A stretch of 61,932 nucleotides of DNA, from the NCBI GenBank assembly GCA_024404875.1, contig JAKSPK010000009.1, positions 1 through 61,932 on the forward strand, in the 5' to 3' direction. Origin of the DNA: Oscillospiraceae bacterium (lineage in GTDB: Bacteria; Bacillota; Clostridia; Oscillospirales; Ruminococcaceae). The position numbers and the translations under genes are program-made. Every line of letters starts with the position of its first letter. The first letter of the stretch is position 1. This document shows, piece by piece, positions 1-61,932 of this stretch. The notes beneath the pieces are model-generated. The model had not been told where the DNA came from. It searched no databases and saw nothing but the letters and a program-made list of their open reading frames with translations.

Positions 1-80
1 GGACATGACCGGAGCCGCAGGGCGAGCGGCATCCGGCGGCGAAAAGTTCTGGACAAAGCAGAAATGAAACCCCTATTTTC

Positions 81-127
81 TACCAAGAATATCCCGTCTG
101 ATTGGCTCAGACGGGATATTCTTGGTA
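81..127. repeat. Perfect 20-bp inverted repeat, 7-nt loop
   Basis: Arms at 81-100 and 108-127 are exact reverse complements (left arm TACCAAGAATATCCCGTCTG) around the loop ATTGGCT. No T-tract follows on either strand, so it is not a typical intrinsic terminator. It could be a strong RNA hairpin, a small repeat element or a protein-binding site. Confidence 0.8.
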
Positions 128-278
128 CATTCGGTTATTTCGCGGTGGGCTTCAGCGCGCATACGATGAAAAACGGCAGCTTTTGATTGTTCGTCAACGA
201 TCATGAAAATGACCGGAAGACCGAGCCGGACTGATTTCAGCTTCAGAGCTGCTGTGCATTCTCTCTTGTTGTGTGTGC

Positions 279-308
279 AAAAAACGCCTGCCGTTTCGGA
301 CAGGCGCT
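279..308 (-). terminator. Rho-independent terminator of the AraC-type gene
   Basis: Read on the minus strand, CGCCTG and CAGGCG pair around CCGAAACGG with one bulged T, followed at once by a run of six T. It begins about ten bases past the stop of the AraC-type gene. Confidence 0.8.
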
Positions 309-317
309 TTGGCATGG

Positions 318-1232
318 TTATGTATGCGTTGCGGGATGGGGCTCGGGTTCGTGCTCCGGCGGCGGGACATCGCCGGTGGAACGATACATCCGCTGGAAAT
401 TTGACGGCGTGCAGTGCTTGATCTCTTTGAAGATCCGGTTGAAGGTTGAGAGACTGGTGAATCCGGCGCGCATTGCAACCTCAGTGATCGGGATTGTTGG
501 ATCGAGCAGCAGCACCTCCGCTGTGCGCGTCCTGCGGATATTGATATACTGGAGATAAGACATTGCATTGTACTGCTTGAACAGGCGTGAGAAGTGGTAT
601 TTGCTGTAGCCTGCGATATCAGCGAGCGTGTCCAGCGAGATCTCGTACATATAATTCTGGTCGATATATTTCAGCACTTGCTGGAATTTCTCATTGTATT
701 GCAGCATCTTATCCTTATCGGCGCTCATCGTATGCATTGCCTGATGAAACTGCTGTTCGCGGACAGCGACCAGGAGGTCGATGAGGTCGGCATAGATGCG
801 TGCATCGGAAATGGCGGACTCCTCATAGTAATGCGTATAGATATTCAGCAAACAGCGCTGCGCACGGAGCGAGAGCTCACGGTCAAGCTCTGGTGTGATG
901 ACAAATGTCGAATTGAACAGCGGCAGGATCGCTTCGAGCGCTGGATTGCCGTTCAGCACATCCTGACTGCACTGGAAGATGATGCGGCGGCCGGGGTATT
1001 CCGGCAGCGTATGCAGCTCACCGGGCGGGATGATGATGACATCACGCTCGCGCAGATTGAATTGTTGGTTGCCGGTGAGGACGGTAAAGTCATTTTCCAG
1101 CGGCATGATGATCTCGACGGCGGTGTGCCAGTGCGTCGGATAATATTCTGTTTCAACATTGTCATAGAGCATGACGAACCGTTTGTTTTCGTATTCAACA
1201 GTTTCGTATTCTCCGGAAAGATTCTTAATCAC
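318..1232 (-). CDS. AraC-family transcriptional regulator with cupin sensor domain
   Basis: This 304-residue protein has the classic two-part layout. An N-terminal cupin-like sensor (about 25-150) carries an HWH motif near residue 35 and the phrase RDVIIIPPGELHTLPE. A C-terminal pair of helix-turn-helix motifs (about 203-222 and 250-271) ends in the usual FNRIFK region. Such proteins bind DNA as dimers and respond to a small ligand, often a sugar; the ligand cannot be read here. Translation most likely starts at GTG 1230-1232, because AAAGGAGG lies seven bases upstream. The final 20 residues are rich in proline, glutamate and histidine. The gene is monocistronic, with its own promoter and terminator, so its target is probably elsewhere. 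Confidence 0.9.
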   Translation of the reverse strand: MIKNLSGEYETVEYENKRFVMLYDNVETEYYPTHWHTAVEIIMPLENDFTVLTGNQQFNLRERDVIIIPPGELHTLPEYPGRRIIFQCSQDVLNGNPALEAILPLFNSTFVITPELDRELSLRAQRCLLNIYTHYYEESAISDARIYADLIDLLVAVREQQFHQAMHTMSADKDKMLQYNEKFQQVLKYIDQNYMYEISLDTLADIAGYSKYHFSRLFKQYNAMSYLQYINIRRTRTAEVLLLDPTIPITEVAMRAGFTSLSTFNRIFKEIKHCTPSNFQRMYRSTGDVPPPEHEPEPHPATHT

Positions 1233-1297
1233 AGTACAGCCCTCCTTTCGGCTTGATGAAAAGCGCAGGATAACATAATCGCATGATACTATTATTG

Positions 1298-1326
1298 ATT
1301 ATATCGCAAAAGTTGAAAATTGTAAA
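1298..1326 (-). promoter_or_regulatory. SigA-type promoter of the AraC-type gene
   Basis: On the minus strand TTTACA is separated by exactly 17 bases from TATAAT. It lies about 65 bases upstream of the GTG start. Confidence 0.75.
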
Positions 1327-1445
1327 GAGGATTTCCGCGATTGTTGACCTGCCAGACGAAAAATACCGCGAAATGCACAAACATCAAACAATAAAAATAT
1401 GCAGATTGCCGGTTTGCAGCAGTATTCGCTTGGGGAAACAAACGC

Positions 1446-1481
1446 AAAAAAGGCTGCATATCCGCAGTGGATATGCAGCCT
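1446..1481 (-). terminator. Terminator of the rplJ-rplL operon
   Basis: A 13-bp perfect stem (1451-1463 with 1469-1481, AGGCTGCATATCC) has a 5-base loop and is followed on the minus strand by a T run. It sits about 20 bases after the rplL stop. Confidence 0.9.
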
Positions 1482-1502
1482 TTCTCATAAACAGAAGTAA
1501 AA

Positions 1503-1874
1503 TTACTTCAGCTCGATGGTAGCGCCTGCCTCTTCGAGCTTCTTCTTGATCTCTTCAGCCTCTGCCTTCGGAGCAGCTTCTTTCAGAGTGCCGAGACCCT
1601 CAACAGCAGCCTTTGCTTCCTTCAGGCCGAGACCGAGAACGTCCTTAACAGCCTTGATAACATTCATCTTGGAATCGCCGAAGGACTTGAGAACGATGTC
1701 GAACTCAGTCTTCTCTGCCTCAGCAGCTGCGCCAGCGCCTGCTGCCGGACCTGCTGCTGCAACAACAGCGGTAACACCGAACTCCTCCTGGATTGCCTCG
1801 ACCAGCTCTGCGAGCTCGAGAACGGAGAGAGCCTTGATATCTTCAATAAACTTCATTGTCTTCTCGGAAGCCAT
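1503..1874 (-). CDS. rplL: 50S ribosomal protein L7/L12
   Basis: The 123-residue acidic protein has the standard L7/L12 arrangement: an N-terminal dimerisation helix, an alanine- and glycine-rich hinge (about 37-52) and a C-terminal globular domain containing KIxVIKxVR-like sequence ([20 protein letters not shown]). Its length is normal. It forms the ribosomal stalk that recruits translation GTPases and binds L10, encoded just upstream. A good ribosome site (AAAGGAGAA) precedes the ATG, and 55 bases separate it from rplJ. Control is expected through the shared L10 leader. Confidence 0.97.
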
Positions 1875-1929
1875 GATAATTCTCCTTTACAAATAATAAT
1901 TAAAATTTGGATTTCAGGCAGCTTTCTGA

Positions 1930-2439
1930 TTAAGCAGCCTCTTCGTTTTTCTTGTCCACGAGTGCCTGCAGCGTAGCAGCGAGCTTCTGCATCGGGCCCT
2001 GGAGAGCGCCGACGAGCTGTGCGAGCAGGATATCCTTGGACGGGATTTTGGAGAGCGCGACGACCTGAGCAGCGTCGAAGAACTCACCATCAACAAAGCC
2101 AGCCTTGAGGCTGAATTTGCCATTGGACTTCTCAGCGTATTCGCCGAGGATGCGGGCTGCAACAGTCTGATCGCCTTCGCTGATTGCGATTGCGGTCGTG
2201 CCCTCAAGCACGCTGTCAAACTGCTCATAGCCGATGTTGTGCATAGCGAGACGGATCAGGGTATTCTTCTGCACAGAGTAGGTGACGCCAGCCTCACGCA
2301 GTTCCTTACGGAGCTGGGTGTCGTCTGCGACATTGATGCCCTTGTAGTCTACCAGCACGCAGGCAGTAGCCTTCTGGAGCTGCTCGGTGAGCGCTGCGAC
2401 CTTTGCCTGTTTTGCCTGCAAAACCTTTTCACTTGGCAT
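1930..2439 (-). CDS. rplJ: 50S ribosomal protein L10
   Basis: This 169-residue protein starts MPSEKVLQAKQ and matches L10, which anchors L7/L12 dimers to the ribosome. The conserved phrases VDYKGINVADDTQLRKELR and LRxAxxxYxVxKNTL-like sequence are visible in the N-terminal half, and the C-terminal helix that binds L12 ends EEAA. The start at 2439 is chosen because GGAGGTG lies eight bases upstream; the frame is open further upstream but that segment overlaps the leader RNA. L10 (or L10-L12) normally binds its own leader to repress the operon. Confidence 0.97.
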   Translation of the reverse strand: MPSEKVLQAKQAKVAALTEQLQKATACVLVDYKGINVADDTQLRKELREAGVTYSVQKNTLIRLAMHNIGYEQFDSVLEGTTAIAISEGDQTVAARILGEYAEKSNGKFSLKAGFVDGEFFDAAQVVALSKIPSKDILLAQLVGALQGPMQKLAATLQALVDKKNEEAA

Positions 2440-2495
2440 TTTGGATTCACCTCCGATTCTTTGATAGCCTGATGAAACTGCGAAGCGGAGGCAAT

Positions 2496-2525
2496 AAAAA
2501 AGCCTCTCCCGAAAAAGCGGAGAGG
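2496..2525 (-). terminator. Attenuator hairpin between L10 leader and rplJ
   Basis: On the minus strand GCCTCTCC (2518-2525 side) pairs with GGAGAGGC (2502-2509 side) and is followed by six T. It lies between the L10 leader and the rplJ ribosome site, so it probably works as the transcription attenuator of the leader. Confidence 0.8.
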
Positions 2526-2606
2526 CGGAGTTCCGGTAATGTAACGGAACGACCGGCACTCCTCGGCCGGACTTATGCCTTGCGGCTGCCTGCTGTCTTT
2601 GGAATA
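2526..2606 (-). promoter_or_regulatory. Ribosomal protein L10 leader RNA
   Basis: The minus-strand leader contains CAAAGACAGCAGG and CCGGCCGAGG, the two most conserved blocks of the Firmicute L10 leader (Rfam L10_leader), in the right order about 25 bases apart. It lies between a strong promoter and an attenuator hairpin upstream of rplJ. The family match is from memory of the consensus; a covariance search would settle it. Confidence 0.75.
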
Positions 2607-2637
2607 CGGGATTCGTATGATTCATTCAAGCCTGTTT

Positions 2638-2666
2638 ATTATAACACATTTGATCCGATTTGTCAA
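2638..2666 (-). promoter_or_regulatory. Consensus SigA promoter of rplJ-rplL
   Basis: TTGACA, a 17-base spacer and TATAAT match the consensus at all twelve positions on the minus strand, as expected for a ribosomal protein operon. The start site would be near 2631, giving a leader of about 190 bases. Confidence 0.92.
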
Positions 2667-2697
2667 GCCCTGTTTTTTGTTTTTTTGCAAAGGGAGC

Positions 2698-3192
2698 TCA
2701 GCGGTTATTGACGGGCTCCGGATAGAGGTCATGATGCGTGAGTCGATCCCATGCGACCTGCTCCCATTTTGTACCGGGCATACCGTAATTGCAGTAGGGG
2801 TCGATCGAGATGCCGCCGCGGGGAAGAAACTTGCCCCAGACTTCAATATATGCGGGCTCCATGAGTCGGATCAGATCGTTCATGATGATATTCACGCAGT
2901 CCTCGTGAAAATCGCCGTGATTGCGGAAGCTGAACAGATATAGCTTCAGCGATTTGCTCTCGACCATTTTTCGGCGCGGCACATATGAAATATAGATCGT
3001 CGCGAAATCCGGCTGACCGGTGATTGGGCAGAGCGATGTGAATTCCGGACAGTTGAATTTCACGAAATAATCGCGGCCGGGGTGCTTATTCTCAAAGGTT
3101 TCAAGAACCGAAGGATCGTAGTCCTGCGGATATTTTGTATGCTGATTGCCGAGGAGCGTCATGCCCTCCTGCTCTCTGTTTCGTTCACTCAT
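2698..3192 (-). CDS. queF: NADPH-dependent 7-cyano-7-deazaguanine reductase (preQ0 reductase)
   Basis: The enzyme reduces the nitrile of preQ0 to the amine of preQ1, the base inserted into tRNA on the way to queuosine. The 164-residue length fits the short, unimodular Bacillus-type QueF. Cys55 and Asp62 in [12 protein letters not shown] are the expected thioimide nucleophile and acid, and [19 protein letters not shown] is the QueF signature. The start at 3192 is preferred because AGAGGAG lies just upstream; a longer frame exists without a site. It is the last gene of the queuosine operon, 86 bases after queC. A positive queF fits preQ1 as the riboswitch ligand. Confidence 0.96.
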
Positions 3193-3278
3193 AATGCTAT
3201 CTCCTCTGATTGAAAGATTCATGCGGTTTCTTAGGGCGATACAGCCAGGCCGTCAGGCGGGTTTGGGGCGGTGCTGTC

Positions 3279-3971
3279 TTAGCATGGGGAAGCCGTTGCC
3301 GGATCGCTGACGCCGTTTGCAGCAAATGCCGCAGCACGGTCGCGGCAGGTACCGCAGAGTCCGCAGGGACGCTCACCGCCCTCATAGCAGCTCCATGTCA
3401 GATGATACGGCGCATTCAGCCGCAGTCCCTCCGCAACGACATCCGCCTTTGTCTTTCCGACGAACGGTGCCTCTATCCGCAGCTGCTTTCCGCTGCCGAG
3501 GAAGATCGCAGTATTGATCGCGTCATTGAATTCCTGACTGCAATCGGGATATGCATTGCCTGCGGCATCGTCGGCATGTGCGCCGTAATAGATTACGCTG
3601 CATCCGTTCGAGAGCGCAAAGCTTGCCGCCGAGGAGAGGAACAGCCCGTTCCGGAAAGGCACATATGTCGAGACCGGTGCACCGTCTGTTGCAGTAAGCT
3701 GCTCGGCATAGCTTTCCTTCGGGATCTCCTGCGAACTGCCCTTTAGCAGTGAGCAGTCTGAATCGGCAAAAATCGCTGCGAGATCCAGTGTGTGCAGCCG
3801 GACACCGTAATATGCTGCCACTGCCCTTGCTGCTTCCAGTTCCTTTGTGTGTTTTTGTCCGTAGCTGACGGACAGTGCCAGCACATTTTCTATGCCGTAC
3901 CGTTCGATTGCAAGCGCCAGACAGGTTGTGCTGTCCAGACCGCCGCTGAATAAAACCAATGCTTTCATCAT
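3279..3971 (-). CDS. queC: 7-cyano-7-deazaguanine synthase
   Basis: QueC converts 7-carboxy-7-deazaguanine to preQ0 using ATP and ammonia. The 230-residue protein begins with the ATP-pyrophosphatase P-loop SGGLDS at residues 9-14. The C-terminal zinc site has four cysteines at about 195, 203, 206 and 209 ([15 protein letters not shown]). The first of two adjacent ATG codons overlaps the folE stop as ATGA, so the two genes are probably translationally coupled. The ribosome site GAGGGTG lies inside the end of folE. Confidence 0.96.
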
Positions 3972-4537
3972 TTCACACCCTCTGAGATCAGTCTTTGCAG
4001 ATTACGGTCATCACGGAATGCGCCGCAGAATGTCTGCGTGACAGTTCGCGCAGATGCATTGCGGATGCCGCGTGCTGTCATGCAGCTATGCGTACCTGCG
4101 ATCACTACGCCGACATCGGGCGTATCGGCTGCATCCATCATGATTTCTGCGATATCCGCGCCGAGACGCTCCTGTAATTGCAGGCGCTTTGCCGCGAGGT
4201 CGCAGATTCGCGCGATTTTGCTCAGGCCGATCACTCTGCCGTTCGGCACATAGGCTACATTCACCGACATATCGTACATCAGCGCGAGATGATGTTCGCA
4301 GTAGGAAAATACCTCAATATCGCGCACGACCACGGGACCGGCATGCTTCGGCGCTTCAAAGGTCTTGCCGAATTTTTCCGCGATCTCGTGATTGGTATAG
4401 TTGAGCCCTTCGAACACCTCAGCGTACATTCTCGCAACGCGTTCCGGCGTTTCAAGCAGTCCCTCGCGTTCAGGATTTTCTCCGAGTGCGATGAGAATGC
4501 CGCGGATATGCTCTTCGATTGCTTTCCGGTCAATCAT
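3968..4537 (-). CDS. folE: GTP cyclohydrolase I (FolE-type)
   Basis: The 189-residue protein matches type I GTP cyclohydrolase, which makes dihydroneopterin triphosphate from GTP. Typical segments are [18 protein letters not shown], the zinc-binding [13 protein letters not shown], and the C-terminal [10 protein letters not shown]. Because it sits between queE and queC, its product probably feeds QueD for queuosine rather than, or in addition to, folate. The ATG has GAGGTGAAAG upstream. A 171-base gap with only a weak hairpin separates it from queE. Confidence 0.95.
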
Positions 4538-4708
4538 GCTTTCACCTCATATATGTTATTAGGACAAATCGAAATTTATCTCGCTGCGGCGGAAAAGAGT
4601 TATCCGCTTCGCGGATGCTGATTAGAATGTGAGTCTTACTTGCTGGCGCGGAGACTTGGGAACGCAGCATATTCCGCCGAGGCCGATATCATTCTGCGCT
4701 TTTCCGTT

Positions 4709-5374
4709 TCATACACCTGTTGCCTGCGGATCCCAGATGAATTTGTGTAATTGTAATTGCAGCCGGAATTTTCCCATTCGTTCGGCCTTCATGATTTCAA
4801 CGATCTCCGCCGGATCAATGCGCCCGAACACCGGACTCAGATACATTGGACACTGCGGCCGAAACTGCTCCGCAATCTGCTTTGCACGCAGCACATCCTC
4901 CCGCGATCCGCAGACGAATTTCACGGTGTCCTGCGCTTGCAGCAGCGCAAAATTCTCTGTTCGCATATGTTGTTCCATTTGGCTGGAGGGGAGTTTGTAG
5001 TCCATCGTGAAAGCAGCGCCGCAATGGAGGAACGGTTCCAGCGGAATGGCGCCGTTTGTTTCGATCTCAGTCCGCATTCCCATGTCCGAAAGCATTCGGA
5101 TTACATCGGCAATATGCTTTTGCAGGAGCGGCTCACCGCCTGTAAGCGTGACATTGCGTACGCCCTGTGCTGCAGCATTCTCCGCGATTCCCTGTATCTC
5201 ACGCAGCGTTACTTTTTCATGCGGCGCATCCTTGCCGCAGGCCCATGCTGTATCGCACCAGTCGCATCGCAGATTGCAGCCTGCAAACCGCAGGAACAGA
5301 GCAAGCTCGCCGGCGAATTGTCCTTCGCCGTTGATGCTGATGAAATGCTCTGCGAGCTGAAAGGTTTTGTCCAT
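4709..5374 (-). CDS. queE: 7-carboxy-7-deazaguanine synthase, radical SAM
   Basis: QueE rearranges carboxy-tetrahydropterin to 7-carboxy-7-deazaguanine using S-adenosylmethionine. The 221-residue protein carries the iron-sulfur motif C33-x3-C37-x2-C40 (CNLRCDWC) followed by the TLTGGEPLLQ segment expected for SAM binding. The start at 5374 is chosen because GAGGTGTG, formed by the last codons of queD, lies just upstream; only one base separates the queD stop from this ATG, indicating translational coupling. Confidence 0.95.
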   Translation of the reverse strand: MDKTFQLAEHFISINGEGQFAGELALFLRFAGCNLRCDWCDTAWACGKDAPHEKVTLREIQGIAENAAAQGVRNVTLTGGEPLLQKHIADVIRMLSDMGMRTEIETNGAIPLEPFLHCGAAFTMDYKLPSSQMEQHMRTENFALLQAQDTVKFVCGSREDVLRAKQIAEQFRPQCPMYLSPVFGRIDPAEIVEIMKAERMGKFRLQLQLHKFIWDPQATGV

Positions 5375-5375
5375 A

Positions 5376-5795
5376 TCACACCTCATAGGACGCGCAGTTT
5401 TCCGGTGTTTCATAAACGGTCATGCGCCGTACCGGAATTCCCTGCGCCGTCAGCGCTTCATAAAAGGCTCTCGCGAAATTTTCTGCAGTCGGGCGGTAGG
5501 GGACTTCGATCAGTCGGAAGTGCTCGTCCTGCATCGCCGCGAGCGTCGCGGGCTTCAGCGAGCCCTGCTCATAGATCAGGGCGTGGTCATAGGCATCTGC
5601 GAGCTGCCGGACGGCCTTTTTCAGATCACCGAAATCGATGACCATGCCGCGCTTTTCACCGGATTCCAGCAGGAAATCCGCAGCGGCTTCGGCTTCGATC
5701 AGCCAGTGATGCCCGTGCAGATTGGCACATTTTCCGTTGTAGCCCGCGAGGAAATGTGCGCTGTCAAATGCCGCGGATGTTTTCAGAATATACAT
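5376..5795 (-). CDS. queD: 6-carboxy-5,6,7,8-tetrahydropterin synthase
   Basis: QueD turns dihydroneopterin triphosphate into 6-carboxytetrahydropterin. The 139-residue protein belongs to the 6-pyruvoyl-tetrahydropterin synthase fold: zinc ligands His14, His27 and His29 and catalytic Cys23 are all present (AHFLAGYNGKCANLHGHHW), and DFGDLK is the usual mid-protein signature. Translation starts at 5795 after GAGGAT. It is the first gene of the operon, directly behind the preQ1 riboswitch and terminator. Confidence 0.95.
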   Translation of the reverse strand: MYILKTSAAFDSAHFLAGYNGKCANLHGHHWLIEAEAAADFLLESGEKRGMVIDFGDLKKAVRQLADAYDHALIYEQGSLKPATLAAMQDEHFRLIEVPYRPTAENFARAFYEALTAQGIPVRRMTVYETPENCASYEV

Positions 5796-5805
5796 ATTAT
5801 TATCC

Positions 5806-5841
5806 TCAAAAAAAGCGCCTGTCCGCAGTGCAGACAGGCGC
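5806..5841 (-). terminator. Riboswitch-controlled intrinsic terminator upstream of queD
   Basis: A 9-bp perfect stem (GCGCCTGTC at 5815-5823 with GACAGGCGC at 5833-5841) is followed by seven T on the minus strand, ending right before the queD ribosome site. Its position just after the aptamer indicates transcription attenuation. Confidence 0.88.
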
Positions 5842-5861
5842 AATAATCCCGTAATGTCTGC

Positions 5862-5903
5862 CCTAGTTTTGTTTCACAGCAGGATGGTGCAAGCGAACTG
5901 CTG
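5862..5903 (-). promoter_or_regulatory. preQ1-I riboswitch aptamer
   Basis: On the minus strand CAGCAG pairs with CTGCTG around a C/T-rich loop, followed by the A-rich tail TGAAACAAAACTAGG. This is the compact H-type pseudoknot layout of class I preQ1 aptamers, and the tail closely resembles the thermoanaerobacterial example (AACAAAACAAGG). It lies between a SigA promoter and a terminator in front of a complete preQ1 operon. The context makes the call strong, although I cannot run a covariance model. Confidence 0.85.
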
Positions 5904-5931
5904 GTATGCACATTCGGCGCATACAAGTGGT

Positions 5932-5960
5932 AGTATACCATATTCGTGAAAAAAAGTCAA
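5932..5960 (-). promoter_or_regulatory. SigA promoter of the queuosine operon
   Basis: TTGACT, 17 bases, TATACT on the minus strand. It is divergent from the promoter at 6002-6030, with 41 bases between the two -35 elements. Confidence 0.85.
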
Positions 5961-6001
5961 GCCGTCAGCGCATACAAAATTAGCCACGAATCAGTTTTTG
6001 A

Positions 6002-6030
6002 TTGACTTCCTTATTCGGATATGATATAAT
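6002..6030 (+). promoter_or_regulatory. SigA promoter of the PstS-like membrane protein gene
   Basis: TTGACT, 17 bases, TATAAT on the plus strand. The start codon is 66 bases downstream of the -10 element. Confidence 0.85.
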
Positions 6031-6095
6031 TTATTTGCATAATGCTTCGACATCCGAATCGGTTGAAAGTCTGAATTTCATGGAGGAATCAACAA

Positions 6096-7574
6096 ATGAA
6101 AACATTATTAAAATCATTGAAATATTACGCACTCATTCCACTGATTGCTTCTATTCCCGGTCTCGCTTTGACCCTATGCGGTTCTTTCGGGATGAAAGCA
6201 AGTGTTGTTGCAGTTCCGTTAGTGACTGCGTTGATCTATATTCTGTTCAGAAAAAAGATTGACATGAACTTTTCCGCCAAGACAAACGGAATCATTTTCC
6301 TTGCTCTGCTTGTGATTTTTACCGGAATGATGGTGGTTGCAGATGGAAATGTTGAAAGCCTTATGATGAGCTATTTCAGTTTCCTTATTTTACCATTCTT
6401 CCCCATCATGATCATTATGGCTCTTACGGGAGAATTCATGCTGCTTTATGCTGGTGCATTGCTGAGCTATCTGACTGCTTTCATTGTTTCAGCCTTCTTT
6501 GCAAAGATAAGCAAAAAAATATATATCCTTCCCGGCATTGTGGGCGCTATTTGTATCGCTGCAAATATCGCTCTATATATAAACAGCCCAACAGTTAAAT
6601 ATGCAGGGCATGGTTTTGACTATATGCACGGCTACTCAAGTACAGATTTTACAGACTATACGGTTTATGCCGATCATTCAAAGCTCGCAGGACTTGATCA
6701 TAAACCTTCGTTTATGATCGAGAATGAAGACGAAATGCCTGTTCTTGACGGCGCAGAAGCTTGTTATCCGCTGTACGCGGCCTTTGCGAAAGCCCTCTAT
6801 AAAGATATTGATCAAATCGAAACAAAATATCTTGATACAGATGCTGCGTTCACAAATGGAAAGATTGTGACCATGACCAATACCATCTATGGCTTTGAAC
6901 GCCTTATGGATCGAGATGCCGAGAAGTTTGGAAAAAGGGTCGATATGTTTTTCGGAGCCAGACCTTCAGCATCTCAGATGGAAGCGGCGAAGGAAAACGG
7001 TGTAGAACTCGATATTACACCAATTGGAAAAGAGGCTTTTGTCTTCTTTGTGGAAGAGGATAATCCCATTGAAAACCTTACATCTGAGCAACTGAAGGCA
7101 ATATATCACGGAGATATCAAAAACTGGAGTGAACTTGGCGGCAAAGATCAGGAAATTCTGGCTTTCCAGCGTCCGAAGAATTCCGGTTCTCAAACGATGA
7201 TGGAATATTTTATGGGTGATGTTTCTTTGAAAGCGCCTCAGACCTATGAAAAGGTTGATGCCATGGCAGGGGTGATTAAAGAAGTCGCCCAGTATGCCAA
7301 TGAAAAAGGCGCTATCGGCTATTCCTTCCGTTACTTCTTGGAGGAGCTCGGACAGGAGGAGAAAGTAAAGATGCTTTCGATTGATGGTGTATACCCAACA
7401 CTTGACAACATTGAACACGGCAGTTATCCGCTCACAACAAATGTCTGCCTGGTTACGCGCAAAAACGAATTGAATCCGAATGTACAGAAGATGATCGACT
7501 TCATCCTTTCTGATGACGGTCAGGAAATCGTTCGAAAAACCGGATATGCCGGATTAGCAGAATATGATCAATGA
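6096..7574 (+). CDS. Membrane-anchored PstS-like (phosphate-binding type) protein
   Basis: The 492-residue protein has two parts. The first 160 residues hold about five hydrophobic segments (near 10-30, 31-50, 65-83, 95-135 and 142-162). The rest resembles periplasmic phosphate-binding proteins of the PBP_like_2/PstS type: ENLTSEQLKAIYHGDIKNWS, the ligand-region RPKNSGSQTMMEYFMG, and a C-terminal MIDFILSDDGQEIVRKTGYA. No pstC, pstA or pstB is next to it, so it may sense or tether rather than feed a transporter. The ligand is unproven. The DNA is visibly richer in A and T than its neighbours, suggesting recent acquisition. GGAGG lies eight bases before the ATG. Confidence 0.8.
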   Translation: MKTLLKSLKYYALIPLIASIPGLALTLCGSFGMKASVVAVPLVTALIYILFRKKIDMNFSAKTNGIIFLALLVIFTGMMVVADGNVESLMMSYFSFLILPFFPIMIIMALTGEFMLLYAGALLSYLTAFIVSAFFAKISKKIYILPGIVGAICIAANIALYINSPTVKYAGHGFDYMHGYSSTDFTDYTVYADHSKLAGLDHKPSFMIENEDEMPVLDGAEACYPLYAAFAKALYKDIDQIETKYLDTDAAFTNGKIVTMTNTIYGFERLMDRDAEKFGKRVDMFFGARPSASQMEAAKENGVELDITPIGKEAFVFFVEEDNPIENLTSEQLKAIYHGDIKNWSELGGKDQEILAFQRPKNSGSQTMMEYFMGDVSLKAPQTYEKVDAMAGVIKEVAQYANEKGAIGYSFRYFLEELGQEEKVKMLSIDGVYPTLDNIEHGSYPLTTNVCLVTRKNELNPNVQKMIDFILSDDGQEIVRKTGYAGLAEYDQ

Positions 7575-7584
7575 AAAATAGGGC

Positions 7585-7613
7585 TTGACAAATACCCCCG
7601 TCTGGTATATAAT
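7585..7613 (+). promoter_or_regulatory. Consensus SigA promoter of csoR-copA
   Basis: TTGACA, 17 bases, TATAAT, a perfect match. The spacer and the -10 element are covered by the first CsoR operator, the expected arrangement for repression by occlusion. Confidence 0.92.
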
Positions 7614-7634
7614 GTAAATACCAGACGGGGGTAT
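7592..7634 (+). promoter_or_regulatory. Duplicated CsoR operator in inverted orientation
   Basis: Two 17-base sites, ATACCCCCGTCTGGTAT (7592-7608) and its exact reverse complement (7618-7634), are separated by nine bases. Each resembles the GC-rich CsoR box known from Bacillus copZA. The first overlaps the promoter and the second covers the transcription start. The binding protein is inferred from the csoR gene 36 bases downstream. Confidence 0.8.
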
Positions 7635-7670
7635 TCCATCGGCTGCGAAAGTGAAAAAGGGGGAACGCAT

Positions 7671-7979
7671 ATGCCGGATACACGATGTCCGCACTGCGGC
7701 GGTAAAAAGACCGAACGCTCTGAAGAGGAGCGAAAAAAACTCATGAACAGGCTAAAACGCATCGAAGGACAGGTGCGCGGCTTGCAGCGTATGCTCGAAG
7801 AAGATGCCTACTGTGCGGATATCCTGACACAGTCAGCAGCGGTCAGTGCCGCGATCAATGCATTCAATAAAGATCTGCTTGTGCGGCATCTGCATACCTG
7901 TGTGGTGCGTGATATCCGATCAGGGGATGATGCAGCTGCCGATGAGCTTGCAGAGCTGGTCAAAAAACTGATGAAATGA
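7671..7979 (+). CDS. csoR: Copper-sensing transcriptional repressor CsoR
   Basis: This 102-residue all-helical repressor releases DNA when it binds Cu(I). The copper triad Cys48, His73 and Cys77 has exactly the spacing of the Mycobacterium CsoR triad (C-x24-H-x3-C). The family core RLKRIEGQVRGLQRMLEED is complete. An extra N-terminal CPHCGG (residues 6-11) is unusual and might bind metal. The gene leads a copper-export operon and its product probably acts on the double operator upstream. A run of G (AAAAAGGGGGAA) serves as ribosome site. Confidence 0.93.
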   Translation: MPDTRCPHCGGKKTERSEEERKKLMNRLKRIEGQVRGLQRMLEEDAYCADILTQSAAVSAAINAFNKDLLVRHLHTCVVRDIRSGDDAAADELAELVKKLMK

Positions 7980-7988
7980 GGGATCAAT

Positions 7989-8105
7989 ATGACAGCAGTT
8001 AACAGCGCTGCCTGCATGGTCGATCCGGAAACGCCGTTCCGGACGGCAGCAATGCGGGATTTCGCTATCCTTTCGATCCGGGAGGTGGAATATGACACAG
8101 TATAA
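7989..8105 (+). CDS. Possible 38-residue leader peptide between csoR and copA
   Basis: An ATG nine bases after the csoR stop, preceded by GAGGGATC, opens 38 codons (beginning MTAVNSAACMVDPE) and ends 14 bases inside copA, so it would couple translation of the two genes. There are no homologues I recognise and only one cysteine, so a copper role is not evident. The stretch also contains a small hairpin (CCGGAA/TTCCGG). It may be merely an untranslated spacer. Confidence 0.25.
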   Translation: MTAVNSAACMVDPETPFRTAAMRDFAILSIREVEYDTV

Positions 8106-10608
8106 TGTGACCGGCATGAGCTGTGCGGCCTGCAGCGCACGGGTGGAAAAGGCTGTGAATGCAGTGCCGGGCGTGGAGAGCTGTGCAGTCAGTCTGCTGA
8201 CAAATTCAATGGGCGTGGAGGGAAGCGCTTCGCCCGACGCAATTATACAGGCGGTCACGAATGCAGGGTACGGGGCTTCGGTCAAGGGTACAGAAAAAAC
8301 GGCGGTGCCGGATTCGGATGTGCTGACTGATGCCGAAACACCGAAGCTTCTGCGCCGGCTGATCGTCTCAGCTGTGTTCCTGCTGATTTTGATGTATTTT
8401 TCTATGGGGCATTCGATGCTTGGTCTTCCGCTTCCGACGCTTTTTAACGGGAATCATATGGCTGTCGGATTGGTGCAGCTTTTGCTCACGGTGATCATTA
8501 TGGTCATCAATCAACGCTTTTTCGTCAGCGGATTCAAGGCATTTGTCAACCGCGCACCGAATATGGATTCGCTGGTCGCGCTCGGTTCGTCCGCGGCGTT
8601 TTTGTGGAGTGTCTGTGTGCTTTTTGATATGACGCACAGTGATGCGTCTGCCGCTGCGGAATTGATGCATCAATTATATTTTGAATCTGCTGCGATGATA
8701 CTTACGCTTATTACGGTTGGCAAAACGCTTGAAGCGCACGCCAAGGGCAAGACGACCGATGCATTGAAAGGCCTGATGCAGCTTGCGCCGAAAACGGCTG
8801 TTATTCTTGAAAACGGGACGGAACGCGAGATACCCGTTGAACAGGTGAAAGTCGGAATGCATTTTGCGGTACGGCCGGGTGCTCAGATACCGGTGGATGG
8901 TATCGTGATCTCCGGCAGCGGCGCGGTCAATGAATCTGCTCTGACCGGCGAAAGCATCCCGGCGGATAAGGCGGCAGGCGATCCTGTTTCTGCCGGCACG
9001 GTGAATCAATCCGGCTATCTTGAATGCGAAGCAACGAAAATCGGCGAAGATACGACACTTTCGCAAATTATCCGCATGGTCGGCGATGCCGCTGCGACCA
9101 AGGCACCGATTGCGAAAACTGCGGACAAGGTCTCCGGCATTTTCGTACCGGCTGTTATCGGCATTGCCGTTGTGACCTTTCTGATCTGGATATTCCTCGG
9201 CAAAGATGCAGGCTATGCGCTGGCGCGCGGCGTTTCTGTGCTGGTTATCAGCTGTCCGTGTGCGCTTGGCCTGGCAACGCCGGTCGCGATCATGGTTGGC
9301 AGCGGTGTTGGTGCGCGAAACGGCATTCTGTATAAGACGGCCGCATCGTTGGAGGAGACCGGCCGCATTCGGACAGTTGTGCTGGACAAGACTGGTACTG
9401 TGACTGAGGGAAAACCGCATATTACTGATGTGATCCCGGCGACAGGTGTGACTGCGGAGCAGCTCATTGAAGATGCGGCTGCGCTGGAGCAGTACAGCGA
9501 GCATCCGCTTGCGGGTGCTGTTTTGGAATATGCTTCCGCACAAGGGATTCGTCCTGCGGCGCTGACGGAGTTCCGGGCAATCGTCGGAAGCGGCGTTTCC
9601 GGAATGCAGGGCGATTCGCAGCTTTTGGCTTGCAGTCAGCAGGCAGCCGCAGCGGAGACTGATTTGCCGGAGAATATGATAACGGCTGCACAAAGTCTTG
9701 CAGAATCAGGCAAAACGCCCCTATTTTTCCTGCGGGACAAGAAACTGCGCGGTATTCTCGGCGCAGCGGATATCATCAAAACTGACAGCGCCGCCGCGAT
9801 TGCAGCGCTCAAGGAAATGGATATTCGCGTCATTATGCTGACCGGCGACAATGCCCGTACAGCAGAGGCAATCGGCAGAGAGGCAGGGGTTGACCGCGTG
9901 ATCGCGGAGGTTCTGCCGGACGGCAAGGAGCGTGTCATCCGCGAATTACAAGCGGAAGGCAAGGTGTGCATGGTTGGCGACGGCATCAATGATGCGCCTG
10001 CGCTGACGCGTGCGGAGATCGGTATGGCGATCGGCGCAGGAACTGATGTCGCGATAGACGCGGCGGATGTAGTTCTGATGCATAGCGGGCTGACAGATGC
10101 AGTCAATGCGGTGCAGCTGAGCCGGAAAACGCTGCGAAATATACATGAAAACTTGTTCTGGGCGTTCATCTATAATATCATCGGAATCCCTTTGGCGGCG
10201 GGTGTTCTGGTGCCGCTTGGCCTGACGCTGAACCCGATGTTCGGTGCGGCGGCCATGAGCCTGTCGAGCTTCTGTGTTGTGACAAACGCGCTCCGTCTGA
10301 ATCTGTTTAAGCCTGAGAAATCTGTGCAGACGCCGTCGGCGCCTGCTGCGGATATATTCGAAATCAACGAAACTGCGAAAGGAACGGTGAATCAAATGAC
10401 AAAGACGACACTGGAAATTAAGGGCATGATGTGCCCGCATTGCGAGGCGCATATGCGCAAGGCGCTGGAAGGCATGGAGGGCGTCCAGGTTTTGTCGGTG
10501 AGCCATGAGGCTGCAAATGCTGTCATTGAGACAGCAGCGCCGGTTGTGGAGGAAACTTTCCGCAAGGTTGTGGCTGATGCGGGGTATGAGCTGACCGGTA
10601 TTAAGTGA
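8092..10608 (+). CDS. copA: Copper-exporting P1B-type ATPase with C-terminal CopZ-like domain
   Basis: This 838-residue inner-membrane ATPase pumps Cu(I) out of the cytoplasm. An N-terminal heavy-metal domain (1-68, GMSCAAC) is followed by the membrane region, the actuator TGES at about 285, the copper-channel CPC at 388-390, the phosphorylated Asp432 in DKTGT, and GDGINDAP at about 629. Unusually, a second heavy-metal domain with GMMCPHC lies after the last membrane helices (769-838); its length and sequence match the free chaperone CopZ. An in-frame ATG at 10396 with GGTGA upstream could also release this domain on its own. The TGA stop overlaps the next gene's possible GTG. Confidence 0.95.
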   Translation: MTQYNVTGMSCAACSARVEKAVNAVPGVESCAVSLLTNSMGVEGSASPDAIIQAVTNAGYGASVKGTEKTAVPDSDVLTDAETPKLLRRLIVSAVFLLILMYFSMGHSMLGLPLPTLFNGNHMAVGLVQLLLTVIIMVINQRFFVSGFKAFVNRAPNMDSLVALGSSAAFLWSVCVLFDMTHSDASAAAELMHQLYFESAAMILTLITVGKTLEAHAKGKTTDALKGLMQLAPKTAVILENGTEREIPVEQVKVGMHFAVRPGAQIPVDGIVISGSGAVNESALTGESIPADKAAGDPVSAGTVNQSGYLECEATKIGEDTTLSQIIRMVGDAAATKAPIAKTADKVSGIFVPAVIGIAVVTFLIWIFLGKDAGYALARGVSVLVISCPCALGLATPVAIMVGSGVGARNGILYKTAASLEETGRIRTVVLDKTGTVTEGKPHITDVIPATGVTAEQLIEDAAALEQYSEHPLAGAVLEYASAQGIRPAALTEFRAIVGSGVSGMQGDSQLLACSQQAAAAETDLPENMITAAQSLAESGKTPLFFLRDKKLRGILGAADIIKTDSAAAIAALKEMDIRVIMLTGDNARTAEAIGREAGVDRVIAEVLPDGKERVIRELQAEGKVCMVGDGINDAPALTRAEIGMAIGAGTDVAIDAADVVLMHSGLTDAVNAVQLSRKTLRNIHENLFWAFIYNIIGIPLAAGVLVPLGLTLNPMFGAAAMSLSSFCVVTNALRLNLFKPEKSVQTPSAPAADIFEINETAKGTVNQMTKTTLEIKGMMCPHCEAHMRKALEGMEGVQVLSVSHEAANAVIETAAPVVEETFRKVVADAGYELTGIK

Positions 10609-10616
10609 GGGACGGA

Positions 10617-11159
10617 ATGGGTATGGATTTTTTTGAAGCATCGGCGGAGCGTTTCAGCTATCGCGGCAGCTATCTGCCGGACGCAGTACCGCGCAGCGAT
10701 CTGGAGCGCATCATGCAGGCGGGGCTTGATGCGCCGTCGGGATGCAATAAGCAGACGACCTCGCTGATCGCGGTGGATGATCCGGCGCTGCTTGCGCAGA
10801 TCTTTGCGATCATGGAAAAAACGCCATCGAAGAATGCGCCTGCCGCGGTCTGTGTGACCACAAAGCGCATTGTCGCATACAAGGACGGCTGGGGGAATGA
10901 GCGCTGCTATGGCGTGCAGGATTATTCTGCTGCGATCGAGAATATGCTGCTGGCGATCACGGCACTTGGTTATGCAAGCTGCTGGATCGAGGGCTATGTG
11001 ACCGATGCGGACGAGCAGGGAAAGCGGATTGCGGCGCTGCTCGGCGTGCCGGAGGAGGAATCGCTGATCTGTGTGCTGCCGATTGGCAGGGCGGCGGATC
11101 CGGCAAAACGCGTGCGGAAAAAGCCCTTTGAAGAGCGCACACATTTCAATCATTGGTAA
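10617..11159 (+). CDS. Nitroreductase family protein
   Basis: The 180-residue protein has the FMN-binding nitroreductase fold: an N-terminal RFSYRGSYLPDAVPRSDLERIMQAG, the APSGCNKQ segment that contacts FMN, and the central AIENMLLAITALGYASCWIEGY. These enzymes transfer electrons from NAD(P)H to nitro, quinone or similar substrates; the substrate here is unknown. The start at 10617 is preferred because GAGGGA ends six bases upstream; GTG 10605, overlapping the copA stop, is an alternative. Being in the copper operon suggests a redox stress role. Confidence 0.85.
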   Translation: MGMDFFEASAERFSYRGSYLPDAVPRSDLERIMQAGLDAPSGCNKQTTSLIAVDDPALLAQIFAIMEKTPSKNAPAAVCVTTKRIVAYKDGWGNERCYGVQDYSAAIENMLLAITALGYASCWIEGYVTDADEQGKRIAALLGVPEEESLICVLPIGRAADPAKRVRKKPFEERTHFNHW

Positions 11160-11163
11160 ACAA

Positions 11164-11198
11164 AAGCATCACCTGTTTTTTGCAGGTGATGCTTGTTT

Positions 11199-11199
<1 letters not shown>
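11164..11199. terminator. Bidirectional terminator between nitroreductase and ligA
   Basis: A 12-bp perfect stem (AAGCATCACCTG at 11164-11175 with 11183-11194) has a T-rich loop. T runs follow on both strands, so it can end both converging transcripts. Confidence 0.9.
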
Positions 11200-13668
<2,469 letters not shown>

Positions 13669-13681
13669 ATTCTACCTCATA

Positions 13682-13716
13682 AAAATGCGGGATGCCGGAG
13701 CCGTTCCGCATCCCGC
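13682..13716 (-). terminator. Terminator after the Cys-rich protein gene
   Basis: GCGGGATGC and GCATCCCGC form a 9-bp stem (13687-13695 with 13708-13716) with further internal pairing and are followed by ATTTTTAT on the minus strand. Confidence 0.82.
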
Positions 13717-13722
13717 TGGTTG

Positions 13723-14511
13723 TTACTGCACCGGCTGATAACCGGAAAAGCCGTCGTAACGCAGTGCTTCCTGCCGGATGCTGCCGTCTGCTGTCGGTGC
13801 GAATTCCTCTGTTGGAAAATTCAGGCGGCTGAACACCTCGCAGGGCGAATCAGTATTTTCCGCAGAGCAGGTTTTTGTTGGCACCTGATACGGATATGCT
13901 GCAACGGTCATCGTGACCGGCCGTGTCAGTTCTACGATCGAAAAGACACCGAGTGTCAGCACGACCGTTCTGCGCGGCGCAGGCGGGAAATAATTTTCCT
14001 GATCCTGCGGCGGGAGTAACGGCGGCATTGGCGGAAGCACGCAGATGCGCGTTTCCAGTGCGATTGGATCGACACACTGGCAGCTTGCGGTCGGCAGATT
14101 GACGACATCGCAGCATCTGTTGGTATCGCCTATGCGTGCTCCATTGCTGAAATAGGTCTTCGTGTTAGATTCGCTGCCGTAAAGAATCACGCTTTTCGAG
14201 GCACTGGCCATGCCGCACATGATGGCGGGTGCTTCGCAGGTGCGCGTATAGCAAAGCAGCTCTACGCCGAAGGTATAGGTGATATCGACGGTATAATACC
14301 CGCGGTTGAACGGGATCGGCTCGACGCTCATGCAGATATTGTCGATCGAAACGCAGCGCGTCTTGACGGATGTATACTGCGCGGGCAGCTCGCCGCATTC
14401 GAGCATCACCTGCAAATTTGTGATGCAGTCTTTGTCGCTGCAGCTGTCGAATACGCGGTCGAGCTTGACCGGCACGGCACTGATGCTGTCGGCATTCGGC
14501 AAATCATTCAT
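13723..14511 (-). CDS. Cysteine-rich protein of unknown function
   Basis: I do not recognise this 262-residue protein. It has about 15 cysteines scattered as pairs (SCSDKDC near 24-29, RCC near 132, CQC near 145), no signal peptide or membrane segment, and a proline-rich stretch (LPPMPPLLPPQ, about 158-168). High cysteine content without a secretion signal is common in spore coat and metal-binding proteins, but neither role is shown. It has GGAGGAATT before the ATG, lies in a 140-base gap after the histidine operon terminator and has its own terminator, so it is probably expressed alone. No clear SigA promoter was seen, which leaves a sporulation sigma factor possible. Confidence 0.7.
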   Translation of the reverse strand: MNDLPNADSISAVPVKLDRVFDSCSDKDCITNLQVMLECGELPAQYTSVKTRCVSIDNICMSVEPIPFNRGYYTVDITYTFGVELLCYTRTCEAPAIMCGMASASKSVILYGSESNTKTYFSNGARIGDTNRCCDVVNLPTASCQCVDPIALETRICVLPPMPPLLPPQDQENYFPPAPRRTVVLTLGVFSIVELTRPVTMTVAAYPYQVPTKTCSAENTDSPCEVFSRLNFPTEEFAPTADGSIRQEALRYDGFSGYQPVQ

Positions 14512-14640
14512 GTGAATTCCTCCCAGTCACAGATTTGGAGTTCCGCGATGCAGCATATCCGGATGCGATCAATCGGAATCCTCAATGCAATATATTCAGT
14601 ACAGGCGGAAAATGTGACTGTGCGGGAGGATTTTCGGAAG

Positions 14641-14673
14641 AAAAACGGGATCAGGTATTCTTATCGACCTGAT
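14641..14673 (-). terminator. Terminator of the histidine operon
   Basis: ATCAGGT (14667-14673 side) pairs with ACCTGAT (14650-14656 side), the hisE stop codon lying in the stem, followed by CCCGTTTTTCTT on the minus strand. Confidence 0.72.
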
Positions 14674-14989
14674 GGAACTGCTTGAGATTGCCGATCTTTT
14701 CATTGCGTTCCTCAAGCACTTTTTCTACATCTGCCCAGTCAAGTCCCTGATTGGCAGCCAGAACCATGACATGATAGAGCAGATCGTTGATCTCGTTTTT
14801 CAGTTCGTCATTATCGCCGTTCTTTGCGGCGATGACGGTCTCGGTGGCTTCCTCGCCGACCTTTTTGCAGATCTTGTCAACGCCCTTGCCGAACAGATAT
14901 GCAGTATAGGAATTCTCCTGCGCGGTACCAGCCTCAAATGCGGCCTTGCGCGCCTTTATGACTTCAAAAATCTCCTGATAAACGGTCAT
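14651..14989 (-). CDS. hisE: Phosphoribosyl-ATP pyrophosphatase
   Basis: HisE hydrolyses phosphoribosyl-ATP to phosphoribosyl-AMP in the second step of histidine synthesis. The 112-residue protein has the MazG-like helical core with [16 protein letters not shown] and [10 protein letters not shown]. Many bacteria fuse it to HisI; here it is separate, its ATG overlapping the hisI stop as ATGA. It is the last gene of the operon. Confidence 0.95.
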
Positions 14990-15339
14990 GCTTCATTCTC
15001 CTCATCGTTGTAGATTTCCTTGAAAAAGCAGCTGTATGCGCCGGTATGACAGGCAACGCCGGTCTGTCGGACATTGACGAGCAGTGTATCGTCATCGCAG
15101 TCCGCAAAGACCGAAATGACTTTCTGCAAATGGCCGGAGGTCGCGCCCTTGTTCCAGTATTCCTGCCGCGAGCGGCTCCAGAACCATGTATAGCCGGTCT
15201 CCAATGTGCGGCGCAGGCTCTCCTTGTTCATATAGGCGAGCATCAGCACGGTTTTTGTATCGACCTCATAGCAGATCGCGGGGATCAGCTCGCCCTTCTG
15301 AAAGAAGCGGTCAAGGTCATTCAGATCAACTTTTATCAT
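14986..15339 (-). CDS. hisI: Phosphoribosyl-AMP cyclohydrolase
   Basis: HisI opens the adenine ring of phosphoribosyl-AMP in the third histidine step. The 117-residue protein shows [15 protein letters not shown], the [16 protein letters not shown] motif, metal-binding DCDDD, and the zinc-ligand [18 protein letters not shown] precedes the ATG. It is separated from hisC by 178 bases, unlike the tight spacing elsewhere in the operon. Confidence 0.96.
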
Positions 15340-15517
15340 ATGTATTCTCCGATCATCTGATCAGTTCATCACAGCGGATATGCTGAAAGAGGCAGCCCGC
15401 TTGTTCGGGCGGTGCAGCGTTTGCTTCCAGATATCATGAAAAAAACGTGAAGCCTGATACAGTTGTTTTGCGGTCAAAATCGAGACCTAGATGATCTCAC
15501 TCCTTTGCAGACATTGC
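15340..15517 (-). other. hisC-hisI spacer with a 40-odd-codon open frame
   Basis: This 178-base gap interrupts an otherwise compact operon. On the minus strand it contains an open frame running into an ATGAACTGA end near 15364, without an ATG or usable ribosome site, so it may be a decayed gene fragment. A short mini-frame with AAGGAG overlaps the hisC end. No promoter or terminator is evident. Confidence 0.3.
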
Positions 15518-16567
15518 TTACGGCTGGAGGATATTCTCCAGCTCCGTGAGCAGGAGTGTATGCTCGCGGCGCGTACCTGCACAGATGCGCAGGCCGTTCG
15601 GGAAGCAGCGGACAGCAATGCCCGCCGTTTGCAGCTGTTCATAGATCTCACGGGCATAGGCAGTCTTGACAAACACGAAATTCGTGCGCGGCGGATAGAC
15701 CATTTCCAGCAGATCCGGATAGCGCTGCACCAGCTCATTGATTGCAGTATATAGCCGCTGCGTCTGCACGATGATCTCATCGCAGCAGTGGCGCAGGAGT
15801 GTCTGCTCGCGCAGGACGGCTGCGCAGATCTTCTGTGAGATCGCATCGCAGTTATATGGCGATTTTGCTGCGCGGAGCAGCGAGGTCTTGTATTTGTCCA
15901 TAACAGCGAAGCCCATTCTAGCGGCGGCAAGGCCGATCGCTTTGGAACAGGTGCGCAGTACGATCAGATTCTCATATTTGTTGACGAGATCCATGACGCT
16001 CTCGTCCCAGAAATCCATGTAGGCTTCATCGACGATGATGAGGCAGTTCGGCGCGGATTCGATCAGCCGGATGACATCGGTACGAGGCAGGCCGAGCGAG
16101 GTCGGGTTGCAGGGATTCGAGAACACGATCGCATTTGCCTGCTGACACGCAGCGATCAGCGCATCGGTGTCGATTTGCAGATTGCTCTTTTTCGGCACGG
16201 TGACGACCTCAATTTCCGAGAGCGTCGCATAAACGCCGTACATGGAGAAATCAGGCGAGACCGTGACGAGCTTCTGTCCCTTCTCCATGAAGGTTCCAAG
16301 CAGGAGCGTGATGATCTCATCAGAGCCGTTTCCGGCGGTGACGCAGTCCGGCAGAACATGATAATAGGCCGCGAATGCTTCGACGACCTCCGTCGCGATC
16401 GGATCGGGATAGCGGTTGAAGCTGATCTGTTCAATCTGATCTGCGATCTTGGATTTCAGCACGGAAGGCAGGTCGAAGTAGGATTCATTGGCATCGAGCC
16501 GGACGGCATAGCTGCCGGTGATCGGATCATATGCCTTGAGAGAAGTCAGTTTTTCGGGCAGCTGCAT
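15518..16567 (-). CDS. hisC: Histidinol-phosphate aminotransferase
   Basis: HisC is a pyridoxal phosphate enzyme that makes histidinol phosphate with glutamate as amino donor. The 349-residue fold-type I protein shows AGNGSDEIITLL for cofactor phosphate binding, SNPCNPTS, the aspartate in VDEAYMDF and the lysine in TCSKAIGLAAARMGF. Its ATG shares one base with the hisD stop (TAATG), and GAGGAGG lies in the end of hisD, so the two are coupled. Confidence 0.95.
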   Translation of the reverse strand: MQLPEKLTSLKAYDPITGSYAVRLDANESYFDLPSVLKSKIADQIEQISFNRYPDPIATEVVEAFAAYYHVLPDCVTAGNGSDEIITLLLGTFMEKGQKLVTVSPDFSMYGVYATLSEIEVVTVPKKSNLQIDTDALIAACQQANAIVFSNPCNPTSLGLPRTDVIRLIESAPNCLIIVDEAYMDFWDESVMDLVNKYENLIVLRTCSKAIGLAAARMGFAVMDKYKTSLLRAAKSPYNCDAISQKICAAVLREQTLLRHCCDEIIVQTQRLYTAINELVQRYPDLLEMVYPPRTNFVFVKTAYAREIYEQLQTAGIAVRCFPNGLRICAGTRREHTLLLTELENILQP

Positions 16568-17859
16568 TAGTTTTCCTCCTCAAAGCGGACGGCGATCGCA
16601 TTGGCGTGTGCTGTCAGACCTTCCTTATTCGCAACGAGAATGATATCATCCTTTGCTTCGCGGAGCGCTGCTTCTGTATAGTAGATATAACTGGAACGCT
16701 TGACAAAGCTGTAGACCGAGAGCGGCGAGAAGAATCTTGCAGTGCCGGAGGTCGGAAGAACATGGTTCGGGCCGGCGTAGTAATCGCCGAGCGGTTCGGA
16801 TGCATATGTGCCGAGAAATACGGAGCCTGCATTGTCGAGCTTTCCGATGTATTCCAGCGGGTTCTCCATGAGAACTTCGAGGTGTTCCGGTGCAACTTCA
16901 TTGGCCAGCTCGACGGCCTGTTCCGGTGTATCGCAGATCAGGATCGCGCCGAAATCGTCCAGCGAGGACTTGATGATATCGCGGCGGCTGAGATATGTCA
17001 TCTGCCGTTCGCATTCAGCAAGCGTTTCATTCGCAACGCGCTCCGAAGTAGTGACGAGGATCGAGGAAGCGAGCTTGTCGTGTTCAGCCTGCGACATAAG
17101 ATCCGCAGCGACATACTTCGGATTCGCGGTATCATCCGCCATGACCAGAACCTCGCTCGGTCCGGCGATCATGTCGATATCGACAACGCCGTAAAGCAGG
17201 CGCTTGGCCGTTGCGACGAAGATATTGCCGGGGCCGACGATCTTGTCAACGCGCGGGATGCTGTCGGTGCCGTAGGCGAGTGCAGCGACTGCCTGCGCAC
17301 CGCCCATGAGGAAGACACGGTCAACACCGCAGAGCGATGCCGCGACAAGGATATCCGGATTCGGCTTGCCGTCCTTGCCGGGGGGCGTTACCATGATGAG
17401 CTCCCGGACACCGGCGATTTTCGCAGGAATCGCGTTCATCAGAACGGAGCTGGGATAGGCAGCCGTGCCGCCGGGAACATAGAGACCGACGCGCTCCAGA
17501 CCGCGCAGGCGCTGGCCGAGAATGACACCGTCCTCGCGGGTATTGCAGAAGCCCTGTTCCTTCTGGCGGTTGTGGAAATCAGCGATATTCTCGATCGCAT
17601 TCAGCAGTGCCTCCACGAATTTCGGATCAGCGGCTTCCAGCGCATCGGAAATGGTATCGGCATCAACCTCGAACTGTTCGGGGCATTTGCCGTCAAATTT
17701 TTCGGTATAGGCGCGCACGGCGGCATCGCCCTTTGTGCGGACATCCTCAAGGATTGTCGTGACAGTCTCGACAACCTTCGGATCCGGTGCGGCACTTCTT
17801 GTGCGGAGCTGCGCAAAGAATGCAGCTTCGTCTTTTCCGTTGCAGCGAATGACTTGCAT
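16567..17859 (-). CDS. hisD: Histidinol dehydrogenase
   Basis: HisD oxidises histidinol to histidine in two NAD-dependent steps using a zinc site. At 430 residues it has the normal length, with VPGGTAAYPSSVLMNAIPA, KIVGPGNIFVATAKRLL, MIAGPSEVLV and the late NHVLPTSGTARF. The ribosome site GGGAGGAAAT precedes the ATG, 37 bases after hisG. Confidence 0.97.
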   Translation of the reverse strand: MQVIRCNGKDEAAFFAQLRTRSAAPDPKVVETVTTILEDVRTKGDAAVRAYTEKFDGKCPEQFEVDADTISDALEAADPKFVEALLNAIENIADFHNRQKEQGFCNTREDGVILGQRLRGLERVGLYVPGGTAAYPSSVLMNAIPAKIAGVRELIMVTPPGKDGKPNPDILVAASLCGVDRVFLMGGAQAVAALAYGTDSIPRVDKIVGPGNIFVATAKRLLYGVVDIDMIAGPSEVLVMADDTANPKYVAADLMSQAEHDKLASSILVTTSERVANETLAECERQMTYLSRRDIIKSSLDDFGAILICDTPEQAVELANEVAPEHLEVLMENPLEYIGKLDNAGSVFLGTYASEPLGDYYAGPNHVLPTSGTARFFSPLSVYSFVKRSSYIYYTEAALREAKDDIILVANKEGLTAHANAIAVRFEEEN

Positions 17860-17896
17860 TTTATTTCCTCCCTATTGGCTGAGATTATGTATCAGA

Positions 17897-18544
17897 TCAT
17901 TCAGATTCCTGTTTCTGAAAATACTGTTCGATCTTGCCGATCAACGCCTCCAGCTCCTGATGCCGGAGCTTCATGCTGACGGTATTCGCGATGAGTCTTG
18001 CAGAGATCGGGCAGACATCCTCATAGACTTCCAGACCGTTTTCCTTCAAGGTTGTACCGGTCTCGACGATATCCACAATACCGTCGGAAAGCTCCAGCAG
18101 AGGAGCCAGCTCGACAGAGCCCTCGATCTTGACGATATCAACATCCATGCTCTTGGCTTCAAAGAACCGGCGCGTGACATTCGGATATTTCGAGGCGATT
18201 GTCTTGACGCCGTATCCGCTGTAGAAATCGCAGCCCTTTTTGACAGCAAGGGCGAATTTGCAGCGTCCGAAACCGAGATCGAGCAGTTCATAGAATTTGC
18301 CCTGCATTTCGAGAATGGTATCCTTGCCGACGACGCCGAGATCACAGACGCCGTGCTCGACATAGGTGATGACATCATTGGCCTTTGCCAGCACAACCTC
18401 AATGCTGCCGTCGCCGACCGGAAGAATCAGCTTTCTGCCTTTTTCGCGGACAGCGGTGCAGTCAAGTCCGAGCTGCTCAAACATCCCGACAGTATCCTTT
18501 TCGAGACGCCCCTTTGTCAGTGCTATACGAATTGGTCTTTGCAT
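17897..18544 (-). CDS. hisG: ATP phosphoribosyltransferase, short catalytic subunit
   Basis: HisG joins ATP and PRPP, the first and controlled step of histidine synthesis. At 215 residues it lacks the C-terminal histidine-binding domain, as in the short form that needs HisZ. The signatures RIALTKGRLEKD and VDIVETGTTLKENGL (PRPP site) are present. It starts three bases after the hisZ stop, with AAGGAGG inside the hisZ end, so the two subunits are made together. Confidence 0.96.
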   Translation of the reverse strand: MQRPIRIALTKGRLEKDTVGMFEQLGLDCTAVREKGRKLILPVGDGSIEVVLAKANDVITYVEHGVCDLGVVGKDTILEMQGKFYELLDLGFGRCKFALAVKKGCDFYSGYGVKTIASKYPNVTRRFFEAKSMDVDIVKIEGSVELAPLLELSDGIVDIVETGTTLKENGLEVYEDVCPISARLIANTVSMKLRHQELEALIGKIEQYFQKQESE

Positions 18545-18547
18545 CGC

Positions 18548-19759
18548 TCAGTCCTCCTTTCCGTCTGCCGTCTGACCGGCCTTTGAGACTTCGATCGGCA
18601 GAACACGCTCAATGCCGTGTGCATCGGCATAGGCCTTTGCGCCTTCCAGTGTCTCCGAGAGCGAATGTTCTGCGATCAGCCCTTTCTTGCGGAGATTCTC
18701 GGCCGCTTCCACGGCATCCGCTTCGCATCCGGGCGCTGCCCAGATCAGGATATTGCTGATCTGCTGCGTATTGCTCTGATCCTGCTGCTTGCTGAGCACT
18801 TTAACGACTGCGTCAATATTGACGGCAAATCCGGTCGCGGGTACATCGTAGCCGAATTCGGCGATCAGACGGTTGTATCGTCCGCCGGAGAGGATCTCCT
18901 CGCCGTAGCCGGAAAGATAGCCGCGGAGGATCATGCCGGTATAATAATCGGTGCGGTGGATCATGCCGAGATCAACGGTGACGCGGGCTTTTCCGCTGAA
19001 CTGCACGACCGATTTCCAGAGCGAATGCAGATCTGCAAGGATCGCGGCAAAGCGTTCGCCCTTACAGAGCGCAGCCGCCTTTTCAAATACTTCCTCGCCG
19101 CCGAACAGACGGGGGAGCATCCGCAGTGCCTTTGCGGTATCGGACTGCGGGAGATCGCTGAGGATGTCGCTCAGGGCGGTATAATTCTTTGCTTCGATGG
19201 AGTCGCGAATGCGCTCCTTGACTGCTTCCGGTGCATCGAGCTGCTGCATCAGTTCACGGAAGAATGCAGCATTGCCAAGCTCCAGCGCATATTCTTCGCC
19301 GCAAACCTGCAAAGCGTCGATTGCCGCTGCAATTACCTCCAGATCGGCCATGCGCGAATCGGAGCCGATCAGCTCAATTCCTGCCTGCGAGATCTCGTCA
19401 TCGCGGCCTTTCAGCGTGGGTGAGACCGGATAGATATTTTGCTGATAGCAGAGACGGAGCGGGAGCGCCGCTCCGCGCAGACGCGTTGCGCAGACACGTG
19501 CGATCGGCACGGTATTGTCCGGCCGCAGCACCATGAGTCTGCCCTTATTGTCGGTCAGCTTATACATCTTCTCCATCGGGAAGGGCTGTGAATCGCGGTT
19601 GAATACATCATAGAATTCGAGCGTCGGGGTGATGATCTCGCTGTAGCCGCGGGATGTGAACAGTCCGAGCAGACGATTTTCGATCTGCCGCCGAAGCGTA
19701 CATTCTGAGAACAGCGCGTCGCGTGTGCCCTCCGGTGTGATCTTGTCATATTTGTTCAT
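18548..19759 (-). CDS. hisZ: ATP phosphoribosyltransferase regulatory subunit
   Basis: HisZ is a histidyl-tRNA synthetase paralogue without aminoacylation activity that activates short HisG and carries its histidine feedback site. The 403-residue protein keeps class II synthetase-like motifs (TPEGTRDALF, RPDNTVPIARV, LRLCYQQNIYP) but lacks the anticodon-binding domain. It is the first gene of the operon; AAGGAG lies upstream of the ATG. The catalytic histidine motifs of true HisRS are not convincing, favouring HisZ. Confidence 0.94.
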   Translation of the reverse strand: MNKYDKITPEGTRDALFSECTLRRQIENRLLGLFTSRGYSEIITPTLEFYDVFNRDSQPFPMEKMYKLTDNKGRLMVLRPDNTVPIARVCATRLRGAALPLRLCYQQNIYPVSPTLKGRDDEISQAGIELIGSDSRMADLEVIAAAIDALQVCGEEYALELGNAAFFRELMQQLDAPEAVKERIRDSIEAKNYTALSDILSDLPQSDTAKALRMLPRLFGGEEVFEKAAALCKGERFAAILADLHSLWKSVVQFSGKARVTVDLGMIHRTDYYTGMILRGYLSGYGEEILSGGRYNRLIAEFGYDVPATGFAVNIDAVVKVLSKQQDQSNTQQISNILIWAAPGCEADAVEAAENLRKKGLIAEHSLSETLEGAKAYADAHGIERVLPIEVSKAGQTADGKED

Positions 19760-19874
19760 GCGGGTAACTCCTTATTATATATTGCGGGAATAATGCGGTC
19801 AGTCTGATGCCGCCGGATATCTTATGCAGCAAAACAGACTCCGTTCCGGATGTCTGAGAAATACCGCCGTTACT

Positions 19875-19886
19875 TTAGCGTGCTAA
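19875..19886 (-). promoter_or_regulatory. Palindrome over the histidine operon start site
   Basis: TTAGCACGCTAA is a perfect 12-base palindrome one base downstream of the -10 element, so it covers the likely transcription start. It is a candidate repressor operator for the histidine operon, for example for a TrpR-like HisR/YerC regulator. The regulator assignment is inference. Confidence 0.5.
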
Positions 19887-19887
19887 C

Positions 19888-19916
19888 ATGATAACATATT
19901 ATCATAAAAAAGTCAA
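19888..19916 (-). promoter_or_regulatory. SigA promoter of the histidine operon
   Basis: TTGACT, 17 bases, TATCAT on the minus strand, with the -35 element touching the polC stop codon. The leader to hisZ is about 120 bases and contains no T-box motif. Confidence 0.82.
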
Positions 19917-19917
19917 G

Positions 19918-22900
19918 TCAGAATAGGGAAAGTTGATTGGATTTTGGCAGGTCTCCCAAAGCGCCGAGGGCATCCAGTGCATCTATTGTTGCTTTTGATG
20001 CGCCGGAAAGCTGCTGAAATTCATCGACGGAAATGAAATCGCCGTGCTGTGCAGTCTCGTAGATGTTCTCTGCCGCCTTTGTTCCGACGCCGTCGATCGC
20101 AGCGAACGGGATGCGCAGCTTGCCGTCCTCGATCAGATAATCGCAGGCATGAGAGTGCCGCAGGCTGACCGGAAGGAATTCATAGCCGCGGGACATCATT
20201 TCATTGACGATCTTGAGAATATCGAGCAGGTCGTTTTCCTTTTTGGAGCGCTCCTTGCCCTTGCCGATCAGCTCGCCGATGCGATTGCGGACTGCGTCAA
20301 TGCCCTGCACGGCGAGAGCAGCATCAAAATCGCCACCGCGTACGGAGAAATAGGTCGCGTAGTATTCGAGCGGCTTATAGAGCTTGAACCAGCCGAGCTT
20401 GATTGCAGCGGTAACATAGGCTGCGGCGTGTGCCTTCGGGAACATATACTTGATCTTCAGACAGGACTGGATGTACCAGTCCGGTACATTATGATCGAGC
20501 AGCATCTGAATGCGTTCCGGCGTAAAGGTTTTGGGTGCCTTGCCCTTACGGGTATCCTCCATGATCAGGAACGCCTGTTTTGGCTCGACATCGTGATAGA
20601 GCAGATAGGTCATGATTGAGTCACGCGTACCGATCACATCTGAAATTGTGCAGGTTCCGTTCGCGATCAGCTCCTGCGCATTGCCGAGCCACACATCCGT
20701 GCCGTGCGACAAACCGGAAATCTGGAGAAAATCGGAGAACAGGCGCGGCTTTGCATCCAGCAGCATTCCGATCGTGAAATTGGTGCCCATTTCCGGAATG
20801 CCGAGCGAGCCGGTCTTGCAGTAGATATCTTCTTCTGTAACGCCCAGTACCGAGCAATCGGTACACATACGAAAAACCTGCGGATCGGTTGTCGGGACAT
20901 CGGCGATTTTCATGCCGGTGAGATCCTCCAGGTGCTTGTAGAGCGTCGGAACAACATGGCCGAGCTCGTCGAGCTTCAGAATGGTATCATGCAGCTTATG
21001 GAAATCGAAGTGTGTCGTGATGATCATATCCGAATCGTCGGAATCATCAGGATCACCGGGCTGCTGTACAGGTGTGAAATCGAAGATATCGAAATCCTCC
21101 GGCACAACGACCATACCTCCCGGATGCTGACCGGTTGTTTTCTTCACGCCGACACAGCCGGCAACGAGCCGGTTGATTTCGCTGTTATTGACGGTGATGC
21201 CGCATTCATCGAGATAATGCTTGACATAGCCGTATGCGATTTTGTCCTGCACACCGGAGATCGTTCCCGCCTTGAACACATTTGCGCGGCCGAACAGTTC
21301 CTCGGTATAGCGGTGCGATTCGGACTGATATTCACTGGAGAAATTCTGGTCGATATCCGGCGCCTTGTCGCCGTCGAAGCCGAGGAAGGTTTCGAACGGG
21401 ATATCGTGGCCGTCGCGTTTCATATCGGTGCCGCATTTCGGACAGGCCTTTTCGGGCAGGTCGAAGCCGGAGCCGACAGAGCCGTCCGTGAGGAATTCGC
21501 TGTATTTGCATTTTGGGCAGGAATAATGCGGAACCAGCGGATTGACCTCCGAGATACCAGCCATTGATGCAACGAACGAAGAACCGACAGAACCTCTGGA
21601 GCCAACGAGATAGCCGTGCTTTTCGGAATTCGCAACGAGCTTTTGTGCGATCATATACAGAACGGAAAAACCGTGCTTACAGATTGACCCGAGCTCACGG
21701 TCGAGCCGCTTCTGCACCAGTTCCGGCAGCGGGTCGCCGTAGATGCTTTTGGCCTTTTCTGTTGTGATGCGGATGAGATCCTCCTCAGCGCCGGGGATAG
21801 AGGGCGTGAATGTGCCCTTCGGGATCGCATGGCAGCGGTCGATCTTGTCTGCGATAAGATTCGTATTCGTCACAACGACTTCATAGGCGCGGTCGGCACC
21901 GAGATAGTCGAACTCTTCGAGCATCTCATCGGTTGTGCGCAGATAGAGCGGCGCCTGATTTGTGGTATCATCAAAGCCGGAACCAGCCATCAGAATCTGC
22001 CGGTAGATGCCGTCGCGCTCGTCCATGAAATGCACATCACAGGTTGCGCAGACCGGAATGCCGAGACGATCGCCGATCTCCAGCACCTTGCGGTTATAGT
22101 CACGCAGATCCTCCTCGTCACGGGCGGGATACCGGTCACTTCGTACCATGAACATATTGTTCGCGGTCGGCTGGATTTCCAGATAATCGTAGAATTTTGC
22201 GAGCTTATCCAGTTCTTCATCTGACTTGCCCTCTACAATCGCAGAGAACAGCTCACCGGCTTCACAGGCGCTGCCGTAGATCAGTCCCTCATGATGCTTG
22301 ACCAGCAGAGACTTCGGAATCAGCGGTTTTTTATAGAAATAATCGAGCTGCGAATAGGAAACCAGGCGGTACAGATTCTTAATGCCGGTCTGGTTTTTCG
22401 CAAGAATGATCTGATGAAAAGATTTGAGTTTTTTCGGATCAATCGAGGGAAGCGCGATATTGAGGTCGCCGAGGGTTTGCAGATTATGCTTTTTGATGAT
22501 GCGCTCCATGAGTGTGATGTAGATCTTTGCGAGTATATAGGCGTCATCGGCGGCACGGTGATGCTCGAATTTTCCAAGCTTCAGATGCTTCGCGATTGTG
22601 TCGAGCTTATGTCTGCCAAGCTCCGGCAGAACAGCACGTGAGATCATAACTGTGTCGATCGTGACAAACGGATGCGACATATTATGCCGCGCAAAGACCT
22701 CGCGGATGAATGAGGTATCAAAGTCGGCGTTATGCGCGATCAGCACCGGATTGTCACCGCAGAAATCGAGGAATTTTTCGACGGCTTCCTGTTCCATCGG
22801 CGCATCCGCGACCATATCCTGTGTGATATGCGTCAGCTCCTGAATATTCTGCGGGATGTCGCGCTCCGGATTGACAAAAATATCAAAGCTGTCGATGATG

Positions 22901-24288
22901 CGCAGACCGCGCACCTTGACTGCGCCGATTTCGATCAGGCGATCGAGCTTATGGGAGAGGCCGGTCGTCTCGACATCGAAGACGATGACCTCATCCTGCG
23001 GGGAGCGGGTATCCGGCTGGTCGATGACGCGGACGGCTTCGAGATCGTTGACAACATAGGCCTCGCAGCCATAGATCACGCGGAAATCGTCCCACTTGGC
23101 AGTGGCATTCATTGCCTCAGGGAATGCCTGTACTACACCGTGATCGGTGATTGCAATGGCGCGGTGTCCCCATTCATGGGCGCGCTGGCAAAGTGCTTCA
23201 GCCGAGCTGACAGCATCCATCGCGGACATATTCGTATGCAGATGCAGCTCGACGCGCTTGACCGGTGCATCGTCGGTGCGTCGGTCAGGCGTATAGCTGT
23301 TGATCGCGTTCGGCTTGATGACTATATCGCGGTCATATTCGTCATAGCCGACTGTGCCGTAGATCAGCAGATTCGCACCCTTTTTGCATTTATCCAGAGG
23401 GAAATCCTTCATTTCATCTTCGCTGAGGAAGATCTTGACAAGCAGGCTTCCGGTGTAATCCGTGACAGGGAAGGTCAGCAGCGTTTTGCCGCTCTTGAGG
23501 ACGCGGTCTTCGGGCTTGGCAAAGACCTCGCAGGCGATTGCGTATTTGTTCGCCTGAGCGCCTATGCCGCCGTTGATCTTTGTCAGTACAGACGAGATCG
23601 GGATCGCCTTTTCCTTGACCATGCGCTTATAGATGATTGCGAGTGAATCCTTGTCCGGCTGTTCGATCTCCACAGGCTTTGCATCCGGCTCGATTGACGA
23701 GATCGGCGAGAACGAGGGCGTATCCTCCTTGACAGATTCCTGCGGGAGCATATAGCGTTCAGGCGGGAGCGATGCGATGACATTCTGTTGCATCTCAGAT
23801 TGCTCTTCTTCGGAGATATGCGTTTTGCCGCCAACGAATTCGGCAGTCAGCGTGACATTGAACATCTTATAGATCGCCTTTGCGAGCAGGTCGCGGAAGT
23901 GAACCTGTTCGAGGATGTCAATGCCGCCGTTTGCGAGTCCGATCTCCAGCACAGAGCCGTTGAGATTCAGCTCGGCATTATCGAGAAAGCCGTTTATCAT
24001 GGGCACTTCTCTGCGCATGACCTGAAACAGATCCGGCAGCAGTGCCGCAGAGAAAGACTCTGCCGGATAACGGCAGAGCAGCCGCAGCGCTTCCAGATGC
24101 AGACGCGATGCCAGCTCCGTTTCCGCTGCGAACAGATTGTCCGAGGGAATTGGCGCATCGTATTCCGTCTCAATGAACAGCTTTGTGCGGGCTTTATTCG
24201 AGAGGATGCAGCGCACTCGTCCGGCGGTGACATCGTCCGGCAGTCCGGCTGCATATTCTCTTAAAAATTCACGCAGTGTCTGTGCCAT
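19918..24288 (-). CDS. polC: DNA polymerase III PolC-type (replicative, with proofreading exonuclease)
   Basis: PolC is the main replicase of Firmicutes. The 1456-residue protein has its diagnostic order: N-terminal domains, an OB fold (TDYTGSLLVKIF, about 275-330), a PHP domain (VELHLHTNMSAMDAV) split by the 3'-5' exonuclease (FDVETTGLSHKLDRLIEIG, about 425-590), then the palm with a zinc-type CPKC...CPKC pair and APDIDQNFS, and a C-terminal helix-hairpin-helix region. The Q in DIDQNF replaces the more common L, but the catalytic aspartates are kept. GGAGGTTT precedes the ATG. It ends the pyrH-to-polC cluster. Confidence 0.97.
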   Translation of the reverse strand: MAQTLREFLREYAAGLPDDVTAGRVRCILSNKARTKLFIETEYDAPIPSDNLFAAETELASRLHLEALRLLCRYPAESFSAALLPDLFQVMRREVPMINGFLDNAELNLNGSVLEIGLANGGIDILEQVHFRDLLAKAIYKMFNVTLTAEFVGGKTHISEEEQSEMQQNVIASLPPERYMLPQESVKEDTPSFSPISSIEPDAKPVEIEQPDKDSLAIIYKRMVKEKAIPISSVLTKINGGIGAQANKYAIACEVFAKPEDRVLKSGKTLLTFPVTDYTGSLLVKIFLSEDEMKDFPLDKCKKGANLLIYGTVGYDEYDRDIVIKPNAINSYTPDRRTDDAPVKRVELHLHTNMSAMDAVSSAEALCQRAHEWGHRAIAITDHGVVQAFPEAMNATAKWDDFRVIYGCEAYVVNDLEAVRVIDQPDTRSPQDEVIVFDVETTGLSHKLDRLIEIGAVKVRGLRIIDSFDIFVNPERDIPQNIQELTHITQDMVADAPMEQEAVEKFLDFCGDNPVLIAHNADFDTSFIREVFARHNMSHPFVTIDTVMISRAVLPELGRHKLDTIAKHLKLGKFEHHRAADDAYILAKIYITLMERIIKKHNLQTLGDLNIALPSIDPKKLKSFHQIILAKNQTGIKNLYRLVSYSQLDYFYKKPLIPKSLLVKHHEGLIYGSACEAGELFSAIVEGKSDEELDKLAKFYDYLEIQPTANNMFMVRSDRYPARDEEDLRDYNRKVLEIGDRLGIPVCATCDVHFMDERDGIYRQILMAGSGFDDTTNQAPLYLRTTDEMLEEFDYLGADRAYEVVVTNTNLIADKIDRCHAIPKGTFTPSIPGAEEDLIRITTEKAKSIYGDPLPELVQKRLDRELGSICKHGFSVLYMIAQKLVANSEKHGYLVGSRGSVGSSFVASMAGISEVNPLVPHYSCPKCKYSEFLTDGSVGSGFDLPEKACPKCGTDMKRDGHDIPFETFLGFDGDKAPDIDQNFSSEYQSESHRYTEELFGRANVFKAGTISGVQDKIAYGYVKHYLDECGITVNNSEINRLVAGCVGVKKTTGQHPGGMVVVPEDFDIFDFTPVQQPGDPDDSDDSDMIITTHFDFHKLHDTILKLDELGHVVPTLYKHLEDLTGMKIADVPTTDPQVFRMCTDCSVLGVTEEDIYCKTGSLGIPEMGTNFTIGMLLDAKPRLFSDFLQISGLSHGTDVWLGNAQELIANGTCTISDVIGTRDSIMTYLLYHDVEPKQAFLIMEDTRKGKAPKTFTPERIQMLLDHNVPDWYIQSCLKIKYMFPKAHAAAYVTAAIKLGWFKLYKPLEYYATYFSVRGGDFDAALAVQGIDAVRNRIGELIGKGKERSKKENDLLDILKIVNEMMSRGYEFLPVSLRHSHACDYLIEDGKLRIPFAAIDGVGTKAAENIYETAQHGDFISVDEFQQLSGASKATIDALDALGALGDLPKSNQLSLF

Positions 24289-24482
24289 GCTGCAAACCTC
24301 CGTATAGATGTATCATGAAAAGGGGGATGAGCGCTGTGCAGCGCGAGTTTTCAGCAGCGAATATTTTACGCATGGATCGCAGGCAAATATCCAGGCGATA
24401 CGCTGTTGGTTTTTGGTGAGCGGACGCAGGTCCAGCTCCGCAGCCAGCAGATCACCGAAATATGCGTATGCCTCCAGCCGTG

Positions 24483-25520
24483 TTACAGCTTTTCGATTTC
24501 CGCGAGCAGCGCAGGGACGATCTCGGATTCCGGCACCTTGCGCAGGATCTCCTCGCCCTTGAACAGTACAGCACAGCCGTCTCCGCCTGCAATGCCGATA
24601 TCGGCTTCTCTTGCTTCGCCGGGACCGTTGACGACACATCCCATGACCGCGACCTTGATATTTTTCTCGCAGTCCTTCAGTGCATCTTCGACGGCCTTAG
24701 CCGTGCTGATGAGGTCAATACGCGTTCTGCCGCAGGTCGGGCAGGAAACGAGCTGTACGCCTCCGCGCTTTCCGATCGCCTTGAGGATATCTCTTGCAGC
24801 AGCGATCTCCTCGACCGGATCTGCCGTCAGGGAAACGCGGATTGTCTCGCCGATGCCGTCGCAGAGCAGCGAGCCGATGCCCGCCGCAGACTTGATGAGT
24901 CCCATGCGGGCGGTGCCAGCTTCGGTGACGCCGAGATGCAGCGGATAATGACAGGATTCGGCAGCAAGGCGATAGCAGGCGATCATATTCTGTACATCGG
25001 AGGATTTGATCGAAATGACAATATCATGAAAATCGAACTGTTCCAGCAGCTTTGCATGATTCAGTGCACTTTCGACCATTGCCTGCGGTGTCGGACCGCC
25101 GTATTTTGTGAGCAGCTCCTTTTCGAGCGAGCCGGAATTGACACCGATGCGGATCGGAATCTGCTTTTCGAGACATTTTTCTGCAACAGCCCTGACATTT
25201 TCCATTGCTCCGATATTGCCCGGATTGATGCGAATCTTATCGACACCGGCATCTGCCGCGGCGAGCGCGAGCTTATAGTTGAAATGGATATCGGCAACGA
25301 GCGGAATGGAAACCGCTTTCTTGATTGCAGGGATGAGCTGAACTGCCTCCATATTCGGGATCGCTGCGCGGATGATTTCGCAGCCGGCATCAGCGAGCTG
25401 TTTTGCCTGCCGGACTGAGCCGTCGATGTCGTCCGAGCGGGTATTGAGCATGGACTGGATATAGATGTGGCTGCCGTCGAGCAGACATTGCCCGACCTTG
25501 ACAGGATGCAGATTTCTCAT
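24483..25520 (-). CDS. ispG: 4-hydroxy-3-methylbut-2-en-1-yl diphosphate synthase (flavodoxin)
   Basis: IspG performs the penultimate step of the methylerythritol phosphate isoprenoid pathway using a 4Fe-4S cluster. The 345-residue single-domain bacterial form shows VGSVxIGG-like opening (VKVGQCLLDG), PLVADIHFNYKLAL, KIRINPGNIG, and the cluster cysteines in SCPTCGRT and GCVVNGPGEA. It works in the same pathway as dxr, four genes upstream. The spacing to the unknown membrane gene upstream is 19 bases. Confidence 0.97.
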   Translation of the reverse strand: MRNLHPVKVGQCLLDGSHIYIQSMLNTRSDDIDGSVRQAKQLADAGCEIIRAAIPNMEAVQLIPAIKKAVSIPLVADIHFNYKLALAAADAGVDKIRINPGNIGAMENVRAVAEKCLEKQIPIRIGVNSGSLEKELLTKYGGPTPQAMVESALNHAKLLEQFDFHDIVISIKSSDVQNMIACYRLAAESCHYPLHLGVTEAGTARMGLIKSAAGIGSLLCDGIGETIRVSLTADPVEEIAAARDILKAIGKRGGVQLVSCPTCGRTRIDLISTAKAVEDALKDCEKNIKVAVMGCVVNGPGEAREADIGIAGGDGCAVLFKGEEILRKVPESEIVPALLAEIEKL

Positions 25521-25539
25521 GTATTTTCGTCCTTTCCGA

Positions 25540-26091
25540 TTATTCGGTATCAGCTTTGTCGTTCGGTGTTTTCTCTGCGGGGATGATCATTTCATATGTA
25601 TCCGTATAATCTGGAACGCAGAAATCGTTTGCTTCCCAGCGGATGACATGGATGCTGACCGGTGTATTCTGCTTTCGGTCATAGCGGATGCAGTATTCTC
25701 CGTCCGGCAGATAGCAGACCGCATATACACCAAGCAGCGTGCTTTTCGAATGATGCACCGGCAGCGTCATCATGGATGCGTTCTCATCGACGCGCAGCCG
25801 GTAATTCATAGTAACAGCAAGATAGAGGATAATCAGTTCGACCATGCCGACTGTGATGCACCAGTTATAGGCGTGGAGAAATATACCGACGATCAGTGCA
25901 GCAAGAAACACCACGGCCGCCTGCAATGCAGATTTCCGGCTGAGCTGTGCATCTTCCTGAAACTGCCGGAGCACCTCCGGGTTGATGGCAGTCAGCTCCG
26001 GGATCAGAGCTGCGTCGATCTCAGCCTGATCCTCTGGTGTCAGATTGCTTGTGATCCGGCGAACGCCCGGTGCTTTCAGAATCGGTTTCAT
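25540..26091 (-). CDS. Small membrane protein of unknown function
   Basis: This 183-residue protein has a hydrophilic N-terminal half rich in acidic residues and two adjacent hydrophobic segments (about 55-72 and 77-94). A C-terminal soluble tail contains YAVCYLPDGEYCIRYDRKQN. No known domain is recognised. The tail resembles that of its upstream neighbour (LVFYQPDGRYTLRAPKD), and the neighbour's stop overlaps its ATG as ATGA, suggesting a co-translated pair that arose by partial duplication. Nothing links it specifically to isoprenoid or polymerase functions except position. Confidence 0.75.
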   Translation of the reverse strand: MKPILKAPGVRRITSNLTPEDQAEIDAALIPELTAINPEVLRQFQEDAQLSRKSALQAAVVFLAALIVGIFLHAYNWCITVGMVELIILYLAVTMNYRLRVDENASMMTLPVHHSKSTLLGVYAVCYLPDGEYCIRYDRKQNTPVSIHVIRWEANDFCVPDYTDTYEMIIPAEKTPNDKADTE

Positions 26092-26828
26092 GACAGATAA
26101 TCCTCCGGATGTTGTTCATAGGCAGTATACCACGTGATGCGGTTGCGGAATTTGACAATAACAACGGTATTGCAGCTGCCGGAATCCTTCGGCGCACGGA
26201 GCGTATACCGTCCGTCCGGCTGATAGAAAACGAGATAGCTGGTATACCAGACACGACCGTAGCGTCCGTGGTTCTTTATGTCATACATATGGTCGATCGG
26301 CACCTTCGTGAAGACGGCAGAATCGTCGATTGAGAGCCAGAATGCGCCGATGCCCTTTGTGAACATGATGATGACAAAGACAACGACAGCGCCGATGCAG
26401 CCGGCAGCCAGCGCGAATTTCGGATCGCGCATAACGCTGTCAGTGTGTGAATAGCTTTTGCGTGATGACATGAATGGCATGAGAAAAAACAGCAGGAATG
26501 CGCCGATGCTGACGGCAAATGCGCCTGTCAGCGAATACTGCGTACTGCTCATTTTTTCGGTAACAGCGCTTTTGATTTCCGGTGTGACCGGCTCCCAAAG
26601 CGGATAGGAGAGAGACTCAACGATTTCGCGTTCACCCGCGCTGAGCCGCTGAAATGCCAGCCATCCGATAATAAGCGCTGCAGGCGGGATCAGGAACATC
26701 AGGAATTTGATTCCTGCCGGTATATCCGGTATCAATGCAAGCGGAAGCGCAATTACCAGGGCAGAGCCGGCAATGATCACCGGCCAGCTGTGCCCGCCGA
26801 AGGGATTTCTGAATTTGAGACGTTTCAT
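26088..26828 (-). CDS. Multi-pass membrane protein of unknown function
   Basis: The 246-residue protein has about four hydrophobic segments (near 16-34, 40-58, 100-117 and 138-158). It ends with a soluble tail containing LVFYQPDGRYTLRAPKDSG and VVIVKFRNRITWY. No family is recognised. It overlaps the next gene by four bases and lies 36 bases after rseP. The shared PDGxYxxR tail suggests that the pair forms one complex. Confidence 0.75.
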   Translation of the reverse strand: MKRLKFRNPFGGHSWPVIIAGSALVIALPLALIPDIPAGIKFLMFLIPPAALIIGWLAFQRLSAGEREIVESLSYPLWEPVTPEIKSAVTEKMSSTQYSLTGAFAVSIGAFLLFFLMPFMSSRKSYSHTDSVMRDPKFALAAGCIGAVVVFVIIMFTKGIGAFWLSIDDSAVFTKVPIDHMYDIKNHGRYGRVWYTSYLVFYQPDGRYTLRAPKDSGSCNTVVIVKFRNRITWYTAYEQHPEDYLS

Positions 26829-26864
26829 GATGATTCTTCCGATCTCCAGATTTTGTTGGTGTTT

Positions 26865-27914
26865 TCAGTGCTGAAACAGCTTGGTAATATCCTGGAAAGT
26901 GACTGCTACCATCAGCAGCATGAGCAGCGCGAGACCGGCGAAATGGATCGATCCTTCGATTTTTGCGGGGATCGGCTTGCGGCGGATCGCTTCAATGATG
27001 AGGAAGATCAGTCTGCCGCCGTCCAGTGCCGGGAACGGGATCAGGTTAAAGATGCCGACATTGATCGTGATAAATGACATCAGGTCAATCAGCGACATCG
27101 CTTTTTCGCGGAGTGTTTCGCTCATCTGCACATATTCGGTCGTGCTGCCGATGATGCCGACAACGCCTGAAAGATCGTGGAAGCCGTATTTTCCTTTGAT
27201 GAGATCGCGCAGCGAGATCCAGATCAGACGCGCAGTCGAGACGAACTGCTTTCCGGTGTAGGAGAGCACGCGTCCGACGGTTTTATTCATTCCGTAAACA
27301 TAGAAATCGATCATGCCGTCTGTTTCGGTATTGCGAAACTCAACATTTTCGAGCGTCACGAGCTGACCGCCCCGTTCCACGACGACTGTGAATGTATCCG
27401 CATCATCGTTCTGAAGTGCATAGAACACATCCTGCATCGTGTAAATGCGCAGTCCGTTGATCTTCACAAAGCGGTCATCCTTCTGAAGCCACTGTTCGGA
27501 GGTCGAGATACTTTGGCCGGCATCATTTTTGCGGAAATCCGCGACGGTCGTGCTGGTGATACGGCCGTCTATGCAGGTGAGCAGAAGGATCAGAAAAAAG
27601 CCGAGAATGAGATTCATCGTCGCGCCGGCGACTGTGACGAGCATACGCTTCCAGACTGCCGCCTTGCGGAATGCCCGCGGATCGTCGGAATTGTCATCCT
27701 CGCCTTCCATTGCGCAGTAGCCGCCGATCGGCAGCAGCCGGAGGGAATATTTCGTTTCGCCCTTCTGCTTTGAGATCAGCGCAGGTCCCATGCCAATTGA
27801 GAATTCCAGAACGCGGATGCCGCTTTTTTTTGCGACAAAGAAATGTCCCGCTTCGTGAATCATGATAATGATGCCGAAGCAGAGGATCGCGACAAGAACG
27901 GTAACAATGGTCAT
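26865..27914 (-). CDS. rseP: Site-2 intramembrane metalloprotease RseP/RasP
   Basis: This M50 zinc protease cuts membrane proteins such as anti-sigma factors and cell-division remnants inside the bilayer. The 349-residue protein has zinc ligands His20 and His24 with Glu21 in HEAGH, a PDZ-like middle region (about 120-200) and the third ligand motif NLIPFPALDGGRL near the end. The start at 27914 is chosen for AAGGAAG just upstream; the frame is open further upstream but without a site. The position after cdsA-dxr is conserved in Firmicutes. It has its own promoter and a hairpin-bearing leader. Confidence 0.94.
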   Translation of the reverse strand: MTIVTVLVAILCFGIIIMIHEAGHFFVAKKSGIRVLEFSIGMGPALISKQKGETKYSLRLLPIGGYCAMEGEDDNSDDPRAFRKAAVWKRMLVTVAGATMNLILGFFLILLLTCIDGRITSTTVADFRKNDAGQSISTSEQWLQKDDRFVKINGLRIYTMQDVFYALQNDDADTFTVVVERGGQLVTLENVEFRNTETDGMIDFYVYGMNKTVGRVLSYTGKQFVSTARLIWISLRDLIKGKYGFHDLSGVVGIIGSTTEYVQMSETLREKAMSLIDLMSFITINVGIFNLIPFPALDGGRLIFLIIEAIRRKPIPAKIEGSIHFAGLALLMLLMVAVTFQDITKLFQH

Positions 27915-27967
27915 AGTATTCTTCCTTTCGTTTCGGGCGTGCCAAATCGTGTGATCGTATACGCTGC

Positions 27968-27990
27968 CAAAATGTCCGGATGACATTTTG
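27968..27990 (-). repeat. Perfect 9-bp inverted repeat in the rseP leader
   Basis: CAAAATGTC and GACATTTTG flank CGGAT between the likely rseP promoter and its start codon. No T-run follows, so it is more likely an operator or an RNA hairpin than a terminator. Confidence 0.65.
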
Positions 27991-28040
27991 AAATCTGCCG
28001 TTGGTGACAGCAGGCGGCGCAATGTGCCGCGAGCGACTCT

Positions 28041-28068
28041 ATATTATACTGCCTCTGCAAAGTGTCAA
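28041..28068 (-). promoter_or_regulatory. Probable promoter of rseP and downstream genes
   Basis: TTGACA is followed after 16 bases by TAATAT on the minus strand (or after 14 by TATAAT, an unfavourable spacing), in the 241-base gap between dxr and rseP. Confidence 0.6.
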
Positions 28069-28155
28069 TGCTGCTTTGGGGCTGCAGCAGGGGTAAGTAT
28101 ATCATAACCGAAAAGTGTGGAAAGTTGCGAAACAGAAAGTGAAAAAGCGGCGAAA

Positions 28156-29310
28156 TCAAGCATTTGCCGCGATTGCCTCCCGGACATATTCACGCGCAGC
28201 ACGGTCGGCTGCCGCAACATCTTCATAGCAGGTGAGCGGACTGACAGGAATATCTGCGAGTGCCGAATGAACCAGTTCGCCGATGCGGAGGAACGGGATC
28301 TTCCGTGCGAGGAAAGCTGCGACTGCTTCTTCATTGGCACCGTTTGCAACGACCGGCGCACTGCCGCCCGTTTCGCTTGCATGAATGCAGGCAGTCAGAC
28401 AGTCAAAGGTGTCGAAATCGGGCTTTGCAAAGGTCAGCGTGCCGTAATCAGTCAGCGAGAGCGGTTTGGTCGGGCAGGGGAGCCTGTCCGGATAGAGCAG
28501 TGCATACTGGATCGGGATCTTCATATCCGGAACGCCCATCTGTCCGATTACGGAATCATCCTGATAGACGACTGCGGAATGCAGTACGCTCTGACGATGA
28601 ACGACGATTTCGATCTGATCGGGGGCGAGATCAAAGAGCCAGCGCGCCTCGATGAATTCAAGTCCCTTGTTCATCAGCGTGGCGGAGTCGATCGTGATCT
28701 TATTGCCCATGCTCCAGTTCGGGTGATTCAGTGCCTGCTCGACGGTGATTTCTTTCAGATCGGCTTTTGTCTTTCCGAAAAACGGTCCGCCGGAGGCAGT
28801 AAGGATGATTTTCTTGAGCTGACTGCGCTTGTTGCCCTGTAAGCACTGAAAGATCGCCGAATGTTCGCTGTCGATCGGATAGATCGGGAGCGAACGCTCG
28901 GCGGCGGCCTTCATAACGAGCGCACCGCCCGCAACGAGTGTCTCCTTGTTGGCGAGTGCGATCGGCTTATTCGCATTGATCGCGGTCAGTGTCGGCAGCA
29001 GACCGACCATGCCGACGACGGAATTGAGCAGAAGTTCGGTGCTTTGATGCTGCGCGATTTCGCATAATCCGTCCATTCCTGCCAAAAGGCGGCAGCCAAG
29101 ACCGGCTGCCGCTTCTTTTAATGCGGGATATCTGGATTCATCTGCGATGCAAAGCAGCTCCGGGCGCAGCGCGTGCGCCTGCTTTACCAATTCGTCTACG
29201 CGGGTATTGGCAGCGAGTGCGGTTACGCGGATGCCGTGCATCTGCGCGACCTCGATCGCCTGTGTGCCGATACTTCCGGTCGAGCCGAGGATGGCTGTAC
29301 TGTTTGTCAT
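28156..29310 (-). CDS. dxr: 1-deoxy-D-xylulose 5-phosphate reductoisomerase
   Basis: Dxr makes methylerythritol phosphate, the committed step of bacterial isoprenoid synthesis. The 384-residue protein opens with the NADPH site ILGSTGSIGTQAIEV. It contains LANKETLVAGG, the metal-binding PIDSEHSAIFQCL and the substrate-loop HPNWSMGNKITIDSATLMNKGLE region. AAGGAG precedes the ATG. It is 18 bases after cdsA. Confidence 0.97.
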   Translation of the reverse strand: MTNSTAILGSTGSIGTQAIEVAQMHGIRVTALAANTRVDELVKQAHALRPELLCIADESRYPALKEAAAGLGCRLLAGMDGLCEIAQHQSTELLLNSVVGMVGLLPTLTAINANKPIALANKETLVAGGALVMKAAAERSLPIYPIDSEHSAIFQCLQGNKRSQLKKIILTASGGPFFGKTKADLKEITVEQALNHPNWSMGNKITIDSATLMNKGLEFIEARWLFDLAPDQIEIVVHRQSVLHSAVVYQDDSVIGQMGVPDMKIPIQYALLYPDRLPCPTKPLSLTDYGTLTFAKPDFDTFDCLTACIHASETGGSAPVVANGANEEAVAAFLARKIPFLRIGELVHSALADIPVSPLTCYEDVAAADRAAREYVREAIAANA

Positions 29311-29328
29311 TGCGTGACTCCTTTTCTG

Positions 29329-30165
29329 TTATGCCAATTCAAAGAAATTGGTCGCCTGTACATACGCCGTGAAGAACGGAACGACCAGCAGAACGCTGTC
29401 GAAGCGATCGAGCATACCGCCGTGACCGGGCATGATATTGCCGAAGTCCTTGATGCCGAGCTGGCGCTTCAGGGTTGAAGCAGCGAGATCGCCGAGCGTA
29501 CCGAGTACGGCGCAGACCATTGCGATGATGATGACAGCAAACCAGTTGACACCCATTGCGATGTCCTTGCTCTTCATATAGGCGCTGTAGCCCATGCAGA
29601 ATCCGATGAAGAATACCACATTTGCAGCGATTCCGCCTACAAAGCCGAGGACGGTCTTTTTCGGGCTGATCTCCGGGCAGAGCTTTGTCTTGCCGAAGAG
29701 CGTGCCGAAGAAATATGCGCCGGTATCCGAGATCCATGCGCCGCAGAGCGCAAGGACGAGATAGGCAACGCTGTGCTGCTCGTGGACATTGTTCAGCGTG
29801 ACCGTTGCTGCCATTGCCGTCGGAATGAGGAGCATTCCGGCAAGGTAGCAGAAGAAAGCCTTCTCGGACATTTTCTTCTTATGTCTGATATAATCGTAGA
29901 GAATGACGCTGGCCGCCGCGACAATAAGCATGGAGCGGTATCTTGCGATGATGCCGACCTGAACGAGCGGCAGACCGAGCGCATAGATCAGCGCGGCCGC
30001 AGAGGAAAGGTGATAGCGCAGAAGTCCGTTGGCGCGCAGATATTCATAAAGCGCGATCACGGAGACTGCACCGGCTGCGATCGGCAGAACAGCGGTATTG
30101 TGCAGAAAAAGAACAATCAGTGCGACTGCAACGCCGATCGCTGCAGTAATCAATCGTGTGACCAT
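29329..30165 (-). CDS. cdsA: Phosphatidate cytidylyltransferase
   Basis: CdsA makes CDP-diacylglycerol for phospholipid synthesis. The 278-residue membrane protein has about seven hydrophobic segments and the family signature near the C-terminus (GDLAASTLKRQLGIKDFGNIMPGHGG then DRFDS). The ATG at 30165 is used because the sequence homologous to family N-termini begins there. Its only good ribosome site, GGAGG, is about 26 bases away with a perfect hairpin (GCGGCG/CGCCGC) between, which could bring it closer. Confidence 0.94.
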   Translation of the reverse strand: MVTRLITAAIGVAVALIVLFLHNTAVLPIAAGAVSVIALYEYLRANGLLRYHLSSAAALIYALGLPLVQVGIIARYRSMLIVAAASVILYDYIRHKKKMSEKAFFCYLAGMLLIPTAMAATVTLNNVHEQHSVAYLVLALCGAWISDTGAYFFGTLFGKTKLCPEISPKKTVLGFVGGIAANVVFFIGFCMGYSAYMKSKDIAMGVNWFAVIIIAMVCAVLGTLGDLAASTLKRQLGIKDFGNIMPGHGGMLDRFDSVLLVVPFFTAYVQATNFFELA

Positions 30166-30375
30166 ATGTGTGTTGCGGCGAGAAGCGCCGCGCCTCCAAT
30201 CCAATCCAGTTGGGCAATTCGCAATGCGCCCGCAGATGTCAGAAATCAGAAGACTGCATTGCGGCTGCTTTCAGAGAATTGCAGAAATCAAACAAAACAA
30301 AGAACAGTTTCCCGAATCTGATGCCTGTCAGCATATCTTATGCCTGCTGCATGGTATTCAGACCGGTTTTGCAGA

Positions 30376-31104
30376 TCAAAGACCGCCGAAGCGTCTTGTT
30401 CTGCGGGCGAATTCGACGATCGCCTTATCCAGCTCAGCGGAATCGAAATCCGGGAACAGCGTGTCGCAGAAATAGAATTCCGCATAGGCACACTGCCAGA
30501 GCAGGAAATTCGAGAGTCGCTGCTCACCGCCCGGACGGATCATAAGATCGACATCGGGCATATCCTTCGTATAGAGATGCTGTGAGATCAGCTCTTCGGT
30601 GATATCCTCCGGACGGAGCTTTCCTTCCTGCACAAGCTTTGCGAGCTCTTTGCAGGCGCCTGTGATTTCATGGCGGGAGCCGTAATTCGCAGCGATTCCG
30701 GCCGTCATCTTTTCAAAGCTGCCGGTATCTTTTTCGATATCGGTGAACTGCTGCCGCAGATCAACCGCAAAATCCTCGCGGTCACCGAGCAGAACAACGC
30801 GTACACGGTCATCGAAATAGTTGTATGCATCCTTGATATACTTGCGCATCAGATCCATCAGCGCATGGACTTCGTCGTCAGGACGCTTCCAGTTTTCCGT
30901 AGAGAAGGCATAGAATGACATATATTCCACGCCGATCTCTCTGGCATATCGCAGCAGCTTCTGGAAGGTTCTCGCGCCCTGCACATGACCGTAGGTACGA
31001 GGCATACCGCGTTTTTTTGCCCATCTGCCGTTGCCGTCCATAATTACGGCAATGTGGCGGGGCATCATATCCGCCGGAACGGGCGGCTCAAGCTTTTTTG
31101 CCAT
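30376..31104 (-). CDS. uppS: Undecaprenyl diphosphate synthase (isoprenyl transferase)
   Basis: UppS builds the C55 lipid carrier for peptidoglycan from isoprenoid units. The 242-residue cis-prenyltransferase has the catalytic [29 protein letters not shown] and the closing [26 protein letters not shown] motif. AAGGAG lies six bases before the ATG. It links the pathway of dxr and ispG here to mraY, murG and uppP on the other strand. A 210-base spacer of no evident content separates it from cdsA. Confidence 0.97.
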   Translation of the reverse strand: [242 protein letters not shown]

Positions 31105-31135
31105 GCATTACTCCTTCGTGAGACAGGGGAGCCGC

Positions 31136-31702
31136 TCAGAGGCTCATGATCTCCTTTTCTTTTTCGGCAGAGATCTTGTCGATCTCCTCCGTATAGCGGT
31201 CGGTCAGAGTCTGAGCCTTCTTTTCGGCGGACTTCTGGTCGTCCTCGGTGATTTCGGAATCTTTCTTCAGCTTTTTGAATTTGTCCATGAGATCACGCCG
31301 TTCATTGCGGATCTTGATTTTTGCTTCATCGCCGTATTTTTTCACGGTCTTGGCCAGTTCCATACGACGCTCTTCGGTCGGCTGCGGGAAGACCAGACGG
31401 ATCGTCTTGCCGTCGTCAGTCGGGGTAATGCCGAGATCAGAGGCGAGGATCGCCTTGGAGATCGAGCGGATCGTCGAGGGATCATAGGGCGTGATGAGCA
31501 GATTTCTGCCCTCGGAGACCGAGACAGCAGCGAGCTGATTGATCGGGGTAGGCGCACCATAGTAATCGACAGGGATTTTGTCGAGGACAGCCGGGTTCGC
31601 TCTGCCGGCGCGGATCGAGCCGTATTCCTTTTGCAGGTGGTCGATCACCTTTTTCATGCTTTTTTCAGAAGCGTCGAGTTTTTCCTTCAGTATTTCGAGC
31701 AT
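31136..31702 (-). CDS. frr: Ribosome recycling factor
   Basis: RRF splits post-termination ribosomes with EF-G. The 188-residue protein has the three-helix bundle pattern and the family phrases SIRAGRANPAVLDKIPVDYYG, LITPYDPSTIRSISKAI and PQPTEERRMELAKTVKKYGDEAK. The start at 31702 is preferred over an in-frame ATG nine bases earlier, because that ATG directly abuts the AAGGAG site. Confidence 0.97.
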   Translation of the reverse strand: MLEILKEKLDASEKSMKKVIDHLQKEYGSIRAGRANPAVLDKIPVDYYGAPTPINQLAAVSVSEGRNLLITPYDPSTIRSISKAILASDLGITPTDDGKTIRLVFPQPTEERRMELAKTVKKYGDEAKIKIRNERRDLMDKFKKLKKDSEITEDDQKSAEKKAQTLTDRYTEEIDKISAEKEKEIMSL

Positions 31703-31765
31703 TTGATTCATCTCCTTTGGACGTGATTCATTAAAGTAGTATACAGTATACGGAATGCCGGCTGC

Positions 31766-32476
31766 TTATTCCGGCAGGATCAGGGTACCGATCTGTTTGC
31801 CGATGCACGCATCATAAATGTTGTCCGGTCTGCTCAGATCGAAGACGAGCATGGTTGTACCGTTATCGCGGCAGAGTGCTGCAGCGGTCGAATCCATGAC
31901 GCCGAGCTGGTTATTGACGACCTCAGTAAAGGTCATGGTCTCATACTTCTTTGCATCGTCGAATTTATTCGGATCCTTATCGTAGACGCCGTCAACCATT
32001 GTTGCTTTCATGAGGATATCGGCCTCGATCTCAGCTGCACGGAGTGCTGCGCCGGTATCGGTCGAGAAGAACGGGTTGCCGGTGCCGCATCCGAAGATCA
32101 CGATCCGGCCCTTTTCAAAGTGACGGATTGCACGGCTGCGGATATAGGGCTCAGCGAAAGCAGTCATCGTAATGGCTGTCTGCACACGCACCGCAGCACC
32201 GAGATCTTCCAGTGCATCAGCAAGCGCCAGTGCGTTCATCGCGGTGGCGAGCATACCGATGTGGTCGGCTCTGGTACGGTCCATTGCACCGGATGAGCGT
32301 CCGCGCCAGAAATTACCGCCGCCGACGACAATACCGATTTCTGCACCGGCATCGGCACAGCGCTTGACAGCGCGGCAGATTGGTGTGATGACATCATAAT
32401 TCAGACCGGTTTTGTTTTTGCCGGCGAGTGCCTCACCGCTGAGTTTCAGGAGTATGCGCTTATATTTCAGTTCCAT
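31766..32476 (-). CDS. pyrH: UMP kinase
   Basis: PyrH phosphorylates UMP to UDP for nucleic acid and UDP-sugar synthesis. The 236-residue protein begins [17 protein letters not shown]. It has the glycine-rich [11 protein letters not shown] and the [23 protein letters not shown] region. GGAGGG precedes the ATG at 32476; the frame continues upstream through the promoter and is not used. It is the first gene of the minus-strand cluster. Its usual neighbours rpsB and tsf are absent here. Confidence 0.97.
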
Positions 32477-32509
32477 AGGTATCCCTCCGAAGTCATGATA
32501 TACGATATT

Positions 32510-32538
32510 ATTATACACGATTTTTTGCGGAATGTAAA
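32510..32538 (-). promoter_or_regulatory. SigA promoter of pyrH-frr-uppS-cdsA-dxr
   Basis: TTTACA, 17 bases, TATAAT on the minus strand, about 27 bases upstream of the pyrH ribosome site. Confidence 0.85.
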
Positions 32539-32757
32539 GAGGTAAAGTAAAAAAAAAGGGGCCCCAGCAGAATTTTGTCCGTTTTGCTGACAAAATAGCG
32601 GAAAGCTGATGCAGTACCGGTATGTGGGCCGCGTGCTGCGGATTGGCATGAATGGGCAGAGGATGAATACAAGCGTATGACTGGAACGAAAAATTATAGG
32701 GTTCTGAAATGTAAATTTGCGGTGATATGCGAACCCAGCGGAAGCGTATGCCAATCG

Positions 32758-32823
32758 CTGCCCACAACATGGCAACGGCCGAATCCGGATGTCACTGGGT
32801 ATGGTATGCCATTTTGTGGGCAG
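32758..32823. repeat. 17-bp inverted repeat with one mismatch
   Basis: Arms CTGCCCACAACATGGCA (32758-32774) and TGCCATTTTGTGGGCAG (32807-32823) pair at 16 of 17 positions around a 32-base loop. The flanks also carry inverted copies of ATGCCAAT and GCCAATTCATACC-like words, so the element may be larger and decayed. Confidence 0.7.
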
Positions 32824-32953
32824 ACGATGAATGCCAATTCATACCAAACACGAAAAACGACGAATCTTGGGCGATTTCATTGATTCGTTGTCCGCCGGAT
32901 AATCGACGGAGAATGACTGTATGCGCCTTTTGAAACAACGGGTGAAACCATGC

Positions 32954-32987
32954 CGCAGCGAAAAATAAAAAAATTTTTTTCGCTGCG
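32954..32987. repeat. AT-cored hairpin CGCAGCGAAAAA
   Basis: CGCAGCGAAAAA pairs with TTTTTCGCTGCG across a short A/T centre. It could terminate transcription weakly in either direction or be a DNA-binding site. Confidence 0.6.
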
Positions 32988-33033
32988 AAGAAAAGAAAGT
33001 TACATTCCGGCAGATATGGAGAGACTGTCTGCA

Positions 33034-33133
33034 AAACGCATCAAATACACAAGATGTTGTGCTTTGGGTCCAACTTGGCACAGGATGTTGTTGATTAACT
33101 GATTTTGTACAAAATGACAAATTTGATGCGTTT
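33034..33133. repeat. 100-base element with 13-bp terminal inverted repeats
   Basis: AAACGCATCAAAT (33034-33046) and ATTTGATGCGTTT (33121-33133) are exact reverse complements. The interior holds further dyads: CACAA-gatg-TTGTG and the 12-base palindrome TTTTGTACAAAA. Size and AT-richness resemble a small non-autonomous mobile element or a multi-branched RNA. No flanking target duplication was seen. Confidence 0.6.
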
Positions 33134-33271
33134 GTCGGAAATCCACATCGTTCTAAATGACGAAGCATATATCAGCAGTGAAATGTGCTTTTTCGCGTGT
33201 GTGCGATGCTTTTACAGTTTCTGAATAAGTGATGATATTTAATAATATAGCATAGGATGTATCAACAAACA

Positions 33272-33382
33272 ATGAAAAAGCACGAAAATACGCTGCTTTA
33301 CAGCATTCACAAAACAACTGTTCTCAAGGCGATTCTGAAGAAATCAACTGCGGCAATTTGGTTACAAAACTGTAACCATTAG
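33272..33382 (+). CDS. Possible 36-residue cationic peptide
   Basis: The frame MKKHENTLLYSIHKTTVLKA... ends within the dyad upstream of the mraZ promoter. It is lysine- and histidine-rich with no membrane segment and no homologue that I recognise. The only purine-rich site (AGGA) is about 16 bases from the ATG and the candidate promoter is poor, so it may not be expressed. Confidence 0.15.
   Translation: MKKHENTLLYSIHKTTVLKAILKKSTAAIWLQNCNH
33360..33377 (+). promoter_or_regulatory. Dyad upstream of the mraZ promoter
   Basis: GGTTACA and TGTAACC are perfect 7-base arms around AAAC, ending 19 bases before the -35 element. Position and symmetry suggest an activator or repressor site; MraZ itself usually binds direct repeats instead, so another regulator is likely. 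Confidence 0.5.
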
Positions 33383-33396
33383 ATCAAAACTGGCTA

Positions 33397-33425
33397 TTGA
33401 CATTTAGCCAAGGATGATATATAAT
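33397..33425 (+). promoter_or_regulatory. Consensus SigA promoter of the dcw cluster
   Basis: TTGACA, 17 bases, TATAAT, a perfect match. It implies a leader of about 265 bases before mraZ. Confidence 0.92.
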
Positions 33426-33428
33426 ATT

Positions 33429-33697
33429 GACGAGGGAAGCGATGGCCGATCAACCACTGCCGTGGCATGAATTGGAATAAGATATACAACATCGTCAATC
33501 CTCGGAATGAACAAAAGCAAAGTGTGTAGAAGAGGAGAATCGAGACAGCAGGATGATGGTACCACCCCGCCTCGGTGTCCGGACATGCATAGCTGACGCC
33601 TGATCGAAAAAAATAGAAATCGTCAGGCGGCTTTGCATTCTGTTACCGGTCGGGGCATCCTCCCGCCGTGCTCGGCACGAAGGGAGGCGCTGATTGT
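33429..33697 (+). promoter_or_regulatory. Structured mraZ leader RNA (T-box-like features, sequestered ribosome site)
   Basis: The leader folds into an interrupted stem (CGAGG/CCTCG, CGATG/CATCG, CCGAT/ATTGG, CCAC/GTGG, 33431-33504) with a one-sided 14-base internal loop. It then carries TGGTACC at 33557-33563, the core of the T-box that pairs with tRNA ends, a hairpin CGCCTGA/TCAGGCG (33597-33629) without a T-run, and CCTCCC (33659-33664) complementary to the mraZ ribosome site GGGAGG (33682-33687). Classical stem I landmarks such as the AG bulge are missing, so T-box identity is uncertain; a structured regulatory leader is well supported. Confidence 0.5.
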
Positions 33698-34210
33698 ATG
33701 GAACTGAGCAGTATGTCAGGCAAATACTATGTTCAGATGGATCAGCGCGGCCGTATCAGCGTCCCAGCGATCATTCGCTCCTCAATCGGCGATACCCTTT
33801 TCATCTCCGAAGACCAGCGCAGCAGACATCACCTGGTGATTCGCTCCGAGGAAGGCTTCAATGCCGAAATGGAGCGTGTCCGTGAAATGTGCATCGCACA
33901 GAATCAGGATATCCTTGCACCGGACGAGCTGCTCGATGAGATCGAAGATGCGATGCGGGATTTCGCCGCTTATACGCAGAAAACTTCTCCTGACAACAAT
34001 GGCAGAATCACGGTCGAAAAGGCACTCATTGAATATGCAGAGCTCGGCGGCCGCATCATCGTGAACGGAGTCGGCAATTATGCCGAGATCTGGAACGAAC
34101 AGAGATTTGAGGAGAATATCGCGGAACACAGAAAGGGAAAGGAACTCAGACGCGCGAAAATCGACGCCGCACGCCGCGCACGCCGCGGTGAGGACGCGTC
34201 AGAAAAATGA
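33698..34210 (+). CDS. mraZ: Transcriptional regulator MraZ
   Basis: MraZ is a DNA-binding protein of the SpoVT/AbrB fold that controls the division and cell wall cluster it begins. Two tandem motifs are visible: YYVQMDQRGRISVPAIIR (about 9-26) and NNGRITVEKALIEYAELGG (about 106-124). At 170 residues it is longer than the common 143-152, with a basic C-terminal tail (RAKIDAARRARRGE). The ATG at 33698 follows GGGAGG by ten bases; ATG 33713 (MSGKYYV) matches family N-termini equally well but lacks a site. The stop is followed closely by rsmH. Confidence 0.92.
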   Translation: MELSSMSGKYYVQMDQRGRISVPAIIRSSIGDTLFISEDQRSRHHLVIRSEEGFNAEMERVREMCIAQNQDILAPDELLDEIEDAMRDFAAYTQKTSPDNNGRITVEKALIEYAELGGRIIVNGVGNYAEIWNEQRFEENIAEHRKGKELRRAKIDAARRARRGEDASEK

Positions 34211-34218
34211 GGCATCGT

Positions 34219-35148
34219 ATGACGGATCAACATGTGTATCACGTGCCGATCATGCTGAATGAGGTACTCGAAGATCTGGCTGTGAAGCCGGACGGGATCT
34301 ATGTGGACGGAACGACCGGCGGAGGCGGACATTCTTTCGCGATCGCGGAGCGTCTGACAAACGGCGGACGGCTGTTTGCAATGGATCAGGATCCCGATGC
34401 CGTTGCGGAATCAGGCAGAAGGCTCGCTGGGATGCCGGCAGAGCTGGTTCATGCCAATTTCACCGAAATGGGCCGGGTTCTCACAGAGCATGGTACAAAG
34501 GCAGACGGTATTTTACTGGATCTGGGCGTCAGCAGCCACGAGTTGGACGAAGGCGCACGCGGGTTCTCCTATAAGCAGGATGCGCCGCTTGATATGCGGA
34601 TGTCGCAGACCGGCAGAACTGCAGCGGATCTAATCAATACCCTGCCGGAGGACGAGCTAAGCCGTGTGATCTATCGGTACGGCGAAGAAAAATTTGCAAG
34701 GCAGATCGCTGCGAAGATCACGGCGGCCAGAGCGGTAAAGCCGGTCGAAACGACTGGTGAGCTTGCGGAGCTGATCCTCAGCGCTGTGCCTGCAAAGGCC
34801 AGAAGGGACAAGAATCCATGTCGGAAAACCTTTCAGGCAATCCGTATTCTGGTCAATGATGAGCTGAACTGTCTCTCATCAGCACTGGAAACGGCATTCG
34901 ATTCTCTGAAGCCGGGCGGACGGCTTGTGATCCTTACATTTCACAGCCTGGAGGATAGGATCGTCAAGCAGGCATTTGCAGACCGGTGCAGAGGATGTGT
35001 TTGTCCGCCGGAATTCCCGGTCTGTGTCTGCGGACACAAACCGGAAGGCAGGCTGATTCGTCGGAAGCCTGCGGTGGCTTCTCAGGAGGAGACAGTACAG
35101 AATCCCAGAAGCCGCAGCGCCAAGCTGCGCAGCATTGAAAAGCTGTAA
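34219..35148 (+). CDS. rsmH: 16S rRNA (cytosine1402-N4)-methyltransferase
   Basis: RsmH methylates C1402 in the ribosomal P site. The 309-residue protein begins with the usual HVPIMLNEVLEDL and has the SAM-binding VDGTTGGGGHS, LDLGVSSHELDEGARGFSY, the PLDMRM segment and the C-terminal FHSLEDRIVKQAF. The ATG at 34219 has GAGG six bases upstream; the earlier ATG at 34207 overlaps the mraZ stop but has no good site. Confidence 0.96.
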   Translation: MTDQHVYHVPIMLNEVLEDLAVKPDGIYVDGTTGGGGHSFAIAERLTNGGRLFAMDQDPDAVAESGRRLAGMPAELVHANFTEMGRVLTEHGTKADGILLDLGVSSHELDEGARGFSYKQDAPLDMRMSQTGRTAADLINTLPEDELSRVIYRYGEEKFARQIAAKITAARAVKPVETTGELAELILSAVPAKARRDKNPCRKTFQAIRILVNDELNCLSSALETAFDSLKPGGRLVILTFHSLEDRIVKQAFADRCRGCVCPPEFPVCVCGHKPEGRLIRRKPAVASQEETVQNPRSRSAKLRSIEKL

Positions 35149-35254
35149 TTAGAAAGAAAAACAGATAAAAGAAGGAACAGCGCTCCGGCAGCGGAGCAAA
35201 GAAATGCACAACTGCAAAACGAGTGTGGAAACGGTTGATGCGGAGGTGACCTCA

Positions 35255-36148
35255 ATGGCAAAGGATTTCACGGTGCCGTTCGACAGTGCCGATGAGGAAC
35301 AGGCCGAAGCATGGCGGATGCTTTTGCCGCATAGTCAGTCCATAAGCCAGAAACCGGACACCGGTCAGAAAGATACAATATACGGTCAGGGTCCGGAGCA
35401 TGACAGATTCGCAGAGACTGCGGCGCGGATGCAGGAGCAGCAGCTCCTTGCGGAAGCGCGTGAAAAGCGGCGCATACAGTCCGAAGAAAACCGGCGCAGA
35501 GCGCTCCTCGGAGCGCAGCGGATCCGGCAGATCCGGATGGATGCAGATATTCCGGCTGATCCGCAGCGCGTGCTCGATGAGATTGATGTCAGCATTCCGT
35601 CAGAAAACGGCAGAAAACAGCAAAATAATCGGAAGGCCAAATCAAAACAAAAGAATCCAAAACAAAACAAGCCAGCAAAAAAGCCCGAACAAAAATCCGG
35701 GAATAAGCCCGTGAAAAAGCGGACAGCGGGCGGAAGATATTCCGTCCGGCAGGAGGAAGAACCGCAGCGTCCGAACCGCAGCCGTATCTCAACGGCCGGT
35801 GCCGTGGCGATTGGCCTCCTGACCGGCTTACTGATCGGTACGGTTATCTACGGCAGAGTCCAGACCAATGAAGTTTATACGGAGATCGCCGCGCTTCAGG
35901 CGGAGTATAACGATCTTGTTGCACGAAATATCAGCATGAAATCCGAAATGGAAGGAAAGCTGACAGTCAAAAATATCGAGGAATATGCCGAGAAAACACT
36001 CGGACTGATGCCGCTGAATCAGTCGCAGATCGAATATATTCAGCTCCAGACTGAAGACGAGGTCATAATCACTGAGCCGGAAGATAATGTATTTGTTTCG
36101 ATCAATGATTTTCTCGTGAACATCTGGGAATATCTGCGCGGCAAATAA
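35255..36148 (+). CDS. FtsL-like division protein with very long cytoplasmic N-terminus
   Basis: Position between rsmH and the pbp gene, and a single membrane helix (about 186-207) followed by a short heptad-like stretch (YTEIAALQAEYNDLVARNISMK) and an EYAEKTLGLMPLNQSQI motif, identify an FtsL-type protein that helps recruit the septal synthase. At 297 residues it is far longer than typical FtsL (about 100-120). The first 185 residues are highly charged, with acidic, coiled-coil-prone and then lysine-glutamine-rich segments. The start at 35255 is set by GGAGGTG. Confidence 0.8.
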   Translation: MAKDFTVPFDSADEEQAEAWRMLLPHSQSISQKPDTGQKDTIYGQGPEHDRFAETAARMQEQQLLAEAREKRRIQSEENRRRALLGAQRIRQIRMDADIPADPQRVLDEIDVSIPSENGRKQQNNRKAKSKQKNPKQNKPAKKPEQKSGNKPVKKRTAGGRYSVRQEEEPQRPNRSRISTAGAVAIGLLTGLLIGTVIYGRVQTNEVYTEIAALQAEYNDLVARNISMKSEMEGKLTVKNIEEYAEKTLGLMPLNQSQIEYIQLQTEDEVIITEPEDNVFVSINDFLVNIWEYLRGK

Positions 36149-36160
36149 CATAGAGTATCA

Positions 36161-36494
36161 CTGTGAAAGCCCGTACGGTTCAGAGGGCAGACGGTCGCGC
36201 TTTCACAGAGGCCATATATCAAAGTGTGTAGAACAAAAGAAACGGAGCAGCCTGCTTCACGGATCAGAAATAAAGCATACCGTGACAGGCAGGAGATGAA
36301 AGAAAGAAAGTCATCTCCGGACTCCGCGTGCAGAACAAAAGAAAAGGCAAGCGGAAGAAACGGTTCCGGCATTCGCCGGACGGACTGCATCGCAGCTCAC
36401 TGTGTATGCAACCAGGCTTGCCTGAACACAAATCGGGCGGAGCATTCAGTTCCGCCTTTTCTTTTTGCAGATTCATCGGAAGGGAGTGAGTGCT
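36161..36494 (+). promoter_or_regulatory. Multi-hairpin spacer/leader RNA before the pbp gene
   Basis: The 346-base gap is packed with perfect dyads: CTGTGAAAGC/GCTTTCACAG (36161-36170, 36199-36208), TCACGG/CCGTGA, GGAGATGA/TCATCTCC (36292-36299, 36311-36318), GGCAAGC/GCTTGCC enclosing TCCGGC/GCCGGA. It ends in a terminator. A direct repeat GTGYAGAACAAAAGAAAMGG occurs at 36226-36245 and 36328-36347. No gene is visible. This looks like a regulatory RNA or attenuator controlling the transpeptidase gene. Confidence 0.5.
36436..36466 (+). terminator. Intrinsic terminator upstream of the pbp gene
   Basis: GGCGGA and TCCGCC (36436-36441, 36451-36456) are followed by TTTTCTTTTT, about 30 bases before the GTG start. 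Lying inside the dcw operon, it is probably conditional. Confidence 0.75.
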
Positions 36495-38894
36495 GTGCCG
36501 GAAGCGGCAGGTAAAAATAAGCATACAAAGATTCATGCTTCCAAGAATCAGACATGGAAACGCGGCTATCGCTCCAAGGGGCCGTCCACGAGCATGAAGG
36601 TACGCGCTTATGTTCTGATACAGGGCTTCGTGCTGCTGAGCGCGATCGCCCTCAGCACAAATCTTGCGCGCATCATGCTGTTCCAGCATGATTACTATAC
36701 AGAAATGGCGAATTCACGCCAATTCGGAACGATCACGATCCCGGCGGCGCGCGGCTCGATTTATGATGCGACCGGTATGGTCGTTGCACAAAGCGCGACG
36801 GTTTACAAGGTCTTTCTGGATCCCGGCCTGTTCCGCAAGGAAATGGAGCTTGTCGAGAAGCGGAACGCGGAAAATGCAGAGAGTGATGAGAATAAGTCAG
36901 ATATCGTTTCGCCGGAAGCCGTCCGTCAGCAGCTTACCGAATATCTCGCCGAGATCCTTGAAATTGATGAATCCAAGATCAGCGATGCTTTTGACAAGGA
37001 AAGCAATTATGTCGTGCTAAAAAAACAGGTTGAAAAAAGCCGAGCCGACAAAATCATCGAATATATCAGCGATATCCGTGTACCGGGCAGCTCGCGCAGC
37101 ATCCGCATCTCGTCGATCAGCCGCGAATCAGATACCAAGCGCTATTATCCGCAGAATGAGCTGGCTGCATCGGTCATCGGCTTCAATAATGCAGACGGCC
37201 ATGGTTTCTACGGTGTTGAAAAGTATTATGACGAGTATCTTTCCGGCATCGACGGCAGAACCATTACCGCAAGGGATGCGAACGGCAATGAAATGCCCTA
37301 TCGGTATTCCAAGACCTATGCCGCACAGGACGGCGACGATGTTTATCTGACGATCAACATGACGCTGCAGACCTATCTTGAAAACGAGATCGGCAAAATG
37401 GTCGAGACCTACAAGGTCGGTAAGCGTGCCTGCGGTGTTATGCTCAACGCCAAGACCGGTGCGGTGCTTGCAATGGCCTCGGTCGGCGGTTTTGATGCGA
37501 ATGAACCCTATGAGATCTACGATCCGGCCGCAGCCGCAGAGATCAGAAGCATTAAGGATGAGAAGAAGCATGACGAAGCACTGAGTGAAGCGCGGGAAAC
37601 ACAGTGGCGCAACAAATGCGTCACAGAGACCTATATCCCCGGTTCCGTTTTCAAGGTCTATACAGCCTCTGCCGGTCTGGAGGAGGAAAAGGTCAACTAC
37701 GACACCGATTCCTTCACCTGCAACGGCAGCGTCGAAATCTCCGGCATACCGATCCACTGCTCGATCTGGCCCGGCGCACACGGCGTACAGAGCTTTGAGG
37801 ATATCCTGAAAAACTCCTGCAACCCGGCGTTCATTGAGATCGGCAGACGGCTCGGCAAGCAGCTGTTCTGTCAGTATTTCGAGGCATTCGGCCTGACCGA
37901 AAAGACCGGCATCGACCTGCCGGGCGAAAGCTCCTCGATCTATACCGCACTGTCCGGTATGGGCCCTGTTGAGCTGGCGGCGAGCTCCTACGGTCAGAAC
38001 AATTCACTCACTCCGATCGAGATGGTGACGGGTTATGCCTCGGTGGTGAACGGAGGCTACCTGCTGCAGCCTTTCGTGGTCAGCAAGATCGTCGATCAGG
38101 CGGGAAATGTCGTACTTTCCAAAGAAAAAACAGTGCGCCGGCAGGTGATCTCCGAGGAGACCTCCGCGAAAATGCGCAAGGCACTGCAATATGTCGTTGA
38201 CAACAACGGCGGCAGCAACAATGCTTACATCAAGGGCTACAAGATCGGCGGCAAGTCCGGTACAGCCCAGAAGCTCATGGGCTATGTCAAGGCAGGCGAG
38301 GAGGAGTATGCCGCTTCCTACTGCTGCTTTGCACCGGCGGATGATCCGGAGATCGTGCTGCTCATCATGGCGGACGAACCGGATAAGACGATCAGCTACT
38401 ACGGCTCGACGGTCGTTGCGCCGTATTCAAGAGCGGTGCTGGAAAAGGCACTGCCGTATCTCGGCTATTATCCCTCCTATACGCTGGAGGAGGAAGCACA
38501 CAAGGATATTACTGTTCCGATGGTCATTGACAATTCTCTTGCGGAAGCACAGAAGAAGCTTGAGGATCTCGGTCTCGGCTGGGAGGTCATTGGCACCGGC
38601 AACAGCATCAATGTGCAGATGCCCATGACTGGTACATCCGTTGCAAAGGGCGGAACAGTCATGCTTTACACCGGCAAGGCAGATAACAAGCCGACCGTAA
38701 CTGTGCCGTATGTCATCGGCCATACGCTGGCGGAGGCGAACACGCTCTTTGCTGAGGCTGGACTCAACTATGTTGCGAAGGGCTCTTTGAACCAGGATGC
38801 GACGATTCTGCTGCAAAGCGTCCCCGCAGGCACACAGGCCGAAAAATGGTCGGTCATCAGTGTCGATATCGGACACAATTCAGATGCCGGCTGA
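36495..38894 (+). CDS. Class B penicillin-binding protein (FtsI/SpoVD/PBP2x type) with two PASTA domains
   Basis: This septal transpeptidase crosslinks peptidoglycan outside the membrane. The 799-residue protein has a basic N-terminus, one membrane helix (about 36-57), a dimerisation domain and the catalytic domain with Ser384-Val-Phe-Lys387, SCN in LKNSCNP, and KSGTA at 587. Two C-terminal PASTA domains follow (about 675-735 and 736-795), as in SpoVD and PBP2x. GTG at 36495 is the likely start, eight bases after GGGAG. In the dcw cluster it is probably the division enzyme; a sporulation-only role is less likely since no second copy is seen here. Confidence 0.93.
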   Translation: MPEAAGKNKHTKIHASKNQTWKRGYRSKGPSTSMKVRAYVLIQGFVLLSAIALSTNLARIMLFQHDYYTEMANSRQFGTITIPAARGSIYDATGMVVAQSATVYKVFLDPGLFRKEMELVEKRNAENAESDENKSDIVSPEAVRQQLTEYLAEILEIDESKISDAFDKESNYVVLKKQVEKSRADKIIEYISDIRVPGSSRSIRISSISRESDTKRYYPQNELAASVIGFNNADGHGFYGVEKYYDEYLSGIDGRTITARDANGNEMPYRYSKTYAAQDGDDVYLTINMTLQTYLENEIGKMVETYKVGKRACGVMLNAKTGAVLAMASVGGFDANEPYEIYDPAAAAEIRSIKDEKKHDEALSEARETQWRNKCVTETYIPGSVFKVYTASAGLEEEKVNYDTDSFTCNGSVEISGIPIHCSIWPGAHGVQSFEDILKNSCNPAFIEIGRRLGKQLFCQYFEAFGLTEKTGIDLPGESSSIYTALSGMGPVELAASSYGQNNSLTPIEMVTGYASVVNGGYLLQPFVVSKIVDQAGNVVLSKEKTVRRQVISEETSAKMRKALQYVVDNNGGSNNAYIKGYKIGGKSGTAQKLMGYVKAGEEEYAASYCCFAPADDPEIVLLIMADEPDKTISYYGSTVVAPYSRAVLEKALPYLGYYPSYTLEEEAHKDITVPMVIDNSLAEAQKKLEDLGLGWEVIGTGNSINVQMPMTGTSVAKGGTVMLYTGKADNKPTVTVPYVIGHTLAEANTLFAEAGLNYVAKGSLNQDATILLQSVPAGTQAEKWSVISVDIGHNSDAG

Positions 38895-39003
38895 TATCTG
38901 AGAAGCAATCCTTGCTGAACTGCCGACAGATCACTTCTGTCCGGCAGGATATCCGCAGGGCGATGAATACAGACTGGCTGCGGCCAGTGAACGGAGAGGA
39001 AAC

Positions 39004-40467
39004 ATGAAGCTATATACAATTCTGGAAGCATTGCAGACAGCGCTTGCTGATACTGAGATAACAGGTGTGACGGACAATACCTCCAAGGTAAAACCGGGAT
39101 GCATTTTTGTTGCAGTCCGAGGCGCAAAATTCGACGGCCATGATGCAGCAGCAGCGATGCTCGAGAAGGGAGCGGTGCTGGTCATTGCAGAGCGCGATCT
39201 CGGTCTCGGCGACCGGCAGATCATTGTGCAGAACAGCCGCAAGGTATTCGGCGATCTTTGCGCAGCATGGTACGGGCATCCGGAAAGACAGATGCGTTTT
39301 ATTGGCGTGACCGGAACAAACGGCAAGACTACGACCGCAACGCTCATCAAAGAGATGCTGCGGCATGCCGGACGGAAGGTCGGCCTGATCGGAACGGTGC
39401 AGTATGAGATCGGCGATCGGATCCTGCCCTCTCCGAACACAACGCCGCTGACCGATGCATATTTTGCGCTGCTGCGGGACATGGCGGATGCCGGCATCGA
39501 GATTGTCGTCATGGAGGTCTCCTCGTTCGGACTGGAGCAGAACCGCATCGGCCCGACGCATTTTGAAGCTGCCGTCTTTACAAATCTGACGCAGGATCAT
39601 CTCGATGTGCACGGTACGATGGAGAATTATTATCTCGCAAAAAAAATGCTGTTTGATATCTGTGATTATGCAGTCATCAATGCGAATGACGAATATGGCA
39701 AGCGGCTCTATGCCGGTGTCAGCTGCGAGAAGCGTACATACGGCATCAGACAGCAGGAATCCGATTGCTTTGATGCAATGGCAGACAGCATTCGCCTGAG
39801 TACGGAGGGCACAGAATTCACGCTGTATTTGGACGATGAAAAGATCCCGATGTCGATGCGTATGACGGGAATGTTCAATGTCAGCAATGCGGTCGCAGCG
39901 ATTGCAGTTGGAAGGAAGCTCGGCATACCGATGAATGTCATCACTGAGCTGCTGCTGGATTATACCGGTGTCCGCGGCAGATGCGAGGTCATCCCGACGG
40001 CGCTGGATTTCACGGTGATCTGCGATTATGCACACACACCGGATGCGCTGGAAAAGACGCTGGCGAGTCTCCGCGAATGTACCGTGGGCAGACTGATCGC
40101 GGTATTCGGCTGCGGCGGCAACCGCGATGCGGCCAAGCGTCCGAAAATGGCACGGGCAGCAGCGGAGAATGCGGATTTTGTCATGGTGACATCGGACAAT
40201 CCGCGTGACGAGGATCCGCTCACGATCATTCAGGATATCCTCGCAGGGCTGGCAGGCAGTGATGTGCCGTATCAGACCGAGCCGGACAGAGCTGAGGCAA
40301 TTTATCTTGCAATGAAGCAGGCAAAGACCGGCGATGTCGTTCTCCTGGCGGGCAAGGGTCATGAGGACTATCAGATCATCGCAGGCGGCGTGCACCTGCA
40401 TATGGATGAACGCGAGCTGGTCGCGGATGCGGCAAAGCGGATTTTCGCGGAGAAGGCTGAGGGCTGA
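39004..40467 (+). CDS. murE: UDP-N-acetylmuramoyl-tripeptide synthetase, meso-diaminopimelate-adding type
   Basis: MurE adds the third residue of the peptidoglycan stem peptide. The 487-residue ligase has the ATP loop GVTGTNGKTTT, NTTPLTD, MEVSSFGLEQNR with the family acidic residues, the GVRGRCEVI segment and YAHTPDALEKTL. DNPR at 398-401 is the signature of diaminopimelate specificity, so the wall probably contains meso-DAP. GGAGAGGAAA precedes the ATG. A hairpin (CTGCCGACAGA/TCTGT-CGGCAG) lies in the 109-base gap before it. Confidence 0.96.
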   Translation: MKLYTILEALQTALADTEITGVTDNTSKVKPGCIFVAVRGAKFDGHDAAAAMLEKGAVLVIAERDLGLGDRQIIVQNSRKVFGDLCAAWYGHPERQMRFIGVTGTNGKTTTATLIKEMLRHAGRKVGLIGTVQYEIGDRILPSPNTTPLTDAYFALLRDMADAGIEIVVMEVSSFGLEQNRIGPTHFEAAVFTNLTQDHLDVHGTMENYYLAKKMLFDICDYAVINANDEYGKRLYAGVSCEKRTYGIRQQESDCFDAMADSIRLSTEGTEFTLYLDDEKIPMSMRMTGMFNVSNAVAAIAVGRKLGIPMNVITELLLDYTGVRGRCEVIPTALDFTVICDYAHTPDALEKTLASLRECTVGRLIAVFGCGGNRDAAKRPKMARAAAENADFVMVTSDNPRDEDPLTIIQDILAGLAGSDVPYQTEPDRAEAIYLAMKQAKTGDVVLLAGKGHEDYQIIAGGVHLHMDERELVADAAKRIFAEKAEG

Positions 40468-40498
40468 TCCGTAAATATACGAGCTTTTGGAGGTCAAA

Positions 40499-41524
40499 AT
40501 GCCGATTTGGTTGAATTTATGTGCTGCGGTGACATCGGGTATCATCGCAGCTCTGCTGGGATTTGTATTGATCCCGTTTCTGCGTCGGATTCATTTCGGA
40601 CAGACGATTCGTGATGAAGGTCCCGCATGGCATAAATCGAAGCAGGGTACACCGATCATGGGCGGATTCCTGTTCATCATTGGCAGCATTGCCGCAACGG
40701 CACTCGGCTATACAGTCTGGCGCATGATGGGTGGTGCTGACCTGACCGATGCGAATACCGGTAATCATGCGCTGCGTCTGCTGACGGTTATGCTGTTCTC
40801 GCTGTTGTATTCCGGCGCCTGCGGCTTTACTGATGATTTCATCAAGGCAGTCAAGAAGCGGAATGAGGGACTAAATCCGAAGCAGAAAATTTTGTTCCAG
40901 ATTGTATTCTGCGGCGCATTTCTGGCAATAATGTATGCACTGGGCGATCACAAAACGACGATCGACCTGATTTTCGTCAAGCTCAATTTCGGCATCCTGT
41001 ATTATCCGATCATGATGCTGTTCATGATGTTTCTCATCAATGCGGTCAATCTGACTGATGGTGTCGACGGACTCTGCGGATCGGTTACGGTCTTGACGAT
41101 GCTCATGATGACAATCCTCTGTGCAAGCTTCGGCGAGCGCGAGCTTTCGCTTTATGCAATCACGATTGCGGGCGGCTGTATCGGCTTCCTGTTCTGGAAC
41201 CTGCACCCGGCGAAGTGTTTCATGGGCGATACCGGCTCGATGTATCTCGGCGGTGCATTCGCAGCGCTGGGCGTTGCGTGCAGAATGCATCTGCTGCTTG
41301 CACTTGTCGGTATTGTATATGTCGTCGATTGTCTGAGCGTTGTCATTCAGGTGGGCTATTTCAAATACACGAAGAAAAAATACGGCGAAGGACGGCGAAT
41401 TTTCAAGATGTCGCCGCTGCATCATCACTTTGAGCTCTGCAAGTGGAGCGAATACAAGATCGTCACCGTATTCTCGGCAGTTACATTGGCCGCAGGCGTT
41501 CTCGCGGTCATTCTTCGGGTCTGA
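40499..41524 (+). CDS. mraY: Phospho-N-acetylmuramoyl-pentapeptide-transferase
   Basis: MraY transfers the muropeptide to undecaprenyl phosphate, forming lipid I. The 341-residue protein has about ten membrane helices and the motifs GPAWHKSKQGTPIMGG, FTDDFIKAVKKRNEGL, INAVNLTDGVDGL, GDTGSMYLGG and PLHHHFEL, covering the catalytic aspartates and the HHH motif. The ATG at 40499 follows GGAGGT by five bases; an upstream in-frame TTG overlaps the site. Confidence 0.97.
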   Translation: MPIWLNLCAAVTSGIIAALLGFVLIPFLRRIHFGQTIRDEGPAWHKSKQGTPIMGGFLFIIGSIAATALGYTVWRMMGGADLTDANTGNHALRLLTVMLFSLLYSGACGFTDDFIKAVKKRNEGLNPKQKILFQIVFCGAFLAIMYALGDHKTTIDLIFVKLNFGILYYPIMMLFMMFLINAVNLTDGVDGLCGSVTVLTMLMMTILCASFGERELSLYAITIAGGCIGFLFWNLHPAKCFMGDTGSMYLGGAFAALGVACRMHLLLALVGIVYVVDCLSVVIQVGYFKYTKKKYGEGRRIFKMSPLHHHFELCKWSEYKIVTVFSAVTLAAGVLAVILRV

Positions 41525-41566
41525 TACATTGGCAGCAAAGAAATAACGGAATGGAGCGGATTTGCT

Positions 41567-42769
41567 ATGGCATCCACAACGAAAACAAAATCAATGGGCA
41601 GCAGACCGCGCTTCCGTCCCGCCGGCAGAGGAAGACGGCTGGTCAAGAGCGATCTGGACGGCGTCCTGCTTGGTACCGTCATTGCGCTGCTGGTCATCGG
41701 CATCCTGATGATGTTCTCAGCCTCCTATCCGGCGGCGATTGAGGACGGACTCAGCGGAACCTATTACGCAACGCGTCAGCTGGTTTTCGCCGGCGTCGGA
41801 CTGATAGTCATGTCGATCCTCAGCGTGGTGGATTATCACATTTTTGAGAAGCTTTGGATCTCCGGAACAGCATTTGCAGTTTCGCTGGTCATGCTGGTTC
41901 TGGTGCTGATTCCCGGCATCGGCTCGGATCAGGGCACATTTGCGATGCGCTGGATTGCAGTCGGCAGCATGACATTCCAGCCCTCTGAGCTGATGAAGAT
42001 CGCGGTCGTTCTGTTCTTTTCTATGCTGATCGTACGGAACGAGCACCGCATGAATACATTCCTTTATGGCATCGTTCCCTATATGCTGATGCTTGGCGTG
42101 ATCGTCGGTCTGATGATGAAGGAACCGCATATTTCCGGTACGCTTATTATTGCAACACTCGCACTGGTACTGATCTTTGTCGGCGGCGCAAGGCCTATGC
42201 ATTTCGGTATCATGATCGTGAGCGGCATTATCGGTCTGGCCGGCGTTGTATATTTTCTCATCAAGGTCAAGGGTGTCGATTATATCGAAACGCGTATTCT
42301 GTCGTGGCTGCATCCGTTTGAGCCGGAATATATGCAGAATGAAACATGGCAGACCTGCCAGTCGCTCATTGCGATCGGCTCAGGCGGAATGTTCGGACTC
42401 GGTCTTGGAGCATCCCGCCAAAAATACCAGTATCTGCCGGAAGCGCAGAATGATTTCGTATTCGCGATCCTCTGTGAGGAATTCGGATTTGTCGGTGCTG
42501 TGACGGTAATTCTTCTGTTCTGTCTGCTGATTTTCCGGGGATTTTATATTGCGGCAAAGGCAAGAGACAAATTCGGAATGCTTGTTGCGGTCGGTTTGAC
42601 TGTTCATATCGGACTGCAGGCGCTATTGAATATTGCGGTTGTCAGCAATGCGATCCCGAATACCGGAATCTCGCTTCCGTTTTTCTCCTACGGCGGAACG
42701 GCGCTGCTGATGCAGCTTGCGGAAATGGGCGTGCTGCTGAATATTTCGCGGCAGGCACGGCTTGACTGA
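41567..42769 (+). CDS. ftsW: SEDS peptidoglycan glycosyltransferase FtsW
   Basis: FtsW polymerises septal glycan strands with its class B partner encoded upstream. The 400-residue protein has about ten membrane helices after a basic N-terminal tail, with MRWIAVGSMTFQPSELMKIAVVLF, the large extracellular loop ending in YQYLPEAQNDFVFAILCEEFGF (catalytic aspartate region) and NTGISLPFFSYGGTALL. Location between mraY and murG supports FtsW rather than RodA. GGAG precedes the ATG by ten bases. Confidence 0.95.
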   Translation: MASTTKTKSMGSRPRFRPAGRGRRLVKSDLDGVLLGTVIALLVIGILMMFSASYPAAIEDGLSGTYYATRQLVFAGVGLIVMSILSVVDYHIFEKLWISGTAFAVSLVMLVLVLIPGIGSDQGTFAMRWIAVGSMTFQPSELMKIAVVLFFSMLIVRNEHRMNTFLYGIVPYMLMLGVIVGLMMKEPHISGTLIIATLALVLIFVGGARPMHFGIMIVSGIIGLAGVVYFLIKVKGVDYIETRILSWLHPFEPEYMQNETWQTCQSLIAIGSGGMFGLGLGASRQKYQYLPEAQNDFVFAILCEEFGFVGAVTVILLFCLLIFRGFYIAAKARDKFGMLVAVGLTVHIGLQALLNIAVVSNAIPNTGISLPFFSYGGTALLMQLAEMGVLLNISRQARLD

Positions 42770-42792
42770 TCACCCGGGAGGACAGGAGCAGC

Positions 42793-43314
42793 ATGACGGA
42801 AATACTGGATCTCTATAACGAAAACGGCAAGCCGACGGGCGGAACGGTTCTGCGCGGGACACCTGTACCGCACGGATATTATCTGCTGCTCGTCAGTATC
42901 ATGACATTGCGAAGTGACGGGCGCTTTCTTATCACCAAGCGGGCGCCGGAGAAAAAATATGCCGGCCGCTGGGAGATCACCGGCGGCTGTGTGCAATCCG
43001 GAGAAACTGCGGCGGAGGGGGCACTGCGTGAGCTGCGGGAGGAGACAGGCATCTGCGGGGAAGCCGCAGAGCTGAAGAAATGCGGTACAGAAAAGCGAAA
43101 CGGCTATATCCACTGCTTTTTTATGATACATAAGGATGTACCTGAAGATGCGGTTGTATTGCAGCCGGGAGAGACAGATGCCTTCCGCTGGGTAACGCCG
43201 GCTGAATACCGTACTTTCATGCGTAACGGTCAGACGATCCCGCACCATAACCCTATGATCCTCTCACATTACAGCACATTGTTCGACGGCAAAAAACAAA
43301 GGAGTAGTATATGA
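42793..43314 (+). CDS. Nudix hydrolase
   Basis: The 173-residue protein has a complete Nudix box, GCVQSGETAAEGALRELREETGI (G-x5-E-x7-REL-x-EE-x-GI), preceded by FLITKRAPEKKYAGRWE. The opening DLYNENGKPTG resembles isopentenyl-diphosphate-isomerase-like Nudix proteins, but the substrate is unknown. Insertion between ftsW and murG is unusual. Its stop overlaps the murG ATG, and its last codons carry the murG ribosome site, so it is made together with murG. Precursor sanitation or isoprenoid-phosphate turnover is possible but unproven. Confidence 0.88.
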   Translation: MTEILDLYNENGKPTGGTVLRGTPVPHGYYLLLVSIMTLRSDGRFLITKRAPEKKYAGRWEITGGCVQSGETAAEGALRELREETGICGEAAELKKCGTEKRNGYIHCFFMIHKDVPEDAVVLQPGETDAFRWVTPAEYRTFMRNGQTIPHHNPMILSHYSTLFDGKKQRSSI

Positions 43315-44441
43315 AAATAATGATTGCCTGCGGCGGCACTGGCGGACATATCAATCCGGCGCTTGCGATTGCCGAGATCATTCGGTTACATGAGCCGGAT
43401 GCCGAGATTCTCTTTGTCGGTACACCGGACGGGATGGAATCCGAACTAATTCCGAAGGCGGGCTACAAAATGGAGCATGTCAATGCAGCTGGCTTTCAGA
43501 GAAGCCTGAACCCGGAGAATATCATTCGGAATTTTAAGGCGATCGGCTATGTCATCACGGGCGGAACACACGCGTTTACGATCGTCAAAGAATTCAAGCC
43601 GGATCTGGTGATCGGAACCGGCGGCTATGCATCTGCACCTGTTTTGAATGCGGCACAGTGGCTCGGCGTTCCGACAGCAGTTCATGAGCAAAATGCATAT
43701 CCCGGCGTGACGAACAAGCTGCTTTCGCGCAGAGCCTCTGCGGTCATGCTGACCTTTGAGGCTGCAAAGGATCTGTTCCCCGCATCGGCAAAAACCGTAA
43801 TGACAGGACTGCCCGTCCGCAGCGGAATGACCCGCAAAAACCGTGAATCCGCCAGACGGCAGCTTGGCGTAGGAGACAGCATGCTCATCGTCTCATTCGG
43901 CGGCAGTCAGGGTGCGAAATGTCTGAACGATCTGATGCCGGAGATCATGCAGCGGCATCTGCAGTCGGATATGAATATCCGCCATATCCACGCTTACGGA
44001 AAATTCGGCAGAGATACCGTTCCGGACGAGCTTCAGACACGCGGAATCGCAGATGATCCGCGTCTGCGCGTCACGGAATATATTCATGATATGGATATCT
44101 GTCTTGCGGCAGCGGATCTGGTCATCAGTCGTGCAGGTGCATCGACGCTCTGCGAGCTGGAGGCGATCGGACGGGCTTCAGTTCTGATTCCGTATCCTGC
44201 CGCAGCGGAAAATCATCAGTATCACAATGCGATGGTGCTCGGCAAGGCCGGCGCTGCGATCGTCATTGAGCAGAAAGATCTGACGGCAGATATACTGTAT
44301 CAGCATATCGAATCGCTATATCAGGATCCCGAAAAGCGGCGTGCGATGCATCAGCGTGCAGGCGCACTGTTCCTTCAGGATACGCCTGACCGCATCTGGA
44401 ATGCGATCGACGGCATCCTGCATTCAGCCTCAAATACCTGA
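43311..44441 (+). CDS. murG: UDP-N-acetylglucosamine--N-acetylmuramyl-(pentapeptide) pyrophosphoryl-undecaprenol N-acetylglucosamine transferase
   Basis: MurG completes lipid II on the inner membrane face. The 376-residue GT-B enzyme starts MIACGGTGGHINPALAIAE. It has IGTGGYASAP, HEQNAYPGVTNKLLSRRA, FGGSQGAKCLND and the donor-binding SRAGASTLCELEAIGRASVLIPYP with ENHQYHNA. The start overlaps the Nudix stop as ATGA with AAAGGAG upstream. Confidence 0.97.
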   Translation: MKIMIACGGTGGHINPALAIAEIIRLHEPDAEILFVGTPDGMESELIPKAGYKMEHVNAAGFQRSLNPENIIRNFKAIGYVITGGTHAFTIVKEFKPDLVIGTGGYASAPVLNAAQWLGVPTAVHEQNAYPGVTNKLLSRRASAVMLTFEAAKDLFPASAKTVMTGLPVRSGMTRKNRESARRQLGVGDSMLIVSFGGSQGAKCLNDLMPEIMQRHLQSDMNIRHIHAYGKFGRDTVPDELQTRGIADDPRLRVTEYIHDMDICLAAADLVISRAGASTLCELEAIGRASVLIPYPAAAENHQYHNAMVLGKAGAAIVIEQKDLTADILYQHIESLYQDPEKRRAMHQRAGALFLQDTPDRIWNAIDGILHSASNT

Positions 44442-44525
44442 AAATCGTCAGGCAATCACAGAATTCGCCGTTTTGCATAAGATAGGACATCAAGGCGATT
44501 GCCGAAATTTTTGAGGTGATGCAAA

Positions 44526-45794
44526 ATGACAGAGGAGGTACTGCGGATCCGCGGCGGGAAACCGCTGCGGGGAGAGATCTCCGTACAGGGCGCAAAAAAC
44601 AGTGCGCTGCCGCTGATGGCATCTGCGCTGGTGTGCAGGGGCGAAACGATTCTGACAAATGTTCCGCAGCTGACGGATGTGTACGCTGCGAGCAGAATTC
44701 TGAATCGGCTCGGTTGCCGCTGTACGGCAGAAGGGCGGACCATTCGTATCGTTCAGAACGGACTCGAAACCAGTGAAATCCCCGATGCAGATATGCGGGC
44801 AATGCGCTCGTCAATCATGTTTCTTGGACCAATCCTCGGCAGCACGAAGCAGTGTATTCTGACAATGCCGGGCGGCTGCGAGCTCGGCCCCCGTCCGATC
44901 GACCTGCATCTCGATGCGATGCGGAAAATGGGTGTGACGATCAGGGATGAGGGCGGCAGGATCCGCTGTACGGCGGAGCATCTGACCGGCGCGCATCTGC
45001 ATCTGCCGATCCCGTCAGTCGGTGTGACGGAAAACATCATCATGGCGGCCGTTTGTGCCGATGGTGAAACCGTGATTACCAATGCAGCCTGTGAACCAGA
45101 GATCACTGATCTTGCACAATACCTGAATCAATGCGGTGCAGAGATACGCGGAGCCGGCACGCAGACTGTGACTATACAGGGCGGAAAGCCCCTGAAAGGA
45201 ACTGAATACCGCGTTATGCCGGACCGAATTGCTGCGATGACATATCTCTGTGCCGGAGTTGCAGCAGGCGGTGTGCTTTGCATTCGCGATGCAGAGCCTG
45301 CGCATCTGAAGAGTTGCCTGTCCGTATTGGAGCAGGCAGGCTGCCGGATCGGAATATGCGGAACCCGCATCTTTCTTGACCGCAGCGGCGGACTTCGGAA
45401 TATCCGGTACATACGGACAATGCCGTATCCGGGCTTCCCGACCGACGCGCAAGCATTAATTGCAGCGGTCATGAGTACTGCCAAGGGCACCGGCGTGATC
45501 GAAGAAACGATCTTTGAGAGCAGGTTTAAGTATCTGGGAGAACTCATGCGGATGGGGGCAGATATCCGTGCTGTCGGTCGTACTGCTGTAATCTCCGGCG
45601 TTTCCAAGCTGCACGGTGCAGCTGTAGCAGCGCCCGATCTGCGTGGCGGTGCCGCACTGGCTGCCGCGGCAGTCGGTGCAGAGGGAGAAACCGTGATCCA
45701 CGGGCTGCATCATATCGACCGCGGCTATGAGGATTTGGCAGGAGTTTTCAACAGTCTTGGTGCAAATGTCGAACGCGGCGGGTTTTCTGCCTGA
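44526..45794 (+). CDS. murA: UDP-N-acetylglucosamine 1-carboxyvinyltransferase
   Basis: MurA makes the first committed peptidoglycan precursor from UDP-GlcNAc and phosphoenolpyruvate. The 422-residue enolpyruvyl transferase has QGAKNSALPLMASAL, the fosfomycin-target cysteine in MPGGCELGPRPIDLH (about residue 118), and PGFPTDAQALIAA. GAGGTGATG precedes the ATG. The 84-base gap from murG contains a loose inverted repeat (GGCAATC/GATTGCC) followed by TTTTT. Confidence 0.96.
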   Translation: MTEEVLRIRGGKPLRGEISVQGAKNSALPLMASALVCRGETILTNVPQLTDVYAASRILNRLGCRCTAEGRTIRIVQNGLETSEIPDADMRAMRSSIMFLGPILGSTKQCILTMPGGCELGPRPIDLHLDAMRKMGVTIRDEGGRIRCTAEHLTGAHLHLPIPSVGVTENIIMAAVCADGETVITNAACEPEITDLAQYLNQCGAEIRGAGTQTVTIQGGKPLKGTEYRVMPDRIAAMTYLCAGVAAGGVLCIRDAEPAHLKSCLSVLEQAGCRIGICGTRIFLDRSGGLRNIRYIRTMPYPGFPTDAQALIAAVMSTAKGTGVIEETIFESRFKYLGELMRMGADIRAVGRTAVISGVSKLHGAAVAAPDLRGGAALAAAAVGAEGETVIHGLHHIDRGYEDLAGVFNSLGANVERGGFSA

Positions 45795-45825
45795 GAGCTA
45801 AGAAAAACCGCCTGAATGTGGTTGA

Positions 45826-45972
45826 GTGTTGAAAACTTTGTGGAATTGGTGAAAAACCCACCGTGAAAAGTGGGGAAAACTACTGATTTCCGCGTAAAAG
45901 CGGCATTGTGGTGTTGAAAACCCTGTGGAAATTGTGGGAAATCGGCGCATTTTTGCCGCCCGGTTTTCCACA
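45826..45972 (+). promoter_or_regulatory. Repeated DnaA-box-like block upstream of ftsQ
   Basis: Two 26-base direct repeats (45826-45851 and 45911-45936) begin GTGTTGAAAAC and continue into TGTGGAA words, matching at about 22 positions. A third box TTTTCCACA lies at 45964-45972. These words differ by one or two bases from the DnaA box TTATCCACA and resemble oriC-type phrases. Binding by DnaA is an inference. Confidence 0.45.
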
Positions 45973-46021
45973 GCGTTTTCGGCAATATTGTATTTATTCA
46001 ACAGGAAGGGAGCGAAAGCGG

Positions 46022-46879
46022 ATGCAGGATGTTGTCAAAACCAGCGTCAAACGCCAGAGAAGCAGCAAGCGGAAACGGCGCAGAAATCGTCGTCATACCG
46101 CGTACATCCTGCTTGTCATTCTGCTTGTTCTGTCGATTGGCGGTGCGCTTTCGATGACCCTGTTTTTCAATGTCAGGGATATCGTCGTCATCAACGAAAC
46201 AGATACGCCGGATGACAAGATTATTGAGCTGAGCGGGATTCGGTTGCAGGACAACCTCGTGCGGTTAGATACGGCAGTCGCCGCAGAGACCGTCCGGGCG
46301 AATATTGTCTATGCGGAAAAGGTAACTGTGCGGAAAGTATTCCCGTCAACGGCAGAGATCACGGTGCAGAAAGCCGTTCCGACCGCGAATATCTCGCAGA
46401 GCTACGGCTATCTTCTCGTCAGTGAATCGAACCGCGTATTGGAGGAGCTGAAAGGCGATCCGTACGAAGGGCTTCTTATTATTTATGGCTACAATCCTGC
46501 AGAGGGCTCGATCGGTATGGTGCTGCGCTCCGAAGATGAAAAGCGCGACACAATCCTGAAGACGCTGACACAGGCAGTCGCCCGCAGCGGCAATAAAATG
46601 ATCTGGGCGATCGACATGGCGGAGCAGAGTGATATTCTTGTATATTTCGGGGATAATATCGTATTTGATATGCGCTCCAGCAGCGATGCGGATTATAAGC
46701 TGCGGCTTGCCGCAAAGACGATCGAACAGCTTAATCCGGAGAAAAAATATCGCCTGACAATGATCGGAAACAATCAGATCTCTGTCATTGCCGACGAGTC
46801 ACTTACGATGCCGGGCGAGCGTCAATCGAAAGATGATCCGAACGCTGAAAAGCGTAAAATTATATCAGAATTGCCATAA
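46022..46879 (+). CDS. ftsQ: Cell division protein FtsQ/DivIB
   Basis: The 285-residue protein has an arginine- and lysine-rich cytoplasmic tail (1-24), one membrane helix (about 27-48) and an external POTRA domain (DIVVINETDTPDDKIIELSGIR...) followed by the beta domain. It bridges FtsL-type partners at the septum. Identification rests on layout, the POTRA-like start and position between murA and ftsZ. The ATG at 46022 has GGGAG nine bases upstream; the frame is open further back through the DnaA-box-like block. Confidence 0.88.
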   Translation: MQDVVKTSVKRQRSSKRKRRRNRRHTAYILLVILLVLSIGGALSMTLFFNVRDIVVINETDTPDDKIIELSGIRLQDNLVRLDTAVAAETVRANIVYAEKVTVRKVFPSTAEITVQKAVPTANISQSYGYLLVSESNRVLEELKGDPYEGLLIIYGYNPAEGSIGMVLRSEDEKRDTILKTLTQAVARSGNKMIWAIDMAEQSDILVYFGDNIVFDMRSSSDADYKLRLAAKTIEQLNPEKKYRLTMIGNNQISVIADESLTMPGERQSKDDPNAEKRKIISELP

Positions 46880-46895
46880 TTTTCAATATACACAG

Positions 46896-46928
46896 TTTCG
46901 GATTCGTGATTTGATACAAAATCCGAAA
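46896..46928 (+). promoter_or_regulatory. Inverted repeat next to the ftsZ promoter
   Basis: TTTCGGAT and ATCCGAAA are exact 8-base complements 17 bases apart, ending seven bases before the -35 element. It could be an operator or a weak ftsQ transcript end. Confidence 0.45.
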
Positions 46929-46934
46929 ATGCTC

Positions 46935-46963
46935 TTGCATTCTGCCGAAAGTTATGATACAAT
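46935..46963 (+). promoter_or_regulatory. SigA promoter of ftsZ
   Basis: TTGCAT, 17 bases, TACAAT in the 151-base gap between ftsQ and ftsZ, giving a leader of about 60 bases. Confidence 0.72.
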
Positions 46964-47030
46964 GTATTATATGTTTGCAGACGGCTCTGCTGTCCGGAAC
47001 CCACGGGCTGTCGAAATGGAGGAACTTTGG

Positions 47031-48194
47031 ATGACTGATTTTGTATACGAAGATTCACTGGATCCGCAGGTAAATATCAAAGTCGTCGGTGTTGGCGGCG
47101 GCGGCGGAAATGCACTGGACTGCATGGTTCAGGCGGATGTGAAAAACATTGAATATATCGCTGTGAATACCGATGCGAAGGCACTGCTGAATTCCAAGGC
47201 GATCACGAAAATCCAGATCGGCGCGAAGCTGACAAAGGGACGCGGCGCAGGAAACAGACCTGAGGTCGGCAGACAGTCTGCTGAGGAGAACCGCGACGAG
47301 ATCAGCAATGCACTCAAGGGTGCTGACATGATCTTCATTACGGCAGGTATGGGCGGCGGTACCGGTACCGGTGCGGCTCCGGTCGTTGCGCAGATCGCAC
47401 AGGAGCTTGGCATCCTGACGGTTGCTGTCGTTACGAAGCCGTTTGCTTTCGAGCGTGAGCAGAAAATGGCTCAGGCGGAGCGCGGTATTGAGACACTCAA
47501 GAAATATGTGGATTCGCTCGTTATTATTCCGAATGAGCGTCTGCTCGTTGGCGTGGACAAGCCGCTGACAATGCGTCAGAGCTTTGCACTTGCAGATGAT
47601 GTGCTGAAGACTGGTGTCAAGTCGATTTCTGACCTCATCGTCGAGGACGGCTATATCAATCTGGACTTTGCTGATGTTTCCACGATCATGAAGAATGCCG
47701 GCCTTGCACACATGGCGATCGGCCACGGTGCTGGTAAGAACAAGGCAGATGAGGCGGCAAGTGCTGTTATTTCCAGCCCGCTGCTTGAGACTTCTATCAA
47801 CGGTGCAAAGCGCCTGCTCATCAATATCGCGATGAGCGAGGATGTGCTCTCCGCAGAGGTCGATTCTGCAACACAGAAGATCACCGAAAATGCGGCACCT
47901 GGTGTCGAAGTCATTCTCGGTACTGCGTTCAAGGAAGATATGAGCGACGAGATGGTCATTACCGTGATTGCAGCGGGTTATGAGGACAAGGCTCCGGCAA
48001 TCGACGATGTACCGCTTCCTGTTGAAGCACCGGCTGCAAAAGCTCAGCCGATCGAAGTCAAGAATCCGCTCGCCGACAGCTTTGTTCCGGTCGAGCCTAG
48101 AAAGGCTGCACAGAAGCGTCCGTCTTCCGCGATCCCGCGGCTCGATGATGACGATGAGCTCTCCGATATTTTCAAGATTCTCGATAAAAAATAA
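47031..48194 (+). CDS. ftsZ: Cell division GTPase FtsZ
   Basis: FtsZ forms the cytokinetic ring. The 387-residue tubulin homologue has VVGVGGGGGNALDCM, the signature GMGGGTGTGAAPVVA, NERLL and the T7 region NLDFADVSTIMKNAG. A variable linker leads to the conserved tip IPRLDDDDELSDIFKILDKK, though the usual hydrophobic PxFL is less clear. The start at 47031 is set by GGAGG eight bases upstream. No ftsA precedes it, so another anchor such as SepF is expected elsewhere. Confidence 0.98.
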   Translation: MTDFVYEDSLDPQVNIKVVGVGGGGGNALDCMVQADVKNIEYIAVNTDAKALLNSKAITKIQIGAKLTKGRGAGNRPEVGRQSAEENRDEISNALKGADMIFITAGMGGGTGTGAAPVVAQIAQELGILTVAVVTKPFAFEREQKMAQAERGIETLKKYVDSLVIIPNERLLVGVDKPLTMRQSFALADDVLKTGVKSISDLIVEDGYINLDFADVSTIMKNAGLAHMAIGHGAGKNKADEAASAVISSPLLETSINGAKRLLINIAMSEDVLSAEVDSATQKITENAAPGVEVILGTAFKEDMSDEMVITVIAAGYEDKAPAIDDVPLPVEAPAAKAQPIEVKNPLADSFVPVEPRKAAQKRPSSAIPRLDDDDELSDIFKILDKK

Positions 48195-48201
48195 TGAAGT
48201 T

Positions 48202-48236
48202 GCGGCAGACTGCGGACAGTCTGCCGCTTTCTTATT
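48202..48236 (+). terminator. Terminator after ftsZ
   Basis: An 11-bp perfect stem (GCGGCAGACTG/CAGTCTGCCGC) with loop CGGA is followed by TTTCTTATT. It ends the dcw cluster. Confidence 0.88.
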
Positions 48237-48363
48237 CTGATATCTGGAAAACAAAGGTAAATTTGTCATTTTTGATTGCGTTTTCGTCGATTGTTCCGAG
48301 AATTGATTTCTATATATAGTAAATATGCACAAATAATTGCCTGATATTTCTACAGTCTGCGCC

Positions 48364-48392
48364 TTGAAAAAAAGCGGGAAATATGATATCAT
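48364..48392 (+). promoter_or_regulatory. Promoter of the DivIVA-like gene
   Basis: TTGAAA, 17 bases, TATCAT. The remaining gap from 48237 to here is AT-rich with no other recognised signal, and the leader to the start codon is about 120 bases. Confidence 0.7.
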
Positions 48393-48518
48393 ATATTATG
48401 TACTTGTGAGAAAAGTGCATCGTATGACAGGCGAGGTGCTGCATCCGCGAACAGCGTCTTGGCCACGGTGCTACCGATTGTGCTACTATCATTTTTTGCG
48501 GAGGATTGGAGCGTTACT

Positions 48519-49991
48519 ATGGAACAGCAAAATATTTTGCGCACTACGAAAATTGGCGGCGGATTTGTCAAGGAAGATGTCTTAGCTTATGTCGATGAAC
48601 TGAATTCACAAATCTATGCACTGCAGGAAGAACGCGATGAACTGAAAAAGAAAGCGGCTTCCGGCGGCGGTATTAGTGACGCAATGAAGGCAGAATATGA
48701 GTCTGAGCTGACACGCCTTCGCGGTGAACTCGGCACGACAAAGAATCAGCTCCGCGCCGCACAGGAGGAACTGAAAAACAGACCGGTTATCGATGGCGCC
48801 GGCGGCGGCATCTCCGAGGATGTCCTCAATGCTGCAAAGCAGGAAGCAACTGATGCGAAGGCGGATCTTGCATCCGTTCAGGCTGAGCTGCAGCTTGCAC
48901 AGGAAGAGCAAACCGATTTGAACAATAAGATCACGGAACTCGAAAGCCGTTTGACAACACTGAATGAGGATAATGAAACGCTTCGTCAGGATCTTGCGGA
49001 GGCCGCTGCACAGGCATTGAACGGTGCCGGCAATGAAGAAGCGGCAGCACAGCTTGCAGAGCTTCAGGGTAAGCTTGCTGAAGCAACACAGCAGATCACA
49101 ATCCTCCAGGATAAGGCAGAAAAGTCTGATGCTGAGATCGCCGGACTGAATTCCGAGTTGGAAGCGAAGAATGCTATGATTCAGGAGCAGGCTGGTCTTT
49201 CGAACGAGGCTGATCTGCAGAAGCTTGCAGAGTATGAGGCAACGATTTCTGAGCAGAGCGCCAGCCTTGCCGAGAAGGATCGCGAGATCGAAAAGCTCCG
49301 AACCGAGAATGCGGATCTCAAGGAGAATAGTGCCGACAGCGGCTTTGATATGAGCGCACTCTTTATGGAAGCTCAGATGACCGCGAAGAAGGTCGCTTCT
49401 GAAGCGAACAAGAAGGCTGCAACGATCACCAAAGATGCTGAGGAAAAGGCAAATAAGACCATTTCCGATGCCAATGCGCAGGCTGAGAAGACCATCAGCG
49501 ATGCAAATGCACAGGCTGAGCAGACAATCGCCAATGCAAATAAGCAGGCTGATGAGACAATCAGCAGCGCGAATGCCGAGGCCGAAAAGAAGCTGAATGA
49601 TGCGGATGCACAGGCAATCAAGATCGTAGCAGATGCTGAGCAGAATGTTCGCACCTCGATCGACGAAGCAGAAAAGCGCAATAAGACAACAACCGAAACT
49701 GCAAGAACAGTACGTGCATTGCTCCGCAGCGAGATCGACAGCGTTTCCAAGAAGTTCAACGAGATCTCTCTTGTGCTTGAAAACCTGACTGGTCAGGCCG
49801 GCAGCCGACTCAGCGAGGCAAAGAATGTGATTTCCGAAGCTCGCAATACAGTCGGTGACGATGACAGTGTTCCGACTTTCGAGAGCTTTGATGAGGTCGC
49901 ATCCAAATCTTTTGAAAAGGTCGGCAAGAGCGAATTCAATTTCGATGATCTTGCAGAGAGCGCTGGCGAAAGCGATAACGGCTGGAAATAA
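48519..49991 (+). CDS. DivIVA-domain coiled-coil protein with 11-residue repeats
   Basis: The 490-residue protein opens with a DivIVA-type segment (TTKIGGGFVKEDVLAYVDELNSQI), expected to bind curved membrane near septa or poles, and then is almost entirely coiled coil. From about 305 to 390 it shows hendecad repeats of the pattern AEKTISDANAQ, AEQTIANANKQ, ADETISSANAE, AEKKLNDADAQ. Such repeats favour right-handed coiled coils and resemble stalk or scaffold proteins. Position after ftsZ supports a division or polarity scaffold. GGAG precedes the ATG at 48519; the stop overlaps the next ATG. Confidence 0.8.
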   Translation: MEQQNILRTTKIGGGFVKEDVLAYVDELNSQIYALQEERDELKKKAASGGGISDAMKAEYESELTRLRGELGTTKNQLRAAQEELKNRPVIDGAGGGISEDVLNAAKQEATDAKADLASVQAELQLAQEEQTDLNNKITELESRLTTLNEDNETLRQDLAEAAAQALNGAGNEEAAAQLAELQGKLAEATQQITILQDKAEKSDAEIAGLNSELEAKNAMIQEQAGLSNEADLQKLAEYEATISEQSASLAEKDREIEKLRTENADLKENSADSGFDMSALFMEAQMTAKKVASEANKKAATITKDAEEKANKTISDANAQAEKTISDANAQAEQTIANANKQADETISSANAEAEKKLNDADAQAIKIVADAEQNVRTSIDEAEKRNKTTTETARTVRALLRSEIDSVSKKFNEISLVLENLTGQAGSRLSEAKNVISEARNTVGDDDSVPTFESFDEVASKSFEKVGKSEFNFDDLAESAGESDNGWK

Positions 49992-50557
49992 TGGAATATC
50001 AGTGTAATGTGACCGATCTTCCGACGCTTGTGCGGGAGCAGCAGCTCCTGCACGCCGGAGACCGGGTGATTCTTTCGGGAACTGTTTATACTTCCCGTGA
50101 TGCGGCGCATAAGCGACTGACTGCGGCAATGAAAGAACATGGCGCAGATGGTTTGCTGTTTTCGATTCAGGATGCCGTGATTTACTATGCGGGGCCGACG
50201 GCTGCACCGCCGGGACGCCCAATCGGTGCTTGCGGCCCAACAACATCCGGACGAATGGATCCCTATGCGCCGATGCTTCTCGATGCCGGACTGATCGCGA
50301 TGATCGGAAAGGGCGAGCGTTCTCAGGCTGTCTGTGATGCGATCGAACGCAATCATGCGGTATATTTCTGTGCGGTCGGCGGTGCAGGTGCGCTTGCGGC
50401 TGCACATATCACATCATGCGAGGTCATTGCTTATGATGATCTCGGATGCGAATCTGTCAAGCGGCTTGAGATTTCGGACTTTCCGCTGTTGGTTGCGATA
50501 GATAGTCACGGCGGTAATTTGTTTCGCGACGGCAGAAGTCGTTTCGAGGAAGATTGA
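49991..50557 (+). CDS. Fumarase class I beta-subunit-type hydro-lyase, orphan
   Basis: The 188-residue protein matches the C-terminal (beta) domain of iron-sulfur fumarase/tartrate dehydratase: GDRVILSGTVYTSRDAAHKRL, IYYAGPTAAPPGRPIGACGPTTSGRMDPY, LIAMIGKG and YFCAVGGAGALAAAHI. Normally it pairs with an alpha subunit carrying the cluster; none is in this window. The ATG shares a base with the upstream stop (TAATG) and the ribosome site is weak, so it depends on translation of the DivIVA-like protein. The combination is odd; the alpha partner may be unlinked. Confidence 0.88.
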   Translation: MEYQCNVTDLPTLVREQQLLHAGDRVILSGTVYTSRDAAHKRLTAAMKEHGADGLLFSIQDAVIYYAGPTAAPPGRPIGACGPTTSGRMDPYAPMLLDAGLIAMIGKGERSQAVCDAIERNHAVYFCAVGGAGALAAAHITSCEVIAYDDLGCESVKRLEISDFPLLVAIDSHGGNLFRDGRSRFEED

Positions 50558-50602
50558 CATTGGACTAATTAACGAAAATTCGTGTTGAAAGCTGTGCAAA
50601 AC

Positions 50603-50632
50603 GCTGTTTTTTTTCGGATATGATAAAACAGC
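50603..50632 (+). repeat. Inverted repeat abutting the sigma factor promoter
   Basis: GCTGTTTT and AAAACAGC are exact complements 14 bases apart, the right arm touching the -35 element. It may be an operator, or with its T-run serve as the fumarase-gene terminator. Confidence 0.45.
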
Positions 50633-50661
50633 TTGACAAAATTGAAGCTTTCGGTTATCAT
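50633..50661 (+). promoter_or_regulatory. SigA promoter of the SigH-like gene
   Basis: TTGACA, 17 bases, TATCAT. A leader of about 95 bases follows. Confidence 0.8.
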
Positions 50662-50762
50662 GATATAGGTCATAATTCTGCACGGGCGGTTCTGCGTCTG
50701 GGGCGGAATAGACAGGTACGCAATGGATGGCATCGCGCTTTCTGCGGTTAGGAGGCTTCGGC

Positions 50763-51404
50763 ATGGACGTGTTCTCTGTTGATTCGCTCTCCGCTGTTCC
50801 GGATGAAGCGCTGGTCTCGCTGTGCGGTTCAGTGCCGTCAGCTATCGAGCAGCTCTTTCAGCGTTATCATAAACTCATTTCGGATATGGCACGCAGTTTT
50901 GCGGGTAATCCGACAGATTGTGAGGATTATGTGCAGGAGGGTTTTCTCGGACTGCTGGCTGCGGCTTCGTCGTATCAGCCAGAAGGTGTTGCTTCGTTTC
51001 GCACCTATGCGTCTGTCTGCATCCGAAACCGGATGCGCAGTGCATTCAAAAAACAGCATCCTGATCCCGCAGGGGAACAGATGACGTCTGCCGTATCACT
51101 CGATGATCCGGAACAGTCCTTAGGAGATCTGCTTGCTGACGGTGAGGATTCACCTGAACAGGCCTATCTCGAAAAGGAACGGATCGCAGAGCTGTATGAA
51201 CGGATTGCATCAGTGCTCAGCAGGCAGGAGCTGGAGATCTTTCATTTGTCGGTGAGCGGCCTTAGCTATGAGGAAATTGCGAAACGGCTGAAGATCTCCA
51301 TCAAGAGCGTCGATAACGCGATTCAGCGTGCCAGACGCAAGCTGCGGTCTGTCCGTAATCTTATGGCGGATCCAAAAGCTGACAGCTGTGCAGAACCGCA
51401 GTGA
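50763..51404 (+). CDS. sigH: SigH-like RNA polymerase sigma factor
   Basis: The 213-residue protein has sigma regions 2 (about 25-95, EDYVQEGFLGLLAAASSYQ then FRTYASVCIRNRM) and 4 (about 150-205, LSRQELEIFHLSVSGLSYEEIAKRLKISIKSVDNAIQRARRKLR). It lacks region 3, and resembles Bacillus SigH in size and in the SLDDP linker. SigH drives early sporulation and stationary-phase genes; that role here is inferred. AGGAGG precedes the ATG. It is followed by a 213-base gap with no clear terminator. Confidence 0.82.
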   Translation: MDVFSVDSLSAVPDEALVSLCGSVPSAIEQLFQRYHKLISDMARSFAGNPTDCEDYVQEGFLGLLAAASSYQPEGVASFRTYASVCIRNRMRSAFKKQHPDPAGEQMTSAVSLDDPEQSLGDLLADGEDSPEQAYLEKERIAELYERIASVLSRQELEIFHLSVSGLSYEEIAKRLKISIKSVDNAIQRARRKLRSVRNLMADPKADSCAEPQ

Positions 51405-51617
51405 TGCAGCCCGATGACAGTCCGGCTGACTGTTCCCGATGAAGGCGGGCATTCCTTCCATTATCCATGACCCGGCAGCATTTCTTCCAGCGCGTGCAAT
51501 GTTATTTCACCTGCAACCCGATTACGCTTCAGGGCTGAGCCCGCAGGCGGTATAAGAGCAACTGTGATGGCGTGAATTCCGTCGAGGTCCAAATTTCAAG
51601 AATCGAGGAAAATTCTA

Positions 51618-51896
51618 ATGTACGAAGACAGAACCTTAATTTGCAATGAGTGCGGACAGGAGTTCGTATTCACCGCCGGCGAGCAGGAATTCTATGCTGA
51701 GAAAGGCTTCGCAAACGATCCGAAGAAGTGCAAGGCTTGCCGTGATGCACGGAAGATGGCTGGCAAGACCGAGCGTGAGATGTTCACTGCTACCTGCGCA
51801 AGCTGCGGTAAGGAAGCACGTGTTCCGTTCCGTCCGCGCGAGGATCGCCCGGTATACTGCAGCGAGTGCTTCGCTCAGATGAAGTCTCAGGATTAA
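51618..51896 (+). CDS. Zinc-ribbon protein with four CxxC pairs
   Basis: This 92-residue protein has CNEC (9-12), CKAC (38-41), CASC (60-63) and CSEC (79-82), giving two probable zinc ribbons. The first half matches the small zf-trcl type found in clostridia; the second resembles CxxC zinc-ribbon motifs seen with nucleic acid proteins. Its function is unknown; nucleic acid or ribosome binding is a guess. GAGGAAAA lies nine bases before the ATG. A terminator follows. Confidence 0.85.
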   Translation: MYEDRTLICNECGQEFVFTAGEQEFYAEKGFANDPKKCKACRDARKMAGKTEREMFTATCASCGKEARVPFRPREDRPVYCSECFAQMKSQD

Positions 51897-51911
51897 TTCC
51901 GAAAACAATCA

Positions 51912-51938
51912 GGGCGCGGCAAGTCTGCGCCCTTTTTT
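51912..51938 (+). terminator. Terminator after the zinc-ribbon gene
   Basis: GGGCGC and GCGCCC (51912-51917, 51927-51932) are followed by six T, just before the ribosome site of the DUF1858 gene. Confidence 0.85.
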
Positions 51939-51957
51939 AACGAAAGGATGATTTCTG

Positions 51958-52155
51958 ATGGAAATTACGAAGAACTCCTTGATCGGTGATATTCTGGATA
52001 CCGATCCGGAAACTGCACCGTATTTCCTTGAAATGGGAATGCACTGCCTCGGCTGTCCCGCATCGCGCGGCGAATCGCTTGAGGAAGCCTGCATGGTTCA
52101 CGGTGTCAGCGCCGATGAGCTGGTCGCGAAGCTGGCTGCTCATTTTGCAAAATAA
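51958..52155 (+). CDS. DUF1858 (hybrid-cluster-associated redox disulfide) protein
   Basis: The 65-residue protein is a single DUF1858 domain: SLIGDILDTDPETAPYFLEMGMHCLGCPAS, with the CxxC at 31-34. The family is linked to hybrid cluster protein and redox disulfide chemistry, but no such gene lies nearby. AAAGGATG precedes the ATG. The reading frame is complete and ordinary in length. Confidence 0.9.
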   Translation: MEITKNSLIGDILDTDPETAPYFLEMGMHCLGCPASRGESLEEACMVHGVSADELVAKLAAHFAK

Positions 52156-52165
52156 GTTGAATTAG

Positions 52166-52204
52166 ATTGCCGTCGGGAATGCTCGGCGGCAGTCTTATTT
52201 ATAC
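52166..52204 (+). terminator. Probable terminator after the DUF1858 gene
   Basis: ATTGCCGTCG pairs with CGGCGGCAGT (with G-T pairs) and is followed by CTTATTTAT. Confidence 0.6.
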
Positions 52205-52221
52205 AGATAAGGAGACAATAT

Positions 52222-53388
52222 ATGAACCGCAAAGAGCTCAATGAGATCCGCAATCATTTTAATCCGGAGGCGAAATATTTTGTAATGGAGCGCGTATTGA
52301 CCGCGTTTGTCGATACACAGCGCACTGTCCGCGGTGTCAATATTCGCACCGCCGGAAGCATTCCGTCACCGGAGAGCATGATTCTCTATGAGACCATGAA
52401 GAAGGTGCTGAATGTCAATATCGGCAAGCAAAGCTCGGAGCTGCCTTTCCGTGAGCATGCCTACAGCGATGACGGTGCACAGTCGCGTCTTGCTGAGCTT
52501 CTCCATTCGGAGCTGAAGGCGGAGGATGTTGCGCTTTCGTTCCTCGGCAAACTGGCAGAGCTGGTCGATTCCGACTCGCCCTATGCTGTGCTGATGGCAT
52601 ACTGCACCTACGATCCGCCGCGAAAAAACAAAATGGACGAGCTGGAGACCGATTTCACCGATCAGACATTCAAGTATCTTGTCTGCGCGATGTGCCCGAT
52701 TGCCAAAACCGAGGGTGTGCTCGTTTATAATCAGTTTGATGATGAGATTCTTCGGCAGGAGAATCCCAATGCCGTCATCAGCAAGGCGCCGCAGGACGGC
52801 TTTTTCTACCCGGTCTTTTCCGACCGTGCAACGGATGTGCATCATGTCCTGTATTATACCAAAACGCCGAATACTCCGAATGAAAAGCTGATCGATTCGT
52901 TCCTCGAATGTGATGTTGATACGACCGTTGAAGAAGATCAGGCGGATATGAAGACCGTGCTGGGCGAGCTGCTCGGTGATGATCTCACCTATGAGACTGT
53001 GACGGCGGTTAACGAAAAACTGACGCAGATCGCGGCAAAGAATAAGACCGATGATTCACCGACCGAAGTAACCGGCAGAATGCTCCACCGGATGCTGTCA
53101 GAGGTCGGCGTACCGGAGGAAAAGCTCGTAGATACGGAAAAAGTATTCGAGGAGCATGTTGAATCGACACTCAAGCCGGAGCGCCTGATTGTTCCGAAAA
53201 CAGTCATCAAAACGCCGGAGATTGTTGTCAATATCAAAAATGAAGCGAAGAACAAGGTGCGCCTTGACAAGATTGATGGTCGTCACTGCATGGTCATTGA
53301 GCTGGATGATGCGATGATCGAGGTCAATGGATATGATCTTAAAGTACCGGGTGTGATGGCGCCTGATGCCGTAACACCGTGGGAATAA
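52222..53388 (+). CDS. DUF4317 family protein
   Basis: This 388-residue protein opens MNRKELNEIRNHFNPEAKYFVMERV and continues with features of DUF4317, a family found mainly in clostridia. No signal peptide, membrane helix or catalytic motif is evident. AAGGAG lies eight bases before the ATG. It is 12 bases upstream of the DIP1984 gene, so the two are probably co-transcribed. The function is unknown. Confidence 0.85.
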   Translation: MNRKELNEIRNHFNPEAKYFVMERVLTAFVDTQRTVRGVNIRTAGSIPSPESMILYETMKKVLNVNIGKQSSELPFREHAYSDDGAQSRLAELLHSELKAEDVALSFLGKLAELVDSDSPYAVLMAYCTYDPPRKNKMDELETDFTDQTFKYLVCAMCPIAKTEGVLVYNQFDDEILRQENPNAVISKAPQDGFFYPVFSDRATDVHHVLYYTKTPNTPNEKLIDSFLECDVDTTVEEDQADMKTVLGELLGDDLTYETVTAVNEKLTQIAAKNKTDDSPTEVTGRMLHRMLSEVGVPEEKLVDTEKVFEEHVESTLKPERLIVPKTVIKTPEIVVNIKNEAKNKVRLDKIDGRHCMVIELDDAMIEVNGYDLKVPGVMAPDAVTPWE

Positions 53389-53400
53389 GGGGGAAATATA

Positions 53401-53859
53401 ATGAAGCTGGCTGCTGCACTGATGCGGCGTGCAGATCTGCAAAATAAGATCAATGAGCTGGAGATTCGTCTGTTGCACAATGCGCGAGTACAGGAGGGCG
53501 AAAAGCCTGCGGAGGCACCGGCAGAGCTGCTGGAGGCGCTGCATGAGACATTCAGGGAGCATGAAGCGCTCGTCACTGCGATCAATCTGACGAATGCACA
53601 GTCATCGGTGGACGGACAGACGATCACTGCGCGCATTGCGCACCGCGATACACTGATGTGGAAGCAGCGGGTGTTGCGCGGATTTCTCAATGAAGCAAGC
53701 ATACTGGCACCGCGGACTGCCAAAACGGAGATTCGCATTACCAGCGCTGTCGATGTCCGGAAGCTTCAGAAGCAGCTCGACGGAATTGCCAAAGAGCTGC
53801 GCGAATGCGAAGAGAAGCTTCAGGAGATTAACTGGACGACTGAGCTGATCGGGCTTTAA
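53401..53859 (+). CDS. DIP1984 family protein
   Basis: The 152-residue, largely helical protein matches the DIP1984 family (MKLAAALMRRADLQNKINELEIRLLHNARVQEGE). The family is sometimes annotated as septicolysin, but that activity is not established. GGGGGAAA precedes the ATG. It lies directly after the DUF4317 gene. Confidence 0.85.
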   Translation: MKLAAALMRRADLQNKINELEIRLLHNARVQEGEKPAEAPAELLEALHETFREHEALVTAINLTNAQSSVDGQTITARIAHRDTLMWKQRVLRGFLNEASILAPRTAKTEIRITSAVDVRKLQKQLDGIAKELRECEEKLQEINWTTELIGL

Positions 53860-53860
53860 T

Positions 53861-54067
53861 GCGCATATGGTTTGAGCATCAGGTGGATGTATCTCTGCGG
53901 CTGAGAATGAGCCCGCACGCGTGAAAACGCATTATGACTCGTGACAACTGATCTTCATAAAGCACAGCGGCATGGGTTATCCTGCATTGTTACTACCGCT
54001 GCATCAATGACTGCTCAGGGCGGGCTAGGGGAATTTGAAGATGCGCAAATGCCCGATTTGCCTTACT
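53861..54067 (+). ncRNA. Candidate structured RNA of unknown class
   Basis: The gap has no gene, but TGCGCAT (53861-53867) can pair with ATGCGCA (54041-54047), closing a roughly 190-base domain that ends in a strong terminator. Inside, GGCTGAGAATGAGCCCG and, about 45 bases later, CTGATCT, ATAA and AGCG occur in the order seen in TPP riboswitches; the other conserved helices do not fit. No clear promoter precedes it. It could be an orphan riboswitch relic or a small RNA. Confidence 0.35.
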
Positions 54068-54103
54068 GAAGGCTCTCTCTTTCTGAGAGAGCCTTCGTTG
54101 TTT
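54068..54103 (+). terminator. Strong terminator upstream of uppP
   Basis: GAAGGCTCTCTC and GAGAGAGCCTTC form a 12-bp perfect stem with loop TTTCT, followed by GTTGTTTTTAT. Confidence 0.92.
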
Positions 54104-54182
54104 TTATCGACAATATATTGCCGGAATCATAAATAATATTGAGAAATCGCAATTTCGTGCCAATTTCGCGCCTGTATCAGCC

Positions 54183-54211
54183 TTGACACCACCGTAAAAA
54201 TGTGGTATGAT
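54183..54211 (+). promoter_or_regulatory. SigA promoter of uppP
   Basis: TTGACA, 17 bases, TATGAT, 45 bases before the start codon. Confidence 0.88.
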
Positions 54212-54256
54212 ATAAAGGTATACCTATGCACAGAAATCAGAATTCGGAGGTTTATT

Positions 54257-55087
54257 ATGTCTATTTTTGATGCGATTATTCAGGCGGTAATACAAGGGCT
54301 GACGGAATTTTTGCCGGTGTCCAGCTCCGGTCATCTGAAGCTCTATCAATCAATCACGGGACAGAGTGTCGAGGAAGGAACCTTTCTGCTCGTGATTCTG
54401 CATCTCGGTACGCTTGTTGCCGTCTGCATAGCATTCTGGGATACGATCTGGGCGCTCATTAAGGAGTTTTTTGCAACGGTCAAGGATGTCTTCACCGGCA
54501 AATTCAAATGGAGTCAGATGAACCCTGACCGCAGAATGCTGGTCATGCTGTTTATCTCGCTGGTGCTGCTCGTTCCGTTCTATCTCATCAAGGATGTCTT
54601 TGAGAATATCTCGCTCCCGATCCTCGGAATTTGCTTCCTGTTCACATCGGCCGAGCTGTTCTTCGCGAGCCGCATTCGCAATTCCAAAAAGACCGCAGGC
54701 GATATTACGGTAAAAGATGCTGTTGTGATCGGATTATTCCAGTGCGCGGCGCTGTTCCCCGGCGTATCGCGTTCCGGCTCGACGATTTCCGGCGGTCTGT
54801 TCAGCGGACTGGAAAAGGAAACCGCTGTGCGCTATTCCTTTGTTCTGGGCATTCCGGCAATTCTCGGCGGATGCTTGGTCGAGATGAAGGATCTGCTGGA
54901 GGGCACGATCGAAGTCAATGTCGGTTCAGCAGCGATTGGATTTGTCGCCGCGGTGATTGTCGGTATACTGGCGATCAAGCTCGTGCAGTGGCTGATCCGC
55001 TCGGATAATTTTATCGTTTTTTCGATCTATACACTTCTTGTCGGTATCGGCACACTGATCTATTGGTTTGTCGCCGCAAGAGGCTGA
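54257..55087 (+). CDS. uppP: Undecaprenyl-diphosphate phosphatase (bacitracin resistance protein type)
   Basis: UppP recycles undecaprenyl diphosphate to the monophosphate carrier for wall synthesis. The 276-residue protein has about seven membrane helices with QGLTEFLPVSSSGHL near the N-terminus and PGVSRSGSTISGGL centrally, both part of the active site. GGAGGTTT precedes the ATG at 54257. It closes the lipid carrier cycle begun by uppS in the other half of the window. Confidence 0.97.
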   Translation: MSIFDAIIQAVIQGLTEFLPVSSSGHLKLYQSITGQSVEEGTFLLVILHLGTLVAVCIAFWDTIWALIKEFFATVKDVFTGKFKWSQMNPDRRMLVMLFISLVLLVPFYLIKDVFENISLPILGICFLFTSAELFFASRIRNSKKTAGDITVKDAVVIGLFQCAALFPGVSRSGSTISGGLFSGLEKETAVRYSFVLGIPAILGGCLVEMKDLLEGTIEVNVGSAAIGFVAAVIVGILAIKLVQWLIRSDNFIVFSIYTLLVGIGTLIYWFVAARG

Positions 55088-55235
55088 AAAAAATATAGGC
55101 AGCACCGCACAAGCCGCCTGACGGTCTGGCGGCACAGCAATTTACTTGTTTTCTAGATTCTGCGCAGCTGGATGATCAGCTCTGTGCGGCATTGCCGATA
55201 GAAAACCTGTACAGCATTATGAAGAAAGGCAGATT

Positions 55236-58007
55236 ATGGCAGCGAAGAAAGCAGCCGGAAAGACCGGCGCAGGTACAAAATCAACCAAGAAAGCAGCTGA
55301 AAAAAAGCAGCCGACACAGCGCGCAACAGCCCGCCGCATGAGTACAGTTGCGCCGAAGAGCAGCGGCAGCAAGGCAGCGGATCCGCCAAAGCCAATAAAC
55401 AATCAGCTGCGGTCGGCGGGGCTTTTATTCATCGGTGCTCTGACTGCGTTGATTGCATTGATTCCCGGTGATCTCATGTGGCGGAAGATGCACGACGGAC
55501 TGCTCGGCTTCTTCGGCATCGGCATTCTGATCGTTCCGGTGATCCTTATTTACACCGGCTATCTGATCGGTCAGGAGCGCAGCAGACTTGCCTCTTACCG
55601 TGCGATCTGGGGCGTCGGCCTTACGCTGGTCGCAAGCGCATTCATGCAGGCATGGTTTGGCGATCCGCTGACAACGGTTGATCCCGTAACCGGCGTCAAA
55701 CAGTCAGTCGAAGATGTGGTCGCGCTGCTCATAGAAAACGGCAAGAGATTTCATGGCGGCGGTCTGCTCTCCGGTATCATCGTGATCCCGCTGCTGAAGG
55801 CATTCGATGTGGTCGGCACGCGCATCATTCTCACACTGTTTGTGATTGTTCTGTTCATGCTTCTGACAAACCGCAGTATCTCGGAGATGCTTGAGCTTGC
55901 TTCGCGTCCTCTGAAATGGTTTGGCAGCGGTATTGTACGGATCGCGACACAGGGCTATGAGGATTTCATTTCCGAAGATGACGAAGATGATGACGAAGAG
56001 GAATACATCGAGGCGGACTATGAGGAAGAGGAAGATCCGGAGGAGGAACCGATTCGTTATATCCGCGGCAGCAGACGCAAGGAGCTTCCGATGAAAGATG
56101 TCATCGTTGTCGAAAGCGAGGAAGAGCCGGAACCGGAGCCCGTGGCCGTGCCGCAGCGGAAGAAGCGTAGGAAGCGCAGCAGCGCAGAGGAACGCGAGCG
56201 CGCTGAGATTGCATTTATGCTCGGCGAAGATATACAGGCGCCGGTGCTTGACCGGCCGGATCTGCGGAATATTGATGTGGATGTCCCCGTTTATGAGGAG
56301 ACGGAGCCGGTTCCGGAATCCGAAATGAATCTTCTCGGCGCGGAGCCGGAGAACAGTGCGGCAGATCTGCTTGATAATGATGAACAGTTTCAGGCGCTGG
56401 TTGCAAAAGCTGCTCAGGAATCCGAAGCGGAGGCAAACCGTCTTCCGTGGCTGGATGAGGAGGGGAGCTGGGATGAACCTGCGGATACATCGGACGAAAC
56501 CGCAGAACCGGAGCTCCCGTATATGGCGCCGCCCGTTACGCTGCTGAATCGTTCGGACAATAGTGCGAACGATGCGGACAAGCAGGCGGAACTGCGCGAA
56601 AAGGGCAAGCTGCTCGTCGATACGCTCGCGAGCTTTGGTGTCAGCGTGCGCATTGTCGGCATCCATAGAGGTCCGACGGTTACACGCTATGAGATTCAGC
56701 CGGCAGCCGGTGTGAAGATTGCGAAGATCACCACGCTTGCAGATGATATCGGCCTGAATCTCGGCGGAAAATCCGTGCGTATTGAAGCGCCGATCCCCGG
56801 CAAGCCCGCTGTCGGCGTTGAGGTGCCGAATAACACGAAGGATACCGTTTCCCTTCGTGAGATGCTGGAATCGGCAGACTTTACCGAATCGCAGAGCAAG
56901 CTGACATTTGCTGTCGGAAAGGACATCGACGGCAGAGTCATCCTCGGCGATATCGCAAAGATGCCGCATATGATTATTGCGGGTACGACCGGTTCAGGTA
57001 AATCTGTCTGTACGAATTCGATCATCATGAGCATTCTGTTCCACGCTTCTCCGAGCGAGGTGCGCCTCATTCTGATCGACCCGAAGGTTGTTGAATTTCA
57101 GCCGTACGACGGCATCCCGCATCTGCTGATTCCGGTCATTACGCAGCCGCAGAAGGCGGCGGGCGCACTGAACTGGGCGGTTTTGGAAATGGAGCGCCGG
57201 TATATGCTTTGTGCGGAATACGGTGTCCGCGATCTCAAGGGCTACAATGCTGTTGCCGACCGCAATCCGGAGCTGGAAAAGCTTCCGCAGATCGTTATTA
57301 TTATTGACGAGTTCGCTGATTTGATGATGACAAGCAGCAAGGAGGTCGAGGCGGCGGTCATTCGCATTGCACAGAAAGCGCGTGCGGCGGGCATTCATCT
57401 GATTATTGCAACGCAGCGTCCGACTGTCGATGTCATCACAGGACTGATCAAGTCGAATGTTCCGAGCCGGATCGGTATGAGCGTGAAATCTGCTACGGAT
57501 TCGCGCACGATCCTCGATACCGGCGGCGCAGAAACGCTGCTTGGCAACGGCGACCTGCTGTTCTATCCGAACGGCTGGCGCGAGCCGCGCAGAGTACAGG
57601 GCTGCTTCGTCTCGGACAGCGAGGTTGAGGCAGTGACATCGTTCCTGAAATCAAACGGAAAATCGGAATATGACAGCGCGATTATGGATGCAGTTGAGCA
57701 GGCAATCCCTGCCGGCAAGGGAGACAAGCAGATCTCCGATGATGATATCGGCGAGTTGACCGGCGATGAAGCCCTGGTCTTTAAGGCTGCGGAAACCTTC
57801 GTTGATGCAGGACAGATTTCGACGACTGCGTTACAGCGCCGTCTGCGGCTCGGCTATGCGAAGGCCGGACGCATCATTGATATCATGGAAGAGCGCGGCA
57901 TCATCGGGCCTTCTGAGGGCGCGAAGCCGCGAAAGGTCATCATGACGCCGCAGGAATTCACCGAATGGAAGCTGCGGCTGGCATCAAAGGGCAGTAAGGT
58001 TGAATAA
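55236..58007 (+). CDS. DNA translocase FtsK/SpoIIIE
   Basis: This septal motor pumps chromosomal DNA during division or into the forespore. The 923-residue protein has a lysine- and alanine-rich N-terminus and four membrane helices (about 60-190). A highly acidic linker (about 245-270 and 290-310) leads to the RecA-like motor with Walker A GTTGSGKSV at 583 and Walker B IIIIDEFADLM near 690. A C-terminal winged-helix gamma domain is intact (ISTTALQRRLRLGYAKAGRIIDIMEERGIIGP). AAAGG precedes the ATG. FtsK and SpoIIIE cannot be told apart by sequence alone. Confidence 0.95.
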   Translation: MAAKKAAGKTGAGTKSTKKAAEKKQPTQRATARRMSTVAPKSSGSKAADPPKPINNQLRSAGLLFIGALTALIALIPGDLMWRKMHDGLLGFFGIGILIVPVILIYTGYLIGQERSRLASYRAIWGVGLTLVASAFMQAWFGDPLTTVDPVTGVKQSVEDVVALLIENGKRFHGGGLLSGIIVIPLLKAFDVVGTRIILTLFVIVLFMLLTNRSISEMLELASRPLKWFGSGIVRIATQGYEDFISEDDEDDDEEEYIEADYEEEEDPEEEPIRYIRGSRRKELPMKDVIVVESEEEPEPEPVAVPQRKKRRKRSSAEERERAEIAFMLGEDIQAPVLDRPDLRNIDVDVPVYEETEPVPESEMNLLGAEPENSAADLLDNDEQFQALVAKAAQESEAEANRLPWLDEEGSWDEPADTSDETAEPELPYMAPPVTLLNRSDNSANDADKQAELREKGKLLVDTLASFGVSVRIVGIHRGPTVTRYEIQPAAGVKIAKITTLADDIGLNLGGKSVRIEAPIPGKPAVGVEVPNNTKDTVSLREMLESADFTESQSKLTFAVGKDIDGRVILGDIAKMPHMIIAGTTGSGKSVCTNSIIMSILFHASPSEVRLILIDPKVVEFQPYDGIPHLLIPVITQPQKAAGALNWAVLEMERRYMLCAEYGVRDLKGYNAVADRNPELEKLPQIVIIIDEFADLMMTSSKEVEAAVIRIAQKARAAGIHLIIATQRPTVDVITGLIKSNVPSRIGMSVKSATDSRTILDTGGAETLLGNGDLLFYPNGWREPRRVQGCFVSDSEVEAVTSFLKSNGKSEYDSAIMDAVEQAIPAGKGDKQISDDDIGELTGDEALVFKAAETFVDAGQISTTALQRRLRLGYAKAGRIIDIMEERGIIGPSEGAKPRKVIMTPQEFTEWKLRLASKGSKVE

Positions 58008-58012
58008 ATAGA

Positions 58013-58060
58013 TGAGACCTGTGAACGGAAATCATCGTGTGAAAACGAGAAAAGTTTTCG
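58013..58060 (+). repeat. Nested inverted repeats downstream of the translocase gene
   Basis: AGACCTG pairs with CAGGTCT, enclosing GAAAAC/GTTTTC. No T-run follows. It may be a transcript-end structure. The remainder of the 230-base gap has a second hairpin (AACGGC/GCCGTT) and the next promoter. Confidence 0.4.
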
Positions 58061-58198
58061 GTCAGGTCTTGCGTTATCAGCAACAGAAAGCCCGTTATTC
58101 TGCAAACTGAAGCACAAATAACGGCAGCGGCGGGAGTTGCAGTAAATCATGCAAAAAAACGGCGTCTGGCAGACAGATGCCGTTCCGCCTGTGTATAT

Positions 58199-58207
58199 TG
58201 GTATGAT
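58199..58207 (+). promoter_or_regulatory. Extended -10 promoter of the YgiQ gene
   Basis: TGGTATGAT fits the TGn-TATAAT extended -10 form; no good -35 element is present. The start codon is 30 bases downstream. Confidence 0.5.
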
Positions 58208-58237
58208 AGAATATGGTGAAAAGAGGCGTGTGAAAAT

Positions 58238-60139
58238 ATGAACGGATTTTTACCCGTGACGGCCGAGGAACTTGCAGAACGCGGCATTACGCAGCCTGAT
58301 TTTGTCTATGTCTGCGGCGATGCCTATGTCGATCATCCAAGTTTCGGTGCGGCGATTATTTGCCGGATACTGGAACGAGAGGGGTATTCCGTTGCAATGC
58401 TGGCGCAGCCGGACTGGAAGACTGACCGTGATTTTAAGCGCTTCGGTGCGCCGCGGCTGGCATTTCTGGTTAGTGCAGGCAATATTGACAGTATGGTTGC
58501 ACATTATACCTCTGCGAAAAAGCGCCGCTCCGATGATGCCTATTCGCCTGGCTGCAAGGCGGGCAGACGGCCGGACAGAGCCGTTACCGTATATTGTCAA
58601 AAACTGCGCAGCATCTATGGAAATACTGTGCCGATCCTCATCGGCGGACTGGAAGCCTCGCTCCGGCGCTTTGCGCATTATGACTATTGGGATGACAGCG
58701 TACACCCCTCCGTGCTGCTGGAAAGCGGTGCGGATATTCTTAGCTTTGGCATGGGTGAGCACAGCATGATCGAGCTGGCGAATCTGCTGAATGACGGTGT
58801 GCCGGTCAGCGAGATCCGCGATGTCCGCGGCACCTGCTATTTCTGCGATCCGTCGGAAACGCCGTTTGGTGCGGCGGAATGCCCGTCCTATGAGCAGGTG
58901 CGCGACAAAAAGGAAGCCTACGCAAAAGCCTGCCGAATCCAGTATGATCAGCAGGACGAGATTTATGGCAAGCGTATCATTCAGCGTCACGGCAACAAAA
59001 TGCTCGTGCAGAATCCGCCAGCAACATCGCTGACGCAGGAGGAATTTGACTCGGTCTACACGCTGCCGTTCATGCGTACTTATCATCCGATGTACGAGGC
59101 AGAGGGCGGCGTTCCTGCGATCAAGGAGGTGCGTTTCTCTATCACGCATAACCGCGGCTGCTTCGGCTTCTGCAATTTCTGCTCGATCGCGCTGCACCAG
59201 GGCAGACGCGTGATAACACGCTCAGAGGAATCCGTGATCGAAGAAGCGAAGTATCTGACGACGCTGCCGGATTTCAAGGGCTATCTGCACGATGTCGGCG
59301 GTCCGACGGCCAATTTCCGCCATCCCTCCTGCAAAAAGCAATTACAGCACGGACTCTGCCGCGGAAGAAAATGCCTTGCACCGGAGCCATGCAAAAACCT
59401 TGAAGCCGATCATCAGGATTATCTGCGGCTTCTGCGAAATCTTCGCGCCCTGCCGAAGATCAAGCGCGTCTTCATCCGCAGCGGTATTCGCTTTGACTAT
59501 CTGCTTGCTGATCAGAACGACGAATTCTTCCGGGAACTGGTGCGGCATCATGTCAGCGGACAGCTCAAAGTTGCGCCGGAGCATTGCTCGAATCATGTGC
59601 TGGATAAAATGGGCAAGCCGCATATCGAGTATTACAAGACATTTCAGAAACGGTTTTATGAATTGACAAAATCAATGGGAAAGGAACAGTATCTCGTGCC
59701 GTATCTGATGAGCAGTCATCCGGGCAGCACGCTGAAGGATGCTGTTGAGCTGGCCTGTTTCCTGAAATCGGAGGGTATCCATCCGGAACAGGTGCAGGAT
59801 TTCTATCCGACGCCCGGCACGATCTCGACCTGTATGTTCTGCACCGGCCTTGATCCCTATACAATGGAGCCGGTCTATGTGCCGCGCTCTGCAAAGGAAA
59901 AGGCGGAGCAGCGGGCGATGCTGCAATACTACAAGCCGGAGAATTATGCCGTGATCCGGCAGGCACTCATGAAGATCGGCAGGCGTGATCTGATCGGAAG
60001 CGGGCCGAAATGTCTTGTGCCGGATGCTCCGCATGCGCAGAAGACTACCGGCAGACCGCAGCCGCATTCGCAGAAAAAGAATGCAGGGCGTACTTCTGCC
60101 GGACAACATGAAAAAAGGCATCCGCGCGGCAAAAAGTAA
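58238..60139 (+). CDS. YgiQ family radical SAM protein
   Basis: The 633-residue protein belongs to the YgiQ family, whose reaction is unknown. An N-terminal domain (DFVYVCGDAYVDHPSFGAAIICRILE) precedes the radical SAM core, where Cys308, Cys312 and Cys315 (CFGFCNFC) hold the iron-sulfur cluster. FYPTPGTISTCMFCTG near 510 is a late family motif. The last 40 residues are basic and low-complexity. AGAGG lies 11 bases before the ATG. It has its own weak promoter. Confidence 0.93.
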   Translation: MNGFLPVTAEELAERGITQPDFVYVCGDAYVDHPSFGAAIICRILEREGYSVAMLAQPDWKTDRDFKRFGAPRLAFLVSAGNIDSMVAHYTSAKKRRSDDAYSPGCKAGRRPDRAVTVYCQKLRSIYGNTVPILIGGLEASLRRFAHYDYWDDSVHPSVLLESGADILSFGMGEHSMIELANLLNDGVPVSEIRDVRGTCYFCDPSETPFGAAECPSYEQVRDKKEAYAKACRIQYDQQDEIYGKRIIQRHGNKMLVQNPPATSLTQEEFDSVYTLPFMRTYHPMYEAEGGVPAIKEVRFSITHNRGCFGFCNFCSIALHQGRRVITRSEESVIEEAKYLTTLPDFKGYLHDVGGPTANFRHPSCKKQLQHGLCRGRKCLAPEPCKNLEADHQDYLRLLRNLRALPKIKRVFIRSGIRFDYLLADQNDEFFRELVRHHVSGQLKVAPEHCSNHVLDKMGKPHIEYYKTFQKRFYELTKSMGKEQYLVPYLMSSHPGSTLKDAVELACFLKSEGIHPEQVQDFYPTPGTISTCMFCTGLDPYTMEPVYVPRSAKEKAEQRAMLQYYKPENYAVIRQALMKIGRRDLIGSGPKCLVPDAPHAQKTTGRPQPHSQKKNAGRTSAGQHEKRHPRGKK

Positions 60140-60150
60140 TTTTGCCAGTC

Positions 60151-60171
60151 ATCTCCTTGAATCAAGGAGAT
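60151..60171 (+). repeat. Hairpin that could hide a ribosome site
   Basis: ATCTCCTTG and CAAGGAGAT pair perfectly around AAT. The right arm contains AAGGAG, six bases before an ATG at 60176 that opens a 34-codon frame. In another frame the same stretch (to a TAA at 60295) reads as a protein-like tail without a start, possibly a gene remnant. Confidence 0.5.
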
Positions 60172-60316
60172 TGTGATGAGACTGAAAGCGATCTTTATGA
60201 CCGCGGCACTGAGAAAAACGGCCGCTGTCAGCTTACAATCAAGGACAATGCAGCAGACGGTATCACAGCGATCACGCTGACTGATGCCGGAACATAAAGG
60301 AAAGGCGGGCTATGAT

Positions 60317-60547
60317 ATGGCAATGATCCTCGACCGATTTGAGGGCGATTATGCCGTGCTGGAGATCACCGACGAGACCGGTGCGGTCGTATATAAAAAT
60401 CTCCCTGCCGACTGGCTTCCGGAGGATGCCGCTGAGGGGGATGTGCTTGTGAAAGCGGAGGGAAGATATGTGATCGACTCCTATGAGACTGAAAAGCGCC
60501 GCGCAGCTGCGGCGGCCAGACTCCGCGCAGTACAGGGTAATCTATGA
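60317..60547 (+). CDS. DUF3006 family protein
   Basis: This 76-residue protein matches DUF3006: MILDRFEGDYAVLEITDETG then VxxKNLPADWLPEDAAEGDVL. It forms a small beta-rich domain of unknown function common in Firmicutes. Start at 60317 or the in-frame ATG 60323; neither has an ideal site. Its stop overlaps the next gene's ATG as ATGA, so the two are coupled. Confidence 0.85.
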   Translation: MAMILDRFEGDYAVLEITDETGAVVYKNLPADWLPEDAAEGDVLVKAEGRYVIDSYETEKRRAAAAARLRAVQGNL

Positions 60548-61770
60548 TGTATGATCTGTTGATCGTTGGAGGCGGCGCGGCCGGACTGTTTGCGGCAGTG
60601 ACTGCTGCCCGTCGCGGAAAGAGCGTGTTGATCTGTGATGCGAATGACCGTCTGGGGCATAAGCTTTCGATCACCGGCAAGGGACGCTGTAATCTTACAA
60701 ACAACTGTGATCCAGATACGCTGATGCAGAATATCCCGCGCAATCCGCGGTTTCTGTATTCGGTGTTTTCGCGTTGTACGCCGCAGGATGTCATGGCGTT
60801 TTTTGAGGCGGAGGGCGTTCCGCTGAAAACGGAGCGCGGCAGACGCGTTTTTCCGCAGAGCGATAAAGCGCAGGATATCGTGCAGGCGTTGGTGTCCGCG
60901 GCAGAGCGCGCAAAGGTTGAGATAAGGCTCGGAGCATCTGTCCGGAGACTCATAACAGAGGATGACACCTGTACCGGCGTGCAGCTCGCGGATGGCACGG
61001 TGTTGTCTGCGGCTGCAATATTGCTCGCGACCGGCGGCATGAGTTATCCGCGGACAGGTTCCCGCGGGGGCGGATACCGTCTGGCGGAGCAGGCTGGGCA
61101 TACGGTCACGATACCGCAGCCGTCATTGATCCCACTGGAGACTGCCGGAAACGATGCACAGGAAATGCAGGGGCTTTCGTTGAAGAATGTCACGCTGACC
61201 GTGACGCGCGGCAAAAAAATACTGTTTACCGAGATGGGTGAAATGCTGTTTACACATTTCGGCGTATCCGGTCCGCTGGTGCTGTCTGCGAGTGCGCGTA
61301 TGGATGCGGCCAAGCTTGCTGATACACTGCTGTCGGTCGATCTGAAACCGGCGCTTTCGCCGGAGCAGCTTGATGCGCGGATTCTGCGGGATTTTGCAGA
61401 GGTGCCGAACCGCGCCGTCAGCAATATCCTGAAATCGCTGTTGCCCGCGTCGATGATACCGGTCATGCTGCGGCGTGCGGGAATACCGTCGGAGAAAAAA
61501 GCACATGACATCACCAAAGCTGAGCGACTTGCGCTTTGTGGTGCGGTTAAAAAGTTCACCTTGCAGCCGACCGCGATGCGGCCGATCGCCGAGGCGATCA
61601 TCACGCGCGGCGGTGTTTCGGTCAAAGAAATCAATCCGAATACAATGGAATCGAAGCGCATTCGCCGATTGTATTTTGCGGGTGAGCTGATTGATGTCGA
61701 TGCATACACCGGCGGCTATAATCTCCAGATCGCCTTTGCGACCGGCTTTGCTGCGGGAAGTTCAGTGTGA
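60544..61770 (+). CDS. HI0933/YhiN-family NAD(P)/FAD-dependent oxidoreductase
   Basis: The 408-residue flavoprotein starts with the FAD-binding LLIVGGGAAGLFAAVTAARRGKSVLICD. It has the family hallmark GHKLSITGKGRCNLTNN, LATGGMSYPRTGSRGGGY, and the closing ITRGGVSVKEINPNTMESKRIRRLYFAGELIDVDAYTGGYNLQIAFATG. Its substrate is unknown for most members; some gut members (BaiN-like) act on bile acids, which this sequence cannot decide. It overlaps the DUF3006 stop. Confidence 0.92.
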   Translation: MMYDLLIVGGGAAGLFAAVTAARRGKSVLICDANDRLGHKLSITGKGRCNLTNNCDPDTLMQNIPRNPRFLYSVFSRCTPQDVMAFFEAEGVPLKTERGRRVFPQSDKAQDIVQALVSAAERAKVEIRLGASVRRLITEDDTCTGVQLADGTVLSAAAILLATGGMSYPRTGSRGGGYRLAEQAGHTVTIPQPSLIPLETAGNDAQEMQGLSLKNVTLTVTRGKKILFTEMGEMLFTHFGVSGPLVLSASARMDAAKLADTLLSVDLKPALSPEQLDARILRDFAEVPNRAVSNILKSLLPASMIPVMLRRAGIPSEKKAHDITKAERLALCGAVKKFTLQPTAMRPIAEAIITRGGVSVKEINPNTMESKRIRRLYFAGELIDVDAYTGGYNLQIAFATGFAAGSSV

Positions 61771-61791
61771 CTGCCGCAGAAAGGAGACACC

Positions 61792-61932
61792 ATGTCAACT
61801 GATCAGAAGGTCGGGAGCGTCTTTTTCCTTCTGGCCGTATGCTCCCTCTCCATGTATGTGTTTGTGGCAGCACTGCCGGTGTTTCTGGTTTCTCTCATCG
61901 TCACACTCTGTCTCTGGCCGGAGAACGGAACG
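61792..61932 (+). CDS. Membrane protein, cut by the right edge
   Basis: The first 47 codons are present and open to the window end. They encode a short polar start (MSTDQKVGS) and a long hydrophobic stretch of about 30 residues, typical of a multi-pass membrane protein. AAAGGAG lies six bases before the ATG. Identity cannot be determined from this fragment. Confidence 0.7.
   Translation, partial: MSTDQKVGSVFFLLAVCSLSMYVFVAALPVFLVSLIVTLCLWPENGT

Follow-up and report, generated by a model that had tools for sequence, protein, structure and literature searches.

The closest described systems belong to Rhodobacter sphaeroides. According to the accessible parts of two reports, the mraZ leader of this bacterium has a length of 268 nt and forms alternative structures (PMC5089854), and the small RNA StsR binds the dcw leader UpsM and affects dcw expression (PMC8307010). 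The leader terminator yields UpsM as a small RNA, and StsR promotes cleavage by RNase E, as far as the accessible text of both reports goes (PMC5089854, PMC8307010). In the available part of the 2016 paper, long leaders with terminators were suggested only in Rhodobacteraceae (PMC5089854). Among the literature searched on mraZ and dcw leaders and on dcw small RNAs, only the Rhodobacter work was close. An initial annotation of the DNA studied here had regarded a sensing leader in front of a whole division and cell wall cluster as new. From what is accessible on UpsM and StsR (PMC5089854, PMC8307010), this does not wholly hold for a long regulated dcw leader as such; the present leader would form a case of its own, with a platform unlike that of the Rhodobacteraceae. 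It probably acts as a two-state RNA switch that is targeted in trans by a small RNA, with repression of mraZ translation as the predicted outcome. On the basis of sequence and modelling we assign this reading a probability of about 0.6.

The window, that is the whole stretch of 61,932 nucleotides that was analysed, is a contig (G000:C104) whose closest MraZ relatives are metagenome-assembled Ruminococcus records. The whole analysis consists of sequence comparison and computed folding, mostly with incomplete genomes. Pfam assigned mraZ, mraW/rsmH, a DivIC/FtsL-like gene (under the Pfam cut-off), a PBP with transpeptidase and PASTA domains (here called ftsI), a Mur ligase and a family-4 glycosyltransferase (mraY-like). 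The mraZ leader comprises about 267 nt; it begins at about 33431, as deduced from the promoter, and ends at the start codon of mraZ (33698). The features of the locus are listed in Table 1. The perfect SigA promoter that the initial annotation had placed upstream of mraZ was borne out. The leader elements read there were all found again in place: an interrupted stem, TGGTACC (33557-33563), and CCTCCC (33659-33664) opposite GGGAGG (33682-33687) with CGTGC/GCACG between them. As a single sequence the leader folds only moderately better than chance (z -2.12; 8 of 200 shuffles were as good). CAAAACAACTGTTCTC at 33310-33325, some 90 bp ahead of this promoter, and similar AAAC-GTTC stretches of several relatives resemble a LexA box by eye.

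Table 1 Features of the mraZ leader, the ftsL-ftsI junction and the small-RNA gene
Feature	Position	Strand	Basis
mraZ promoter, TTGACA-17-TATAAT	33397..33425	+	consensus letters 12/12
P1, closes transcript 5' end; CGAGG/CCTCG and GCGATG/CATCGT	33431..33504	+	own- versus swapped-arm energies
Predicted small-RNA target: A-rich toehold, then P2 5' arm through GGATGA	33521..33557	+	computed duplex
P2 hairpin: GGATG 33551-33555, loop ATGGTAC 33556-33562, CACCC 33563-33567	33547..33571	+	pair counts
Antisequestrator: GGA.GATG 33551-33558 with CATC.TCC 33656-33663; CCCCG 33565-33569 with CGGGG 33651-33655	33551..33663	+	pair counts
Variable middle hairpin	33572..33649	+	sequence; terminator-like (by eye) in some relatives only
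Sequestrator hairpin over ribosome site GGGAGG 33682-33687	33656..33690	+	pair counts
mraZ	33698..34210	+	MraZ, PF02381, E 5.1e-13
Second predicted small-RNA site, ftsL-ftsI junction	36224..36242	+	exact pattern match; R1 36225-36267, E 8.5e-4
Third predicted small-RNA site, ftsL-ftsI junction	36326..36344	+	one mismatch; R1 36327-36388, E 0.002
Intrinsic terminator before ftsI/spoVD-type gene (start near 36495)	36436..36466	+	GGCGGA-loop-TCCGCC then TTTTCTTTTT
Small-RNA gene, window's genome	G000:C20:13098-13213; L094:1456-1573	opposite strand to motif	promoter and terminator found

The mraZ leader is a real, structured and conserved element. A match to MraZ was obtained in 29 of the 30 genomes of the genus (locus L030 lies outside it). 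In 17 of these 29 (L001-L017) the leader is of the GGTACC type, with a 5'-end stem, P2 with a (U/C)GGUACC loop, a hairpin that covers the ribosome site and an antisequestrator helix as competitor. The remaining 12 leaders are long and without this organisation. A covariance model (R1), built from 16 of the 17 leaders with L008 left out (contig cut), recovered all 17 at 50.9-72.1 bits. For the pair counts the 17 leaders were aligned without the middle hairpin (alignment A1). Pair counts together with own and swapped P1 arms support the structured leader with a sequestered ribosome site that the initial annotation had proposed, and show it to be conserved, with compensatory changes when related mraZ upstream regions are aligned. 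A short reading frame starting from ATGATGGTACC was ruled out; its ATG is lost in L004, L005, L006 and L008.

The interrupted stem P1 is formed by 33431-33444 with 33490-33504. Own arms pair with a mean of -16.4 kcal/mol, compared with -12.7 kcal/mol for swaps between species (28 species, L008 left out because of its cut contig), a difference reached by none of 20,000 permutations. In the leaders of the genus the transcript 5' end is able to pair with a stretch located 0-44 nt ahead of an A-rich motif, described below. TGG-type repeats with about 10-nt spacing were noticed by eye at 33432-33481, directly after the transcription start and inside the P1 loop. They may represent an MraZ operator, as a by-eye reading; an automated search for operator repeats found none.

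Downstream of P1 the leader can adopt mutually exclusive folds. GGAUGAUG, which takes part in P2, can also pair with CAUC(C)UCC immediately ahead of the ribosome site, a pairing that was missing from the initial annotation. In alignment A1, P2 has the form AGC-A-GGAUG-(AUGGUAC)-CACCC-GCU. Over the 17 leaders 78.7% of its cells are paired, compared with 28-55% after sliding the arms; the shuffle mean is 76.6%, and 4 of 500 shuffles were as high. Its covariation score was matched by none of 500 shuffles. Two P2 pairs carry two-sided changes, and as many are seen in 347 of 500 shuffles. An A-C mismatch inside P2 is retained in 10 of the 17 leaders, which would make sense if each of the two bases is needed in the other fold. 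At 33556-33563 the loop of P2 contains GGUACC, a perfect 6-nt palindrome that is identical in all 17 leaders and has no role in the small-RNA model; a kissing dimer or a protein site is conceivable.

For the antisequestrator, counted in alignment A1 as GGA.GAUG with CAUC.UCC plus CCC with GGG, 95.7% of the cells are paired in the 17 leaders, compared with 33-56% for slid versions. The covariation score of 0.263 (versus 0.185) was reached by 0 of 500 shuffles, and the same holds for its seven cells with two-sided changes (versus 2.3). These changes concern three pairs, a number reached by 154 of 500 shuffles, and one slid version also has one pair with a two-sided change. They comprise U-A to C-G in L004, L005, L006 and L008, A-U to U-G in L015 and L017, and C-G to U-A in L015, and stem from two lineages only. 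L007 is short of one pair at columns 36/58 owing to the placement of an extra T. Whole-arm swaps between species were uninformative for this helix by duplex energy (cognate -11.0, other groups -10.6 kcal/mol), and pair counts were used instead. The sequestrator is paired in 90.0% of cells over the 17 leaders. Covariation was not detected for it: all 500 shuffles reach its score and one slid version scores higher. Its ribosome-site strand hardly varies among these leaders.

TGGTACC, which sits in the apical loop of P2, had led the initial annotation to propose a T-box link and a leader sensing tRNA or another ligand. In T-boxes, UGG pairs with the CCA end of the tRNA and Stem I carries the specifier codon. 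Rfam gave no relevant match in the window, where the T-box model RF00230 found nothing, and no match at the gathering threshold in the mraZ loci of 11 relatives. Elsewhere in the same genome the T-box model detected five places (E 9.5e-25 to 1.4e-5, one above the family cut-off), none of them at mraZ; in the three of the five whose letters were read, the T-box is GGTACCGCG or GGCACCGCG. UGG is present in 13 of the 17 leaders and replaced by CGG in 4. By eye and with the T-box model, no specifier was seen in P1, which holds the TGG-type repeats. A T-box at mraZ was rejected, given no model match despite the positive control in the same genome and CGG in 4 of 17 leaders. A diverged T-box responding to uncharged tRNA would agree with the TGGTACC core and with a sequestrator/antisequestrator pair plus an unpaired GUACCA, as known from translational T-boxes. 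Nevertheless, it is hardly credible in view of these searches, of CGGTACC in the four leaders and of the pairing of the first U and G of UGGU in the antisequestrator, where that U covaries. Nothing indicative of a sensor for tRNA or for small molecules was found; the evidence favours a small RNA that acts in trans.

This evidence starts from the A-rich stretch at about 33520-33545, ahead of P2, which the initial annotation had not mentioned. It is a recurring motif, present at three kinds of place per genome: the mraZ leader, the ftsL-ftsI junction and, as its complement, a small-RNA gene. Allowing up to two mismatches, the motif pattern gave 110 matches in the 30 genomes of the genus, compared with 28 for the reversed pattern. 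At least 14 of 18 letters agree with the motif in 17 of the 29 leaders, compared with 2 of 870 shuffles. The best matches in 17 mraZ upstream regions of other genera have 10-13 of 18 letters and correspond to the level of shuffled sequences. In a genome-wide search with R1, run with stricter filters by which weak matches are lost, the places following the 17 leaders include the gap between the ftsL-like gene and ftsI, about 2.7 kb downstream in the same operon. A further place scores an identical 27.1 bits in many genomes. An identification of the 27.1-bit matches as rRNA was rejected; those read are the small-RNA gene.

This gene stands alone and encompasses about 115 nt with promoter, hairpin and terminator, the core being antisense to the A-rich motif. 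Its neighbours are an L31 gene on one side and a pyruvate:ferredoxin oxidoreductase gene on the other. In the window's genome (G000) its promoter is TTGACT-17-TATAAT (L094:1423-1451) and its intrinsic terminator (L094:1546-1567) has a 9-pair stem and a T-rich tail. The predicted small RNA begins with a 5' hairpin, which is followed by an open pyrimidine-rich core. The hairpin is paired in 97.1% of cells, compared with 32-54% when slid, none of 500 shuffles attained its covariation score, and the fold of the RNA is more stable than those of its shuffles (z -4.2). The exact core occurs in 28 of the 30 genomes of the genus; those without it are G018 (77% complete) and G021 (58% complete). Over about 35 nt the core is nearly invariant across many genera; in the set of small RNAs that was picked by an exact 22-nt core, the invariance is partly by construction. 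In a search allowing three mismatches, from which more diverged small RNAs would escape, 51 of the 55 places with the small RNA match the 23-nt pattern letter for letter. A second model (R2), built from 22 of 45 distinct transcripts, was found in 136 of 396 genomes and 33 of 126 genera of the family at E 0.001 or better, and in 14 of 295 genomes sampled from the order, all 14 belonging to this family; for these counts too, the stricter filters lose weak matches.

No Rfam family reaches the threshold for this small RNA, and its core letters, in four spellings, were absent from the literature searched, a scope outside which most subscription journals lie; by topic, too, nothing relevant came to light there. 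Within Rfam and this literature it looks like a strongly conserved small RNA without a description. The core contains CUCCUUUCU, which we take to be the letters at the 3' end of 16S rRNA, and the small RNA could mimic the anti-Shine-Dalgarno sequence in this way. In another genus of the family (L143:490-690, G210:C15), three tandem, near-perfect target sites of the small RNA lie in a gap before a gene without Pfam match. The sequence suggests another target or a sponge.

The pairing of the small RNA with the mraZ leader is well supported as a prediction from sequence and computed duplexes. In the window, leader and own small RNA form a duplex of -44.1 kcal/mol compared with a mean of -23.5 for 15 shuffles. 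The core can pair there over about 35 nt and through the P2 5' arm, which excludes both P2 and the antisequestrator. When the core is matched with the leader of its own species, the best duplex begins at the motif in 25 of 28 cases, the exceptions being L011, L020 and L027; L023 was left out, no small RNA having been found in that genome. The energies range from -24 to -44 kcal/mol with a mean z of -4.0, measured against the crude null of 15 block shuffles per leader, and 7 of the 28 duplexes do not stand out clearly from their shuffles (z above -2). As a complement to the 5' part of the core, the 11-nt P2 arm ranks first in 11 of the 17 leaders and within the best four in 16. It forms 10 or 11 of 11 pairs in 16 leaders, running on through GGAUGA; L015 remains at 7 of 11, as an extra G shifts the fixed window. 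Changes at motif A go to G, with retention of a G-U pair, in 27 of 48 cases at mraZ and in 12 of 21 at ftsI. Pair-breaking changes from G to A are equally frequent (27 and 12), 20 and 11 of these being at motif ends, and a pair-breaking C to G was found inside the motif in 8 of the 29 leaders.

In the proposed switch, GGAUGAUG and CCCG would pair with CGGG-CAUC.UCC ahead of the transcription of the ribosome site, so that the site would emerge free (ON). In the OFF state CAUC.UCC would pair with the ribosome site, GGAUG being held by P2 or by the small RNA. The latter would land on the A-rich toehold and zip through the P2 5' arm to GGAUGA. Bound there, it would exclude P2 as well as the ON helix, with repression of mraZ translation as the expected result. 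When the nascent leader is modelled at the stage shortly before emergence of the ribosome site, the mean probability is 0.42 for the antisequestrator and 0.29 for P2; P2 is strongly ahead (0.92-0.98) in L004, L005, L006 and L008. Covering GGAUGA lowers the antisequestrator from 0.42 to 0 and raises unpaired CAUC.UCC from 0.28 to 0.68. In the finished leader at equilibrium the ribosome site is unpaired with a mean of 0.08, whether the small-RNA site is blocked or not, and with at most 0.08 in 14 of the 17 leaders. Equilibrium folding of the finished leader shows no sign of regulation. Since the ribosome site is hidden either way, the switch needs co-transcriptional timing.

The opposite sign was also considered. 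A small RNA that opens P2 via the toehold and CAGC only would give GGAUGAUG to the antisequestrator and activate mraZ. With toehold and CAGC covered and GGAUGA free, P2 has a mean probability of 0.02 and the antisequestrator of 0.74, and the pairing of the small RNA with GGAUGA is rich in G-U pairs. However, the complementarity continues through GGAUGA with the 10 or 11 of 11 pairs reported above, which favours repression, and P2 is not favoured in the nascent RNA of several species; activation is thus considered unlikely. Less probable still is a cis-acting switch for a ligand or protein at the P2 loop, with the small RNA mainly altering RNA decay. This would give a function to the invariant GGUACC, for which the small-RNA model provides none, but in the window's genome the exact loop-containing pattern occurs only at mraZ (one match with at most one mismatch), and the A-rich motif is common to the small-RNA gene and the ftsI junction.

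At this junction, repression of mraZ by the small RNA may have a counterpart: the two further sites ahead of the terminator may let the small RNA favour termination before ftsI. For the second site the computed duplex has -37.6 kcal/mol. Together with 20 relatives, which were chosen because they match, the window gives 21 junctions, whose duplexes with the G000 small RNA, used for all of them, range from -25.8 to -44.3 kcal/mol. A strict scan detected an intrinsic terminator ahead of ftsI in 17 of these 21 and none in L129, L130, L131 and L133. An antiterminator was recognised by eye in the window, where AAAAGGC..GCGGAA, downstream of the third site, is able to pair with the 3' arm of the terminator. 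The 346-nt gap before the ftsI/spoVD-type gene (36149-36495), with several hairpins and the terminator, resembles an attenuator leader within the dcw operon.

Beyond the switch itself, a wider scenario is offered tentatively, as possible rather than probable. A near-invariant small RNA, with the 16S rRNA-like letters CUCCUUUCU in its core, would have been recruited to the division and cell wall operon in one genus. Toehold strand displacement would flip two different expression platforms there, mraZ translation and ftsI attenuation, so that a single signal would determine how much early division protein is made relative to late. If this is true, the operon is under the action of one small RNA at two points in a group of gut bacteria. 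With the known precedent in another phylum, RNA control of this operon would then have evolved repeatedly. From the small RNA follow precise predictions of sites, of competing helices and of compensatory mutations.

With regard to known systems, translational T-box leaders share the competition of sequestrator and antisequestrator and the TGGTACC letters near the antisequestrator, whereas the mraZ leader has no match to the T-box model, does not keep UGG, and no specifier stem was seen in it. The small RNA is comparable to stand-alone trans-acting small RNAs with pyrimidine-rich seeds in its own promoter, 5' hairpin, exposed pyrimidine-rich core and intrinsic terminator; it differs in the near-invariance of its core of about 35 nt and in the lack of an Rfam family at threshold. 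An UpsM-type leader terminator that would release a small RNA was not found by a scan of the + strand of 33200-33900 in the window, and terminator-like hairpins were seen by eye in some relatives. As far as UpsM and StsR are described in the accessible text of the two reports, the common features are a long mraZ leader, alternative structures and a small RNA acting in trans, the last predicted here from sequence and computed pairing. In contrast to that system, the leader described here belongs to another phylum and combines a predicted ribosome-site switch at mraZ with extra sites at ftsI; the small RNA is another one as well.
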